A DNA stretch of 45,349 bases. It comes from Thermodesulfobacteriota bacterium. GTDB lineage: Bacteria; Desulfobacterota; Desulfobacteria; Desulfobacterales; JAUWMJ01. The notes beneath the pieces were generated by a model. The model saw nothing but the letters and a program-made list of their open reading frames with translations, had not been told where the DNA came from and did no database searches. The stretch covers positions 1 to 45,349 of the forward strand of contig JAXHVO010000106.1 of assembly GCA_034189135.1 (NCBI GenBank), in the 5' to 3' direction. Shown here piece after piece: positions 1 to 45,349 of the stretch. The translations under genes and the position numbers were made by a program. Numbering within the stretch: the first letter of the stretch is position 1; each line of letters begins with the position of its first letter.

Positions 1-438
1 TGGATTTTGGTCACAGAATCAGCGCTGTTACCTTTAATCCAAAAGGAGCATTTTTTAAATACTCAGCATAGCTTTTGCCATTCTCCCCAGCTTAGCTGGG
101 GGTTTAGCTCTGTAATTAACTATCCGGGTATTGAAAGCCATCCCGGCCATCAGCGTGCCTGCGAATTGTTTGATGGCTTCAGCGGTATGCTTAGTTTTGA
201 GCTAAAAGGTGGTGTGGAAGCTGCAGAACGTTTTATGCAAAACACCGCCCTGCCGATTGTTGCCCCGAGTCTTGGGGGCATCGAATCGCTAATCACCCGG
301 CCGGTGACCACTTCTCATTCCGGTCTTTGCCAGGAAGATCTGAAAAAACTTGGAATTTCAGACAACTTAATTCGATTCTCCGTCGGTATCGAAGCAACCG
401 AAGATTTAATTGAAGATTTCAAGCAGGCATTGGACTAA
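1..438 (+). CDS. Cystathionine gamma-synthase/lyase-type PLP enzyme, C-terminal part (cut by window edge)
   Basis: The frame is open from base 1. From about base 112 it reads as the C-terminal domain of the Cys/Met-metabolism PLP-dependent enzymes (cystathionine gamma-synthase, cystathionine gamma-lyase, methionine gamma-lyase): NYPGIESHP, then GMLSFELKGG, then SLGGIESLITRPVTTSHSG, which carries the substrate-carboxylate binding region, and a typical ending. The PLP lysine would lie upstream, outside the window. The residues encoded by bases 1-111 do not resemble the family, and they include a short palindrome (CCCCAGC TTA GCTGGGG) at about 86-102. A different frame (bases 3-71) ends at a stop at 69-71. 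The gene may therefore be a broken 3' fragment. Family assignment of the C-terminal part is firm; intactness is not. Confidence 0.7.
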   Translation, partial: WILVTESALLPLIQKEHFLNTQHSFCHSPQLSWGFSSVINYPGIESHPGHQRACELFDGFSGMLSFELKGGVEAAERFMQNTALPIVAPSLGGIESLITRPVTTSHSGLCQEDLKKLGISDNLIRFSVGIEATEDLIEDFKQALD

Positions 439-556
439 ATATACGGATATTCAGCATCGAACATTAAATGGCCAAGGACATGGCTTTTAAAATAAAACTA
501 TGATTAATTGATTCTATCCTCGGTAATTTGTTTTTTAAATCTTTAATTTATATACA

Positions 557-898
557 AGGGGTCGGGGGGGTTCAATCCCTACTCAGTTCGTCCCGAGAAG
601 CGCCCATTTGCCCGTATCCGCCTTAACAATAATTTTGAGAAACTGGTGTACGGTCCGCCTGCGGCGGACTGAGATTCGATTTGAGCCAGCCCCAGGGGAC
701 AGAATCTCACGGCCGCGTTGATCGTCTCTGCCTGTATGGATTTAACTGAGAAGATAGGGGGCGTGTACAGAGTACTGGACTTATTTGTTAAGGCGGATAC
801 GGGCAAATGGGCGCTTCTCGGGACGAACCACTCACAAGCATTAAATCTCAAACGGTTCACAAAAAAAGGCTATTGATAAAAAACTCCCCGACCCCTCG
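557..898. repeat. Palindromic repeat element, copy 1 (44-bp perfect arms)
   Basis: Bases 586-629 are the exact reverse complement of 785-828 (44 of 44 by eye). Between the arms is a core at about 649-777 that begins and ends with GTAC and contains a small hairpin, GTCCGCC-TGC-GGCGGAC. Outside the arms, AGGGGTCGGGG (557) and CCCCGACCCCT (ending 898) form a further inverted pair that may mark the real ends. The reverse complement of this core reappears at about 43588-43706 with roughly five mismatches over 90 bases. No convincing gene lies in 439-906. The element looks like a non-autonomous (MITE-like) repeat or a mobile structured RNA. Confidence 0.85.
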
Positions 899-906
899 AT
901 CAATTA

Positions 907-1371
907 TTATCGTATTACCGGTATGTGATATCTTTTATCATTTATCTTGATGAAGTAAACATCATTATCATTTTCCATGAACTTTGATATCTTTATCATG
1001 CTTTGTTCGGTAAATTTTACCAGCTCTTCTCCATCCTTGGCATATAAACGGTCTTTTTTTATAAAAAGCTCTTCAGGGTTCAGTCTGATTTGTTTTTTGG
1101 TGTTCAATAAAAGGTAAATATCTTCTTTGGTGAAAATATTAAACACGAATAAAGCGGTGTCTTCATATTTGAAATAAACCTTCTCAGTATAACTGTCCGT
1201 AGCCTGGGCAACATGGTAGCCGTCTTTATCTTTTCTGATTGACGAATGAAAGAAATCGATTATTTTTTTGTGCTCAAACTCTCCATGTTTATTGTGCCAG
1301 CGGCCATTTGAGTCAAGCCAGAATACAGCCTTATCGCTGGAAATCACAATTTCTTTAGGCTGTTTTTTCAT
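907..1371 (-). CDS. Small conserved-looking protein, DUF1285-like by pattern
   Basis: This is a 154-residue cytoplasmic protein without signal peptide or membrane segment. The N-terminal half (a W-x-x-x-G-R-W pattern near residues 18-24, then a charged helix and a beta-rich stretch ending FVFNI) is reminiscent of DUF1285-type proteins, but the resemblance is loose and I would not assign a function. It lies 52 bases downstream of the coiled-coil pseudo-receiver gene on the same strand, so the two are probably cotranscribed. The start follows that gene closely. There are no cysteines or catalytic motifs to suggest an enzyme. Confidence 0.6.
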   Translation of the reverse strand: MKKQPKEIVISSDKAVFWLDSNGRWHNKHGEFEHKKIIDFFHSSIRKDKDGYHVAQATDSYTEKVYFKYEDTALFVFNIFTKEDIYLLLNTKKQIRLNPEELFIKKDRLYAKDGEELVKFTEQSMIKISKFMENDNDVYFIKINDKRYHIPVIR

Positions 1372-1423
1372 GATACTTTTCCATTGCCTGGATCAAACCT
1401 GTCTCCCCGCTGGTGGAAAAACA

Positions 1424-3310
1424 TTATGCAGAACCCTGCTTGGCCTTGGTGACTAGTTGTTCGGCTATCTTGGATTCCAACCGAATACGCGTCTCCTTGT
1501 GTGCTTTTTTCTCCTCTTCAAGTAATTCGGCATTCTTTTCAGCGTCTCTGGCCAGTTTCTTTTTGAGGTCATCAATCTCGGCACTTTTTTTCTGTTTAAT
1601 TCCGCCAATTTCTGAAGAATACTTTTTATCGAGTTCATGCAGATCTTGCTTATATTTTTTATCGAGGGTCTTTAATTCCTCCTGATACTTTTTGATGGCT
1701 TTTTTATGTTCGGCATTGAGCCGTGTAATTTCTTCAGCATGCTTTTTTTCCAGTTTGGGGATAAGGTCATGACGTCCTTTCTCTAATTTTTGGAACTCCT
1801 CATGTGACTCGAGTATGGCCTTGAACTTGGCTCTAGCTTCTTCCTTTTCTTTCTCAATCTGTTTTTTTAACGAGTCAACCGTTTTTTGGTGTTCTTCTTT
1901 TAAGCGATCAACCGTTGCCTTGTTTTCGTCCATTAGAGCGTCTATTTCAGTATCAAGGAGGCCCTGAACGCCGTCGACTCCTGATTTGAAACTTCCGAGC
2001 TCATTCTGGTGCTCTTTTTTCAACTGCGCTATTGTTTCGTCAAATTCATGCTGCTTCTTTTCGATTCTCTGCTGCCATTTAATGTCTGACTCATTGACGG
2101 CTTTGGTTTTTTCTTTTTCAACTTGTTCTCTTAAAGAGTCGATCTTGGCATCATGTTCGAGCTGTAGTTTGTCAAACTTTTGCTGATAATCACTTTCTGC
2201 CAGAGCTTTGGCATTGATTTTTTCCTGTTTCAGTTTGTTTTTTAAAGAAACAACCGCTTCCTCGTGCGTTTCAGCTAGCTTTTTTACCGAATCTTCGTGC
2301 TCCTTATTTATCTTATCGATGATTGAATCGTAGTGCTTTTTTGATTCATCAAGGGTCGCTTTCAGTTTGGCCAATTCGGCGGGCATTGCCTCATAGCGAA
2401 GGGACAGTTCTTTCTCTCGGGCTTGACTCTGTTCCAATTCAGCCTTGAGGTTGAGCATGCGCTTTGCCAGTTCTTTGAGCCGTTCATCACCGGTTAAAGC
2501 CTTGTAACGGTATTTCCCAAGCTGTTCAGTAATCTGGACAATCTGCCGTTCCCTTCTCGCCAAGTTTTCACGAAGGTTTAAATAGTCTCTCGAAAACGGC
2601 GAGCTTCGTGCCTCGCGTTGCGTTTCTTCAATCTTAGCCTGCAGGCCGGCAATTTCTATTTCTTGCTGATGAAGGCGTTGTTCCAAGTCATCATCGGTAT
2701 ATGATTCCTCCGCAACATACCGATCCGAATCATTTTCGGTATGCGACGAGTCGTCGTCTGGATCGATAGTCTCGCCACCGATATTTTCTTTATAAAGTTC
2801 GGCCAGCCACTCCGGCTCATCGTCAAGTGCATCCAGGGGTCCATCAATAGTTGCATTCCCTGATAGATTTTTTGCTGCGGCATCCATTGCGGGCGGATCG
2901 GATATTGGCACTGCATCCACTTGTTCGGCAGGCGTTAAATCGATCAGCGTGGATATTTTTTCAACGAATGCGCCATTGAAAAAATCCGTTTCATTAATAT
3001 AGGCATCTGCATGATATCTTTGTTTCCCATGCAGATTAAGATCTGATTGGGGAATATTGGAAGAAATCAGAATAACCGGTATTTGACTGCCGGTCACTTT
3101 TTTGGCTTTGCTGCAAAGTGCCAGGCTGGATTTATCTGATTGTCGTGCGGCAACAAAAACCGCTGTGGGCTTGAGTGATTTAACGATATGAATGCCGTTT
3201 TCACCGGCTTCCACCAATTGCGCTTCATACCCGTACGGCATCAATGTATTTCGTATTATTTCAATGAGGTCATTGTTGTTATCCATGACCATAACGCGGC
3301 GATCGGTCAT
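1424..3310 (-). CDS. Pseudo-receiver domain fused to a long coiled coil (FrzS/AglZ-like architecture)
   Basis: This is a 628-residue protein. Residues 1-125 have the receiver fold pattern: MVMDNNND at the acidic pocket, IPVILISS at beta-4, and HADAYI at beta-5. The phosphoacceptor Asp expected near residue 54 is Ala (VFVAAR), one acidic-pocket residue is Asn, and the beta-5 Lys-Pro is missing. It is therefore unlikely to be phosphorylated in the usual way. Residues about 128-200 are acidic and probably disordered. Residues about 205-615 are almost continuous E/K/L-rich heptads, a very long coiled coil. Receiver plus long coiled coil is the plan of the Myxococcus motility/polarity proteins FrzS and AglZ; orthology is inferred from architecture only. 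No membrane segment is present. Confidence 0.75.
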   Translation of the reverse strand: MTDRRVMVMDNNNDLIEIIRNTLMPYGYEAQLVEAGENGIHIVKSLKPTAVFVAARQSDKSSLALCSKAKKVTGSQIPVILISSNIPQSDLNLHGKQRYHADAYINETDFFNGAFVEKISTLIDLTPAEQVDAVPISDPPAMDAAAKNLSGNATIDGPLDALDDEPEWLAELYKENIGGETIDPDDDSSHTENDSDRYVAEESYTDDDLEQRLHQQEIEIAGLQAKIEETQREARSSPFSRDYLNLRENLARRERQIVQITEQLGKYRYKALTGDERLKELAKRMLNLKAELEQSQAREKELSLRYEAMPAELAKLKATLDESKKHYDSIIDKINKEHEDSVKKLAETHEEAVVSLKNKLKQEKINAKALAESDYQQKFDKLQLEHDAKIDSLREQVEKEKTKAVNESDIKWQQRIEKKQHEFDETIAQLKKEHQNELGSFKSGVDGVQGLLDTEIDALMDENKATVDRLKEEHQKTVDSLKKQIEKEKEEARAKFKAILESHEEFQKLEKGRHDLIPKLEKKHAEEITRLNAEHKKAIKKYQEELKTLDKKYKQDLHELDKKYSSEIGGIKQKKSAEIDDLKKKLARDAEKNAELLEEEKKAHKETRIRLESKIAEQLVTKAKQGSA

Positions 3311-4359
3311 CTAAATGCTCCCTCAAAAAATGATCCCAACCCGGACTAAAAAATTATCTACGCATGGCATACAGGTAAACATCCTGCCAAAGCTGTAAAA
3401 ATTTATTCAGCCTAAACCTGTAGCCTTCCAATCTTGAAGATGAGTCGATTATAAGTACTTTCGTATGTTAATGGGGCGTTGAAGTGCTTTTGGCAGGTAG
3501 AGACCGCTGGGTTGTTTATTCGATGTGGATGCCGATTAAGATGATGCAGGGCATTGCCTGGCTTCATTGAAAGCGACACCGGTTGCTCTTTCGTTATACT
3601 CGCTGCATCTTTACTACCCACGCCAACCGGTAATCAGCCAGACTGAAAGTCTTTGGTGATATAACGGCAGTGAATTTCAAAACCCCCGGCGTTTTTGCAG
3701 GGTAATTTACAGCTAAAAACGAACCCGACGGTCTTGTCCAACCGTGTTTATGTGAGTTTTTCAATCAACTCGTCGACAAGCTGCAATTCTGCCTGTTTTG
3801 AACTCAAATAACTTGGCATTTTTGCACGATAAATTTTACAGGCTTTTAACAACACCTTTTGCTGCATCTCACTTAACTCCAGTTTTAGCAATGAGCCCCC
3901 GGAGTTGGTCATTTTCTCTGGTTTTTCAAAATCATATATTTTAATGTGAGCAACTCCTGTACCAATCGGGCACTGCTTCTATAAAAGCGGTGTGAGATCT
4001 TTGCAAAACTTCAATTCTCGTGTATTTACCTGGAAGAGTCTCCACCAGGGCCTATAATGCACTTTTGCTACATCGACAACGAGTTGTTTTTTGGAGCAAG
4101 TGGGCGCACCTTGTCTTTAAACTTGGCCTGCGATCAGATTCAACCGCAACTTGCCTTCCGTGTCTGCTTGGCTTGGATGCGCCTTCCTTGGGAATCAGCA
4201 CTCTTCCTGCCCATTTAACATGAACAATACTTGGCCATTCCTCCTTAGCGTCCTCCTTGGGCTACCTTTTTAAGGCCTCCCGTTGGAGAACGCCGTTTAT
4301 TTATCTCATTGGAAGAAGTTCGATCGAAAATATTCTATCTTTCGAATGTCTCTCCCCTT
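3311..4359. other. Long intergenic stretch with no clear gene
   Basis: About 1 kb between the coiled-coil gene and the tandem paralogues. Apart from a 54-codon minus-strand reading frame at 3748-3912 there is no frame with convincing protein-like composition. A minus-strand frame around 4060-4260 is open for about 60 codons and rich in basic residues, but it lacks a start and is recognisable as nothing. The stretch may contain decayed genes. Confidence 0.5.
3748..3912 (-). CDS. Possible small protein or gene remnant (54 residues)
   Basis: A short minus-strand frame starts at an ATG at 3912 and ends with TAA at 3748-3750. The product is amphipathic and helical (ELSEMQQKVLLKACKIYRAK, then a second helix ending in VDELIEKLT). 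The frame stays open upstream of the ATG to about base 3985, with protein-like composition (CPIGTGVAHIKIYDFEKPEK). This suggests the 3' remnant of a longer gene rather than a native small protein. No ribosome-binding site is obvious. Function unknown. Confidence 0.3.
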   Translation of the reverse strand: MTNSGGSLLKLELSEMQQKVLLKACKIYRAKMPSYLSSKQAELQLVDELIEKLT

Positions 4360-5190
4360 CTATTTATCAGTGTCTTTCTCTTTTTCCGCACCAGCCGGTC
4401 CTTTTTTCTCAGGCGGTGCGCTGGCAGCTGGCTCTTTTTTCTCACTCGTCGCACCGGCAACCCTTACCGATCCTCCGGCGCCTGTTTCTGATTTTCTTGC
4501 TTCGACCGTAATATTCTTGCGTTTTCTGGGCGGAATTTCTTTGCGTTCATCAAAAGTGACCAAAAGTACCGGAGGGATAACTCCATCCATCTTTAAGCGC
4601 TCATCAAAAAACGCATTCCTGATATTACTGGCATGAATGGAAATTTCCTCCATATCCGAATTGCCGCTGCCTTCAAGTTGGGAAATTTTATCGAGAATCT
4701 CCAATATGATTCTGTTCAGCGGGTCATCCTGCCCTTTTTCCTTGTCCAAATGCTTACCCATCGCATTGAGGTTGGCAATCGTCAGGGGATAAATCCTGTA
4801 TCCTTCTTTCGGTGAGCTGTATACGGATTGAAGTACTCCCAGAATGACGGAAAGGTTTTTTTCATAAATACCTCCCTTGTGCCACTTGGTCATCATTCCG
4901 AAAATTCGATGAACGATATAGTCGTTGGGTTGCACCGCAGATAACAGCAAAAACGGGTCGCGTTCTCCGATCAGTGCATCTATCACCCAATGGTTTTCAA
5001 TCTCGAGGATCTTTAAAAAGAGGGGACAATTTTCTGGTGTTATTCCTACGGTGCTAAGAAAACCGCCATAAGTAATTGCGGCTTCAACCGCCTCAGTGGT
5101 TCTGCATTGGAAAATTCCCTGCAATAGCCTGTTTTCAATTTCTTGGATTTGTTCTTCCGTCCAATTTTCAGTATATTCAAAAGCTGTCAT
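4360..5190 (-). CDS. Unknown protein, downstream member of a tandem paralogous pair
   Basis: This 276-residue soluble protein shares a body of about 200 residues with its upstream neighbour (5224-5946). Shared blocks include PLFLKxLEIENHWVxDALIG, DPFLLLS, GGIY, SSPxxGYxIYPLTI and GKHLxxEKGQxDPxNR, in the same order. I do not recognise the family. The last 50 residues are a low-complexity tail rich in Lys, Pro, Ala and Glu, starting with a basic PPRKRKN segment, and absent from the paralogue. No signal peptide, membrane helix or metal-binding motif is seen. The start is supported by AAGGAGGA seven bases upstream. It lies 33 bases from the paralogue, so the pair is one operon. Confidence 0.75.
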   Translation of the reverse strand: MTAFEYTENWTEEQIQEIENRLLQGIFQCRTTEAVEAAITYGGFLSTVGITPENCPLFLKILEIENHWVIDALIGERDPFLLLSAVQPNDYIVHRIFGMMTKWHKGGIYEKNLSVILGVLQSVYSSPKEGYRIYPLTIANLNAMGKHLDKEKGQDDPLNRIILEILDKISQLEGSGNSDMEEISIHASNIRNAFFDERLKMDGVIPPVLLVTFDERKEIPPRKRKNITVEARKSETGAGGSVRVAGATSEKKEPAASAPPEKKGPAGAEKEKDTDK

Positions 5191-5223
5191 CTTTTCCTCC
5201 TTGTGTACTGTTAAACACCAGTA

Positions 5224-5946
5224 TTAGTCTGCAAAAACATACCGCGGCGGCACTTCGTCTTCACGGTAATCCCCACGCACAATCAGAACCTGTGGGATTA
5301 TGTCTTCTAACATTTTGGTATTGTCGAAAAGGGCGGTTCTAATCTTCAAGGCTTGTCTCGCCACCTGTTCCATGTTGTCATCCAGCTGCAATCCTGCAAG
5401 ATTCCCAATTTTTTCAAGAATATCCAGAATACACCTATTGCTTGGGTCGGCCTGTCCCTTCTCTTGTTCCAGATGTTTTCCCAGGTTGTCGATGTCTGAA
5501 ATAGTTAATGGATAAATTTTATATCCATCACGTGGAGAGCTATACGAGTTTTGCAGCACACCAAGCACGATTGCCAGAGTCTTCGGATAGATACCACCTG
5601 CTCGCCACCTTGTTAGCAGTCGAAAACATCTGGAAACCAAGTAATTATTGGGTGGAATGGTTGACAATAGCAAAAAAGGATCTTGGTCTCCAATCAAGGC
5701 ATCCAGTACCCAGTGATTTTCGATTTCCAGCATTTTCAGAAACAGTGGATAATTTTCAGAAGTCAGCCCGGACATTCTGAGAAATCTCGCATAACTGACA
5801 GAAGCTTCCACCGATTCAACAGTTCGCGCAGACATTAACTGATGCAGAACCCTGGTTTCTGTATCTGAAATGGATTGCTTCACGCCCTGACTACTTGAAA
5901 TTTTTTCCCGGTCTGTAGTAGTTGAATCTTTTTCTTGTTTTGCCAT
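5224..5946 (-). CDS. Unknown protein, upstream member of a tandem paralogous pair
   Basis: This 240-residue soluble protein opens with a polar, Ser/Thr/Lys-rich 30-residue leader and then has the same body as the 4360-5190 product, with the shared blocks EIENHWVLDALIG, DPFLLLS, SSPRDGYKIYPLTI and GKHLEQEKGQADPSNR. It ends without the basic tail of its neighbour. The conserved His, Trp, Asp and Glu residues in the shared blocks could be functional, but no known fold is evident. A purine-rich ribosome-binding stretch (GGAAAGGAAAG) precedes the start. The divergence between the copies suggests an old duplication. Confidence 0.75.
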   Translation of the reverse strand: MAKQEKDSTTTDREKISSSQGVKQSISDTETRVLHQLMSARTVESVEASVSYARFLRMSGLTSENYPLFLKMLEIENHWVLDALIGDQDPFLLLSTIPPNNYLVSRCFRLLTRWRAGGIYPKTLAIVLGVLQNSYSSPRDGYKIYPLTISDIDNLGKHLEQEKGQADPSNRCILDILEKIGNLAGLQLDDNMEQVARQALKIRTALFDNTKMLEDIIPQVLIVRGDYREDEVPPRYVFAD

Positions 5947-5992
5947 AATTCTTTCCTTTCCTTGGTGTTATGTTTTTGTTTAATTGCTTTTT

Positions 5993-6021
5993 ACTATATC
6001 ATAATATGATGAGGTCATAAA
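5993..6021 (-). promoter_or_regulatory. Candidate sigma-70 promoter with an embedded palindromic operator
   Basis: Reading the minus strand, TTTATG (6021-6016) and TATAGT (5998-5993) are 17 bases apart and lie about 50 bases upstream of the paralogue operon. The spacer end holds a palindrome, ATCATA-A-TATGAT (5998-6010), placed where a bound repressor would block polymerase. The -35 match is weak. Confidence 0.35.
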
Positions 6022-6180
6022 TATACTGGGTGCGTTCGATCAGGTTAAGAACCGATATGCGCCATCCCCGGATAATTTATTCTAACCAGTTATGGACTTG
6101 ATGATTCAAAACCAACCGCTTGAATCCCTAAACATGATGCCTTCGGGGATGAGATTTTAAGATCATCTGCTAAAGCCAAC

Positions 6181-6405
6181 ATGGTTGATTTGATGGCGTC
6201 ACTTTTATCGATTCCGTCGTATCGCTCAAAACTGCCGAAATCAACCAGCAAAAAACCACTGCGACTTATCGCTTATGAAGTTGATGGAGCAAAATACCCG
6301 GTTGCTGCCAACAGCTATGATTTGTCAGCAGAACAGGTAGCAGCATATAAACTTCGATAGGATATAGAACGCTTTTTTCGCATGGTAGCCAAAGCAATAT
6401 ATTGA
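6181..6405 (+). pseudogene. IS4-type transposase remnant, interrupted by a nonsense codon
   Basis: The plus frame from 6181 reads RLIAYEVDGAKYPVAANSYD, then LSAEQVAAYKLR, stop, DIERFFRM, which matches the conserved stretch around the third catalytic acidic residue of IS4-family transposases (usually LYKLRW-x-IE-x-FF). The TAG at 6358-6360 sits exactly where Trp (TGG) is expected. Only about 75 codons remain, ending at a TGA at 6403-6405. Codons upstream of 6181 may add a little more. There are no visible terminal repeats, so this is an old fragment. Confidence 0.65.
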
Positions 6406-6757
6406 AACATTATAGTATTTTTATATTTGAGTGTCAAGATAAAAACTATTGATTGCTTAACCTTACGACACAGTTTATAAGACCATATCACGTTACATCT
6501 TTGCAATCTAAAAACATCATTCCGGCTTAGATTGAAAAAAAACGTCAATATAATCTTTTGAATACCTCATCTGCTTGCGGCGGAGAGCATCGTTTTTGAG
6601 CGAACCCCGGCTGGTTTTTGTATAAACTTTTTTGTTTTAAAATCTTTACTGAATCAGCTTTTCCTGCTATGGTTTTATGGTTCTGCTATCCGGGCCAATT
6701 CTGTTTTATGGTTTGATATCTTTGAAAAACAGCAAGTTAAACAAGGAGCCTCTTTTA

Positions 6758-7678
6758 GTGACAGAGCAAAAAAAACCTCCGGTATTTGGTGTTATCAGAC
6801 AGCGTATTTTCGGGATTCCGGTTGATCGGAAAATACTGTTTTCCAACCCTAAAAATATTTACAAGAAAAAAATTGAGAAGCGGCAGCGAAAGCTGATTGT
6901 CAAGATTTCCTTTATCAAACCTTTTATAAAGGAAAACGAAAGAGTACTTCTGATCACCACCGGATATTCACCGATTTCAACTATCGAAAAATACCTTATC
7001 GGCTGGCTTTTTATTTATCTAAAAAGATCTTTATTTATTTTCACCAACAAGCGCATTTTTCATATACCGACCACTCCGATTTATTCATACAGAAATTCGA
7101 TCGCACAGATCCTTTATTCACAATGCAACTCGATATACATGAAGGGGAAATCCCTCGTGGTCAGGTACGCAAAACATGGGAGTAAAGATAAATTTATCGG
7201 TATAGCCGGAAAAGAAAAAAATAAAATCAAACAACTGCTCAAAACCATACGATGGGAGCCAATAGAGGGTGACACTTCTACCAGAACACACCTTTGCCCA
7301 CGATGCACCAATGAGCTTCCTGCTGATAGCTATATCTGCGAAAGTTGTAAACTGAAGTTTAAAACAAACGCTGTTGCGGTCATCATTTCTATATTATTTC
7401 CCGGTGGTGGCTATTTTTTCACCCGACAGTATTTTCTGGGAATAATTGCTGCTTTAACAGAGGCAATCCTCGCAATTTATCTGGTGATATCTTGGCTTAA
7501 TACACTCAATGGTGATAAAAATGGTATTTTTTCTCTGATCATCTATGCATTCGCCATTCTTTTCGTAAAAGCAATCTCCATTCTCCATTCTTTAGACTTT
7601 ATTAAAGAATTTATTCCTAAGAAAAAAAATCCGTTCTTAAAACACACCGATAGAAATCCAAACCTAACTTCTCAATAA
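6758..7678 (+). CDS. Membrane protein with PH-like region, zinc ribbon and C-terminal helices
   Basis: The start chosen is GTG at 6758, because AAGGAG lies nine bases upstream; the frame is open further back (to 6677) without such a site. The 306-residue product has an N-terminal basic region, then IKENERVLLITTGYSP and a hydrophobic stretch followed by LFIFTNKRIFHI, a pattern like bacterial PH-like (bPH) domains. A zinc ribbon follows (CPRC, ten residues, CESC). The C-terminal third has about three membrane helices, one with an FPGGGYFFTRQYFLG motif of the kind seen in small TM2-like membrane proteins. The combination suggests a membrane-surface scaffold or sensor; function unknown. A repeat-family fragment begins at its stop codon. 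Confidence 0.7.
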   Translation: MTEQKKPPVFGVIRQRIFGIPVDRKILFSNPKNIYKKKIEKRQRKLIVKISFIKPFIKENERVLLITTGYSPISTIEKYLIGWLFIYLKRSLFIFTNKRIFHIPTTPIYSYRNSIAQILYSQCNSIYMKGKSLVVRYAKHGSKDKFIGIAGKEKNKIKQLLKTIRWEPIEGDTSTRTHLCPRCTNELPADSYICESCKLKFKTNAVAVIISILFPGGGYFFTRQYFLGIIAALTEAILAIYLVISWLNTLNGDKNGIFSLIIYAFAILFVKAISILHSLDFIKEFIPKKKNPFLKHTDRNPNLTSQ

Positions 7679-7765
7679 ATTTTCATGCCCGACTGGGCAC
7701 AACGACGCATGAAACCTAAGGTTCGGCCGGGGAATTGCCTATGGGCCTGTTACCATACTTAACAA
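7677..7765 (+). repeat. Partial copy of the palindromic repeat (single arm plus flank)
   Basis: The segment matches the reverse complement of 43726-43815 across about 88 bases: a flank with its own hairpin (TTTCATGC ... GCATGAAA) and then one arm (7720-7765) beginning GGTTCGGCCGG and ending CTTAACAA. The conserved core and the second arm are missing. It begins at the stop codon of the preceding gene and may serve as its 3' end structure. Confidence 0.75.
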
Positions 7766-7906
7766 TCCTATCTGGAGATGAACCTACGACAGCTATCTCG
7801 CTTCAAAAGGCTTAAAAACATCTTTTTTCTTTTATAGGAGTTGTAAACTATTTTAAAGGGTCATCCGTCTTATGGTTTTAAAAGATAAGAAAAAGGAGAC
7901 ACGGCA

Positions 7907-8221
7907 ATGAAAAAAATAGCCCTATTGATATCAGTAATGCCGGTCTTTTTTTATGCGACCATCGATTTTGTTCAGGCAGGCATATCGGGTAACAGACAGA
8001 TTAAACAGCAAAAAAGAATCCATCAGGGATTAAAAAGCGGAGAACTGACCAAACAGGAGGCTCTCCGGCTTGAACGGGAACAGCGCCGCATTCAAAAAAC
8101 AAAACAGAAGGCATTGAAAGATGGTAAACTGACACAAAAAGAACGATTTCGGTTGGAACATCAGCAAGATAAGGCCAATAAACATATTTACCGCTTAAAA
8201 CACAATAAAAAGAACAACTAG
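7907..8221 (+). CDS. Small secreted, highly basic protein with an internal duplication
   Basis: A 104-residue protein preceded by AAAGGAGA. Residues 1-25 form a signal peptide (MKK, hydrophobic core, cleavage near VQAG). The mature part is very basic and helical, and contains two similar units of about 28 residues: RIHQGLKSGELTKQEALRLE and KALKDGKLTQKERFRLEHQQ. Similar small periplasmic proteins with G-x-L-T-x-x-E repeats occur in other Proteobacteria, without an assigned function that I can name. It is followed 49 bases later by the ECF sigma operon and may belong to the same envelope-stress unit. Confidence 0.7.
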   Translation: MKKIALLISVMPVFFYATIDFVQAGISGNRQIKQQKRIHQGLKSGELTKQEALRLEREQRRIQKTKQKALKDGKLTQKERFRLEHQQDKANKHIYRLKHNKKNN

Positions 8222-8269
8222 GACGGAAATCATGGACAGACACCTGCCCAGCGGTTAATATAGGCACCT

Positions 8270-8896
8270 ATGTCTCCGAGGATTCAACAAAAATGCCGCC
8301 CCCTTACCGATGGAATCGCTCCCCCGTGGATCCCTCTGGTAAAGAGGGCCAAAGCCGGTAGCCGAAGCGCATTTACCGAACTTGTGGGCCTGTTTGAAGA
8401 CGATATATTTAAAATGATTTTCTACCGCCTACGAACGCAAATGGATACGGAAGATATCACTCAGGACGTTTTCCTGCAGGCTTTTAGTAAATTGTCTGGC
8501 CTTAAAAAGGCTGAGCGGTTTAAAAGCTGGCTTTTTTCCATTGCGATCAACCGGATCAGGGATTTTAATCGTAAAAAACATTTCCGGTCGCTTTTTAAAA
8601 TGACCGGCACCAGCAATGAAATAATAACAGACACACCAATAAACCACCAAACTGAACCGATCAACGAACTGATGAGGCAGGATTTCTGGAAACAGATCGG
8701 CCTGATTTTAGATCAGCTGCCACCCATGGAAAGGGAAGTCTTTCTGCTTAGATTTATGGACCATCTCAGCATAAAAGAAATTTCCCAGGCTTTAAAAAAA
8801 AGTGAGAGTACAGTAAAAACACATCTGTACCGTGCGCTGGTGAAATTTCGCAACAATTCGAAAACATTACATATACTTAAGGAAGAATTGGCATGA
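8270..8896 (+). CDS. ECF-family RNA polymerase sigma factor (RpoE-like)
   Basis: This 208-residue protein has sigma region 2 (FTELVGLFEDDIFKMIFYRL, DTEDITQDVFLQAF, then FKSWLFSIAINRIRDFNRK) and region 4 (LPPMEREVFLLRFM, LSIKEISQALKKSESTVKTH) with the usual linker. It directs polymerase to a stress regulon. Its stop overlaps the next start (ATGA at 8893), so it is translationally coupled to the anti-sigma gene, the standard arrangement for ECF switches. The first 20 residues are less typical, and a later start is possible. Confidence 0.92.
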   Translation: MSPRIQQKCRPLTDGIAPPWIPLVKRAKAGSRSAFTELVGLFEDDIFKMIFYRLRTQMDTEDITQDVFLQAFSKLSGLKKAERFKSWLFSIAINRIRDFNRKKHFRSLFKMTGTSNEIITDTPINHQTEPINELMRQDFWKQIGLILDQLPPMEREVFLLRFMDHLSIKEISQALKKSESTVKTHLYRALVKFRNNSKTLHILKEELA

Positions 8897-9459
8897 GTTT
8901 TAAGCAAAAACCACATCCGGATGAAAGCCAGCTGCTGTTGGCAATCGTTGATGAGACCAAACTGCCTGATTCCATTCGTAAGCATTTGTCAGTATGCCCC
9001 AGGTGTCGCGCCGATATCAAAATGATCGAACAAGATTTGAACAACCTGAGCCAAAAAGCAAGGCAACTGGCCCCTGTGATGCACAGAAAGATCTCTTTGC
9101 CTGTGGAAAAATCTTCAATAATATACAGATGGATGCATGACTGGCGGATTTCTTTCGGTGCAGTTGCCGCAACCGCTGCCGCAACCGCAATGGTTTTAAT
9201 AGTAGTCTGGTTGTCGCTACCAAGCTCAATCCCAGATGAAGATTCACTCGATATCATCTCGCAGATATCATGGAGGGACGATAATTTTATGGCAGAAATC
9301 AGTGCACTTGCCGAAAACGTTCTTCCCCAGGTCTATCTTGATATCATTGAGGAATCTTACTTAGGCACAGACGATGAATTTATTAAATCTGTTGTTCCAT
9401 CCACTGAAACAGACTCCCTGTCTTACTATCAGGAGAGGAAAGGAGTTAAGCCATGTTAA
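8893..9459 (+). CDS. Membrane-bound anti-sigma factor (zinc-finger HC2 type)
   Basis: A 188-residue protein. The N-terminal domain carries HLSVCPRC (His31, Cys35, Cys38) and an upstream His, matching the zinc-binding anti-sigma (ZAS) pattern that holds the ECF factor at the membrane. One membrane helix lies near residues 86-109, followed by a periplasmic region of about 78 residues that presumably receives the signal. The gene overlaps the sigma gene by four bases and the next gene by seven. It is likely the negative regulator of the sigma factor encoded at 8270. Confidence 0.85.
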   Translation: MSFKQKPHPDESQLLLAIVDETKLPDSIRKHLSVCPRCRADIKMIEQDLNNLSQKARQLAPVMHRKISLPVEKSSIIYRWMHDWRISFGAVAATAAATAMVLIVVWLSLPSSIPDEDSLDIISQISWRDDNFMAEISALAENVLPQVYLDIIEESYLGTDDEFIKSVVPSTETDSLSYYQERKGVKPC

Positions 9460-9923
9460 GAAAGGTTTTTTATGTAGCCCTATTGTTTGTTTTCCTTATT
9501 TCACCTGCCACAGTCACCGCAAAAAATACAGGTTTAGGGAAATGGTGGCACCGCCCGCAGGCATCTGAAAAACTCAACCTGAGCAAAGAAGAAATAAACA
9601 AGCTGGACGAACAATTTGTTGACAGCCGGCGAAAGCTCATAAAGCTTGAAAGTGCATTGAGGAGCGAACAGTTTGAACTCGACAATCTGCTGGAAAACGA
9701 GCACCTCGACGAAAAAGCAACTGTCAAACAGTTTGCCAGATTGCAGCAAGCGCGAACCGATCTGGCCAATGAACAGTTTAGATTTTTACTTGAGATAAGA
9801 AAGATTTTGGGTCTGGACCGTTTCCGACAACTGAAACAATACAAACAATTGCGACGTCAGAAGATACGTAAAGAGCTGGGATCTAGGCGGGATCGTCCTA
9901 AGAAAAGGTCCAGCTTCGATTAA
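9453..9923 (+). CDS. Periplasmic Spy/CpxP/ZraP-like helical protein
   Basis: A 156-residue protein with a signal peptide (residues 1-23, ending VTA-KN). The mature chain is helical: LNLSKEEINKLDEQF resembles the LTxxQ-type repeats of CpxP, Spy and the CnrX/ZraP metal sensors, and a second segment, FRFLLEIRKILGLDRFRQL, matches their closing motif. The tail is very basic. As third gene of the sigma/anti-sigma operon it is probably the periplasmic sensor or chaperone whose state controls release of the sigma factor. Metal binding is uncertain: no His/Cys cluster is visible. Confidence 0.8.
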   Translation: MLRKVFYVALLFVFLISPATVTAKNTGLGKWWHRPQASEKLNLSKEEINKLDEQFVDSRRKLIKLESALRSEQFELDNLLENEHLDEKATVKQFARLQQARTDLANEQFRFLLEIRKILGLDRFRQLKQYKQLRRQKIRKELGSRRDRPKKRSSFD

Positions 9924-9965
9924 TGGAAAAAGCCTTGTGATCATCTTCCGGTTTACTTGCCTGTT

Positions 9966-10009
9966 TGCCCTGTGAAATGTAGCGGCTGTTTTGCAGGGCA
10001 TTTCTTTTG
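9966..10009 (+). terminator. Probable terminator of the ECF sigma operon
   Basis: TGCCCTG (9966-9972) pairs with CAGGGCA (9994-10000) and is followed by TTTCTTTTG. The loop is about 21 bases, longer than ideal. Confidence 0.5.
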
Positions 10010-10140
10010 TTAAATATTTTTTGATCTTCCCTGGTAAATCCCGCAAGGATGGTTTTTATTTGCCTTTTCTGTCTTGACTTTATCCTTTTTAGTGGTGTAG
10101 GGTATAACTAAAACTAATAAACAACCTTTTGGAGAAAACG

Positions 10141-10188
10141 ATGCGAAAGGAGTGTTTGAAATTACCTATATTGGCCTTCTCAGGTTAG
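10141..10188 (+). other. Possible 15-codon leader ORF upstream of dodecin
   Basis: ATG at 10141 follows TTGGAGAAAACG, a fair ribosome-binding site, and the frame ends at TAG after 15 codons. The sequence from about 10173 to 10215 could fold weakly (GGCCTTCTCAGG with CCTTTGGAGGC). Nothing else was found in the 375-base gap 9924-10298. Whether the peptide is made is unknown. Confidence 0.25.
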
Positions 10189-10298
10189 TCTATCCCTTTG
10201 GAGGCTTTTTGCGTTTTAACAACCCTAATCTTTGAGATAGGGCTGGATAGCGGCAGAAACTCATACATTAATTTCAACCAATAACAAAGGAGGGAAAA

Positions 10299-10511
10299 AT
10301 GAGCGAAAGTGTATATAAAATCATCGATCTGGTTGGAAGCAGCCCCAATTCATGGGAAGAAGCGGCAAAAAACGCAGTAGAGACAGCGGGGAAAAGCCTC
10401 CGGGATTTAAGGGTCGCAGAGATTGAAAAACTGGATATGAAAGTAGAAGATGGCAAAGTGACAGCCTTTCGCGCAAAAGTGCAGCTTTCATTTAAATACG
10501 TAACGGAATAA
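10299..10511 (+). CDS. Dodecin family flavin-binding protein
   Basis: A 70-residue protein with the complete dodecin pattern: YKIIDLVGSSPNSWEEAAKN, then a strand with L-R-V-A-E-I, and the closing strand VTAFRAKVQLSFKY. Dodecins assemble into hollow dodecamers that store and buffer riboflavin or FMN. A strong ribosome-binding site (AAAGGAGGGAAAAATG) fixes the start. It stands alone, with a clear terminator about 90 bases downstream. A flavin store suits a cell with many flavoenzymes, as elsewhere in this window. Confidence 0.93.
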   Translation: MSESVYKIIDLVGSSPNSWEEAAKNAVETAGKSLRDLRVAEIEKLDMKVEDGKVTAFRAKVQLSFKYVTE

Positions 10512-10597
10512 TCAGCCTGCCAACCATTCTTGTTGTCCTGGTAGAATTAACTTTCCGGAGGCAGTAAGACAGAATTAAAAAATAATATTTCTATTCA

Positions 10598-10641
10598 AAG
10601 CCTCCATGGAAGTTGTGTATCACCATGGAGGCTTTTTTTAT
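10598..10641 (+). terminator. Rho-independent terminator after dodecin
   Basis: A perfect 12-bp stem, AAGCCTCCATGG (10598-10609) with CCATGGAGGCTT (10623-10634), is followed by a T-rich run. Confidence 0.9.
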
Positions 10642-10690
10642 TTTGAATTGTAACATAGATAGGTTTACATTTTTTTAAAAGATTCTCATT

Positions 10691-11881
10691 ATGAAAACAA
10701 CATTTAAAAAAATTGCTGAAATGATGCATCATTCCTGTCCGGATGAATGTTTTGCCATAGACTTCTGGGACGGGGATAAAATCTCTTTTGGAGAGACCCC
10801 TTGTGTTACACTGCGTTTGAAAGACGAGGGATGTGTAAAAAGAATCATTAAGAGCGGCTATTGTGGGTTTGGAGAATCCTATATGGATAAAGCAATTGAA
10901 ATAAAGGGAGATTTGCTGAAGCTTTTTTACATGGGATTTTCCATTAATTTTGATGAAAGCAGGCTCTCTTTGGTAGAGAAACTGAGGTTTTTTATCATTT
11001 CACTGCTAAATCGTGACACACTTCGTCGCGTACCGAAAAATATTTCTCATCATTATGACCTGGGTAATGAATTCTATACCCTCTTTCTCGATAACACCAT
11101 GACTTATTCCTGCGCTTATTTTAATAAAAAGGACGATTCTCTTAACCAGGCACAACTCAATAAATATGAACATATTTCACGCAAGCTTTTGCTTAAACCG
11201 GGTGAATCTCTTCTGGACATCGGATGCGGCTGGGGAGGGATGCTGATCTATGCTGCTCAAAACTACGGAATAAACGGTGTTGGAATCACCCTTTCAAAAA
11301 ATCAGCATGAATATGCCAATCAAAAAATCGAGGAGTTGGGACTTAAGGATCAAATAAAGGTCATATACAAGGACTATCGGCAGTTAAGCGGAAAATTTGA
11401 TAAAATTATTTCCATCGGCATGTTTGAACATGTGGGGAAAAAATTCATTCCGATTTTTATAAAAAAGGTATCGGATTTGTTAAAAAGTGAAGGGCTGGGT
11501 CTGTTGCATACCATTGGAAAAGACACACCGTCTCCGGGTGATCCCTGGACATTAAAATATATCTTTCCCGGTGGATATATTCCTTGTTTGAGTGAAATTG
11601 TACAGGAAATGGGAAAAACCGGCTTTTCCATTCTCGATGTGGAAAATCTGCGCCAACACTATGCAAAAACACTAGAGCACTGGACAGAGAACTATGAGAA
11701 AAATGTCGAAAAGGTCCGAGAAATGTTTGATGAATCTTTTGTGAGGCGGTGGCGTCTGTTTTTAAACGGATCAATTGCGGGATTCAGATATGGGAATACC
11801 CGCCTGTTTCAAGTTCTTTTCTCCAATGGACTAAATAATGAACTGCCACCGACACGAGCCCACGTTTATCGTGAAATATAA
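10691..11881 (+). CDS. cfa: Cyclopropane-fatty-acyl-phospholipid synthase
   Basis: A 396-residue SAM-dependent enzyme that adds a methylene group across the double bond of unsaturated phospholipid acyl chains. Diagnostic blocks: ISHHYDLGNEFYTLFLD, MTYSCAYF, the SAM loop LDIGCGWGG, the YKDYRQL segment, and SIGMFEHVGKK with the conserved Glu-His. The C-terminal helix RWRLFLNGSIAGFRYG is also typical. Length is usual for the family. The ATG at 10691 has no strong ribosome-binding site. A hairpin follows the stop, between this gene and the convergent DUF1566 gene. Confidence 0.92.
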   Translation: MKTTFKKIAEMMHHSCPDECFAIDFWDGDKISFGETPCVTLRLKDEGCVKRIIKSGYCGFGESYMDKAIEIKGDLLKLFYMGFSINFDESRLSLVEKLRFFIISLLNRDTLRRVPKNISHHYDLGNEFYTLFLDNTMTYSCAYFNKKDDSLNQAQLNKYEHISRKLLLKPGESLLDIGCGWGGMLIYAAQNYGINGVGITLSKNQHEYANQKIEELGLKDQIKVIYKDYRQLSGKFDKIISIGMFEHVGKKFIPIFIKKVSDLLKSEGLGLLHTIGKDTPSPGDPWTLKYIFPGGYIPCLSEIVQEMGKTGFSILDVENLRQHYAKTLEHWTENYEKNVEKVREMFDESFVRRWRLFLNGSIAGFRYGNTRLFQVLFSNGLNNELPPTRAHVYREI

Positions 11882-11905
11882 TGGAGGATATTGCTCACAT
11901 GAAGG

Positions 11906-11939
11906 CACCGCCCACCCACTGAAAACCGGATGGGCGGTG
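11906..11939. terminator. Hairpin between convergent genes
   Basis: CACCGCCCA (11906-11914) pairs perfectly with TGGGCGGTG (11931-11939) between the convergent cfa and DUF1566 genes. There is no T-run on either side, so its role as terminator is likely but not certain. Confidence 0.5.
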
Positions 11940-11956
11940 ATCGATAAAAATCAGGT

Positions 11957-12451
11957 TTATTTAAGATCACGCACCGGTAGAGCGCGGTAAGCGCGCTTGT
12001 GGGCTTTTCTAACCGTATAGTGATAAACGTTGTCAAAGTTGAAAATACTGGCGGTTGGCCCGATTTCACTGACCTCCGACGTCCAGATCCATCCACAGGT
12101 AAGTCGTATCTCAGGCACTATTTTAACCCACTGGCCACAGGCAGTCTCATAACCCCGATATTTTTTATCTTTAATGCTGAGACTTTCCAGCTCCTTTAGA
12201 GTCGGAAGGCGCCAGTTGTCATACTTCTTTTCAAGGGTGAGCGGAAAAGTGTATTTTACCCATTTTTCCGCCTGCTTCCAATTAATATCGCCGTGATTAT
12301 CCGTTTTGGCCCACATGACACCCAGCTGATGATCCGTAACCGTGCCATCCCCGTTATCGGTAAAACGGTCACCGGCGAGAGCCGGAGCAGCAAGAAGGAA
12401 CAGTGACATGGCAACTATAAAAATGATTGCTGATGATATCCTTTGGGACAT
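11957..12451 (-). CDS. Secreted DUF1566 (Lcl-like) domain protein
   Basis: A 164-residue protein using the ATG at 12451, which follows GGGAGGAAAAA and gives a clean signal peptide (MSQRISSAIIFIVAMSLFLL..., cleavage at ALA-GD). The mature part has the DUF1566 signature: RFTDNGDGTVTDHQLGVMW, WRLPTLKELESL, and GWIWTSEV near the end. DUF1566 is a surface/periplasmic carbohydrate- or matrix-binding-type module of uncertain role. The frame extends 17 codons further upstream without support. Confidence 0.85.
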   Translation of the reverse strand: MSQRISSAIIFIVAMSLFLLAAPALAGDRFTDNGDGTVTDHQLGVMWAKTDNHGDINWKQAEKWVKYTFPLTLEKKYDNWRLPTLKELESLSIKDKKYRGYETACGQWVKIVPEIRLTCGWIWTSEVSEIGPTASIFNFDNVYHYTVRKAHKRAYRALPVRDLK

Positions 12452-12549
12452 TTTTTCCTCCCTATATAAAGCCTGTACGTATGATGACCCACTGGCCAGC
12501 AAAAAAACGAACTGCCGGTCTGTTGCACAGCGTTGTTTTTTACCGAATG

Positions 12550-13044
12550 CTATTTAAGATGAATACGCTTTCTTAACCGCTCGGCATTTTTTTCATCCCG
12601 GTAAGAAATGCAGGTCACGGGGCAACGACGAAACATTTTTTCTGCCACCGACCCGATGAAGACACTCTCCAGGTCCGTACGTCCTTTGATTCCCATAACC
12701 ACCATATCGATTTTTTCTTCGATAATAATTTTTAAAAGTTCATCAATGGGATTACCGACTCTAAAGATGGCCTTTAGGTTTTCGCCTTTAAGGGCGGATT
12801 TGTTTTGCATTTCTTGCAAAATAGTTTTGCGTTCTTCCTTAAGCGTTGACACATAATTATCGCCATCCACTTCATAACCCATTGATGCCACCGAGGCCAC
12901 TGCTTCAACATCCCGTGAGTTTATCACATTTGCCACAATGAGTTGTGCATCCAGACTTTTTGCCAGTTTCGCCGAATAATCGAATAGACCTTCAGCATAT
13001 TCTGAAAAACCCAAAGCCACCAGTATGTTATTTATACCATCCAT
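12550..13044 (-). CDS. Universal stress protein (UspA family), TRAP-associated
   Basis: A 164-residue protein with the Usp fold: NNILVALGFSEYAEGLFDYS at the start and the ATP-binding loop MGIKGRTDLESVFIGSVAEK (G-x2-G-x9-G-S) near the C-terminus, so probably an ATP-binding type. ATG 13044 is preferred over the upstream GTG at 13113 because AAGGAAAAAAG lies ahead of it. It is the last gene of the TRAP operon. A Usp partner is known for the TeaABC TRAP system (TeaD), where it modulates transport, and the same role is inferred here. Confidence 0.88.
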   Translation of the reverse strand: MDGINNILVALGFSEYAEGLFDYSAKLAKSLDAQLIVANVINSRDVEAVASVASMGYEVDGDNYVSTLKEERKTILQEMQNKSALKGENLKAIFRVGNPIDELLKIIIEEKIDMVVMGIKGRTDLESVFIGSVAEKMFRRCPVTCISYRDEKNAERLRKRIHLK

Positions 13045-13136
13045 AATGCTTTTTTCCTTTTTGTCTTCCGCCGGGCTCTCCTTTTTTATACCGGAAAGCT
13101 CCGGCGGATTCACTACGTATTGGGTAACCCAACCGG

Positions 13137-15218
13137 TCAGGTTGCCGGAACATTACCCCGTTTGGGAATTCGCGGTCTTTGTATCAGGTATATCAGCCCG
13201 AAAATAGCAAGACCGATGGGATATACCCAGTAACGCTGGTCATGGGGGATACCAATCCAACTCGAGACCGCATCCGGACGCATAAGGGCCACAGTTACAG
13301 ATAAAAGCAACGGGATCTCATAGAACTTAACCTTTGCCACAAACCACCTCTGGGTCGCTGAAGCAAAAGCAAAGTTCCCCAAACATGCCATCAGAAAAAT
13401 AAGAATCCCCTGGGGCCAGCTGGTAATTTTATGAAGTATCAGATCGCTGTTAAAAATAAACATAAAGGGCAAAATTGCCGTACGGATATCATACATAAAG
13501 CCCTGCAAGCCGGTGGGAATCGGTGGAGACTTGGCAATGGCAGCTGCCGCGTATGCGGCCAATCCCACCGGTGGGGTGTCATCCGCCAGAATTCCGAAGT
13601 AAAAACAAAACAGATGGGCGGACATCAGCGGAACAATAAAGCCTGCGGCACCACCGATATGAACGATAACCGGTGCCGTCAAAGATGCCATAACGATGTA
13701 AGTGGCCGTGGTGGGAAGTCCCATTCCTATCACCAGGCTTGCAATTGCGGTGATGATGAGCATCAGGTAGATATTGCCCCCGGATATGGTTTCAACGATC
13801 TGGGTAATAAGACCGCCAAGACCCAGTGCCACCACCCCCACTATTATTCCGGCCGCGGCAGTGGCCAGGGCCACAGATACCATATTTCTTGCGCCGGTAG
13901 CCATGGCGGAAAAAATATCAATTACACTTTGCTTGAACGCAGGCCCGATCGGTTCTTTTTTAATGTATGCCTTTACCGGGTTCTGTAAAAACATGATAAT
14001 TGCCATCACCCATATGGCGTTAAAAGCGGCCAGCTCCGGTGAGTGTCTGACCACAATCAACTCAAACAGGAGCATGACCAGCGGTATGAGAAAATGAATG
14101 CCACTGATTAATGTTTTGAAGAAAAGAGGAAGCTCTTGGCGGGATAAACCCCTCAATCCGAGCTTGGATGCCTCTATGTGGGTGATATAAAAAAGGGCTG
14201 CATATGAGGCAAAGGCAGGGACTGCGGCTGCCTTGACGACTTCAATATACGGCACATTTACATATTCAGCGATTATAAATGCCGCCGCACCCATAATAGG
14301 CGGGGCAAGCTGGCCGTCGGTGCTTGCTGCAACTTCAACCGCCGCCGCCTTGGTGGGTGGATACCCCACCTTTTTCATCATCGGTATGGTAAATGTCCCG
14401 GTGGTGACTATATTTGCGATACTGGACCCGGATACCATTCCGGTCAAACCGCTGCCCACAATGGCTGCCTTGGCGGGTCCGCCTTTAAACCCACCCAAAA
14501 GGGCCAGGGCAAGCTGGATAAAATAATGGCCTGCGCCGGCCTTGTCCAGCATCGCTCCGAAAAGCACGAACAGAAACACAATGGTCGCAGAAACGTCCAG
14601 GGGGATACCGTAAATTCCCTCGGTGGACATGGTCATCTGCCCCATGAACCGGTTGAGCGAAACCCCTTTGAATGCGATCACATCGGGCATATAAGGACCG
14701 AAAAACGAATACAGGATAAAAACCGTTGCAATAAAAGGCAGGGCCGGCCCGATCACCCGGCGGGATGCTTCCAGCAAAAGGATCACCAGAATGGCTCCAA
14801 AAATAAGATCCCTTAGTATGGGTGAGCCATAACGGGTGGTCATGCCTGCATAATCGATGGCAATGTAAAGGGCGGAGAAAGCCGCCAGGATCGCTATCAA
14901 ATAATCGAATATGGGAATTTTTGTTTTGGTGGACAGAAATTTAAGGCCGAAATGTGTTTTCTTAAACAGGGGATAATTTAGAAAAACAATAAGAAGTGCG
15001 AAACCGAGGTGGATGGCCCTGATGAATGTGGAATCGAGAATGAGCCAGCTGGCGATGGACAGCTGAAAAAAGCTCCAGATTACCGCAATGGTGGGAATCA
15101 CATACTTTGAAGGTCCCCGGGGCTTTCGCCCGATACCCTCTTCTTCCTCGGCCATCTTTCTTGCTAACTCCAGACCATCATCCTTTTCAATCATTTCATT
15201 ATTACTCATATTTATCAC
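13137..15218 (-). CDS. TRAP transporter fused 4TM/12TM permease (TAXI type)
   Basis: A 693-residue integral membrane protein combining the small (DctQ-like) and large (DctM-like) TRAP subunits. DctM-type motifs include GSGLTGMVSGSSIANIVTTG, the ASTDGQLAPPIMGAAAF segment with MGAAAFI, GMGLPTTATYIVMA, and LADDTPPVGLAAYAAAAIA. About 16-18 hydrophobic helices are visible. It drives solute uptake with an ion gradient, using the TAXI binding protein encoded just upstream. The substrate cannot be read from sequence; small carboxylates are common for the family. The start is preceded by a weak purine stretch. Confidence 0.93.
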   Translation of the reverse strand: MINMSNNEMIEKDDGLELARKMAEEEEGIGRKPRGPSKYVIPTIAVIWSFFQLSIASWLILDSTFIRAIHLGFALLIVFLNYPLFKKTHFGLKFLSTKTKIPIFDYLIAILAAFSALYIAIDYAGMTTRYGSPILRDLIFGAILVILLLEASRRVIGPALPFIATVFILYSFFGPYMPDVIAFKGVSLNRFMGQMTMSTEGIYGIPLDVSATIVFLFVLFGAMLDKAGAGHYFIQLALALLGGFKGGPAKAAIVGSGLTGMVSGSSIANIVTTGTFTIPMMKKVGYPPTKAAAVEVAASTDGQLAPPIMGAAAFIIAEYVNVPYIEVVKAAAVPAFASYAALFYITHIEASKLGLRGLSRQELPLFFKTLISGIHFLIPLVMLLFELIVVRHSPELAAFNAIWVMAIIMFLQNPVKAYIKKEPIGPAFKQSVIDIFSAMATGARNMVSVALATAAAGIIVGVVALGLGGLITQIVETISGGNIYLMLIITAIASLVIGMGLPTTATYIVMASLTAPVIVHIGGAAGFIVPLMSAHLFCFYFGILADDTPPVGLAAYAAAAIAKSPPIPTGLQGFMYDIRTAILPFMFIFNSDLILHKITSWPQGILIFLMACLGNFAFASATQRWFVAKVKFYEIPLLLSVTVALMRPDAVSSWIGIPHDQRYWVYPIGLAIFGLIYLIQRPRIPKRGNVPAT

Positions 15219-15237
15219 CTAATCAGTCAAGAGTAGA

Positions 15238-15257
15238 AGGCGATTTTATCATCGCCT
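15238..15257 (-). promoter_or_regulatory. Hairpin just upstream of the TRAP permease start
   Basis: AGGCGAT-TTTATC-ATCGCCT forms a perfect seven-base-pair stem about 20 bases before the permease start. It could tune translation of the permease. Confidence 0.35.
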
Positions 15258-15392
15258 GGATACTTAAAACCTGAATATTTTAAAGAGAGTAAAGCTTACC
15301 GGCATTGGCTGGTTGTCTGAATAAAGAATGGGTTGAAGAAAAATGCAGGTACAAATAGCACAGCCGAAATGGTGCCGGTGAAATCAGTATTA

Positions 15393-15429
15393 GGCAACGG
15401 GACCGGTGATTCATATCGGTCCCGTTGCC
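15393..15429 (-). promoter_or_regulatory. Strong stem-loop between TRAP binding-protein and permease genes
   Basis: GGCAACGGGACCG (15393-15405) pairs perfectly with CGGTCCCGTTGCC (15417-15429) around an 11-base loop, 26 bases after the binding-protein stop. No T-run follows on the transcribed strand, so it is more likely a 3'-end stabiliser that raises binding-protein mRNA over permease mRNA than a full terminator. The rest of the 237-base gap holds only one smaller hairpin. Confidence 0.7.
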
Positions 15430-15455
15430 TGAAGGGCAGGTATTTTTTAAAACGA

Positions 15456-16460
15456 CTATTTAAGGCCGGCTTCCTTATAGTACTTCAATGCACCAGGGTG
15501 CAATTCTGCGGAAAGGCCTTCCAGCATACCCTCTTTGGTCAGCACCGCATAAGCGGGATGCAGCTTTTTAAAAGCGTCAAAGTTGTCAAAAACCTCTTTG
15601 GTCACTGCATATACCACGTCGTCCGGCACTTTGGCAGAGGTGACAAAAGTCGCTTTCACACCGAAAGTGTCCACATTTTCCGTGTTCTCAGCACCGGGAT
15701 ACAAATTAACCGGAATGTATGCCTTGGCATAGTAAGGATATTTTGCCAGAAGGCTGTCTACACCGGTGATTGAGGCAAAGCGTACTTTCCTTGCGCCCGA
15801 GGTTGCTTCCTTGATTGACCCACTGGGATGCCCCACTGTGTAAAAGAATGCATCGATCCTACCGTCCTGGAGGAGGCTGGCCGATTCTGCAGCTTTAATT
15901 CCTTCGGCAGTCATATCTGCCTTGTAGTCGATTCCAACCGCTTCCAGGGCATCGATGGAGTTCTGACGCTGGCCTGAACCCGGGTTACCGATATTTACTC
16001 TTTTACCTTTGAGGTCGGCGATATCATTGATGCCGGCATCAACCGCAGCCACCAGGGTGATGGACTCCGGATGGATGCTGAATACCGCCCTTAAGTCTTC
16101 CTGCTTGCCTTTGTCTTTCCACTCCGCGAGACCGTTAATGGCCTGATACTGCCTGTCCGACTGCACCACACCAAACTGGAGATCGCCCGCCATAACTGCG
16201 TTTACATTAAAGACCGATCCGCCGGTAGATTCCACCGTACAACGAATCCCGTACACATCTTTTTTCTTGTTCACAATCTTGGCAATGGCACCGCCAGTGG
16301 GATAATAAACGCCGGTAATCCCGCCGGTACCTATGGTTATAAAAGTGGTTTTTGGTGCTGCCGCCTCTTCTGTTGCCTGTTTTTCACCTGAAGGCCCACA
16401 CCCGACAACAAGCGCAAATCCGAACATCAGGACCACACCCAAAATGAGTATTTTTTTCAT
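15456..16460 (-). CDS. TAXI-family TRAP solute-binding lipoprotein
   Basis: A 334-residue lipoprotein. The signal peptide ends in the lipobox LVVGC-GPSG, so the protein is anchored by lipid on the outside of the inner membrane. The body has the TAXI (TRAP-associated extracytoplasmic immunogenic) pattern: FITIGTGGITGVYYPTGGAIAK at the start, then FGVVQSD, LRAVFSIHPESITLVA, and the DAFFYTVGHPSGSI stretch. Two ATGs abut; the second (16460) has better spacing to AGGAGG. It is first gene of the operon with the permease and UspA. Confidence 0.93.
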   Translation of the reverse strand: MKKILILGVVLMFGFALVVGCGPSGEKQATEEAAAPKTTFITIGTGGITGVYYPTGGAIAKIVNKKKDVYGIRCTVESTGGSVFNVNAVMAGDLQFGVVQSDRQYQAINGLAEWKDKGKQEDLRAVFSIHPESITLVAAVDAGINDIADLKGKRVNIGNPGSGQRQNSIDALEAVGIDYKADMTAEGIKAAESASLLQDGRIDAFFYTVGHPSGSIKEATSGARKVRFASITGVDSLLAKYPYYAKAYIPVNLYPGAENTENVDTFGVKATFVTSAKVPDDVVYAVTKEVFDNFDAFKKLHPAYAVLTKEGMLEGLSAELHPGALKYYKEAGLK

Positions 16461-16686
16461 CATTACCTCCTTTTTTTAATTAAAGATTTTTTAAATGACA
16501 TACGCCCAAGTTCTCATCTTCCTTTTTTTATCCCCCCCTTCATATACTTAAATAAAATGAGTTTCATTCAAGTATTGGTCCTGTCTATCAAAATAAATTA
16601 TCCAATGCAACAGTTTTATAAAACCGGCAAATTGTGAATGAATCATAATAATTTCAGATTATTAAAAAGCCCAACCGTTCTTGAGG

Positions 16687-17541
16687 TTATTTTTTGCCAT
16701 TTGGTGTAAATGCTTGCGCCAGGTCAAAATAGTATCTTGACTCCTCGTTGCGTCCTCTTTTCCAACACCCCTTGGCATATATTTGGCATTTTTCTTTTAG
16801 CATTTTCACTGCATCGATGCGCTGATCCTTTGAAAGCTGTCCGCTTTGAATTATTTTTTTCAGTGAACGTATCCGGTATTTATCAAGTTGCGGTGTTTTT
16901 GACAGTTGGTCCCCATGACCACCCCTTTTAACTATAAGCGGGGTGTCTATTAAAAAAACAGGGTATTTCCGGCTTATCCTAAGCCACAAATCGTAATCTT
17001 CACATGCAGGAAGGCTTTCATCAAACATCCCTGTTTTATCAAAAATTCTTTTTCTCATCATGACCGCAGAAGGACTCACGATGCAAAGGGGCAAACAGTG
17101 TTTAAAAATCATTCCGGAAAATTTTTGGTGGCGTTTCTTGGGATTTACCCTCTTGCCGTTTCGGAGCCACAGCTCTTCGGTCTGGCATATCAAAGCAGCG
17201 GGATTTGAGTGGAAAAAATCAACCTGGCTGGACACTTTCCCCGATAACCAAAGGTCATCCGAGTCAAGGAAAGCAATCAACTGCCCGGATGCGCAAGATA
17301 TCCCCGCATTTCTGGCCGCACTTACTCCGCGGTTGTCCTGCCTGAGCACGATGATATCCCGGGCATATGCATCAAGGATATCCATGGTGTTATCCGTGGA
17401 CCCGTCATCCACCACAATCAGTTCAATATTGTCAAAGTGCTGTGACAAGACGGAATCAATGGCCTCTTTAAGTATCCAGCCCCTGTTGTACGTTGGGATA
17501 ATGACACTGACAGTGGGGTTTTGATTATCAATTTTCTTCAT
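16687..17541 (-). CDS. Family 2 glycosyltransferase
   Basis: A 284-residue cytoplasmic GT-A glycosyltransferase. It has VSVIIPTYNRGWILKEAIDS, IELIVVDDGSTDNT, GVSAARNAG, and the metal-binding LIAFLDSDDLW. A later acidic motif, CEDYDLW, fits the catalytic base region. No membrane helices are present. The sugar and acceptor are unknown. It is monocistronic by context, lying between the TRAP operon and hrpA on the same strand. Confidence 0.9.
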   Translation of the reverse strand: MKKIDNQNPTVSVIIPTYNRGWILKEAIDSVLSQHFDNIELIVVDDGSTDNTMDILDAYARDIIVLRQDNRGVSAARNAGISCASGQLIAFLDSDDLWLSGKVSSQVDFFHSNPAALICQTEELWLRNGKRVNPKKRHQKFSGMIFKHCLPLCIVSPSAVMMRKRIFDKTGMFDESLPACEDYDLWLRISRKYPVFLIDTPLIVKRGGHGDQLSKTPQLDKYRIRSLKKIIQSGQLSKDQRIDAVKMLKEKCQIYAKGCWKRGRNEESRYYFDLAQAFTPNGKK

Positions 17542-17619
17542 TATTATGATTTTTAATACTAAACATCGAATGCTGAAATCGTTTCGCTCGGCTGGCTTAT
17601 AAATGGGTAGAATACCTTA

Positions 17620-17656
17620 TTCAACATTCGATGTTGAACGTTCGATGTTCGACGTT
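17620..17656. repeat. Short palindromic TTCGATGTT-type repeats
   Basis: TTCAACAT-TCG-ATGTTGAA (17620-17638) is a perfect palindrome and is followed by GAACGT ... ACGTTC (17636-17657). Related CATCGAATG occurs near 17565. They sit in the 184-base gap between hrpA and the glycosyltransferase and look like decayed intergenic repeat units. Confidence 0.6.
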
Positions 17657-17725
17657 CCTTTCTTTCAGCAACCCTTCCTCAGTCCATCTGGTGCAATAAT
17701 AACTTGTCACTTATGCCCCTTTATC

Positions 17726-20700
17726 CTACACCATTCTTTCTATCTCGCTTAACTTCTTCTCAAGTCGCTTTTGGGAAACCGGAATGGCCGTTTTCAATTC
17801 CTGGGCAAAAAGAGAGACTTTATACTCTTCAATTAACCAGAAGTACTCTTCGACGGCCTTTTTCTTTTCTTTTGATACCAAAGGCGAAAGGCCTTTAAGC
17901 AGATCATTCAGGCTGTCGGTAACAACCTTTAATTCTTTTGCTTTTGCCTTCTGTTTTTCAAAATTCATCACTGCCCTTTGTGCACGGATTTCTACCGCCT
18001 TTATGTATCTTGCCAGATGAACAAACCGCTTGGCGTCGTATAGATCTAAAAAATTTTGCGGCACAAGTCTTGCCAGTTCTTCTTTTAAGTCGCCTAAAAA
18101 AGAAAGGACCTCTTGATGAATCCTGTCGCCTCTTTCAAGGCGGTAAATCGAAGATCTTGTGTTATAATATGCCTCAAGAACCGGTATGGCGGACTCTAAT
18201 AATTTCCTGCCTGCTGAAATGATAACCGGTTTTACTGCTTCGGCATGGGAATAAAAGGCTTTTTCAGTCCTCAAATTTTTTTGAAACAGCTGTTTGGTCA
18301 CGCGTGCGTATAGCCTTTTTACAAAACGCCTTGCGCCACCGAAATAATCGGCATAATGAACCGCCTCTGGCGGAATCACCAGATTTTTCTTTAAAAATTT
18401 TAAATCTTTGGCAAAGTAAATGGCATAAAGACCAGCAACCCCTTCTTTATGTAATTTGATCGCCTTATCATGGTCGTAGAAAAGACGGAGATTTACGCTT
18501 CTTGCTGTTTTGGAATCGATTTCAAGTCCCGGGTGCGCAGTCCAGGTCCCCTTGTTTTTTATCTTTACCTCAATTTTTTCCGGAAGGTCTCCAAAATCCC
18601 ACCTGGTGATACCGGTCTTTTCCCATTTTTGTCCGGCAGTTCCAAGTTCATCCGGACGGATACTTCCGGCAAAATTTTGGCAGAGAATAGTTTTTTCTCT
18701 ACTGCAAACCAGTTCTTCGCCGTTAGTGCCCGTAATCGATATGCGCATCTTGAGATGATCAGGAAGCACATCCTCATCCCATGCCGCAGCCGGGATATCA
18801 ACGCCAAAGTGCTCATAGATAAACTGTCCGAGAGCGGTTATCAGAGAATGATTGCTTTTGGGCATGTGCCTGATAACTGTATCAACCGTATCGGTCACAG
18901 GGACAAGCTGTTTTCGGTATGTTTTGGGAAGCCCCTTTATCAGAGCAGTGATCTTTTCTTGGTAAAGGCCGGGAACCAGCCAATCCACAGTTTCGGGGGA
19001 AACCACAGGCGCAATGGATGAGGGAATTTTAACGGTGACACCATCATCAGCCTTTCCCGGATTAAACTGATAAAGACATTCAAACGAGTTATTTCCCATA
19101 TCAATACAATTGGGAAAATGAGAAAGTTCATTTTCATCCGGTGAATAAAGGAAAAGATCTTCCCTGCTCATTTGCAGAAAGTTATCACCACCCTTTTTCT
19201 TTAATCGTTTCCGCAGGGTTCGCATATCATATATTCCGCTCAGCCTTTCTTGATAAAACTCGATTATCTCCTGATCGCCGACCAGCATATCTCTTCGCCT
19301 GAGCCTGTTTTCCATGTCTTTAATTTCATCAATCAATCTTTGGTTATGCTTCATGAAATCAAAAGATCGTCTCATGTCGCCTTCCACAAGTGCGCTGCGA
19401 ATAAAAATCTCAGCTGCCTCTTCCCGATTGACCTTTCCATATGAAACCGGTCTGCCAGGTTCAAGGATCAGTCCGAAAAGGCTGACCTGTTCAAAGGCCA
19501 CCACTTCACCCCGATTTCTTTCCCAATGAGGGCTCAGATATGTATATTTACATTGATCTCCGCCCAGAACTTCCAGCCAGCTGTTATCTATATTTGCCAC
19601 CGTCCTGGCAAAGAGTCTGGATGTTTCCACCATTTCTGCTGCCACGATCCATGTTTTCGACCTGTTGAACAGTCCGGAACCGGGAAAAATCATCACCTCT
19701 TTTCCTTTGGCGGCCTGAAAAAAGTTTTTCTCCTTTTTTAGCGCAATATTGGAAAGGAAACCGCTTAAAATCGATTTGTGAACCGCATTGTAAAAAGGAG
19801 TAAATATCTCCTGCCGGTCTTTCCCATGCTTATTCTGCTCTGGTGGTAAAACATTCTTTTTGTCTTTCCCCTTTAATCGGTTTTCTTCCAGGATGGCTGA
19901 AATCTGTGAATGAATGTCTCGCCATTCTCTCATCCGCTTAAAAGACAAATAATGGTCCCTGCAATATTTTTTCATCCGGTTGGCACTTTTTACTTGCCGC
20001 CAGGTACGGTGATAAGTCTCCCAGATATTCAGGAAAGCTATAAAATCGGATGCTGGATCGGTAAATTGCAAATGCGCTTCATCAGCTTCCCTGGCCTTTT
20101 CTGTCGGCCGTTCACGGGGGTCCTGTATACTTAAAACAGATGCAATAACAGTGACTTCTTTCAAGCACCCTTCTAGCTGAGCTTCCAGGAGCATTCGTGA
20201 CAACCTGGGATCGATGGGAATCTTAGACATCAACGTTCCCTTTTCAGTGAGATTAAAACGGTGGGTGCCTTTTTTATACCCTCTTCCATGCTCTTTGCTG
20301 ATTGCTCCAAGTTCTAAAAGAAGATCAAACCCATCTTTAATACTCTTTTTGGCCGGTCGGTCGATAAAAGGAAAATCGGATATGTCACCCAGATTCAGAG
20401 CAATCATCCTTAAAATGACCTGTGCAAGGTTTGATCTGAGTATCTCCGGAAGGGTAAAGAGGGGACGGGAAAGAAAATCTTTTTCTGAATAAAGACGAAT
20501 ACAAATGCCGTTTTCCACACGACCGCATCTGCCTTTTCTCTGGTCGGCACTGCTTCTAGATATCGACATTACAGGAAGCGCGGTGGTTCTGGATCGCGGG
20601 CTGTACTGTGAGATTCTTGCAAGCCCTGTATCGACCACATACTTGATACCCGGTATGGTAATTGAAGTTTCGGCAACATTGGTTGCCACCACGATTTTTC

Positions 20701-21616
20701 TGCCGGGAGGGCGTGAAAAAATTCTTGACTGTTCAGATGCCGGAAGTCTTGCAAACAGAGGATAGATAAAGGCATTGTTATAATTTCTTCCTTCAAGCAG
20801 TTCGCATGTTTCACGGATATCCTGCTCTGTCGGCATAAACACAAGGATGTCGCCGTACGGACCTTCCTTGTTTATTGTGTCAACCGCATCTGCCGCCATT
20901 TCGACATGGGTGAGATCGTTTTTTTCTTCCGATTTTTGTTTTTTTAACTCCAGATCAGTCGGCAAATATCGAACATCAACAGGAAACATACGACCTGACA
21001 CTTCAATGACCGGTGCAGCATCAAAGGCTTTGGAAAATTTCTCCGTGTCAATGGTGGCCGATGTAATGATCAGCTTCAGGTCTTTTCTTCTTTTTTTAAC
21101 CAGTTTTTTTAAAATTCCCAGCACAAAATCGATATTCAGACTTCGCTCATGTGCTTCATCAACGATGATGGTATCGTATTCGTTAAGATCCGGGTCACTG
21201 AGGGTTTCGGCAAGAAGAATGCCGTCGGTCATAATCTTAATATAAGAATCATGGCGGGTTTTATCTTTAAAACGTATTTTATAGCCCACCGATCTGCCGA
21301 TTTTTTCTCCCAGTTCTGCGGCAACGCGATGGGCCACCGTTACAGCGGCGATTCTTCTGGGTTGGGTACAGCCGATTTTACCGGTGATGCCTCTTTGGGC
21401 CGCAAGACAAAATTTGGGTATCTGGGTGGTTTTTCCCGAGCCTGTCTCACCTGATATGATCACCACCTGATTGTTGGAAATGGCAGTTATAATGTCATCT
21501 TTTCTATCCGTGATCGGCAAGGACGGGTTATAAGAAAACCGGGGCAGGTTTTGTTTCCGCCATTTTCTTTTCTTGATTGATATGTTAGACTTTTTTAGAC
21601 GGCTTTTCATTTTCAT
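17726..21616 (-). CDS. hrpA: ATP-dependent RNA helicase HrpA (DEAH-box)
   Basis: About 1,296 residues from ATG 21616; a TTG at 21688 would add 24 residues, and neither start has a strong ribosome-binding site. Helicase motifs in order: I GETGSGKT (56-63), Ia TQPRR, II DEAHERSLN (153 on), III SATID, V TNVAETS, VI QRKGRCGR. The helicase-associated, OB-fold and long DUF3418-type C-terminal regions are all present, as in E. coli HrpA (1,300 residues). HrpA acts on mRNA and on stalled ribosomes. The gene appears intact. Its N-terminal leader is shorter than in E. coli. Confidence 0.92.
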   Translation of the reverse strand: MKMKSRLKKSNISIKKRKWRKQNLPRFSYNPSLPITDRKDDIITAISNNQVVIISGETGSGKTTQIPKFCLAAQRGITGKIGCTQPRRIAAVTVAHRVAAELGEKIGRSVGYKIRFKDKTRHDSYIKIMTDGILLAETLSDPDLNEYDTIIVDEAHERSLNIDFVLGILKKLVKKRRKDLKLIITSATIDTEKFSKAFDAAPVIEVSGRMFPVDVRYLPTDLELKKQKSEEKNDLTHVEMAADAVDTINKEGPYGDILVFMPTEQDIRETCELLEGRNYNNAFIYPLFARLPASEQSRIFSRPPGRKIVVATNVAETSITIPGIKYVVDTGLARISQYSPRSRTTALPVMSISRSSADQRKGRCGRVENGICIRLYSEKDFLSRPLFTLPEILRSNLAQVILRMIALNLGDISDFPFIDRPAKKSIKDGFDLLLELGAISKEHGRGYKKGTHRFNLTEKGTLMSKIPIDPRLSRMLLEAQLEGCLKEVTVIASVLSIQDPRERPTEKAREADEAHLQFTDPASDFIAFLNIWETYHRTWRQVKSANRMKKYCRDHYLSFKRMREWRDIHSQISAILEENRLKGKDKKNVLPPEQNKHGKDRQEIFTPFYNAVHKSILSGFLSNIALKKEKNFFQAAKGKEVMIFPGSGLFNRSKTWIVAAEMVETSRLFARTVANIDNSWLEVLGGDQCKYTYLSPHWERNRGEVVAFEQVSLFGLILEPGRPVSYGKVNREEAAEIFIRSALVEGDMRRSFDFMKHNQRLIDEIKDMENRLRRRDMLVGDQEIIEFYQERLSGIYDMRTLRKRLKKKGGDNFLQMSREDLFLYSPDENELSHFPNCIDMGNNSFECLYQFNPGKADDGVTVKIPSSIAPVVSPETVDWLVPGLYQEKITALIKGLPKTYRKQLVPVTDTVDTVIRHMPKSNHSLITALGQFIYEHFGVDIPAAAWDEDVLPDHLKMRISITGTNGEELVCSREKTILCQNFAGSIRPDELGTAGQKWEKTGITRWDFGDLPEKIEVKIKNKGTWTAHPGLEIDSKTARSVNLRLFYDHDKAIKLHKEGVAGLYAIYFAKDLKFLKKNLVIPPEAVHYADYFGGARRFVKRLYARVTKQLFQKNLRTEKAFYSHAEAVKPVIISAGRKLLESAIPVLEAYYNTRSSIYRLERGDRIHQEVLSFLGDLKEELARLVPQNFLDLYDAKRFVHLARYIKAVEIRAQRAVMNFEKQKAKAKELKVVTDSLNDLLKGLSPLVSKEKKKAVEEYFWLIEEYKVSLFAQELKTAIPVSQKRLEKKLSEIERMV

Positions 21617-21861
21617 GCTTTCGTGATAAAAATCTCTTATAATCAATATTTTTACTGTTTTTATTGTCGAATACAACACTTTTTTCAATAATAAATGATG
21701 AGTTGATTCGTATCGAGGATGTGAATAGAGACGGCTATATTCACACCTGATCTTATATGTTAGGCGCCATCAGGGCATCATTTTCGGTAAAAAGAGGTGC
21801 TAAATTTGACTATCATTATATCCCTTAAAAAATAGCATTTTTTAAACAAAAGGAGAAAATC

Positions 21862-23205
21862 ATGAATTTTGTAATTATCGGCGGGGATGCAGCGGGTATG
21901 AGTGCGGCAAGCAGGGCAAAGAGAACCATGCCTGATTTAAAGGTGACTGTTTTGGAAAAAACCAAGGATGTATCATACAGCGCATGCGGGATGCCGTACA
22001 ATATTGCCGAACCGCACAGGAAAATTGACGATCTGGTGGTCAGGCATGCCCATGTTTTCAGGGAAAAGCAGGATATTAACCTTTTGACCGGTCATTGTGT
22101 GGATCATATCGATCCTGCCGGGAAAACCGTGGGCGGTGTTTCTGAAGACAACCAAAGATTTGAACTTCCCTATGATAAACTTCTCATTGCCACCGGTGCA
22201 TCGCCGATTATTCCTGATCTGCCCGGTTTTGACCTCCCCGGCGTTCTGGGCTTAAAAAGTCTGGAAGACGGCAGAAAGATCAAGCAGTTTTTAAAAGACC
22301 GCTCTGTGAAAAAGGTGATCGTAATCGGCATGGGATATATTGCCCTTGAAATGGCCGAAGCGTTGCGTGCCCGAGATATTGAAGTGGACATGGTGAAACC
22401 TCGCCCCGTTTTTTTACCGTGGCTGGATGAACAGATGGCACAGGTGATAAAAAAGGAGTTGGAATCCAATCAGGTTGCCATGTATCCCGGACATAAGGTG
22501 GAAAGAATCGAACAGTCAACCACAGGGAGGCTATCGGTGGTATGCCCTGATCTGACGCTGGAAGGAGATATGGTGCTCGTCGCCATCGGTGTCACTCCGA
22601 ACAGTGATATGGCTCAAAGAGCAGGAATAGAGCTTGGTATACAGAAATCGGTTGCGGTGGACAGGAGGCTGAGGACCTCGCATGAAAACATATACGCTGC
22701 CGGTGATTGCGCCGATGCCTTTCATGTGGTTACAGACCGAAAAGCCTGGATTCCGCTGGCTTTAAGGGCAAACCGCGCGGGATGGGCAGTTGCAGATAAT
22801 GTTTGCGGAAAGGATGTTCAGCTTCCCGGTATTGCCGGAACATCGGTTTTCAAGGTTTTTGAGCTAGAAGTGGCTCGAACCGGCCTGAGTATGCAAGAGG
22901 GCGAAAAGGCCGGATTCGACCCTGTTGAAGTTATCATTAAAACCCGTTCCCGTGCCCACGCCCATCCCGGTTCATCAACCATCTGGCTGCGGATGACAGC
23001 AGACAAAAAAACCGGTCGCCTCCTTGGCGTTCAGATGTTAGGCAAGGAAGGGGTGGCACATAGAATCAATGCTCCTGCGGTGGCGCTTCACGGCCATATG
23101 ACTGTCGAACTGTTCGGTCAGGCGGACCTGGCATATGCGCCACCCTTTAGCCCGGTATGGGATCCTTTGCTGACCACAGCCAATCAGTTGCTTAAAAAAT
23201 TTTAA
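21862..23205 (+). CDS. CoA-disulfide reductase / NADH oxidase-type flavoprotein
   Basis: A 447-residue FAD enzyme of the single-cysteine pyridine-nucleotide-disulfide reductase group. It has an N-terminal FAD fold (VIIGGDAAGMSAASRAKR), the redox Cys42 in SYSACGMPYNI, ATGASPIIP, a NAD(P)H-binding fold (VIVIGMGYIALEMAEALR), and the second FAD motif IYAAGDCAD. The single active-site cysteine fits CoA-disulfide reductase, the polysulfide reductase Npsr and H2O-forming NADH oxidase; these cannot be separated by eye. In a sulfur-reducing anaerobe, polysulfide or CoA-persulfide reduction is plausible. AAAGGAGAAAATC precedes the ATG. It sits in front of the nqr operon with a 147-base gap. Confidence 0.87.
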   Translation: MNFVIIGGDAAGMSAASRAKRTMPDLKVTVLEKTKDVSYSACGMPYNIAEPHRKIDDLVVRHAHVFREKQDINLLTGHCVDHIDPAGKTVGGVSEDNQRFELPYDKLLIATGASPIIPDLPGFDLPGVLGLKSLEDGRKIKQFLKDRSVKKVIVIGMGYIALEMAEALRARDIEVDMVKPRPVFLPWLDEQMAQVIKKELESNQVAMYPGHKVERIEQSTTGRLSVVCPDLTLEGDMVLVAIGVTPNSDMAQRAGIELGIQKSVAVDRRLRTSHENIYAAGDCADAFHVVTDRKAWIPLALRANRAGWAVADNVCGKDVQLPGIAGTSVFKVFELEVARTGLSMQEGEKAGFDPVEVIIKTRSRAHAHPGSSTIWLRMTADKKTGRLLGVQMLGKEGVAHRINAPAVALHGHMTVELFGQADLAYAPPFSPVWDPLLTTANQLLKKF

Positions 23206-23352
23206 GCCACAAATGAACACCAATGGAAAAGATCTTCTTCCGGCATTTATAATTTGACAATTTTTATGTTTTTTTTTAAAAATAAAGACATTTAACTTCC
23301 CGCCCAATTTTAAAAGCAGTTAGAAAAAACCTGAAATTTCTTTTGTAAAAGA

Positions 23353-24396
23353 ATGAAAAAACCAAGATTCCAGAAACAAGCGATTATGCTGCGGGTGTTG
23401 TACGCACTTTTACCGGTGCTTCTGGTGGCGATTTACTACTTCGGGTGGCGGATCCTTGCGATTATGGCGGTTTCTTTAATTTTTGCCTTTGTGACCGAAT
23501 GGACGATGGCTTCTTATCGAAATGGCAAAGTGAGCTATGCCTGTTTTGTAACCGCCAGCCTCTATGGATTATCATTGCCACCGACCACACCGTTTTGGAT
23601 CACAGCAGTGGGAGCAGTAGTGGCAATCCTTTTTGGCAAAGAAGTTTTTGGTGGATTCGGAAAAAATGTTTTTAATCCGGCCGTTGTGGGCAGAGCTTTT
23701 GTTTATGTTTGCTTTCCGGTTGAATTAACTTCTCAATTCGTGCTGGCTTTTCACGGATTTCCCGGTGGATTTGCCCACTGGAGCTTTACTGCCTTGCATA
23801 AAACTCCAACCTATTTGGTCGAACAGGGTGTTAAAATGGTTGATGCCATTAGTGCTGCAACACCCATGTGGTCAAGGCGCGACTATGGGATTACCACGGA
23901 TCTAATGAACTTGGTTGCCGGCAATATCGGCGAGGTTGTCTCCCATGCGGGTAACCCATATGTGATTGCCGCCGGATCAGCGGGTGAGGGATGTGCCATT
24001 GTTATTTTGCTCTCGGCTATCTACATGTTCTATACAAAAACCGCTCAGTATCGCCTGTTCGCCGGCACCATTATCGGCGCCATGTTTTTAAATATCCTGT
24101 TGAGAAACATCCTCGGCCTTGAGAAGGTCCCCCCTCTCTGGTTTACGCTGTTTTCCGGAGCCCTTCTTTACGCCGCAGTCTTTATGGTAACCGATCCGGT
24201 TTCCGCACCAAAAAGTAAAACGTCTCAGTGGATATACTCCATATTTATCGGTATGATGATTGTGCTGTTTCGGTATAAAGCAGTGTTTGCCGGGGGGGTT
24301 GCCTTTTCCATCCTGCTGGGGAACATGCTGGCACCATCACTGGATCTCTGGTTAAAGCGATACCAAAAACATAAAGCAAAGGTCTCTGCACCATGA
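23353..24396 (+). CDS. nqrB: Na+-translocating NADH:quinone reductase subunit B (NqrB/RnfD family)
   Basis: A 347-residue membrane protein with about ten helices. GKEVFGGFGKNVFNPAVVGR is the NqrB-type version of the NqrB/RnfD signature. DAISAATPM contains the threonine (Thr170) expected to carry covalent FMN; the usual motif is SGAT, here SAAT. The C-terminal MVTDPVSAP is also conserved. It is shorter than Vibrio NqrB (about 415) and its N-terminal part is more RnfD-like. It begins the nqrBCDEF operon; there is no nqrA in front. Its stop overlaps the nqrC start (ATGA). Confidence 0.88.
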   Translation: MKKPRFQKQAIMLRVLYALLPVLLVAIYYFGWRILAIMAVSLIFAFVTEWTMASYRNGKVSYACFVTASLYGLSLPPTTPFWITAVGAVVAILFGKEVFGGFGKNVFNPAVVGRAFVYVCFPVELTSQFVLAFHGFPGGFAHWSFTALHKTPTYLVEQGVKMVDAISAATPMWSRRDYGITTDLMNLVAGNIGEVVSHAGNPYVIAAGSAGEGCAIVILLSAIYMFYTKTAQYRLFAGTIIGAMFLNILLRNILGLEKVPPLWFTLFSGALLYAAVFMVTDPVSAPKSKTSQWIYSIFIGMMIVLFRYKAVFAGGVAFSILLGNMLAPSLDLWLKRYQKHKAKVSAP

Positions 24397-25073
24397 ATAA
24401 AAAAAGCCCATTATATATTATAGGCTTCATGGTGGTGGTTTGTGTGGTCTTCGGTACGGGTGTATCCGTGGTGCATAATGCCACCCGGGACATGCTGGAA
24501 AAGAACAAAAGGTTTCATCTGAACCGAATCATATGCCGGGCATTTTTAATCACCTCCATGGATGAATCGCCAGAAGCATATGCCGAGGCTATCGCCAAAC
24601 AGATTCAGATAGCACAAAATCTGGAAGGTGACCGGGTTAGAAATCTTTATAGACAAATCGATGTTGAAAACAAGGTGGTCGCCGTGGGCTTTGATTTTAG
24701 CGGCATGGGATTTTGGGATCGTATCAACGGCATTATTGTTTTTACGCCGGATTTAGAAAAAATTATCAATATCCAGTTTTTTGATCACAAAGAGACCCCC
24801 GGACTAGGCGCGCGTATTGAGGAAAAATGGTTTACCGATCAATTTAAAGGCATTCGCGTTGCCTGGGATAAAGCCGTTCCAGACCGGGTAATCTTCGGAG
24901 CGGCTTCTGCAGGAAGCACGGATTATCAGATAGATGCCATTACCGGTGCCACCCAGACCTCCATGGCGCTGAAACGATTTTTAAACCAGGAACTGGAACG
25001 TATTCGTACATTCAAACTGGAAAAATCTGGCTGGCTTGAGTCAGTCAGCAAAAAAGATAAAAAGCAATTCTAA
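24393..25073 (+). CDS. nqrC: Na+-translocating NADH:quinone reductase subunit C (NqrC)
   Basis: A 226-residue protein with one N-terminal membrane helix (residues 7-28) and a periplasmic FMN-binding domain. The covalent FMN site is DAITGATQTS, with Thr187 as the linkage residue. FFDHKETPGLGARIEEKW is the matching conserved block of the NqrC/RnfG family. It transfers electrons between the intramembrane cluster of NqrD/E and NqrB. The gene overlaps nqrB by four bases. Confidence 0.9.
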   Translation: MNKKSPLYIIGFMVVVCVVFGTGVSVVHNATRDMLEKNKRFHLNRIICRAFLITSMDESPEAYAEAIAKQIQIAQNLEGDRVRNLYRQIDVENKVVAVGFDFSGMGFWDRINGIIVFTPDLEKIINIQFFDHKETPGLGARIEEKWFTDQFKGIRVAWDKAVPDRVIFGAASAGSTDYQIDAITGATQTSMALKRFLNQELERIRTFKLEKSGWLESVSKKDKKQF

Positions 25074-25077
25074 CACC

Positions 25078-25686
25078 ATGGGCGCAAAAAAAATATTCAC
25101 GCAGGGTCTTTTTAGCGACAATCCAATCTATCGCCAGGTTTTGGGTATTTGTTCAGCGCTGGCCGTAACCAACCTTCTTGCCAACACCCTTTTCATGTGT
25201 TTTGGCGTCATTTTTACCACTACATTTTCCAATGTAACGGTTTCTCTGCTGAGGAATTACATCCCTCAGAGAATACGGATGATCGTCCAAGTTCTCATTA
25301 TTGCAAGCTATGTCATGATGGTCGATATCATCATCAAGGCCCTAGCACCGGAAATCCATCGATTTATCGGCCCTTATGTGGGGCTGATCATTACCAACTG
25401 TATTATTATGGGGCGTGCCGAAGCATTTGCCAGTAGCCACAAACCCCTTCCATCACTCTTGGACGGTATGGCCTGCGGGCTGGGGTATTCCATGGTATTG
25501 ATTACGATTGCCGTGGTTCGTGAAATGTTGGGGTTTGGCACCATCCTCGGCTATTCGCTGCCTGGAAAGGAAATCTGGTGGCACCAATGGACGATTATGG
25601 TCATGCCGCCGGGTGCATTTTTCATGCTGGCTATCGTCACCTGGATTGCCAGAGCAAAATTTGAACCCAAAGAAGAGATTTCATAA
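25078..25686 (+). CDS. nqrD: Na+-translocating NADH:quinone reductase subunit D (NqrD)
   Basis: A 202-residue membrane protein with six helices. Clear NqrD rather than RnfE blocks: NPIYRQVLGICSALAVTN, SLLRNYIPQRIRMIVQ, VGLIITNCIIMGRAEAFA and DGMACGLGYSMVL. Cys25 and Cys108 occupy the places of the two ligands of the intramembrane iron centre. The start at 25078 lies just after the nqrC stop; the frame is open further upstream but would overlap nqrC. Confidence 0.92.
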   Translation: MGAKKIFTQGLFSDNPIYRQVLGICSALAVTNLLANTLFMCFGVIFTTTFSNVTVSLLRNYIPQRIRMIVQVLIIASYVMMVDIIIKALAPEIHRFIGPYVGLIITNCIIMGRAEAFASSHKPLPSLLDGMACGLGYSMVLITIAVVREMLGFGTILGYSLPGKEIWWHQWTIMVMPPGAFFMLAIVTWIARAKFEPKEEIS

Positions 25687-25696
25687 ATTCAAATTA

Positions 25697-26302
25697 ATGG
25701 ACATTTTAAACACAGGCATATTTCAAAACTTTCTGCTGATTCTCATATCAGCGGCACTTACGGATAACATTTTACTGGCCCGTTTTCTCGGAATGTGCTC
25801 CTGTTTAGGGGTATCCAAAAAAGTGGATACCAGTATCGGCTTAGGCGCGGCGGTCATTTTTGTTACCGCCTGTACTTCAGCAATCAATTTCCTGGTGTAT
25901 GAATTTTTGCTGGTTCCCCTCGAATTGGCGTATTTGAAGCTTATCGTTTTTATCATTGTTATCGCTGGCTTCGTTCAGTTTGTGGAAATGGTGATAGAAC
26001 GCCTATCAATGAAGCTTTATAGTGCTTTAGGTATTTTTCTTCCATTGATAACGGTCAACTGTGCCATTTTAGGAACCTCACTTTTTATGCTCAATAAACC
26101 CTATAACCTGTTTGAGGCATTTACATTCGGTTTGGGAGCTGGTTTGGGTTGGTTTATTGCCATTACCATCGTAGGTGGAATACGTGAAAGGATAAACGAA
26201 GCCGCTGTTCCTAAGGGATTAGAAGGTCCGGGAATTACTTTAATTGTTATCGGTATCATGGCGCTTGGGTTTGTGGGATTTTCCGGAATGATCAAAATTT
26301 AA
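25697..26302 (+). CDS. nqrE: Na+-translocating NADH:quinone reductase subunit E (NqrE)
   Basis: A 201-residue membrane protein with six helices. FLGMCSCLGVSKKVDTSIGLG and LGIFLPLITVNCAILG place Cys34 and Cys122 as the NqrE half of the intramembrane iron site. The ending LEGPGITLIVIGIMALGFVGFSG is NqrE-like. The ATG at 25697 is ten bases after the nqrD stop; the long upstream extension of the frame overlaps nqrD and is not used. Confidence 0.92.
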   Translation: MDILNTGIFQNFLLILISAALTDNILLARFLGMCSCLGVSKKVDTSIGLGAAVIFVTACTSAINFLVYEFLLVPLELAYLKLIVFIIVIAGFVQFVEMVIERLSMKLYSALGIFLPLITVNCAILGTSLFMLNKPYNLFEAFTFGLGAGLGWFIAITIVGGIRERINEAAVPKGLEGPGITLIVIGIMALGFVGFSGMIKI

Positions 26303-26315
26303 TCATGCAGGCGAT

Positions 26316-27419
26316 ATGCTATATGCAGTCATAATATCTGTGGTTTTTCTGTCGACATGCGGCGCTTTACTGGCATCTCTGCTGGTCATTGCTGAAAAAA
26401 AGATTCTTAATTATGGACCTTGTGAAATTGATATCAATGATAGTAATCGGCAATTGACGGTGGAAGGCGGTGTGCCCCTTTTATCCGCCCTGGCTGAAAA
26501 CAGTATTTATATACCGTCCGCCTGCGGTGGAAAAGGAAGCTGCGCATATTGTAAACTGAAGGTTAAAGAAGGGGCCGGATTTGTCGGGCCGATTGAAGCC
26601 CCGCATCTGACACCCGAGGAATTAAAAACAGGTGTACGGCTATCCTGCCAGGTTAAAATCCGCAATAATCTTCGTATTGAAATCCCCGAAGCGCTTTTTT
26701 CCGTAAGGCACTACCGCGCAAGGCTCATCAGCAAAACAATGCTAACCTATGATATTGTAGGACTGCGCATCGAGCTCATCGAACCCCGAACAATTGATTT
26801 CTTGGCGGGTCAATATATACAACTTGAATCCGAAGAATATAAAGGTAGAGAAGCCGTCATGCGTGCCTATTCCATTTCTTCAGCACCGTCTGATAACCGG
26901 CACATTGAAATTATGATTCGAAAGGTTCCCGAAGGGATATGCACCACTTGGGTATTTGACCATCTTAAGGAAGGTAAGGATCTATATTTTTCAGGCCCCT
27001 ATGGTGAATTTCATTTGACGGATACGGATGCACCGATTATTTTTATTGCCGGTGGAAGCGGTATGGCCCCCATCTGGGGCATTTTGCAAGATATGATTGA
27101 AAAAGGGATTCAACGAGAAACAAGTTACTTCTTTGGCGCCCTCACCCAGAAAGACCTGTTTTATACAAAAGAACTGGACAAGCTGTCCCGCGAACAGGAT
27201 TGGTTCACCTTTATACCCGCTCTCTCAAGAGAGGCTGAAAATTCGGATTGGCAGGGAGAACGGGGATTAATTACAGACATTGTGAAAAGGTATTTTCCGG
27301 ACACATCCTCGCACGAAGCGTATTTATGTGGATCTCCGGGTATGATCGACGCATGCGTCTCTGTGCTTAAATCGGGGGGAATGCCTGAAAATAAAATTTA
27401 TTATGATAAATTTGCTTAG
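26316..27419 (+). CDS. nqrF: Na+-translocating NADH:quinone reductase subunit F (NqrF)
   Basis: A 367-residue electron-input subunit. It has one N-terminal membrane helix, then a plant-type [2Fe-2S] ferredoxin domain (Cys70, Cys76, Cys79, Cys111; SACGGKGSCAYC), then a ferredoxin-reductase module with the FAD motif RAYSISSAP, the nucleotide loop FIAGGSGMAPI and the NADH-side YLCGSPGMIDA. It oxidises NADH and passes electrons to the NqrD/E iron centre. It is slightly shorter than Vibrio NqrF (about 408). The start lacks a strong ribosome-binding site. A small gene follows after 14 bases. Confidence 0.93.
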   Translation: MLYAVIISVVFLSTCGALLASLLVIAEKKILNYGPCEIDINDSNRQLTVEGGVPLLSALAENSIYIPSACGGKGSCAYCKLKVKEGAGFVGPIEAPHLTPEELKTGVRLSCQVKIRNNLRIEIPEALFSVRHYRARLISKTMLTYDIVGLRIELIEPRTIDFLAGQYIQLESEEYKGREAVMRAYSISSAPSDNRHIEIMIRKVPEGICTTWVFDHLKEGKDLYFSGPYGEFHLTDTDAPIIFIAGGSGMAPIWGILQDMIEKGIQRETSYFFGALTQKDLFYTKELDKLSREQDWFTFIPALSREAENSDWQGERGLITDIVKRYFPDTSSHEAYLCGSPGMIDACVSVLKSGGMPENKIYYDKFA

Positions 27420-27433
27420 GTGTTGATTTTAAT

Positions 27434-27913
27434 ATGAAAAAAAGTCCTCAGGAACAGACCCTTTTAAAAAATTTGCGGCCGTCAAAATTTTCCGCAGAAG
27501 GTTTTATCGGACATGATTCCCGGCCCATCGATGAAATTATCTCTGCTGATCTGAGAAAACTTGACCAGTTGGGCATTTCCATTCAAATTATGGTTGAAGC
27601 GTTAGAATCAGCCTATCAAAAGGCAAAACAGGCTATGGGGGGTGAAATTGAAATTCAACCCGGCGTATTCGCGTCCTTTTTCGAGTCGAGAGGAAAAGTT
27701 CCTTCTCCTTTTAAAGGAGAAGGTGTTTTTGAGAAGGGTGAAGCCGTTGTTTGCGAAAAAAAATCTGGCCAACGAATGATTATAACCCAATTGGGAATCG
27801 CACTTATCAAAAAACATCATTTTTTTCAAGGAGTAGGAAGCCGCTATCGCATCAATCCGGAGCTAGCGGCCCAATTGCTTGCATTGATTCCACCCAACTC
27901 TCAGCTCGAATGA
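27434..27913 (+). CDS. Unrecognised small protein linked to nqrF
   Basis: A 159-residue soluble protein without signal peptide, cysteine pairs in metal-type spacing, or membrane helix. It begins with a charged leader, then LRPSKFSAEGFIGHDSRPID, a helical middle, GKVPSPFKGEGVFEKGEAVV, and a C-terminal HHFFQGVGSRYRINPELA. The look is that of a compact conserved domain, but I cannot name the family. It begins 14 bases after nqrF on the same strand, so it is almost certainly in the nqr operon and may be an assembly or regulatory factor of the pump. Confidence 0.7.
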   Translation: MKKSPQEQTLLKNLRPSKFSAEGFIGHDSRPIDEIISADLRKLDQLGISIQIMVEALESAYQKAKQAMGGEIEIQPGVFASFFESRGKVPSPFKGEGVFEKGEAVVCEKKSGQRMIITQLGIALIKKHHFFQGVGSRYRINPELAAQLLALIPPNSQLE

Positions 27914-27946
27914 TCTATCGAACCACTCAAAAGCGACCCAAATGCG

Positions 27947-27974
27947 TTTAGCAATGTTCCTGAATTTTGCTAAA
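27947..27974 (+). terminator. Hairpin after the nqr operon
   Basis: TTTAGCAA (27947-27954) pairs perfectly with TTGCTAAA (27967-27974), 34 bases after the last gene of the operon. No T-run follows, so termination efficiency is uncertain. Confidence 0.4.
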
Positions 27975-28009
27975 GACAAATTGCAGTATCAAAGACTTGT
28001 TTTATAAAA

Positions 28010-28047
28010 AAATTTGTGAAGATTCGTGTTAATCTGTGGCTAAAAAA
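28010..28047 (+). repeat. Dispersed intergenic repeat (GTGTTAATCTGTGGCT type)
   Basis: GATTCGTGTTAATCTGTGGCT here resembles the reverse complement of 23205-23225 (ending TTCATTTGTGGCT). Both lie outside genes. I recall similar short GTGTxxATxxGTGGCT strings between genes in other bacteria. Confidence 0.4.
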
Positions 28048-28065
28048 TAAAAAAGGAATAACAAA

Positions 28066-28482
28066 ATGAAAACCTATAGAAAAGAACTGTTATTTGAGAT
28101 ACCCACCAGACGGGCGTTTATCAACATTACTCCACAGGTTGAGGATTGTTTGAAAGAAAGCAATATCACCGAGGGGCTGATACTGGTAAACGCCATGCAC
28201 ATCACTGCGTCTGTTTTTATCAACGATGATGAATCGGGTCTCCATCACGACTACGATGTATGGCTTGAAAAACTGGCTCCCCATGAACCGGTATCATCCT
28301 ACCGACACAATGTGGGTGAAGACAATGCAGATGCACATATGAAAAGGCAAATAATGGGTCGTGAAGTGGTGGTGGCTGTAACGGAAGGCCAACTCGATTT
28401 CGGAACCTGGGAGAGAATATTTTACGGTGAATTTGATGGCAGAAGGCAAAAAAGGGTACTGGTAAAAATAATCGGAGAATGA
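28066..28482 (+). CDS. YjbQ family (UPF0047) protein
   Basis: A 138-residue protein of the YjbQ/UPF0047 family, a compact trimeric fold with a conserved His/Asp cluster. It shows [26 protein letters not shown]-x5-NADAHMK, and [20 protein letters not shown]. Some members have weak thiamine-phosphate synthase activity, but the physiological role is unsettled. The length is typical. AAAGGAATAACAAA precedes the ATG. It stands alone downstream of the nqr operon. Confidence 0.93.
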
Positions 28483-28606
28483 GAAGCTTCAATGCTTTTC
28501 AATGTAAAATAAAAGCAACCGCCGCTTATTGAAATTCATTTTAAAATGATTATAATAAGTTATACACTGTGATCGGAACGTTATAAACCCATGATTTCAA
28601 TAAAAA

Positions 28607-28653
28607 CAGATCACCACATTTGGTAAAATAGAATGGATTCCGATCTGTGGTGA
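28607..28653. promoter_or_regulatory. Inverted repeat upstream of the ferritin-like gene
   Basis: TCACCACA (28611-28618) and TGTGGTGA (28646-28653) are perfectly complementary, and the overlapping CAGATC / GATCTG adds a second pairing. It lies about 75 bases before the ferritin-like start, suitable for an operator. The regulator is unknown. Confidence 0.4.
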
Positions 28654-28727
28654 AATTGTGAAATCCACATACTATTTTCAGTTTTTTACCAACTTATTAC
28701 CATCTATGAACCAACAGGAGGAAACAA

Positions 28728-29225
28728 ATGGCCTATGATTTTAATGCCGCTGAAATCTTCGAAGTGGCAATTCGAATTGAAGAAAATGGGGCCGCCTTTT
28801 ACCGTAAAGCTGCCCAGTTGCAAGCAGATGCATCCAACCAAGATTTTTTAGGAAAATTGGCGTCCATGGAAGATGTCCATAAGGTCACATTCGTTGAGAT
28901 GAAAGACCGTATCACTGAAGCGGAAAAAAGCCAAACCGTATTCGATCCCCATGGCGAGCTGTCACTTTATCTGTCCTCAATGGCAGATTCCCACGGTGGG
29001 GAGGGTAGTCCTGCTGCAGCCGATTCCCTTACCGGTAAAGAAACCATGGAGGAAATCATATCCATTGCCATCGGTCTTGAGAAAAATTCAATCCTCTTTT
29101 ACCTGGGTCTCAGGGACATGGTACCCCCGAAATTGGGCCGGGAAAAAATAGACGATATCATCAGGGAAGAACGGAAACACATCGCACAGCTGACCACCCT
29201 TCATAGAAAAATAGTGGCCGAATAG
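28728..29225 (+). CDS. Ferritin-like diiron protein (rubrerythrin-type domain)
   Basis: A 165-residue four-helix protein. Iron-ligand patterns of the rubrerythrin domain are visible: RIEENGAAFYRKAA, LASMEDVHK (E-x2-H), GLEKNSILFYLGL and REERKHIAQL (E-x2-H). There is no rubredoxin-like CxxC domain, so it is an erythrin-only protein. Such proteins handle peroxide or iron in anaerobes. GGAGGAAACAA precedes the start. An inverted repeat upstream could be its operator. Confidence 0.88.
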   Translation: MAYDFNAAEIFEVAIRIEENGAAFYRKAAQLQADASNQDFLGKLASMEDVHKVTFVEMKDRITEAEKSQTVFDPHGELSLYLSSMADSHGGEGSPAAADSLTGKETMEEIISIAIGLEKNSILFYLGLRDMVPPKLGREKIDDIIREERKHIAQLTTLHRKIVAE

Positions 29226-29912
29226 CCGGGCCTAAAAAGTGTCTTCCTAGTTATGCTTGGGCACCAAAGATGTCTATAAAAACAGTGCCTCTGAGTTCTG
29301 CTTTGAGTGTAATGCTGGTCCTTAAAACAACGCATCAACTTTTATTGAAAAACAGAAAACACCATTTTGGACCCTAATACGCCGAAACCCGGCACAACTT
29401 ATTTGAGCAGTCATTTCGCTGGCAGCTACAGACTGTTAATTAAATCCACGGTCAGAAATGTTGGTAACGACTTAACTATAGAATAAGACATCGCACATAT
29501 TGATTATGCAGGTAATTTGTTTTGCTTTTACTTAAAGGGAGTTGGAAAATTCATTCCCAGATTGTGCGTTATAACGATAATTTTATAAATGACTCAAGTT
29601 TCGCACCCCTGATTTCCGCCGTGGTTAAGACGGTAAGGGGTAAAAATAACATTTTTAAAGCGAAATCAATTTGCTGTATTTTGCAAACGGCACCGAACGA
29701 ATCCTCACATTGGATCAGGCGCATTAAAGATACAACATATTGGTTTGAATAGAGGATTAAGCATCCATGTTATATGTATGGATGGGCGCCGGCGTTAAAA
29801 TCACGGAAAGTATATTTCGCTTTTAAAATTTATTTTTATCCCTTATCGTCTATGCCGTTGAATAAACGCAAGGATGCAAAACTTGAGTAAATGATATTTA
29901 AGGATTCTGTTT
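29226..29912. other. Gap with repeats, no gene seen
   Basis: A frame at 29522-29752 is open but has no ribosome-binding site and no protein-like pattern. The stretch holds the inverted-repeat unit at 29592-29610 with a small hairpin after it (CCGT ... ACGG near 29620) and a degenerate direct copy at 29871-29889 just before mutM. Confidence 0.5.
29592..29610 (-). repeat. 19-bp inverted repeat bracketing mutM, left copy
   Basis: ACTCAAGTTTCGCACCCCT here is the exact reverse complement of 30939-30957. A degenerate copy (AGGATGCAAAACTTGAGTA) lies at 29871-29889. The repeats bracket a 1.35-kb segment carrying only mutM. Confidence 0.75.
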
Positions 29913-30731
29913 GTGCCTGAACTGCCGGAAGTGGAAACTTTAGTTGAGGAATTAAAACCCCATGTGGTGGGAGAAACAATCCGTAACATAAGCATCTTTA
30001 GATCCCTTCCGATCCTACCCCTCAAAGCTAAAGAATTCATTCGGGCGGTTGAATTCAGAAAAATTGTAGATGTGACGCGCCGTGCAAAATACTTGATTTT
30101 TCATTTAACACCTGAGTTGTGCCTGTTAGCGCATTTGAGAATGACCGGAAAATTTATTCTCACCAATCACTTGCAATCCCCGGGAAAATACCACCGGATT
30201 TGGTTATCCTTGGGGAAAAACAAGCTGTTGGTGTTTGAAGACATTCGATGTCTGGGAAAAATGGAATTGGTTAAAAATTTAGCAACCTGCCAAAAATTAA
30301 ACCGACTGGGGCCAGAACCGCTGTCGAAAAAACTAAATGCTTCCTACTTTAACAAATGCTGTAATGAAACCATTCGCCCCATCAAGGCTGTTTTAATGGA
30401 TCAAGGCAAAATTGCCGGAATTGGTAATATTTATGCCTCAGAAATTCTTTTCCATGCAGGCATCCATCCTGAACGCCAAGCAAAGTTTCTCACCCACATG
30501 GAAAGAAAGCAAATTATCCATGCGATAAAAACAATTCTTAAGAAAGCCATTCAACTACAGGGCACTTCGGTTTCTGACTTTCGACGTGTGGATAATAAAA
30601 TGGGAAAATTTCAAAATTTCTTAAATGTATATGGTAAAACAGCTCAGCCGTGTCCGAAGTGCGATCACCCCATTCAACGAATCGTCCAATACCAACGCAG
30701 CACATTTTTCTGTCCTCAATGCCAACGATGA
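29913..30731 (+). CDS. mutM: Formamidopyrimidine-DNA glycosylase
   Basis: A 272-residue base-excision repair enzyme that removes 8-oxoguanine and formamidopyrimidines. It starts at GTG 29913, giving the essential N-terminal Pro-Glu (PELPEVETL) after Met removal. The conserved Lys lies in RRAKYLIFHL; the helix-two-turn-helix region reads DQGKIAGIGNIYASEILF. The C-terminal zinc finger is CPKC ... CPQC, with the substrate-binding Arg in YQRSTFFC. Full length and apparently intact. It is bracketed by a 19-bp inverted repeat. Confidence 0.95.
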   Translation: MPELPEVETLVEELKPHVVGETIRNISIFRSLPILPLKAKEFIRAVEFRKIVDVTRRAKYLIFHLTPELCLLAHLRMTGKFILTNHLQSPGKYHRIWLSLGKNKLLVFEDIRCLGKMELVKNLATCQKLNRLGPEPLSKKLNASYFNKCCNETIRPIKAVLMDQGKIAGIGNIYASEILFHAGIHPERQAKFLTHMERKQIIHAIKTILKKAIQLQGTSVSDFRRVDNKMGKFQNFLNVYGKTAQPCPKCDHPIQRIVQYQRSTFFCPQCQR

Positions 30732-30938
30732 CCCCGACATTGGTTTTTTTCTCCTGATTTTTCATTTTGAAATCAGATGTCTGGTCTTTTTATCTAATTT
30801 CTGCCATCAGGCCGTTTTTTTTCTTATTTGCCGAGGCGGATTTAATCGGGCAAGATTCGGCAGAAAAAAATATAACTGTTTCGATTCACACCTTCAACTC
30901 CAACCGTCGCTTTAAGAATTTATGCTCCACCGTAGATA

Positions 30939-30957
30939 AGGGGTGCGAAACTTGAGT
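30939..30957 (+). repeat. 19-bp inverted repeat bracketing mutM, right copy
   Basis: Exact reverse complement of 29592-29610, lying 64 bases before the histidine kinase start. Confidence 0.75.
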
Positions 30958-31021
30958 TATAATTAAGGGTTGTATTTTTTTAAGATGTTTATTAAATATT
31001 TAAGCTATATGGAGGGGTTTA

Positions 31022-32509
31022 ATGCGGGACGATAATGAAAAGGACTATCTCCTTAAGGTTATAGATACATTTCAAAAAAGACTCATTGTAGTTTCACCGG
31101 AATTTAAGATCCTGGCTGCCAGTCATGGGACCGATGGAAAACCCAGAACTGAAATTATCGGGAAACAGTGCCACCAGGTCTTTCATAATCGTTCATCTCC
31201 ATGTATCAACTGTGCCGTTAAAGAAGCATCTAAGACAGGCAAGCCGGCCTTAATGCCCAAACCGGACGATTCTCTAGATTTAAGCCGGATGCCATGTTAC
31301 TATTCCTATCCTATCTATTCCGGAAAAGACATTGAAGCCTTTGTAAGTATAGATTTTGATCTGCCGGCCATTGGCGGGCTCGAAGAAAAGATGAAACAGT
31401 CCAATGCGCTTCTGCGGAATCTTATCCTCAGTGCGGTTGACGGTGTCATTGCCGCAGACAAAAAAGGCAAAATCCTCATTTTTAACGAGACGGCATCGGA
31501 GGTTTTTGGCTACACTGAAGATGAAGCTCTCAATCTTCTTAATATCAGGGATATTTATCCGGATAACTTAGAATATGAGGTGATGAAAAAACTCCGAAAC
31601 ACTGAAAACAGCGGAAAGGGAAAACTCAGATCATATCAGGTGAATGTGCTCTCTAAAAACGGCGAAACCATTCCGATCAGCTTAAATGCTTCAATCGTCT
31701 ATGAAGGTAAAAAGGAAGTGGCCACCATCGGTTTTTTCCACGATTTACGGGAAGAACTTAAAATAAAAGACGAAATGGAAAAGATCCAGCTTCAACTCAT
31801 GCAATCGGAAAAAATGTCTTCCCTCGGTAAACTGGCAGCAGGTGTGGCCCACCAGTTAAACAACCCCTTGGGAGGAATCACTCTCTTCACCAAGCTTGTC
31901 TTGGAGGAATACGACCTCGAAGAAGGAGCCAGGGATGATTTGCAACGCATTTTGAAAGATGCTGAAAGATGCCGCGATACCGTTAAAGAACTTCTTGAGT
32001 TTACCAGACAGACTCGAAATGTCATGCAGCCCCACGATATAAACAAATCTATTTCCAGAACCCTTTTTCTCCTTGAAAACCAGACCCTCTTCCATAATAT
32101 CGAAATAGAGAAGCAGATGGCTTCTTCACTTCCTCCTATTATGGCTGATACCCAGCAATTGAATCATATGTTTATGAACCTGATCATAAATGCGGCCCAG
32201 GCAATGGAGGGAAAGGGAAAACTGACTTTGGAAACCTGCAGGTCGCGACAGGAAAAGTGGATTAAAATAACCATATCAGACACCGGTCCGGGAATACCCG
32301 GAGATATATTACCCCATATTTTCGATCATTTTTTTACCACCAAAGAAGAAGGAAAAGGGACCGGTCTTGGACTCAGTATGGTATACGGAATTGTAGAAAA
32401 CCACGGTGGAAAAATTATGGCCAAAAACAAGCCCGGTCAGGGCTCTATTTTTATCATCGAGTTTCCCATTGCAACTCAGAGCAATAAAGGAGATCAAATT
32501 GAAAGATAG
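31022..32509 (+). CDS. PAS-domain histidine kinase (NtrB-like) with a cysteine-rich N-terminal sensor
   Basis: A 495-residue soluble kinase. Residues about 12-115 form a PAS-like domain with a CH-x-V-x-H ... PCINC pattern (Cys50, His51, Cys61, Cys64) that could bind a metal, heme or iron-sulfur cluster. A second PAS lies at about 128-245. The H-box is GVAHQLNNPLGG with His277, the N-box NLIINAAQAM, G1 DTGPGIP and G2 GTGLGLS. There are no membrane helices, so the signal is internal. A GGAGGGG ribosome site precedes the ATG. It overlaps the next gene, a receiver-kinase. Confidence 0.92.
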   Translation: MRDDNEKDYLLKVIDTFQKRLIVVSPEFKILAASHGTDGKPRTEIIGKQCHQVFHNRSSPCINCAVKEASKTGKPALMPKPDDSLDLSRMPCYYSYPIYSGKDIEAFVSIDFDLPAIGGLEEKMKQSNALLRNLILSAVDGVIAADKKGKILIFNETASEVFGYTEDEALNLLNIRDIYPDNLEYEVMKKLRNTENSGKGKLRSYQVNVLSKNGETIPISLNASIVYEGKKEVATIGFFHDLREELKIKDEMEKIQLQLMQSEKMSSLGKLAAGVAHQLNNPLGGITLFTKLVLEEYDLEEGARDDLQRILKDAERCRDTVKELLEFTRQTRNVMQPHDINKSISRTLFLLENQTLFHNIEIEKQMASSLPPIMADTQQLNHMFMNLIINAAQAMEGKGKLTLETCRSRQEKWIKITISDTGPGIPGDILPHIFDHFFTTKEEGKGTGLGLSMVYGIVENHGGKIMAKNKPGQGSIFIIEFPIATQSNKGDQIER

Positions 32510-33989
32510 TGTTGATACCACCCACATACTGGTTGTGGATGATGAAAAGGACATACGCGACGGATCTCAGCGAATTCTTTCCAAGATTGGTTTCCAAGTC
32601 GTGACCGCATCCCGTGGCGACGAAGCCCTCAATATCCTGGAAAGAGAAAAACCATCTATCGTTTTTCTCGATCTAAAAATGCCTGGCATGAGTGGAATGG
32701 AGGTTTTGGAGCGAATCAGGGAAATAGATGAAACCATACTGGTCATCATCATCACCGGATATGCAACGGTGGAAACGGCGACCAAAGCCATGAAACAGGG
32801 GGCTTATGATTTTATTTCCAAACCCTTTGACCCGGATCAAATGCGTATCGTGGTGAACCGTGCCTGGGAAAAAATTCGCCTGACCCGCGAGGCAGAAAAG
32901 CTGGAACGGGAAAGGAAAAGAACCCTGCTGGATCTGCACACCGAAAAAAGCCGTATCCATACCATTCTTGAATCTTTTCCCAATGGGGCCATGGTGACCA
33001 ACACCAGAGGACAGGTGGTTCTGATGAATCCGGCTTTTCGGCAACTCCTCGAAATAGACTCTGATTTGAAACCGGGTAACCCCATAGAAGACTATATGCC
33101 GGACCAAAGCCTTTGCAATCTTGTTAAGGAAATTTCCCAGGGCAAACATATCGATTATGATGATATCCCGGATTATGAGTTTGCTCTCTCAGACAAAAAA
33201 TATCTTCTGGCAAAAGCCCAGCCGGTACTGGGCGAAAAACAAGAATGCCTGGGTGCGGTGGTAAATGTAATGGATATCTCAGATATGAAGGTGCTGGATC
33301 AGCTTAAATCGGAATTCGTGGCAAAGGTTTCCCACGAACTTCGATCTCCCCTGTCAACCATCCATGAACAACTGGCGCTCGTTATCAGGGACATGGTGGG
33401 AAAAACAACCATGGATGACCAGCACATACTCACCCGTGCCAAGGAAAAGACCCAGGGATTGATCGCTCTGATAGGCGATCTGCTCGATCTCTCCCGCATC
33501 GAGGAAGGGATTATTTGTCACCAGCCGCAACCGGTAAAATTGGAAGAAACCCTGAAAAATATAGTGGATTTTCTGCAAACCCGTGCAAAGAGCAAGAAAC
33601 AGTCTTTAATCCTGAATCTTCCCAAAGATCCTGTTCCTTCACTGATAGCCGACCCCATTGCCCTGGAAAGCATATTTGGCAACCTGATTGCCAATGCCAT
33701 CAGTTATACCCATAAAAACGGAAAAATAAAAATAGATGTTGACCTGGCAGGGATAAACATCCGTGTAAGGATTAAGGATAACGGATTTGGCATCGCAGAT
33801 AAACACCTTGAAAAGATATTTGAAAGGTTCTACAGGGTCAAAGATGAAAACACCAGGTATATTACCGGTACAGGACTCGGCCTTCCCATAGTAAAAGGAC
33901 TGGTGGATTCTTTGAACGGTTTTATCGAGGTGGAAAGCACTCCCGGAAAAGGAACCGTTTTCACCGTTCTTCTCCCGGTAAAAGAGTAA
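32499..33989 (+). CDS. Receiver-PAS-histidine kinase hybrid
   Basis: A 496-residue protein starting at TTG 32499, chosen because AAAGGAG lies seven bases upstream and the receiver begins directly after it. Residues 8-125: receiver with VVDDE, phosphoacceptor Asp58 in FLDLKMPG, and KPF. Then a coiled segment, a PAS at about 150-262, and a kinase core with His279 in KVSHELRSPL, NLIANAISYT, DNGFGI and GTGLGLP. It overlaps the upstream kinase by 11 bases. The receiver is probably phosphorylated by that kinase, making a relay. The output is not in this gene; the free receiver (35083-35475) is one candidate. Confidence 0.92.
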   Translation: MKDSVDTTHILVVDDEKDIRDGSQRILSKIGFQVVTASRGDEALNILEREKPSIVFLDLKMPGMSGMEVLERIREIDETILVIIITGYATVETATKAMKQGAYDFISKPFDPDQMRIVVNRAWEKIRLTREAEKLERERKRTLLDLHTEKSRIHTILESFPNGAMVTNTRGQVVLMNPAFRQLLEIDSDLKPGNPIEDYMPDQSLCNLVKEISQGKHIDYDDIPDYEFALSDKKYLLAKAQPVLGEKQECLGAVVNVMDISDMKVLDQLKSEFVAKVSHELRSPLSTIHEQLALVIRDMVGKTTMDDQHILTRAKEKTQGLIALIGDLLDLSRIEEGIICHQPQPVKLEETLKNIVDFLQTRAKSKKQSLILNLPKDPVPSLIADPIALESIFGNLIANAISYTHKNGKIKIDVDLAGINIRVRIKDNGFGIADKHLEKIFERFYRVKDENTRYITGTGLGLPIVKGLVDSLNGFIEVESTPGKGTVFTVLLPVKE

Positions 33990-34006
33990 TTCAGGCCTTT
34001 TAAATT

Positions 34007-34825
34007 TTACGAATTTTCATCAAGTGCTTTGAGAAACTCCTTCGGTGGGACTTGGGTGCCTGTCCAGAGAGCAAAGGTTCGTCTTGCCTGAAAGGCAAGG
34101 GTGGAAAGACCGTCCATGAAACGAATATTTCTCGCTTTGGCCATATCCTGCCAAAAATTTTTTGTATGGCCATAGTTAAGATCCAACACAAGTTCGCATT
34201 GCGGAATTTCCAACCTTTCCACAACTGCAGCCAGTTCCGGTGATTCATCGATGCTGGAAACAGAAGTGGTATTGACCACAATATTGGCTGGAAACGGCCG
34301 ATTCGGCAAATCGTAAATCGGCATCGCGTCTCCACTAAAACGATCGACTATTTCCAGGGCCTTTTCTTTTCTTCGGCCTGCAACCATAATGGAGTCTGTT
34401 CGAAGCCAGTTTAAAATAAATACAACTGATTTTGCTGCACCGCCTGTGCCAAAAACGAGAGCCTGCTTGCCTTCAACATCAAAATCCACTTCACTGAGGG
34501 CATCCATGAAACCGATTGCATTGGTGTTGTAACCTTTTAATATGTCTCCGTCACAAACGATGGTATTGACCGCGCCAATGATATTTGCTCCTTCGGAAAG
34601 AACATCAAGAAAAGGAATGACTTTCTCTTTATACGGTACGGTGATGTTTGCGCCTGCGATATTTAAAATTCGGATACTTTGAATGGCCTGTCCGATGTCT
34701 TCCGGTTTAACTGCAAAAGGTACATATCTTCCTTTTATACCTAATCGTTTCATTACCAAGGAAAACATGTCCGGCGATTTTAAACGAAAAGCCCGCTCAT
34801 CACTTAATATGCAAAAAACCATCAT
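34007..34825 (-). CDS. Shikimate dehydrogenase-like protein with altered active site
   Basis: A 272-residue AroE-family protein. The start is placed at 34825; the frame extends 74 codons further into repeat-like sequence that does not look coding. It has the substrate-domain motif NITVPYKEKV with the catalytic Lys66, the NADP fold VFGTGGAAKSVV, and the family ending with GLSTLAFQARRTFALWTG. The catalytic Asp of the NTD motif is Asn102 here (NTNAIGF), and the shikimate-binding SLSP is RLKSP. It may be a divergent member acting on another substrate, or inactive. It is convergent with the hybrid kinase, 17 bases away. Confidence 0.82.
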   Translation of the reverse strand: MMVFCILSDERAFRLKSPDMFSLVMKRLGIKGRYVPFAVKPEDIGQAIQSIRILNIAGANITVPYKEKVIPFLDVLSEGANIIGAVNTIVCDGDILKGYNTNAIGFMDALSEVDFDVEGKQALVFGTGGAAKSVVFILNWLRTDSIMVAGRRKEKALEIVDRFSGDAMPIYDLPNRPFPANIVVNTTSVSSIDESPELAAVVERLEIPQCELVLDLNYGHTKNFWQDMAKARNIRFMDGLSTLAFQARRTFALWTGTQVPPKEFLKALDENS

Positions 34826-35075
34826 TATACTCGATTCTCGATACTGGATGCTCGATGTTGGATACTCGTTGCTTGTTACTCGTTTGCCTTGCCACAGTGT
34901 CTTGTCAGGGCGTAGCTTGTAAAGCGCGAAGCCTGGTCGATTCTGGATTGAATATCGAGCATCTTCTTTTAAAGATTCAGTATTCAGCAAAGCCAGTTTG
35001 AGCGAAGCGAAAATCCCGCTGAAAGCGGGGTATCCAGTATCAATCATCGAGCATCCAGTATCCAGAAACCAGTAT
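34826..35075. repeat. Cluster of short direct and inverted intergenic repeats
   Basis: The gap between aroE-like and the receiver gene is filled with variations of GATACTGGATGCTCGATG and its complement ATCGAGCATCCAGTATCC, plus a hairpin CCCGCT-GAAA-GCGGGG near 35015. Similar TTCGATGTT units occur near 17620. They explain why the aroE frame is artificially open upstream. Confidence 0.65.
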
Positions 35076-35082
35076 TAACCTT

Positions 35083-35475
35083 TTACTCAATTTCGAGTAG
35101 ATCTTTAACGCTCCGGGTAATCTCTTCTGCAGACGCCGGTTTGGCAATATAGTCGTCCGCCTCCGTACTCATTCCATCCGCGTGTGAATAGCGTGTTGAA
35201 GTCACATGTGATGCGACAGCAGTCAGCAGGACAATGGGAATGTCACGGTATTTTTCATCCCCTTTCAGATCCGCACACATTTCATACCCGTCCTTTTCAG
35301 GCATCATTACATCAAGTACGATGGCATCAGGTGGATTGGCCTGTACCTTCTCCAGCCCCTCAACACCGTTATAGGCGATTTCAACCTCAAAGCCTTCCTT
35401 CTCCAGATTTCCCTGAACAATGGAAGCGAAATCAGGTTCATCATCGACCACCAGAATTCTCTTTTTTTCGCTCAT
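35083..35475 (-). CDS. Single-domain response regulator
   Basis: A 130-residue stand-alone receiver. ATG 35475 is preferred because GGGAGGATATC precedes it and the receiver fold begins at once (ILVVDDEPDF). The phosphoacceptor is Asp55 in IVLDVMMPEKDG, with the switch region PIVLLTA and DDYIAKP. A 17-residue insertion rich in His, Ser and Thr lies between beta-4 and beta-5. No output domain is present, so it works by protein contact or as a relay. It lies 115 bases downstream of metF on the same strand and may be cotranscribed with the Hdr/Met cluster. Confidence 0.9.
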   Translation of the reverse strand: MSEKKRILVVDDEPDFASIVQGNLEKEGFEVEIAYNGVEGLEKVQANPPDAIVLDVMMPEKDGYEMCADLKGDEKYRDIPIVLLTAVASHVTSTRYSHADGMSTEADDYIAKPASAEEITRSVKDLLEIE

Positions 35476-35590
35476 GATATCCTCCCTGTTTTTTGTTTTA
35501 TTAAACCCATAATCCGGAAAAACCGGAAACAAGCAGTTGTTTTTCTATGAAATTTTTCCGACAAAATACACCAGAATGACAGCCAAGATA

Positions 35591-36523
35591 CTAGTCCACC
35601 TCAGGCCTGGGATACAGGCCCGCTTGTTCCACAATTTCAGGCACTTTTTCCTCCCACTCAATGGCCATAACGTGAAAACCGCGAACTCCTTCAACCTCTT
35701 TGAGTCGTTGGATTGCCTCAATACAGATCTTAATGCCTTCCTCAGCCTGTTTTTCCTTGGGGGTGTCCGCCAGACGTTTAACCACTTCGTCAGGTACGTC
35801 CATGCCGGGAACCCGGTTTTTCATATATCTGGCCATGCCGGCATTCTTCATCGGGGTCATTCCTGCCAGTATATAAACCTTTTCATGGAGTCCGCGGTCG
35901 CAAACCATCTTCATCCATTCCTCAAACTTATCAAGGTTGTATATGCACTGAGTCTGGATGAACTCAACACCTGCGGCAACCTTTTTCGCCAGCCGGGGCA
36001 CACGGATCTCAAACGGATCGGCAAAAGGATTTGCGGCCGCTCCCACAAACATCTTCGGAGGACGCTTGATATCATCTCCCCCTAAGAACTTTCCTTCGTC
36101 CCGCATGTGCCGGACGGTTTGAATAAGTTGCATCGAATCAATATCATGAACATTCTGGCCTTGGGAGCAGTCCCCGAAGCTCTGATGATCACCTGAAAGG
36201 CAGAGAATATTGTTTATGTCAAAAGAAGCCGCTCCGAGAATGTCGCTCTGCAGGGCAATACGGTTCCGGTCGCGGGTAACCATCTGAAGCACCGGTTCCA
36301 GGCCAATCAGTTTAAGTCGAATACAGGCGGCCAGACTGCACATGCGTGTGACTGATGTCTGGTTGTCGGTAATATTGATTGCATCCACATGATCCTTGAT
36401 CATATCGGCCTTGTTGATAATTACCTCTGGATCGCTTCCTCGCGGGGGGCCGCACTCGGAGGTAACGGCAAGATGCCCGGCGGCAAGAATTTTTTCTAGT
36501 TTACTCGGTGTCTTTGCTTTCAT
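35591..36523 (-). CDS. metF: Methylenetetrahydrofolate reductase, catalytic subunit
   Basis: A 310-residue TIM-barrel flavoenzyme reducing methylene-H4folate to methyl-H4folate, the last folate-level step of the Wood-Ljungdahl methyl branch. Family blocks: AVTSECGPPRGSDP, AINITDNQTSVTRM, LQMVTRDRNRIALQSD, NILCLSGDH and FIQTQCIYNLDKF. Its start overlaps the metV stop by four bases (ATGA), so MetF and MetV are made together, as in acetogens. A second MetF-like protein heads the operon. Confidence 0.95.
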   Translation of the reverse strand: MKAKTPSKLEKILAAGHLAVTSECGPPRGSDPEVIINKADMIKDHVDAINITDNQTSVTRMCSLAACIRLKLIGLEPVLQMVTRDRNRIALQSDILGAASFDINNILCLSGDHQSFGDCSQGQNVHDIDSMQLIQTVRHMRDEGKFLGGDDIKRPPKMFVGAAANPFADPFEIRVPRLAKKVAAGVEFIQTQCIYNLDKFEEWMKMVCDRGLHEKVYILAGMTPMKNAGMARYMKNRVPGMDVPDEVVKRLADTPKEKQAEEGIKICIEAIQRLKEVEGVRGFHVMAIEWEEKVPEIVEQAGLYPRPEVD

Positions 36524-37188
36524 TGCTGCACATCCTCCCTTATCACTTTTCTGGGCCCACCGGCCCTTTCAGTTGACCAGTCTTTTATAGGGGTGATTTT
36601 TTCATAGTCATCCAGTTTTCCCAATGCCTTGAGACGGTCAATGATCAATTGCCAGGCACAGTCCAACTCCGGATTAATTTCACACTTTCCATTTGTTGAG
36701 CCGCCGCAGGGGCCGTTAAGGATCCTTTTGGCACAGCGGGAAACCGGGCAAATTCCGGCAGTACGTGCTAAAATGCACTCTCCGCAACCCTGGCACCTTT
36801 CAGTCCAGACACCCCGTTCTTCAGTCACACCCATAAAACATGTATTCACCCCCGGAAAAACAGGGGTGGTGTGATATTTTTCGGCCATGAACTGGACGCC
36901 GACCCCGCAGGCTAGAGAGACGACCGCATCGTACTGATCAATCACATCACGAACCTCTTCAAGGTATTCGTGATCGCATTGTCGTTCCAAAGTCCTTTCA
37001 TCTATCCTGACTTCCCGGCCCTGGTTTAGAAAATACATTCTAAGAGCAGAAGATAGGACACCCACCTCCTTTTTTCCTCCTGCCTCGCAGACCGTCACAC
37101 ACTCGTTGCAACCTAAAATGAGGATTTTTTCTTTATCTTTGATTTCCTCAATAATCTCCTCAATCGGCTTTTTATCCGCGACAATCAT
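36520..37188 (-). CDS. metV: MetV, iron-sulfur partner of MetF
   Basis: A 222-residue protein of the MetV type, which carries iron-sulfur or zinc sites and connects MetF to its electron donor. N-terminal GCNECVTVCEAGG (Cys27, Cys30, Cys34), a middle ERQCDHEYLEEV, and a C-terminal cluster region GCGECILARTAGICPVSRC, then NGPCGGSTNGKCE. MetV is required for MetF activity in acetogens. An AGAGAGGTATT ribosome site precedes the ATG. It follows mvhD by 156 bases. Confidence 0.93.
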   Translation of the reverse strand: MIVADKKPIEEIIEEIKDKEKILILGCNECVTVCEAGGKKEVGVLSSALRMYFLNQGREVRIDERTLERQCDHEYLEEVRDVIDQYDAVVSLACGVGVQFMAEKYHTTPVFPGVNTCFMGVTEERGVWTERCQGCGECILARTAGICPVSRCAKRILNGPCGGSTNGKCEINPELDCAWQLIIDRLKALGKLDDYEKITPIKDWSTERAGGPRKVIREDVQQ

Positions 37189-37344
37189 AATACCTCTCTT
37201 TCATTCTAAATTGGAATTTGAAAATCTAAATTTATTTGATCTTTGAAAAATCTGCCTGCCAAAGGATCATTCATACAATCCGTCACCCAGGCTTCTGAAT
37301 ATCGGATTGCCTGAATGTGGCACATATCCAGCACTGTTATTGTT

Positions 37345-37776
37345 TCAAGCTGCCTTTTTCTTGGCCGATTTTATAGGATTTGGACCCAATTTTTGAATTC
37401 TTTTATCCATCTCCACCGCATATTCGGCAAACTTAGGACCTTCCCCTGACGACAGATTGTACATCTGTACCCGTTCTCCTCCGATACCGATAGCATCAAG
37501 AATTTGTTGCGCCTGCTCGACCCGTTTCCGGGCTCTGAAATTGCCGCTGTTATAGTGACAATCCCCTTCCATACACCCGACCACGTACACACCGTCCGCC
37601 CCTTTTTCAAATGCGCGCAGCATATGAAGAATATCCACCTTCCCGGTGCAAGGAACCAGGACGATCCTGATGTTTGTCGGATAACTCAATCGCATTGAAC
37701 CTGCCAGGTCCGCTGCAGTGTAACCTCAGAAATTACAGCAAAATGCTATGATGATCGGTTCAAAATCTTTTCCCAT
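37345..37776 (-). CDS. mvhD: MvhD-type electron-transfer subunit, selenoprotein (UGA at codon 17)
   Basis: A 143-residue protein if TGA 37728-37726 is read as selenocysteine. The frame from ATG 37776 (AGGAGGAATTTT upstream) gives PIIIAFCCNF, Sec17, GYTAADLAGSMRLSYPTNIR, then VPCTGKVD and GCMEGDCHY. This is MvhD from end to end, and the TGA stands exactly where the family has its third N-terminal cysteine (usual pattern CNWC). Without readthrough the protein would lose its N-terminal cysteine motif. MvhD carries a [2Fe-2S] cluster and passes electrons to HdrA. It lies ten bases after hdrA. Confidence 0.9.
37697..37711 (-). promoter_or_regulatory. Candidate SECIS hairpin in mvhD
   Basis: On the minus strand, 14 bases after the TGA, GGACC-TGGCA-GGTTC forms a five-pair stem (one G-U) with a short loop, at a distance suitable for a bacterial SECIS read by SelB. 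Confidence 0.55.
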
Positions 37777-37786
37777 AAAATTCCTC

Positions 37787-40700
37787 CTACATAACTCCCT
37801 CAAGCAAAGCGTCGACTTTGCACAGTATCTGATCGTCTTCGTACCAGTTAAGTTCAATGGCCTTGGCGGGGCATTCAGCCGCGCAAATTCCGCATCCATG
37901 GCACAAAGCGTCATCAATTTCACTCACGCCTTCTTCATTAATCACCGGAACTCCGTAAGGACATGACCGGACGCATACCAGACAGGAAGCGCATACATCT
38001 GTATTGACCCTGGCCGTAATTGCAGACAAGGTAAGCTCATCCTGTGATAAAAACGTAGTTGTTCTTGATACCGCCGCAAGGGACTGAGCGATTGCTTCGG
38101 ACAGAAGCATGGGACTGTGGGCGGTACCGCATACAAATATGCCTTCAGTGGCCATATCCACCGGCCTTAACTTTACATGTGCTTCCAGAAAGTGCCCTTC
38201 AGTATTTCTGGCCAGCTTCAGTATGGAGGCCAGCTCTTCGGTGTCTTCGGCTTTTACCCCTGCACTCAGAGCAAGCAGATCCGCACTGACCTGAAGAGGC
38301 TGACCCAGGATATGGTCCTTAAAGGTGACCTTCAATCCGTCGTCCGCAGCCTCCACCCTTGGAGGATCCTCCGGGGTGTAACGGGAAAAGATAATTCCGA
38401 GTTTCCTGGCTTCGGTGTAATAGTCCTCTAAAAGCCCGTACATGCGGATATCCCGGTAAAGAATATAGATGTCCGCCTGCGGATTCAGTTCTTTTATGTG
38501 AAGGGCATTTTTGATGGCGCTCTGACAACAAACACGGGAGCAATTGGGGTTTTCATCATTTCTTGAGCCCACACACTGGATCATCACTACCTGATTCAAA
38601 TCGTCCAGATCGTTCTTCTCAAGTTGCTCTGATAATTCGATTTGCGTCATCACTCGCGAATCTTCCCCATACAGGTATTCGCCGGGCTGGTATTCGTTGG
38701 CACCCGTTGCAACCACCACAGCCCCGTGATTGATTTTTCTTTCGTACATCCCCGGACCCACCAGGACTTCTGTGGTAAAATTTCCCTTGAATCCGGTAAA
38801 ACCGACAATGAGTGATTGCGTTAAAACCTGGATTTTAGAGTGGGAGGTGACCTTTTCGATCAGCCCTGCCAGGTATTTTTTTACATCTGCTCCGTCTATA
38901 GTTTTGGTAAGACGGTTTGCCAGGCCGCCAAGCTGTTTTTCTTTTTCTACTATGACCGTTTCAAACCCCTGATCGGCAAGACCCAGTGCAGTGTTCATCC
39001 CGGCCACACCGCCGCCGATGATCAAAGCCCTCTTGTTGACCGGAATCTTCTTTTCATGCAATGGAAAGAGGGTTGCGACTCTGGCCACTGCCATTCTGAT
39101 AAGATCCTTTGCTTTTCCCGTGGCTGCAACCGGGTCGTCTGAATGAACCCAGGAATCCTGGTTTCGAATGTTGGCCATTTCAAAAAGATATTTGTTAAGA
39201 CCGCAAGCCTCCAGCGTATCCATAAAAATACCTTCATGTGTTTTCGGCGTACACGAAGCCACCACGATCCGGTTTAAATCATGTTCCGAAATCTGCTCTT
39301 TCATTTGATCCTGAGTATCCTGGGAACAGGTAAAAAGGTTATTGCTGGTATAGACGACATGTGGAAGGGAAGCCGCGTACTCCTCTACGGCCTCTATATC
39401 CACCACCCCGGCAATATTAATACCACACTTACAGACAAATACACCCACCCGTAACTCCTCTCCATCCACGTCGATTTCTTCCGGAATCTCAACGCTTTTG
39501 GTGCACGTGTTTCGGGCTTCAACAAGACTTCTCCCGGCTGCACAGGCCGCCGCACTGGCCTCTATAACCGAACTGGGAATATCTTTCGGTCCCTGGAAGG
39601 TCCCACAGGCATAAACACCCTGACGCGAGGTTTCCACAGGTGTAAAAGGAAGAGTTTCGGCAAAACTGTATCGGTTCAAATTAACATCAAGCCGCTTGGC
39701 AAGTTCCACCGTCGATTGCGAAATCTCAAGTCCAACCGACAAGACCACCATGTCAAAATCCTCTAGCTGAATACGACCGCTTTCATCCACATACTTTATA
39801 CGCAGTTCACCGGTATCCCTAACTTCATCTATGGTATGCACCCTGGCCTTTACAAACCGAACCCCTTCCCTATCCTTTGCCCGGTTATAATATTTCTCAT
39901 AATCCTTGCCAAAGGTTCGGATATCCATGTTAAAAACCACACAATCGAGATCACCCGCGGAATGCTCCTTTGCGATCATCGCTTCTTTAATGGCATAGGT
40001 ACAGCACACAGACGAACAGTAGCCGTTACCGCACCGGTTCATATCCCTTGACCCGATACACTGCAACCAGGCAATATTTTTAGGCTCCTGACTATCCGAC
40101 GGCTTTACCAGATGGCCCATGGTGGGGCCTGATGCGCTGAGGATCCGTTCGAATTCCAGACTGGTCATTACATTTGGATTTCTGCTATAATGGTAAAACT
40201 CCTGCAGCATGGTGGGGTCGAAGACATCGTTGCCCGGACAGAGAACCACCGACCCGACCTCGATTTCTCTTCTTTCAGTTTCCATGCTGTGATCAATTGC
40301 TCCGGCAAGGCACGCATCCACACACTGATAACACTCTGAGCAAATACCGCATTTAAGACACCGCTCTGCCTCGTTTTTCGCTTCGTTTTCATCGTAGCCG
40401 TAGGAAACTTCCAGAAAATTACACTCTCGAGCAGCCGGATCCAGACAGCGAACCGGAGTTCTGGGTTTATGGGATTCAAGAGAGACATCCGGCTTTTCAA
40501 ATTCCCAGGTCTTTTCCCTATCTTTTTTAAGATCCATCCCATTGATAAAACGGTGAATACTCTCGGCAGCTTCCTTGCCGCATGAAACGGCTTCCACCAC
40601 CGATTTGGGACCGTAAAATGCATCACCGCCGGCGAATACCCAGTCAATAGGTGTCTGTAAAGTGACCGGGTCGGCTTCCAAACCGCCCACCCTCGTGACA

Positions 40701-42229
40701 GCAATACCTTGCTCCTTGATGAATGACAGGTCGGTGCTCTGGCCGATGGAGATGATCACCGTGTCGCCGAACACCGGTTGGCACTCGTTTTCATCATATG
40801 ACGGGTTAAAGCGACCGTCGCTGTCAAAAACAGCAGTACAGGTCTTAAACTCTATCCCGGAGACCTTGTTGCTTTTGTCTATGAAAAAGGCCTTGGGTCC
40901 GAAACTGTTAATAATCTTGATATCGCTTTCCAGGGCTTCCTCGATTTCATGCTCCCAGGCGGGCATCTCTTCGCGTTTTTCCAGACAGATCATGGTGACG
41001 GTCTTGGCCCCCTTGCGTTTGGCAGTCAGCGCCACATCGATGGCCACATTGCCGCCACCAACCACTATGACATCGTCGCCAATAGGCACATCTTTGCCCA
41101 TGGCACTATCGCGGAGAAAATCCACGCCCTGGAGAACACCTTCCCCATCTTCGTTTTCAACGCCCAAACTGCGCCCGCCGTGCAGGCCGATGGCCATAAA
41201 CATGGCCGAAAAACCATCTTTTTTAAGGCTTTTCATGGTGATGTCTTTGCCGAAGGTAATCCCGGTTTCAATGGTTACCCCCATTTCTTCGATCACTCTG
41301 ATTTCACTTTGCAGAATATCCCTCGGTAAACGGTATTCAGGGATGCCCACAGCCATCATACCGCCGGCTACCGGCAATTTTTCAAAAATAGTCACCTGGT
41401 AGCCATTTCTTGCCAGAGAATAAGCGGCCGCCAGTCCTGCCGGACCTGAACCAATAATAGCCACCTTTTCATTGCGCGGCTCAGCCGTTTCCGGGATGTA
41501 GCTTGTATCCTGTCCCAATTCCCAGTCGGCCAGGAAGCGATGCAGTTCACGAATGGCCAATGGCTGGTCCACGTCGTTGCGGGTACAGATCTCTTCGCAG
41601 GGATGGTGGCATACCCGGCCACAGATGCCGGGAAAGGGGTGATCCTCTTTAAAAAGCTTCAACGCCTCGAGGTACTTCCCCTCATTGATCAGGGCAATAT
41701 AGCCCTGTATGCTTACATGGGCCGGACAAGTGGCCTTGCAGGGTGCAGTTCCTATCTTACTGATGGCAAAAGCGCCGGGAATGGCTTGGGCGTATTGCTT
41801 ATAAATGGCTTTTCTTTTTGAAAGTCCCTTGTCATACTCGTTGGGAACCTCAATGGGGCATACACCGATACATTCGCCACAGCTGGTACACTTCGAAATG
41901 TCCACATAACGCGCCTTTTGAGTTACCGTTGCGGTGAAATGTCCCACATCGCCATTGAGTTCTTCAAGTTCCGTATTGGTTAAAAGTTCTATGTTCAAAT
42001 GCCGGCCGACCTCGACCAGTTTAGGCGAAATCACTCACATGGCACAGTCGTTGGTTGGAAAGGTCTTGTCCAGCTGAGACATCATTCCGCCAATGGCTGA
42101 AGACTTTTCAAGCATGTAAACGTAGTATCCTGAGTTGGCAAGATCCAGGGCGGACTGCATTCCGGCAATCCCTCCGCCAACAACCATGACTGATCCAATA
42201 ATTTCTTTGCTATTATTTTTGTCGCTCAT
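37787..42229 (-). CDS. hdrA: Fused HdrA-NfnB/GltD-HdrA flavoprotein, selenoprotein (UGA at codon 65)
   Basis: Read through the TGA at 42037-42035 the gene encodes 1,480 residues. Residues 1-64 are an HdrA FAD fold ([17 protein letters not shown]) ending TNDCAM, then Sec65, then [12 protein letters not shown], where other HdrA proteins have Cys. A [4Fe-4S] motif [12 protein letters not shown] follows (114-124). Residues about 160-570 are an NfnB/GltD-like module ([44 protein letters not shown]). The first HdrA unit then resumes ([13 protein letters not shown] near 624), and a second, full HdrA unit starts near 927 ([30 protein letters not shown]). Two [4Fe-4S] motifs end the chain. It should take NAD(P)H and move electrons between two FADs, MvhD and MetVF. 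Confidence 0.93.
42002..42019 (-). promoter_or_regulatory. Candidate SECIS hairpin in hdrA
   Basis: On the minus strand, 15 bases after the TGA, CTGGTC-GAGGTC-GGCCGG folds into a six-pair stem (two G-U) with a GAGGUC loop, close to the GGUC-type loop of known bacterial SECIS elements. Confidence 0.6.
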
Positions 42230-42239
42230 TTTTTATTCC

Positions 42240-43109
42240 TTAAATCCTTTCAAGTATTTGTGGAAGTTTGCTTTCCCATCCGATGGTGGATAGAAGAACC
42301 CCGCTGAATCCCTCTTTTTTTAACGTGGCGACCATTTCAGCTGCAATAAGAGTACACTCGCGAACTTTATCGGGTGATTTTTGGATCCGTTTAATCAGGG
42401 AATCGGGAATAAAAACATTATCCACGTTACGAACCATATAGCGGGCCATACCCAGTGATTTAAGCAGCAGCACGGTGGGAATAATCTTTGCCTTTTCAGT
42501 GTTCACCTTTTTTATGAAAGGCTCGATGGCAGAAAGATCAAATAAAGGCGGGGTGATGAAAAATTGGGTACCTGCATTGATCTTCTTGTTCATCTCTTCA
42601 AGTACCAAATCCGGAGACTTCCCTTTTGCACCTGCATCAACCGTGGAACCGACCAGAAACTGCGGAGAACCTGAAAGATCAATTCCGGCCATATCCTTCC
42701 CCTGTTGAAGACCGCTGATGACCTGCAACAGTTGCTCCAAATCGATGTCATACACCGATCTTGCCTGATGGTGATCTCCAAATCCCGGATCTTCTCCTTT
42801 CACTGCCATTACATTGGTAATACCACAGCCAAAGGCAGCAAGAAGATCGGCCTGAAGGGCAATTCTGTTTCTGTCCCGGCAATTGAGCTGCATGACCGTA
42901 TCCATCCCTTTTGCCTGCAAAATCATGGCAGCACCCAGGGAACTCATCCGCATCACAGCGTTGCTCATTTCCGGTACCAAAAAAGCATCCACTTCGCCTT
43001 TAACCCTTTGAGCATCGGCAACCATCCCGGTGATATCTACCCCCTTGGGTGGCTCCATTTCTGCAAGGATGGCAAATTCCCCTGCGTTAAATTTGTTTTT
43101 TAAATGCAT
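42240..43109 (-). CDS. Second MetF-family methylenetetrahydrofolate reductase
   Basis: A 289-residue TIM-barrel MetF paralogue heading the operon. Blocks parallel to metF: ILAEMEPPKGVDI, MQLNCRDRNRIALQADLL, NVMAVKGEDPGFGDH, GTQFFITPPLFDLSAIEPF and LGMARYMVRNVDNVFIP. It is clearly diverged from the downstream metF (for example TPP where metF has TQC), so the copies are not a recent duplicate. It lies ten bases before hdrA and uses CCGGAGGTAAACTT as ribosome site. It may be an alternative catalytic subunit or a specialised partner of HdrA. Confidence 0.92.
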   Translation of the reverse strand: MHLKNKFNAGEFAILAEMEPPKGVDITGMVADAQRVKGEVDAFLVPEMSNAVMRMSSLGAAMILQAKGMDTVMQLNCRDRNRIALQADLLAAFGCGITNVMAVKGEDPGFGDHHQARSVYDIDLEQLLQVISGLQQGKDMAGIDLSGSPQFLVGSTVDAGAKGKSPDLVLEEMNKKINAGTQFFITPPLFDLSAIEPFIKKVNTEKAKIIPTVLLLKSLGMARYMVRNVDNVFIPDSLIKRIQKSPDKVRECTLIAAEMVATLKKEGFSGVLLSTIGWESKLPQILERI

Positions 43110-43526
43110 AAGTTTACCTCCGGCTTTTTTTCTTTATCTGCTGATTCCATCTTTACAGCAACTTTTATGCCGATTTGATATAGAATTGGGCAATAGTCAA
43201 TTAAATCTATTTTTTTAGTAAGTTACGCTTATTTATTTTTTTGTGTATCAAAATTAAATTTAAATAAATTCACCGGAAGGTTGTGCCGATTTGGCATATG
43301 TGATAATAAAAACATTTAAATTTAAAATTGTTACTGACGCTATGCCATTATGGGATAGTCCATATTGGATGATACTTCAGCTCATAACTGTTAGCTCACG
43401 GTAAAAAAAGGATTTCATCCTTCTTGAAACAAGGCTGGACTGTAAGTTATGGGCGATGAACTGTGGTAAAGAGCTATTACTGAATTACTTCATTAGAAAT
43501 AAACGGTCGTTTTTCAATCTTAGCTC
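43110..43526. other. Control region between the Hdr/Met operon and the NtrC-type regulator
   Basis: No gene is seen. The AT-rich stretch contains the sigma-54 promoter candidate at 43157-43172 and a small dyad, TGCC-GATTT-GGCA (43283-43295), that might be an activator site. A loose inverted pair follows near 43380 and 43443 (CATAACTGTTAG with CTGTAAGTTATG). Confidence 0.5.
43157..43172 (-). promoter_or_regulatory. Candidate sigma-54 promoter for the metF2-hdrA-mvhD-metV-metF operon
   Basis: On the minus strand CGGCATAAAAGTTGCT matches TGGCA-N6-TTGCT with the exact GG-to-GC spacing (ten bases) required by sigma-54. It lies about 48 bases before the metF2 start, and an NtrC-type activator gene is divergent from it. 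Confidence 0.65.
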
Positions 43527-43815
43527 GGTTCGACCGGGAAATCGCCTATTGGCCCGCTACCAGACTTAACAAATGAGGTCGGTATCGTACACGCTCCCTA
43601 TCTTCTCAGTTAAACCGATACAGGCAGAGACGATCAACGCCGCCGTGAGATTCTGTCCGCTGGGGCTGGCTCAAATCTAATTGAAGTCTGCCTCAGGCAG
43701 ACCGTACGTTCATTTATAGATAAGATTGTTAAGTCTGGTAGCGGGCCAATCGGCGATTTCCCGGTCGAACCTTAGGTTTCATGCTTCGTTGTGCCCAGTC
43801 GAGCATGAAAATTTA
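43527..43815. repeat. Palindromic repeat element, copy 2 (46-bp arms) with 44-bp flank
   Basis: Arms 43527-43572 and 43726-43771 are complementary with one mismatch in 46. The core (43588-43706) begins and ends with GTAC, contains the hairpin GTCTGCC-TCA-GGCAGAC, and matches the reverse complement of the core at 649-777. The arm sequences differ from those of copy 1 yet remain self-complementary. The flank 43772-43815 matches the flank of the partial copy at 7677. Confidence 0.85.
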
Positions 43816-43865
43816 TGTTAAACAAAACAACGTGGTTTTTATCAAAATGTAGAGGGCGGTAAAAA

Positions 43866-45236
43866 ATGGATAACACCATCATTTTAGTGGATGATGATCC
43901 GGATTTTGTTGAGATATTAAAAGTAAAATTAAAAAGAATCGGTTTTACCAATGTACGTACCGAAGTTGATTCGGTGAAAGCCGCCTCCCTTTTTGAAAGG
44001 GGGCAGACCTTTGATGTGGCTTTGATAGATATGTCCATGCCCGACTTGAATGGTATCCAGCTGCTTGAACGAATAAAAAACACTTCGCCCGGCACTGAAT
44101 GTATCATGGTGACTGCAGTAAACGATGCCAGGGTAGCAGTGGACTGTCTGAAAAAGGGGGCTTATGATTATCTGGTCAAACCGATTGAAAGAGAAGATCT
44201 TGTCCTGTCGATACACCGTGCTTTGGAAAGAAAGCGCTTGCTTGACATTCTGGATGTTAAAAAGAAAGCCTCCCTGCCAAAACTGATTTACGCCGATACC
44301 TTTAAGCCAATCATCACCCGGTCACATAAGATGCTCAGGATATTAAAAGAAGCGGAACTCCATGCAAAAAGCGATGTACCGATTTTGATTACCGGTGAAA
44401 GTGGCACCGGCAAAGAGCTTTTGGCTAAGGCGATTCACTGCACCAGCCCAAGGTCCAAGTTTAAATTTACTCCGGTAAATATGGCCTCTTTGACTACTGG
44501 CCTGTTCGAGGCCGAATTTTTCGGACATACCAAAGGCGCTTTTACCGGTGCGGAAAACCAACGCGCAGGTTTCCTGGAACACACAAACCAGGGAACTCTT
44601 TTTTTAGATGAAATTGGCAATCTTCCCCTTGAACTCCAGGGAAAACTGTTGCGCGTTCTGCAGGACGGAGAATATTTTAAGCTGGGCTCGAGCAGCCATC
44701 AGACAGCGGATGTTCGTTTAATCACTGCAACCAATGAAGACTTAGATAAGCTAATGGCAAAGGGGATGTTCCGTAAGGATCTATATTACCGAATCCGCTG
44801 TGGATGGCTTCATCTTCCTCCTCTCAGGGAAAGAAAAGAGGATATTCCTCTGCTGGTAAAAAAATTCTTTCAGGAGTACAACGGAACAGGTAACTCACAA
44901 AATATTGGGGAAGAAGCCATCCGACTGCTTATGGATTATGATTATCCCGGAAATATAAGAGAACTTAAAGCCATCATCCAGTCTGCGGTGAACCTGGCTC
45001 AGGGAAAGCCGATTTCAGCGAACTTCCTGCCGGATCATCTGAAAAAAAATATGGCGGTGTCACCCTGTGCCGATTCGCCTGAAAAACCCTCAGTGGCCAA
45101 GCTCTCACAGATTGAAAAAAACCATATTCTCCATACCTATAACCATACCGGCCAAAATAAATCTCAAACAGCCAGACTGTTAGGGATTGGTCTGAACACA
45201 CTTAGAAGAAAACTAAAGGCCTATGGTGTTAACTAG
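43866..45236 (+). CDS. Sigma-54-dependent response regulator (NtrC family)
   Basis: A 456-residue activator. Receiver at 1-120 (IILVDDDPDF, phosphoacceptor Asp55 in LIDMSMPD, LVKP), an AAA+ domain with Walker A GESGTGKE, the sigma-54 contact loop GAFTGA intact, Walker B GTLFLDEIGN and RKDLYYRI, and a C-terminal Fis-type helix-turn-helix (NKSQTARLLGIGLNTLRRKL). It should activate sigma-54 promoters. It is divergent from the Hdr/Met operon, whose promoter region has a sigma-54 match, so that operon is the likely target. No kinase gene is adjacent; the kinases at 31-34 kb are candidates. Confidence 0.95.
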   Translation: MDNTIILVDDDPDFVEILKVKLKRIGFTNVRTEVDSVKAASLFERGQTFDVALIDMSMPDLNGIQLLERIKNTSPGTECIMVTAVNDARVAVDCLKKGAYDYLVKPIEREDLVLSIHRALERKRLLDILDVKKKASLPKLIYADTFKPIITRSHKMLRILKEAELHAKSDVPILITGESGTGKELLAKAIHCTSPRSKFKFTPVNMASLTTGLFEAEFFGHTKGAFTGAENQRAGFLEHTNQGTLFLDEIGNLPLELQGKLLRVLQDGEYFKLGSSSHQTADVRLITATNEDLDKLMAKGMFRKDLYYRIRCGWLHLPPLRERKEDIPLLVKKFFQEYNGTGNSQNIGEEAIRLLMDYDYPGNIRELKAIIQSAVNLAQGKPISANFLPDHLKKNMAVSPCADSPEKPSVAKLSQIEKNHILHTYNHTGQNKSQTARLLGIGLNTLRRKLKAYGVN

Positions 45237-45349
45237 TGTCGATCCATAAATAGACAAATTTACTACTGAACGACAGGTCAAAATAAGATGCCGGTTCAGA
45301 ATAGTACAAAGTCGGGATCGAATTCGTTCCGAAAATGAGCATATGCTCA

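What the first reader, a model, noticed from the sequence alone, without database searches (positions are those of the whole stretch)
37726..37728. Second selenoprotein next door: MvhD with UGA at codon 17
The frame from ATG 37776 reads IIAFCCNF-Sec-GYTAADLAGS and runs into the rest of MvhD. The TGA replaces a cluster-ligand-position Cys. A short hairpin lies 14 bases on. Two UGA codons in adjacent interacting subunits (HdrA and MvhD) suggest selenium at the electron-transfer interface, not chance mutation. The usual annotation would begin at the internal ATG 37695 and lose the cysteine motif.
Basis: partly seen in the sequence, partly recalled or inferred. Interest (0 to 1): 0.85.

Follow-up and report, generated by a model that had tools for sequence, protein, structure and literature searches.

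The report
Selenocysteine MvhD beside selenocysteine HdrA
The apparent stop codon near the start of this electron-transfer gene is almost certainly read as selenocysteine, as in many related anaerobic bacteria; it is a real and well-conserved selenoprotein, but of a kind already known.

Summary
Confirmed. The UGA at 37728-37726 (minus strand) is codon 17 of mvhD, which starts at ATG 37776 directly after hdrL (HdrA with a GltD-like insert and its own UGA at codon 65). The genome has SelA, SelD, two SelB and two tRNA-Sec. All ~150 best orthologues listed from the order carry one in-frame UGA; those read in full have it at the second Cys of CxxC. Codons +5 to +9 after the UGA, which form the hairpin GGACCU-GGC-AGGUUC, are almost frozen synonymously (relative entropy 0.06, gene median 0.83), while Cys homologues vary freely there: a SECIS signature. 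The HdrA UGA shows the same. Cys orthologues have Cys at the HdrA site too. Sec in HdrA and MvhD co-occur (47 both Sec, 44 both Cys, 3 mixed), but few independent events support this, so coupling is unproven. Such Sec pairs have been known since 2006, with HdrL since 2009: a new member of a known kind. Less described: paralogues here put Sec at either of two sites, or both, each with its own SECIS-like hairpin, and there is a second tRNA-Sec/SelB cassette.

The parts
37345..37776 (-). mvhD (flpD) coding sequence, 143 aa, with in-frame UGA codon 17; terminal stop TGA at 37345-37347
   Evidence: PF02662, 1.9e-49; Z 24 to 5odc_D
37726..37728 (-). UGA codon 17 read as selenocysteine, at the second Cys of the CxxC motif (site 1)
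   Evidence: one in-frame TGA in all ~150 listed orthologues of the order, at this codon in those read; Cys in more distant homologues
37697..37711 (-). SECIS-like hairpin GGACCU-GGC-AGGUUC, loop with G, stem begins 15 nt after UGA
   Evidence: codons +5..+9 frozen synonymously in 42 orthologues; not frozen in 99 Cys homologues; predicted fold
37783..37788 (-). Shine-Dalgarno AGGAGG, 6 nt before the ATG at 37776
   Evidence: sequence
37693..37695 (-). internal ATG that a standard gene caller would take as start
37787..42229 (-). hdrL: HdrA with inserted GltD/NfnB-like NAD(P)H domain (about residues 160-636), 1480 aa with one UGA
42035..42037 (-). UGA codon 65 of hdrL (TNDCAMU), selenocysteine
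42002..42019 (-). SECIS-like hairpin CUGGUCG-AGGU-CGGCCGG after the hdrL UGA, by analogy with homologues whose codons +6..+11 are frozen; it is not the minimum-energy fold of the window sequence alone
36520..37188 (-). metV-like gene (PF12225), next gene downstream
35591..36523 (-). metF (PF02219, methylenetetrahydrofolate reductase)
42240..43109 (-). second MTHFR-fold gene, immediately upstream of hdrL

Best explanation
UGA17 of mvhD is decoded as selenocysteine by the SelB/tRNA-Sec machinery of this sulfate-reducer-like bacterium, guided by a bacterial SECIS hairpin directly downstream. The product is a small [2Fe-2S] electron-transfer subunit that docks on HdrL, itself a selenoprotein, and passes electrons between HdrL and a partner, most likely the MetV/MetF methylenetetrahydrofolate reductase encoded next to it. 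Shown here: the frame, the machinery, the conservation of the UGA, the constrained RNA element, the Cys counterparts, the family. Inferred from the solved Mvh-Hdr complexes and from MetVF-MvhD-HdrCBA of Sporomusa: the cluster, the docking and the electron path. Not known: what the selenium itself does (cluster ligand, or a redox-active residue near the cluster).
For: Sec machinery: tRNA-Sec, SelA, SelB, SelD with its own UGA. One in-frame UGA in every listed orthologue of the order; 288/291 genomes have a hit. Frozen synonymous sites exactly at the hairpin: relative entropy 0.06 at +5..+9, gene median 0.83; Sec against Cys comparison. Same signature at the HdrA UGA. Cys orthologues at 65-68% identity with Cys17 and HdrA Cys. 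Precedent: Sec FrhD/HdrA in Deltaproteobacteria (PMC1794560), HdrL plus Sec mvhD in Desulfobacterium autotrophicum (PMC2702500), mvhD UGA in Desulfococcus multivorans (PMC5109826). Solved MvhD 9sfi_K has residues printed as X (non-standard) at both Sec sites.
Against: No expression or mass-spectrometry data for this organism. The window hairpin alone is not more stable than shuffled sequence, and no Rfam match reached threshold. Cysteine misincorporation at UGA cannot be excluded by sequence. The MetVF partnership rests on gene order.
Confidence: 0.95

Rival explanations
1. The UGA is a real stop and translation starts at the internal ATG 37695, giving a 116-aa protein without the N-terminal cysteine motif.
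For: This is the standard ORF call.
Against: The 16 codons before the UGA are conserved and preceded by a perfect Shine-Dalgarno sequence; the UGA is kept in the listed orthologues; the RNA after it is frozen; Cys orthologues read straight through.
Confidence: 0.01
2. Nonsense mutation or sequencing error in a Cys codon (TGC/TGT to TGA).
For: One base separates TGA from TGC/TGT.
Against: The same codon is TGA across the order in independent assemblies.
Confidence: 0.005
3. The UGA is recoded, but the selenium in MvhD is not functionally linked to the selenium in HdrA; both are Sec only because the lineage uses Sec widely in low-potential redox proteins.
For: Mixed pairs exist: HdrA-Cys with MvhD-Sec (L085, L087, L248-L250) and HdrA-Sec with MvhD-Cys (L142, C82 of this genome); on the tree only 3-4 independent concordant contrasts remain, p 0.125-0.5.
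Against: No opposite contrast on the tree; 47 both-Sec and 44 both-Cys of 94 pairs; Cys orthologues of this HdrL-MvhD pair with both genes in view are Cys in both, although most of those genomes have SelB.
Confidence: 0.4

Closest known systems
Sec-containing FrhD/MvhD/VhuD (PF02662; NCBIfam NF045873 VhuD) of Deltaproteobacteria, Clostridia and methanogens
   Same: Sec in the CxxU motif, gene next to Sec hdrA (PMC1794560, PMC13188914)
   Different: Here in an hdrL-mvhD-metV-metF cluster without a hydrogenase; scores below the curated VhuD cut-off (185.9 against 215 bits), so it is not that exact subfamily
HdrL plus MvhD of Desulfobacterium autotrophicum HRM2
   Same: Large HdrA with NAD(P)H domain, Sec in HdrL1/HdrL3 and in mvhD1, 2, 3, 5, mvhD directly after hdrL (PMC2702500)
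   Different: The HRM2 HdrL1 cluster continues with dsrABC; the window cluster carries metV and metF
MetVF-MvhD-HdrCBA complex of Sporomusa ovata
   Same: Methylenetetrahydrofolate reductase MetVF linked through MvhD to Hdr proteins (PMC9430772)
   Different: HdrCBA there; here one HdrL with a GltD-like domain and no HdrBC next to it
Solved MvhD in 9sfi/9t1s (F420-non-reducing hydrogenase subunit delta)
   Same: Closest solved relative by sequence over the whole chain, non-standard residue at the same site 1
   Different: Also a non-standard residue at site 2 (GXKPNEC), which is Cys in the window protein

Membership tests
MvhD/FlpD (PF02662) | Full-length match to the family profile above the curated cut-off | tested here: met
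   167.2 bits, cut-off 22.3, profile 1-123 of 123
MvhD/FlpD (PF02662) | Fold of solved MvhD | tested here: met
   AlphaFold model pLDDT 90.8; Z 24.0, rmsd 1.1 over 138 residues to 5odc_D
MvhD/FlpD (PF02662) | Binds one [2Fe-2S] cluster | not testable with these tools
   Cys/Sec positions 14, 17, 43, 68, 73 invariant in alignment A2; cluster inferred from PMC12350162 and PMC6019823
Bacterial selenoprotein | In-frame UGA conserved, with Cys in homologues at the same position | tested here: met
Bacterial selenoprotein | SECIS stem-loop just downstream of UGA, G in the apical loop | tested here: met
   loop GGC, stem starts at +15
Bacterial selenoprotein | SelA, SelB, SelD and tRNA-Sec in the genome | tested here: met
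Bacterial selenoprotein | Selenium present in the protein | not testable with these tools
   needs 75Se labelling or mass spectrometry
VhuD (NF045873) | Score above the curated cut-off | tested here: not met
   185.9 bits against 215
HdrL (HdrA with inserted GltD-like domain) | HdrA segments flanking a NAD(P)H/FAD GltD-NfnB-like insert | tested here: met
   HdrA matches at 12-158, 629-834, 922-1102 and 1292-1476; NfnA/GltD matches at about 161-636

The most novel reading that the evidence does not exclude
MvhD paralogues flanking one HdrA use different Sec sites (the copy before hdrA has GUxxGDC, the copy after it CxxU or both), each with its own dedicated SECIS. In genomes with two divergent SelB/tRNA-Sec sets, decoding could be divided between the sets. 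If so, selenium would be placed site by site to tune two electron paths into one HdrA, under separate translational control.
Probability: 0.1. Interest if true: 0.55.

Novelty: new member of a known kind. Interest (0 to 1): 0.3.

Why it matters
Standard annotation truncates this protein and loses its cysteine/selenocysteine motif across an order of sulfate-reducer-like bacteria. The comparison gives natural Sec/Sec, Cys/Cys and mixed HdrA-MvhD pairs, which makes the unknown role of selenium next to the bifurcating flavin directly testable. The protein family and its Sec use are already in the literature.

Tried and rejected
Single-sequence folding as evidence for SECIS: rejected, not significant for the window. 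Rfam scan of the region: no match. The genome-contig scan used a pattern that demands Cys at site 1, so its 80 loci are biased to Cys; Sec orthologues were therefore drawn from the genome search. The identity of the [2Fe-2S] ligands was looked for in open papers and not found. Papers naming 9sfi/9t1s: none held; the entry did not appear among the structure matches. Selenoprotein genes close to the second SelB copies: none convincing in a simple motif scan. A double Sec in the window MvhD was rejected: its site 2 is Cys. An alignment with wrong coordinates was discarded.

Full report
What is there. On the minus strand the frame from ATG 37776 reads MGKDFEPIIIAFCCNFUGYTAADLAGSMRLSYP... with TGA at 37728-37726 as codon 17 and ends at TGA 37345-37347. 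AGGAGG lies 6 bases before the ATG, at the stop codon of the upstream gene. The protein is MvhD/FlpD (PF02662, 167 bits); an AlphaFold model (pLDDT 90.8) superposes on MvhD of solved Hdr complexes at Z 23-24.

Surroundings. Upstream is a 1480-aa HdrL with one in-frame UGA at codon 65 (42037-42035) in TNDCAMU. It has HdrA segments around a GltD/NfnB-like NAD(P)H domain. Downstream lie a MetV-like gene (PF12225) and MetF (PF02219); a second MTHFR-fold gene precedes hdrL. No hydrogenase subunit is adjacent.

Machinery. The assembly (4.6 Mb, 95.5% complete) has SelA, SelD that itself holds a UGA, two SelB above the curated cut-off and two tRNA-Sec with anticodon UCA.

Conservation of the UGA. In 288 of 291 genomes of the order there is an MvhD hit, and each of the roughly 150 best matches listed carries exactly one in-frame TGA. 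Those read in full have it at the same codon. Across the phylum, orthologues at 65-68% identity without a TGA appear; they read CH[YF]C in place of CNFU. One match in the phylum search has a TAA besides the TGA; it was not followed up.

The RNA element. Anchored on the UGA, 42 orthologues vary at synonymous sites all along the gene (median relative entropy of five-codon windows 0.83) except at codons +5 to +9, where it falls to 0.06. These codons, GCG GAC CTG GCA GGT, make the hairpin GGACCU-GGC-AGGUUC. In 99 Cys homologues the same amino acids use free codons. This is the signature expected of a bacterial SECIS element. HdrA shows the same: codons +6 to +11 after its UGA are frozen in Sec genes and free in Cys genes.

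Two Sec sites. The genome has 14 FlpD-family hits. Sec occurs at site 1 (CxxU: window, C57b, C90), at site 2 (GUxxGDC: C130a, C57a, C94, C48), or at both (C130b). Site 2 has its own frozen hairpin, AUUACC-loop-GGUAAU, with a compensatory variant in L087 (AUUUCC/GGAAAU). Where two mvhD flank one hdrA, the one before it has site 2 and the one after it site 1 or both. A solved MvhD (9sfi_K, also 9t1s) has residues printed as X at both sites, presumably Sec; I could not read the entry itself.

Pairing with HdrA. Of 94 adjacent pairs, 47 are Sec/Sec, 44 Cys/Cys, 2 HdrA-Cys/MvhD-Sec and 1 HdrA-Sec/MvhD-Cys (MvhD counts as Sec if either site is). Later loci add HdrA-Cys/MvhD-Sec cases (L248-L250) and Cys/Cys orthologues of HdrL-MvhD (L232, L233, L235, L237-L242; L082 and L241 look like the same contig). 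Most of the genomes with the Cys pair still have SelB. Many pairs are close relatives: on the MvhD tree the HdrA state changes 8 times and the MvhD state 11 times, and only 3-4 independent contrasts go the same way, none the other way, p 0.125-0.5. The sample was drawn partly by similarity to the window gene. So paired Sec is the rule, coupling is likely but unproven, and HdrA-Sec without MvhD-Sec is rare.

Mechanism. Shown: the Sec decoding signature, the family, the gene order. Inferred from solved complexes: MvhD carries one [2Fe-2S] cluster near the bifurcating flavin of HdrA and connects the electron donor module to HdrA (PMC12350162, PMC6019823). Inferred from gene order and from the MetVF-MvhD-HdrCBA link in Sporomusa ovata (PMC9430772): MvhD links HdrL to MetVF. 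The direction may be either, since complete oxidisers run the Wood-Ljungdahl pathway in reverse (established knowledge). The role of selenium at site 1 is open: a cluster ligand, or a fifth residue able to form a selenyl-sulfide or to tune potential. There are five invariant Cys/Sec positions (14, 17, 43, 68, 73) for a cluster that needs four ligands.

Known or new. FrhD/MvhD and HdrA selenoproteins, in one operon, were described in Deltaproteobacteria and archaea in 2006 (PMC1794560), HdrL with Sec and Sec mvhD in 2009 (PMC2702500), an mvhD UGA in Desulfococcus multivorans in 2016 (PMC5109826), and a 2026 review lists FrhD with CxxU and two Sec (PMC13188914). The window gene is a new member of this known kind. 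I did not find a description of the alternation of Sec sites by gene position, nor of the second SelB cassette in these bacteria, in the held library, which lacks most subscription journals.

Noticed in passing
G000 C62:115833-117874 (L079 7835-9878); also L073-L078 in six other genomes of the order: A second tRNA-Sec (anticodon UCA) directly upstream of a divergent second SelB (29% identical to the first). Seven of 58 genomes have a second SelB. Neighbours include a double-cubane reductase and its activase, or HdrA/MvhD genes. Function of the duplicate set unknown.
   Followed up: partly
L066 4169-4573 (G000 C130), L125, L139, L141, L143: Bacterial MvhD with UGA at both Sec sites (CTWU and GUxxxxC), each with its own SECIS-like hairpin.
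   Followed up: partly
G000 C82 (L061), L142: Exceptions to pairing: HdrA with UGA next to an all-Cys MvhD.
   Followed up: no
window 42240-43109 and 35591-36523: Two MTHFR-fold genes flank the hdrL-mvhD-metV unit; the upstream one scores lower and may not be a true MetF.
   Followed up: no
window 43866-45236: Response regulator with sigma-54 activation and Fis-type domains, divergently placed at the edge of the cluster; possible regulator.
   Followed up: no
L248, L249, L250: MvhD with Sec at site 1 next to a HdrA with Cys in other families of the phylum, which suggests MvhD can carry Sec on its own.
   Followed up: no
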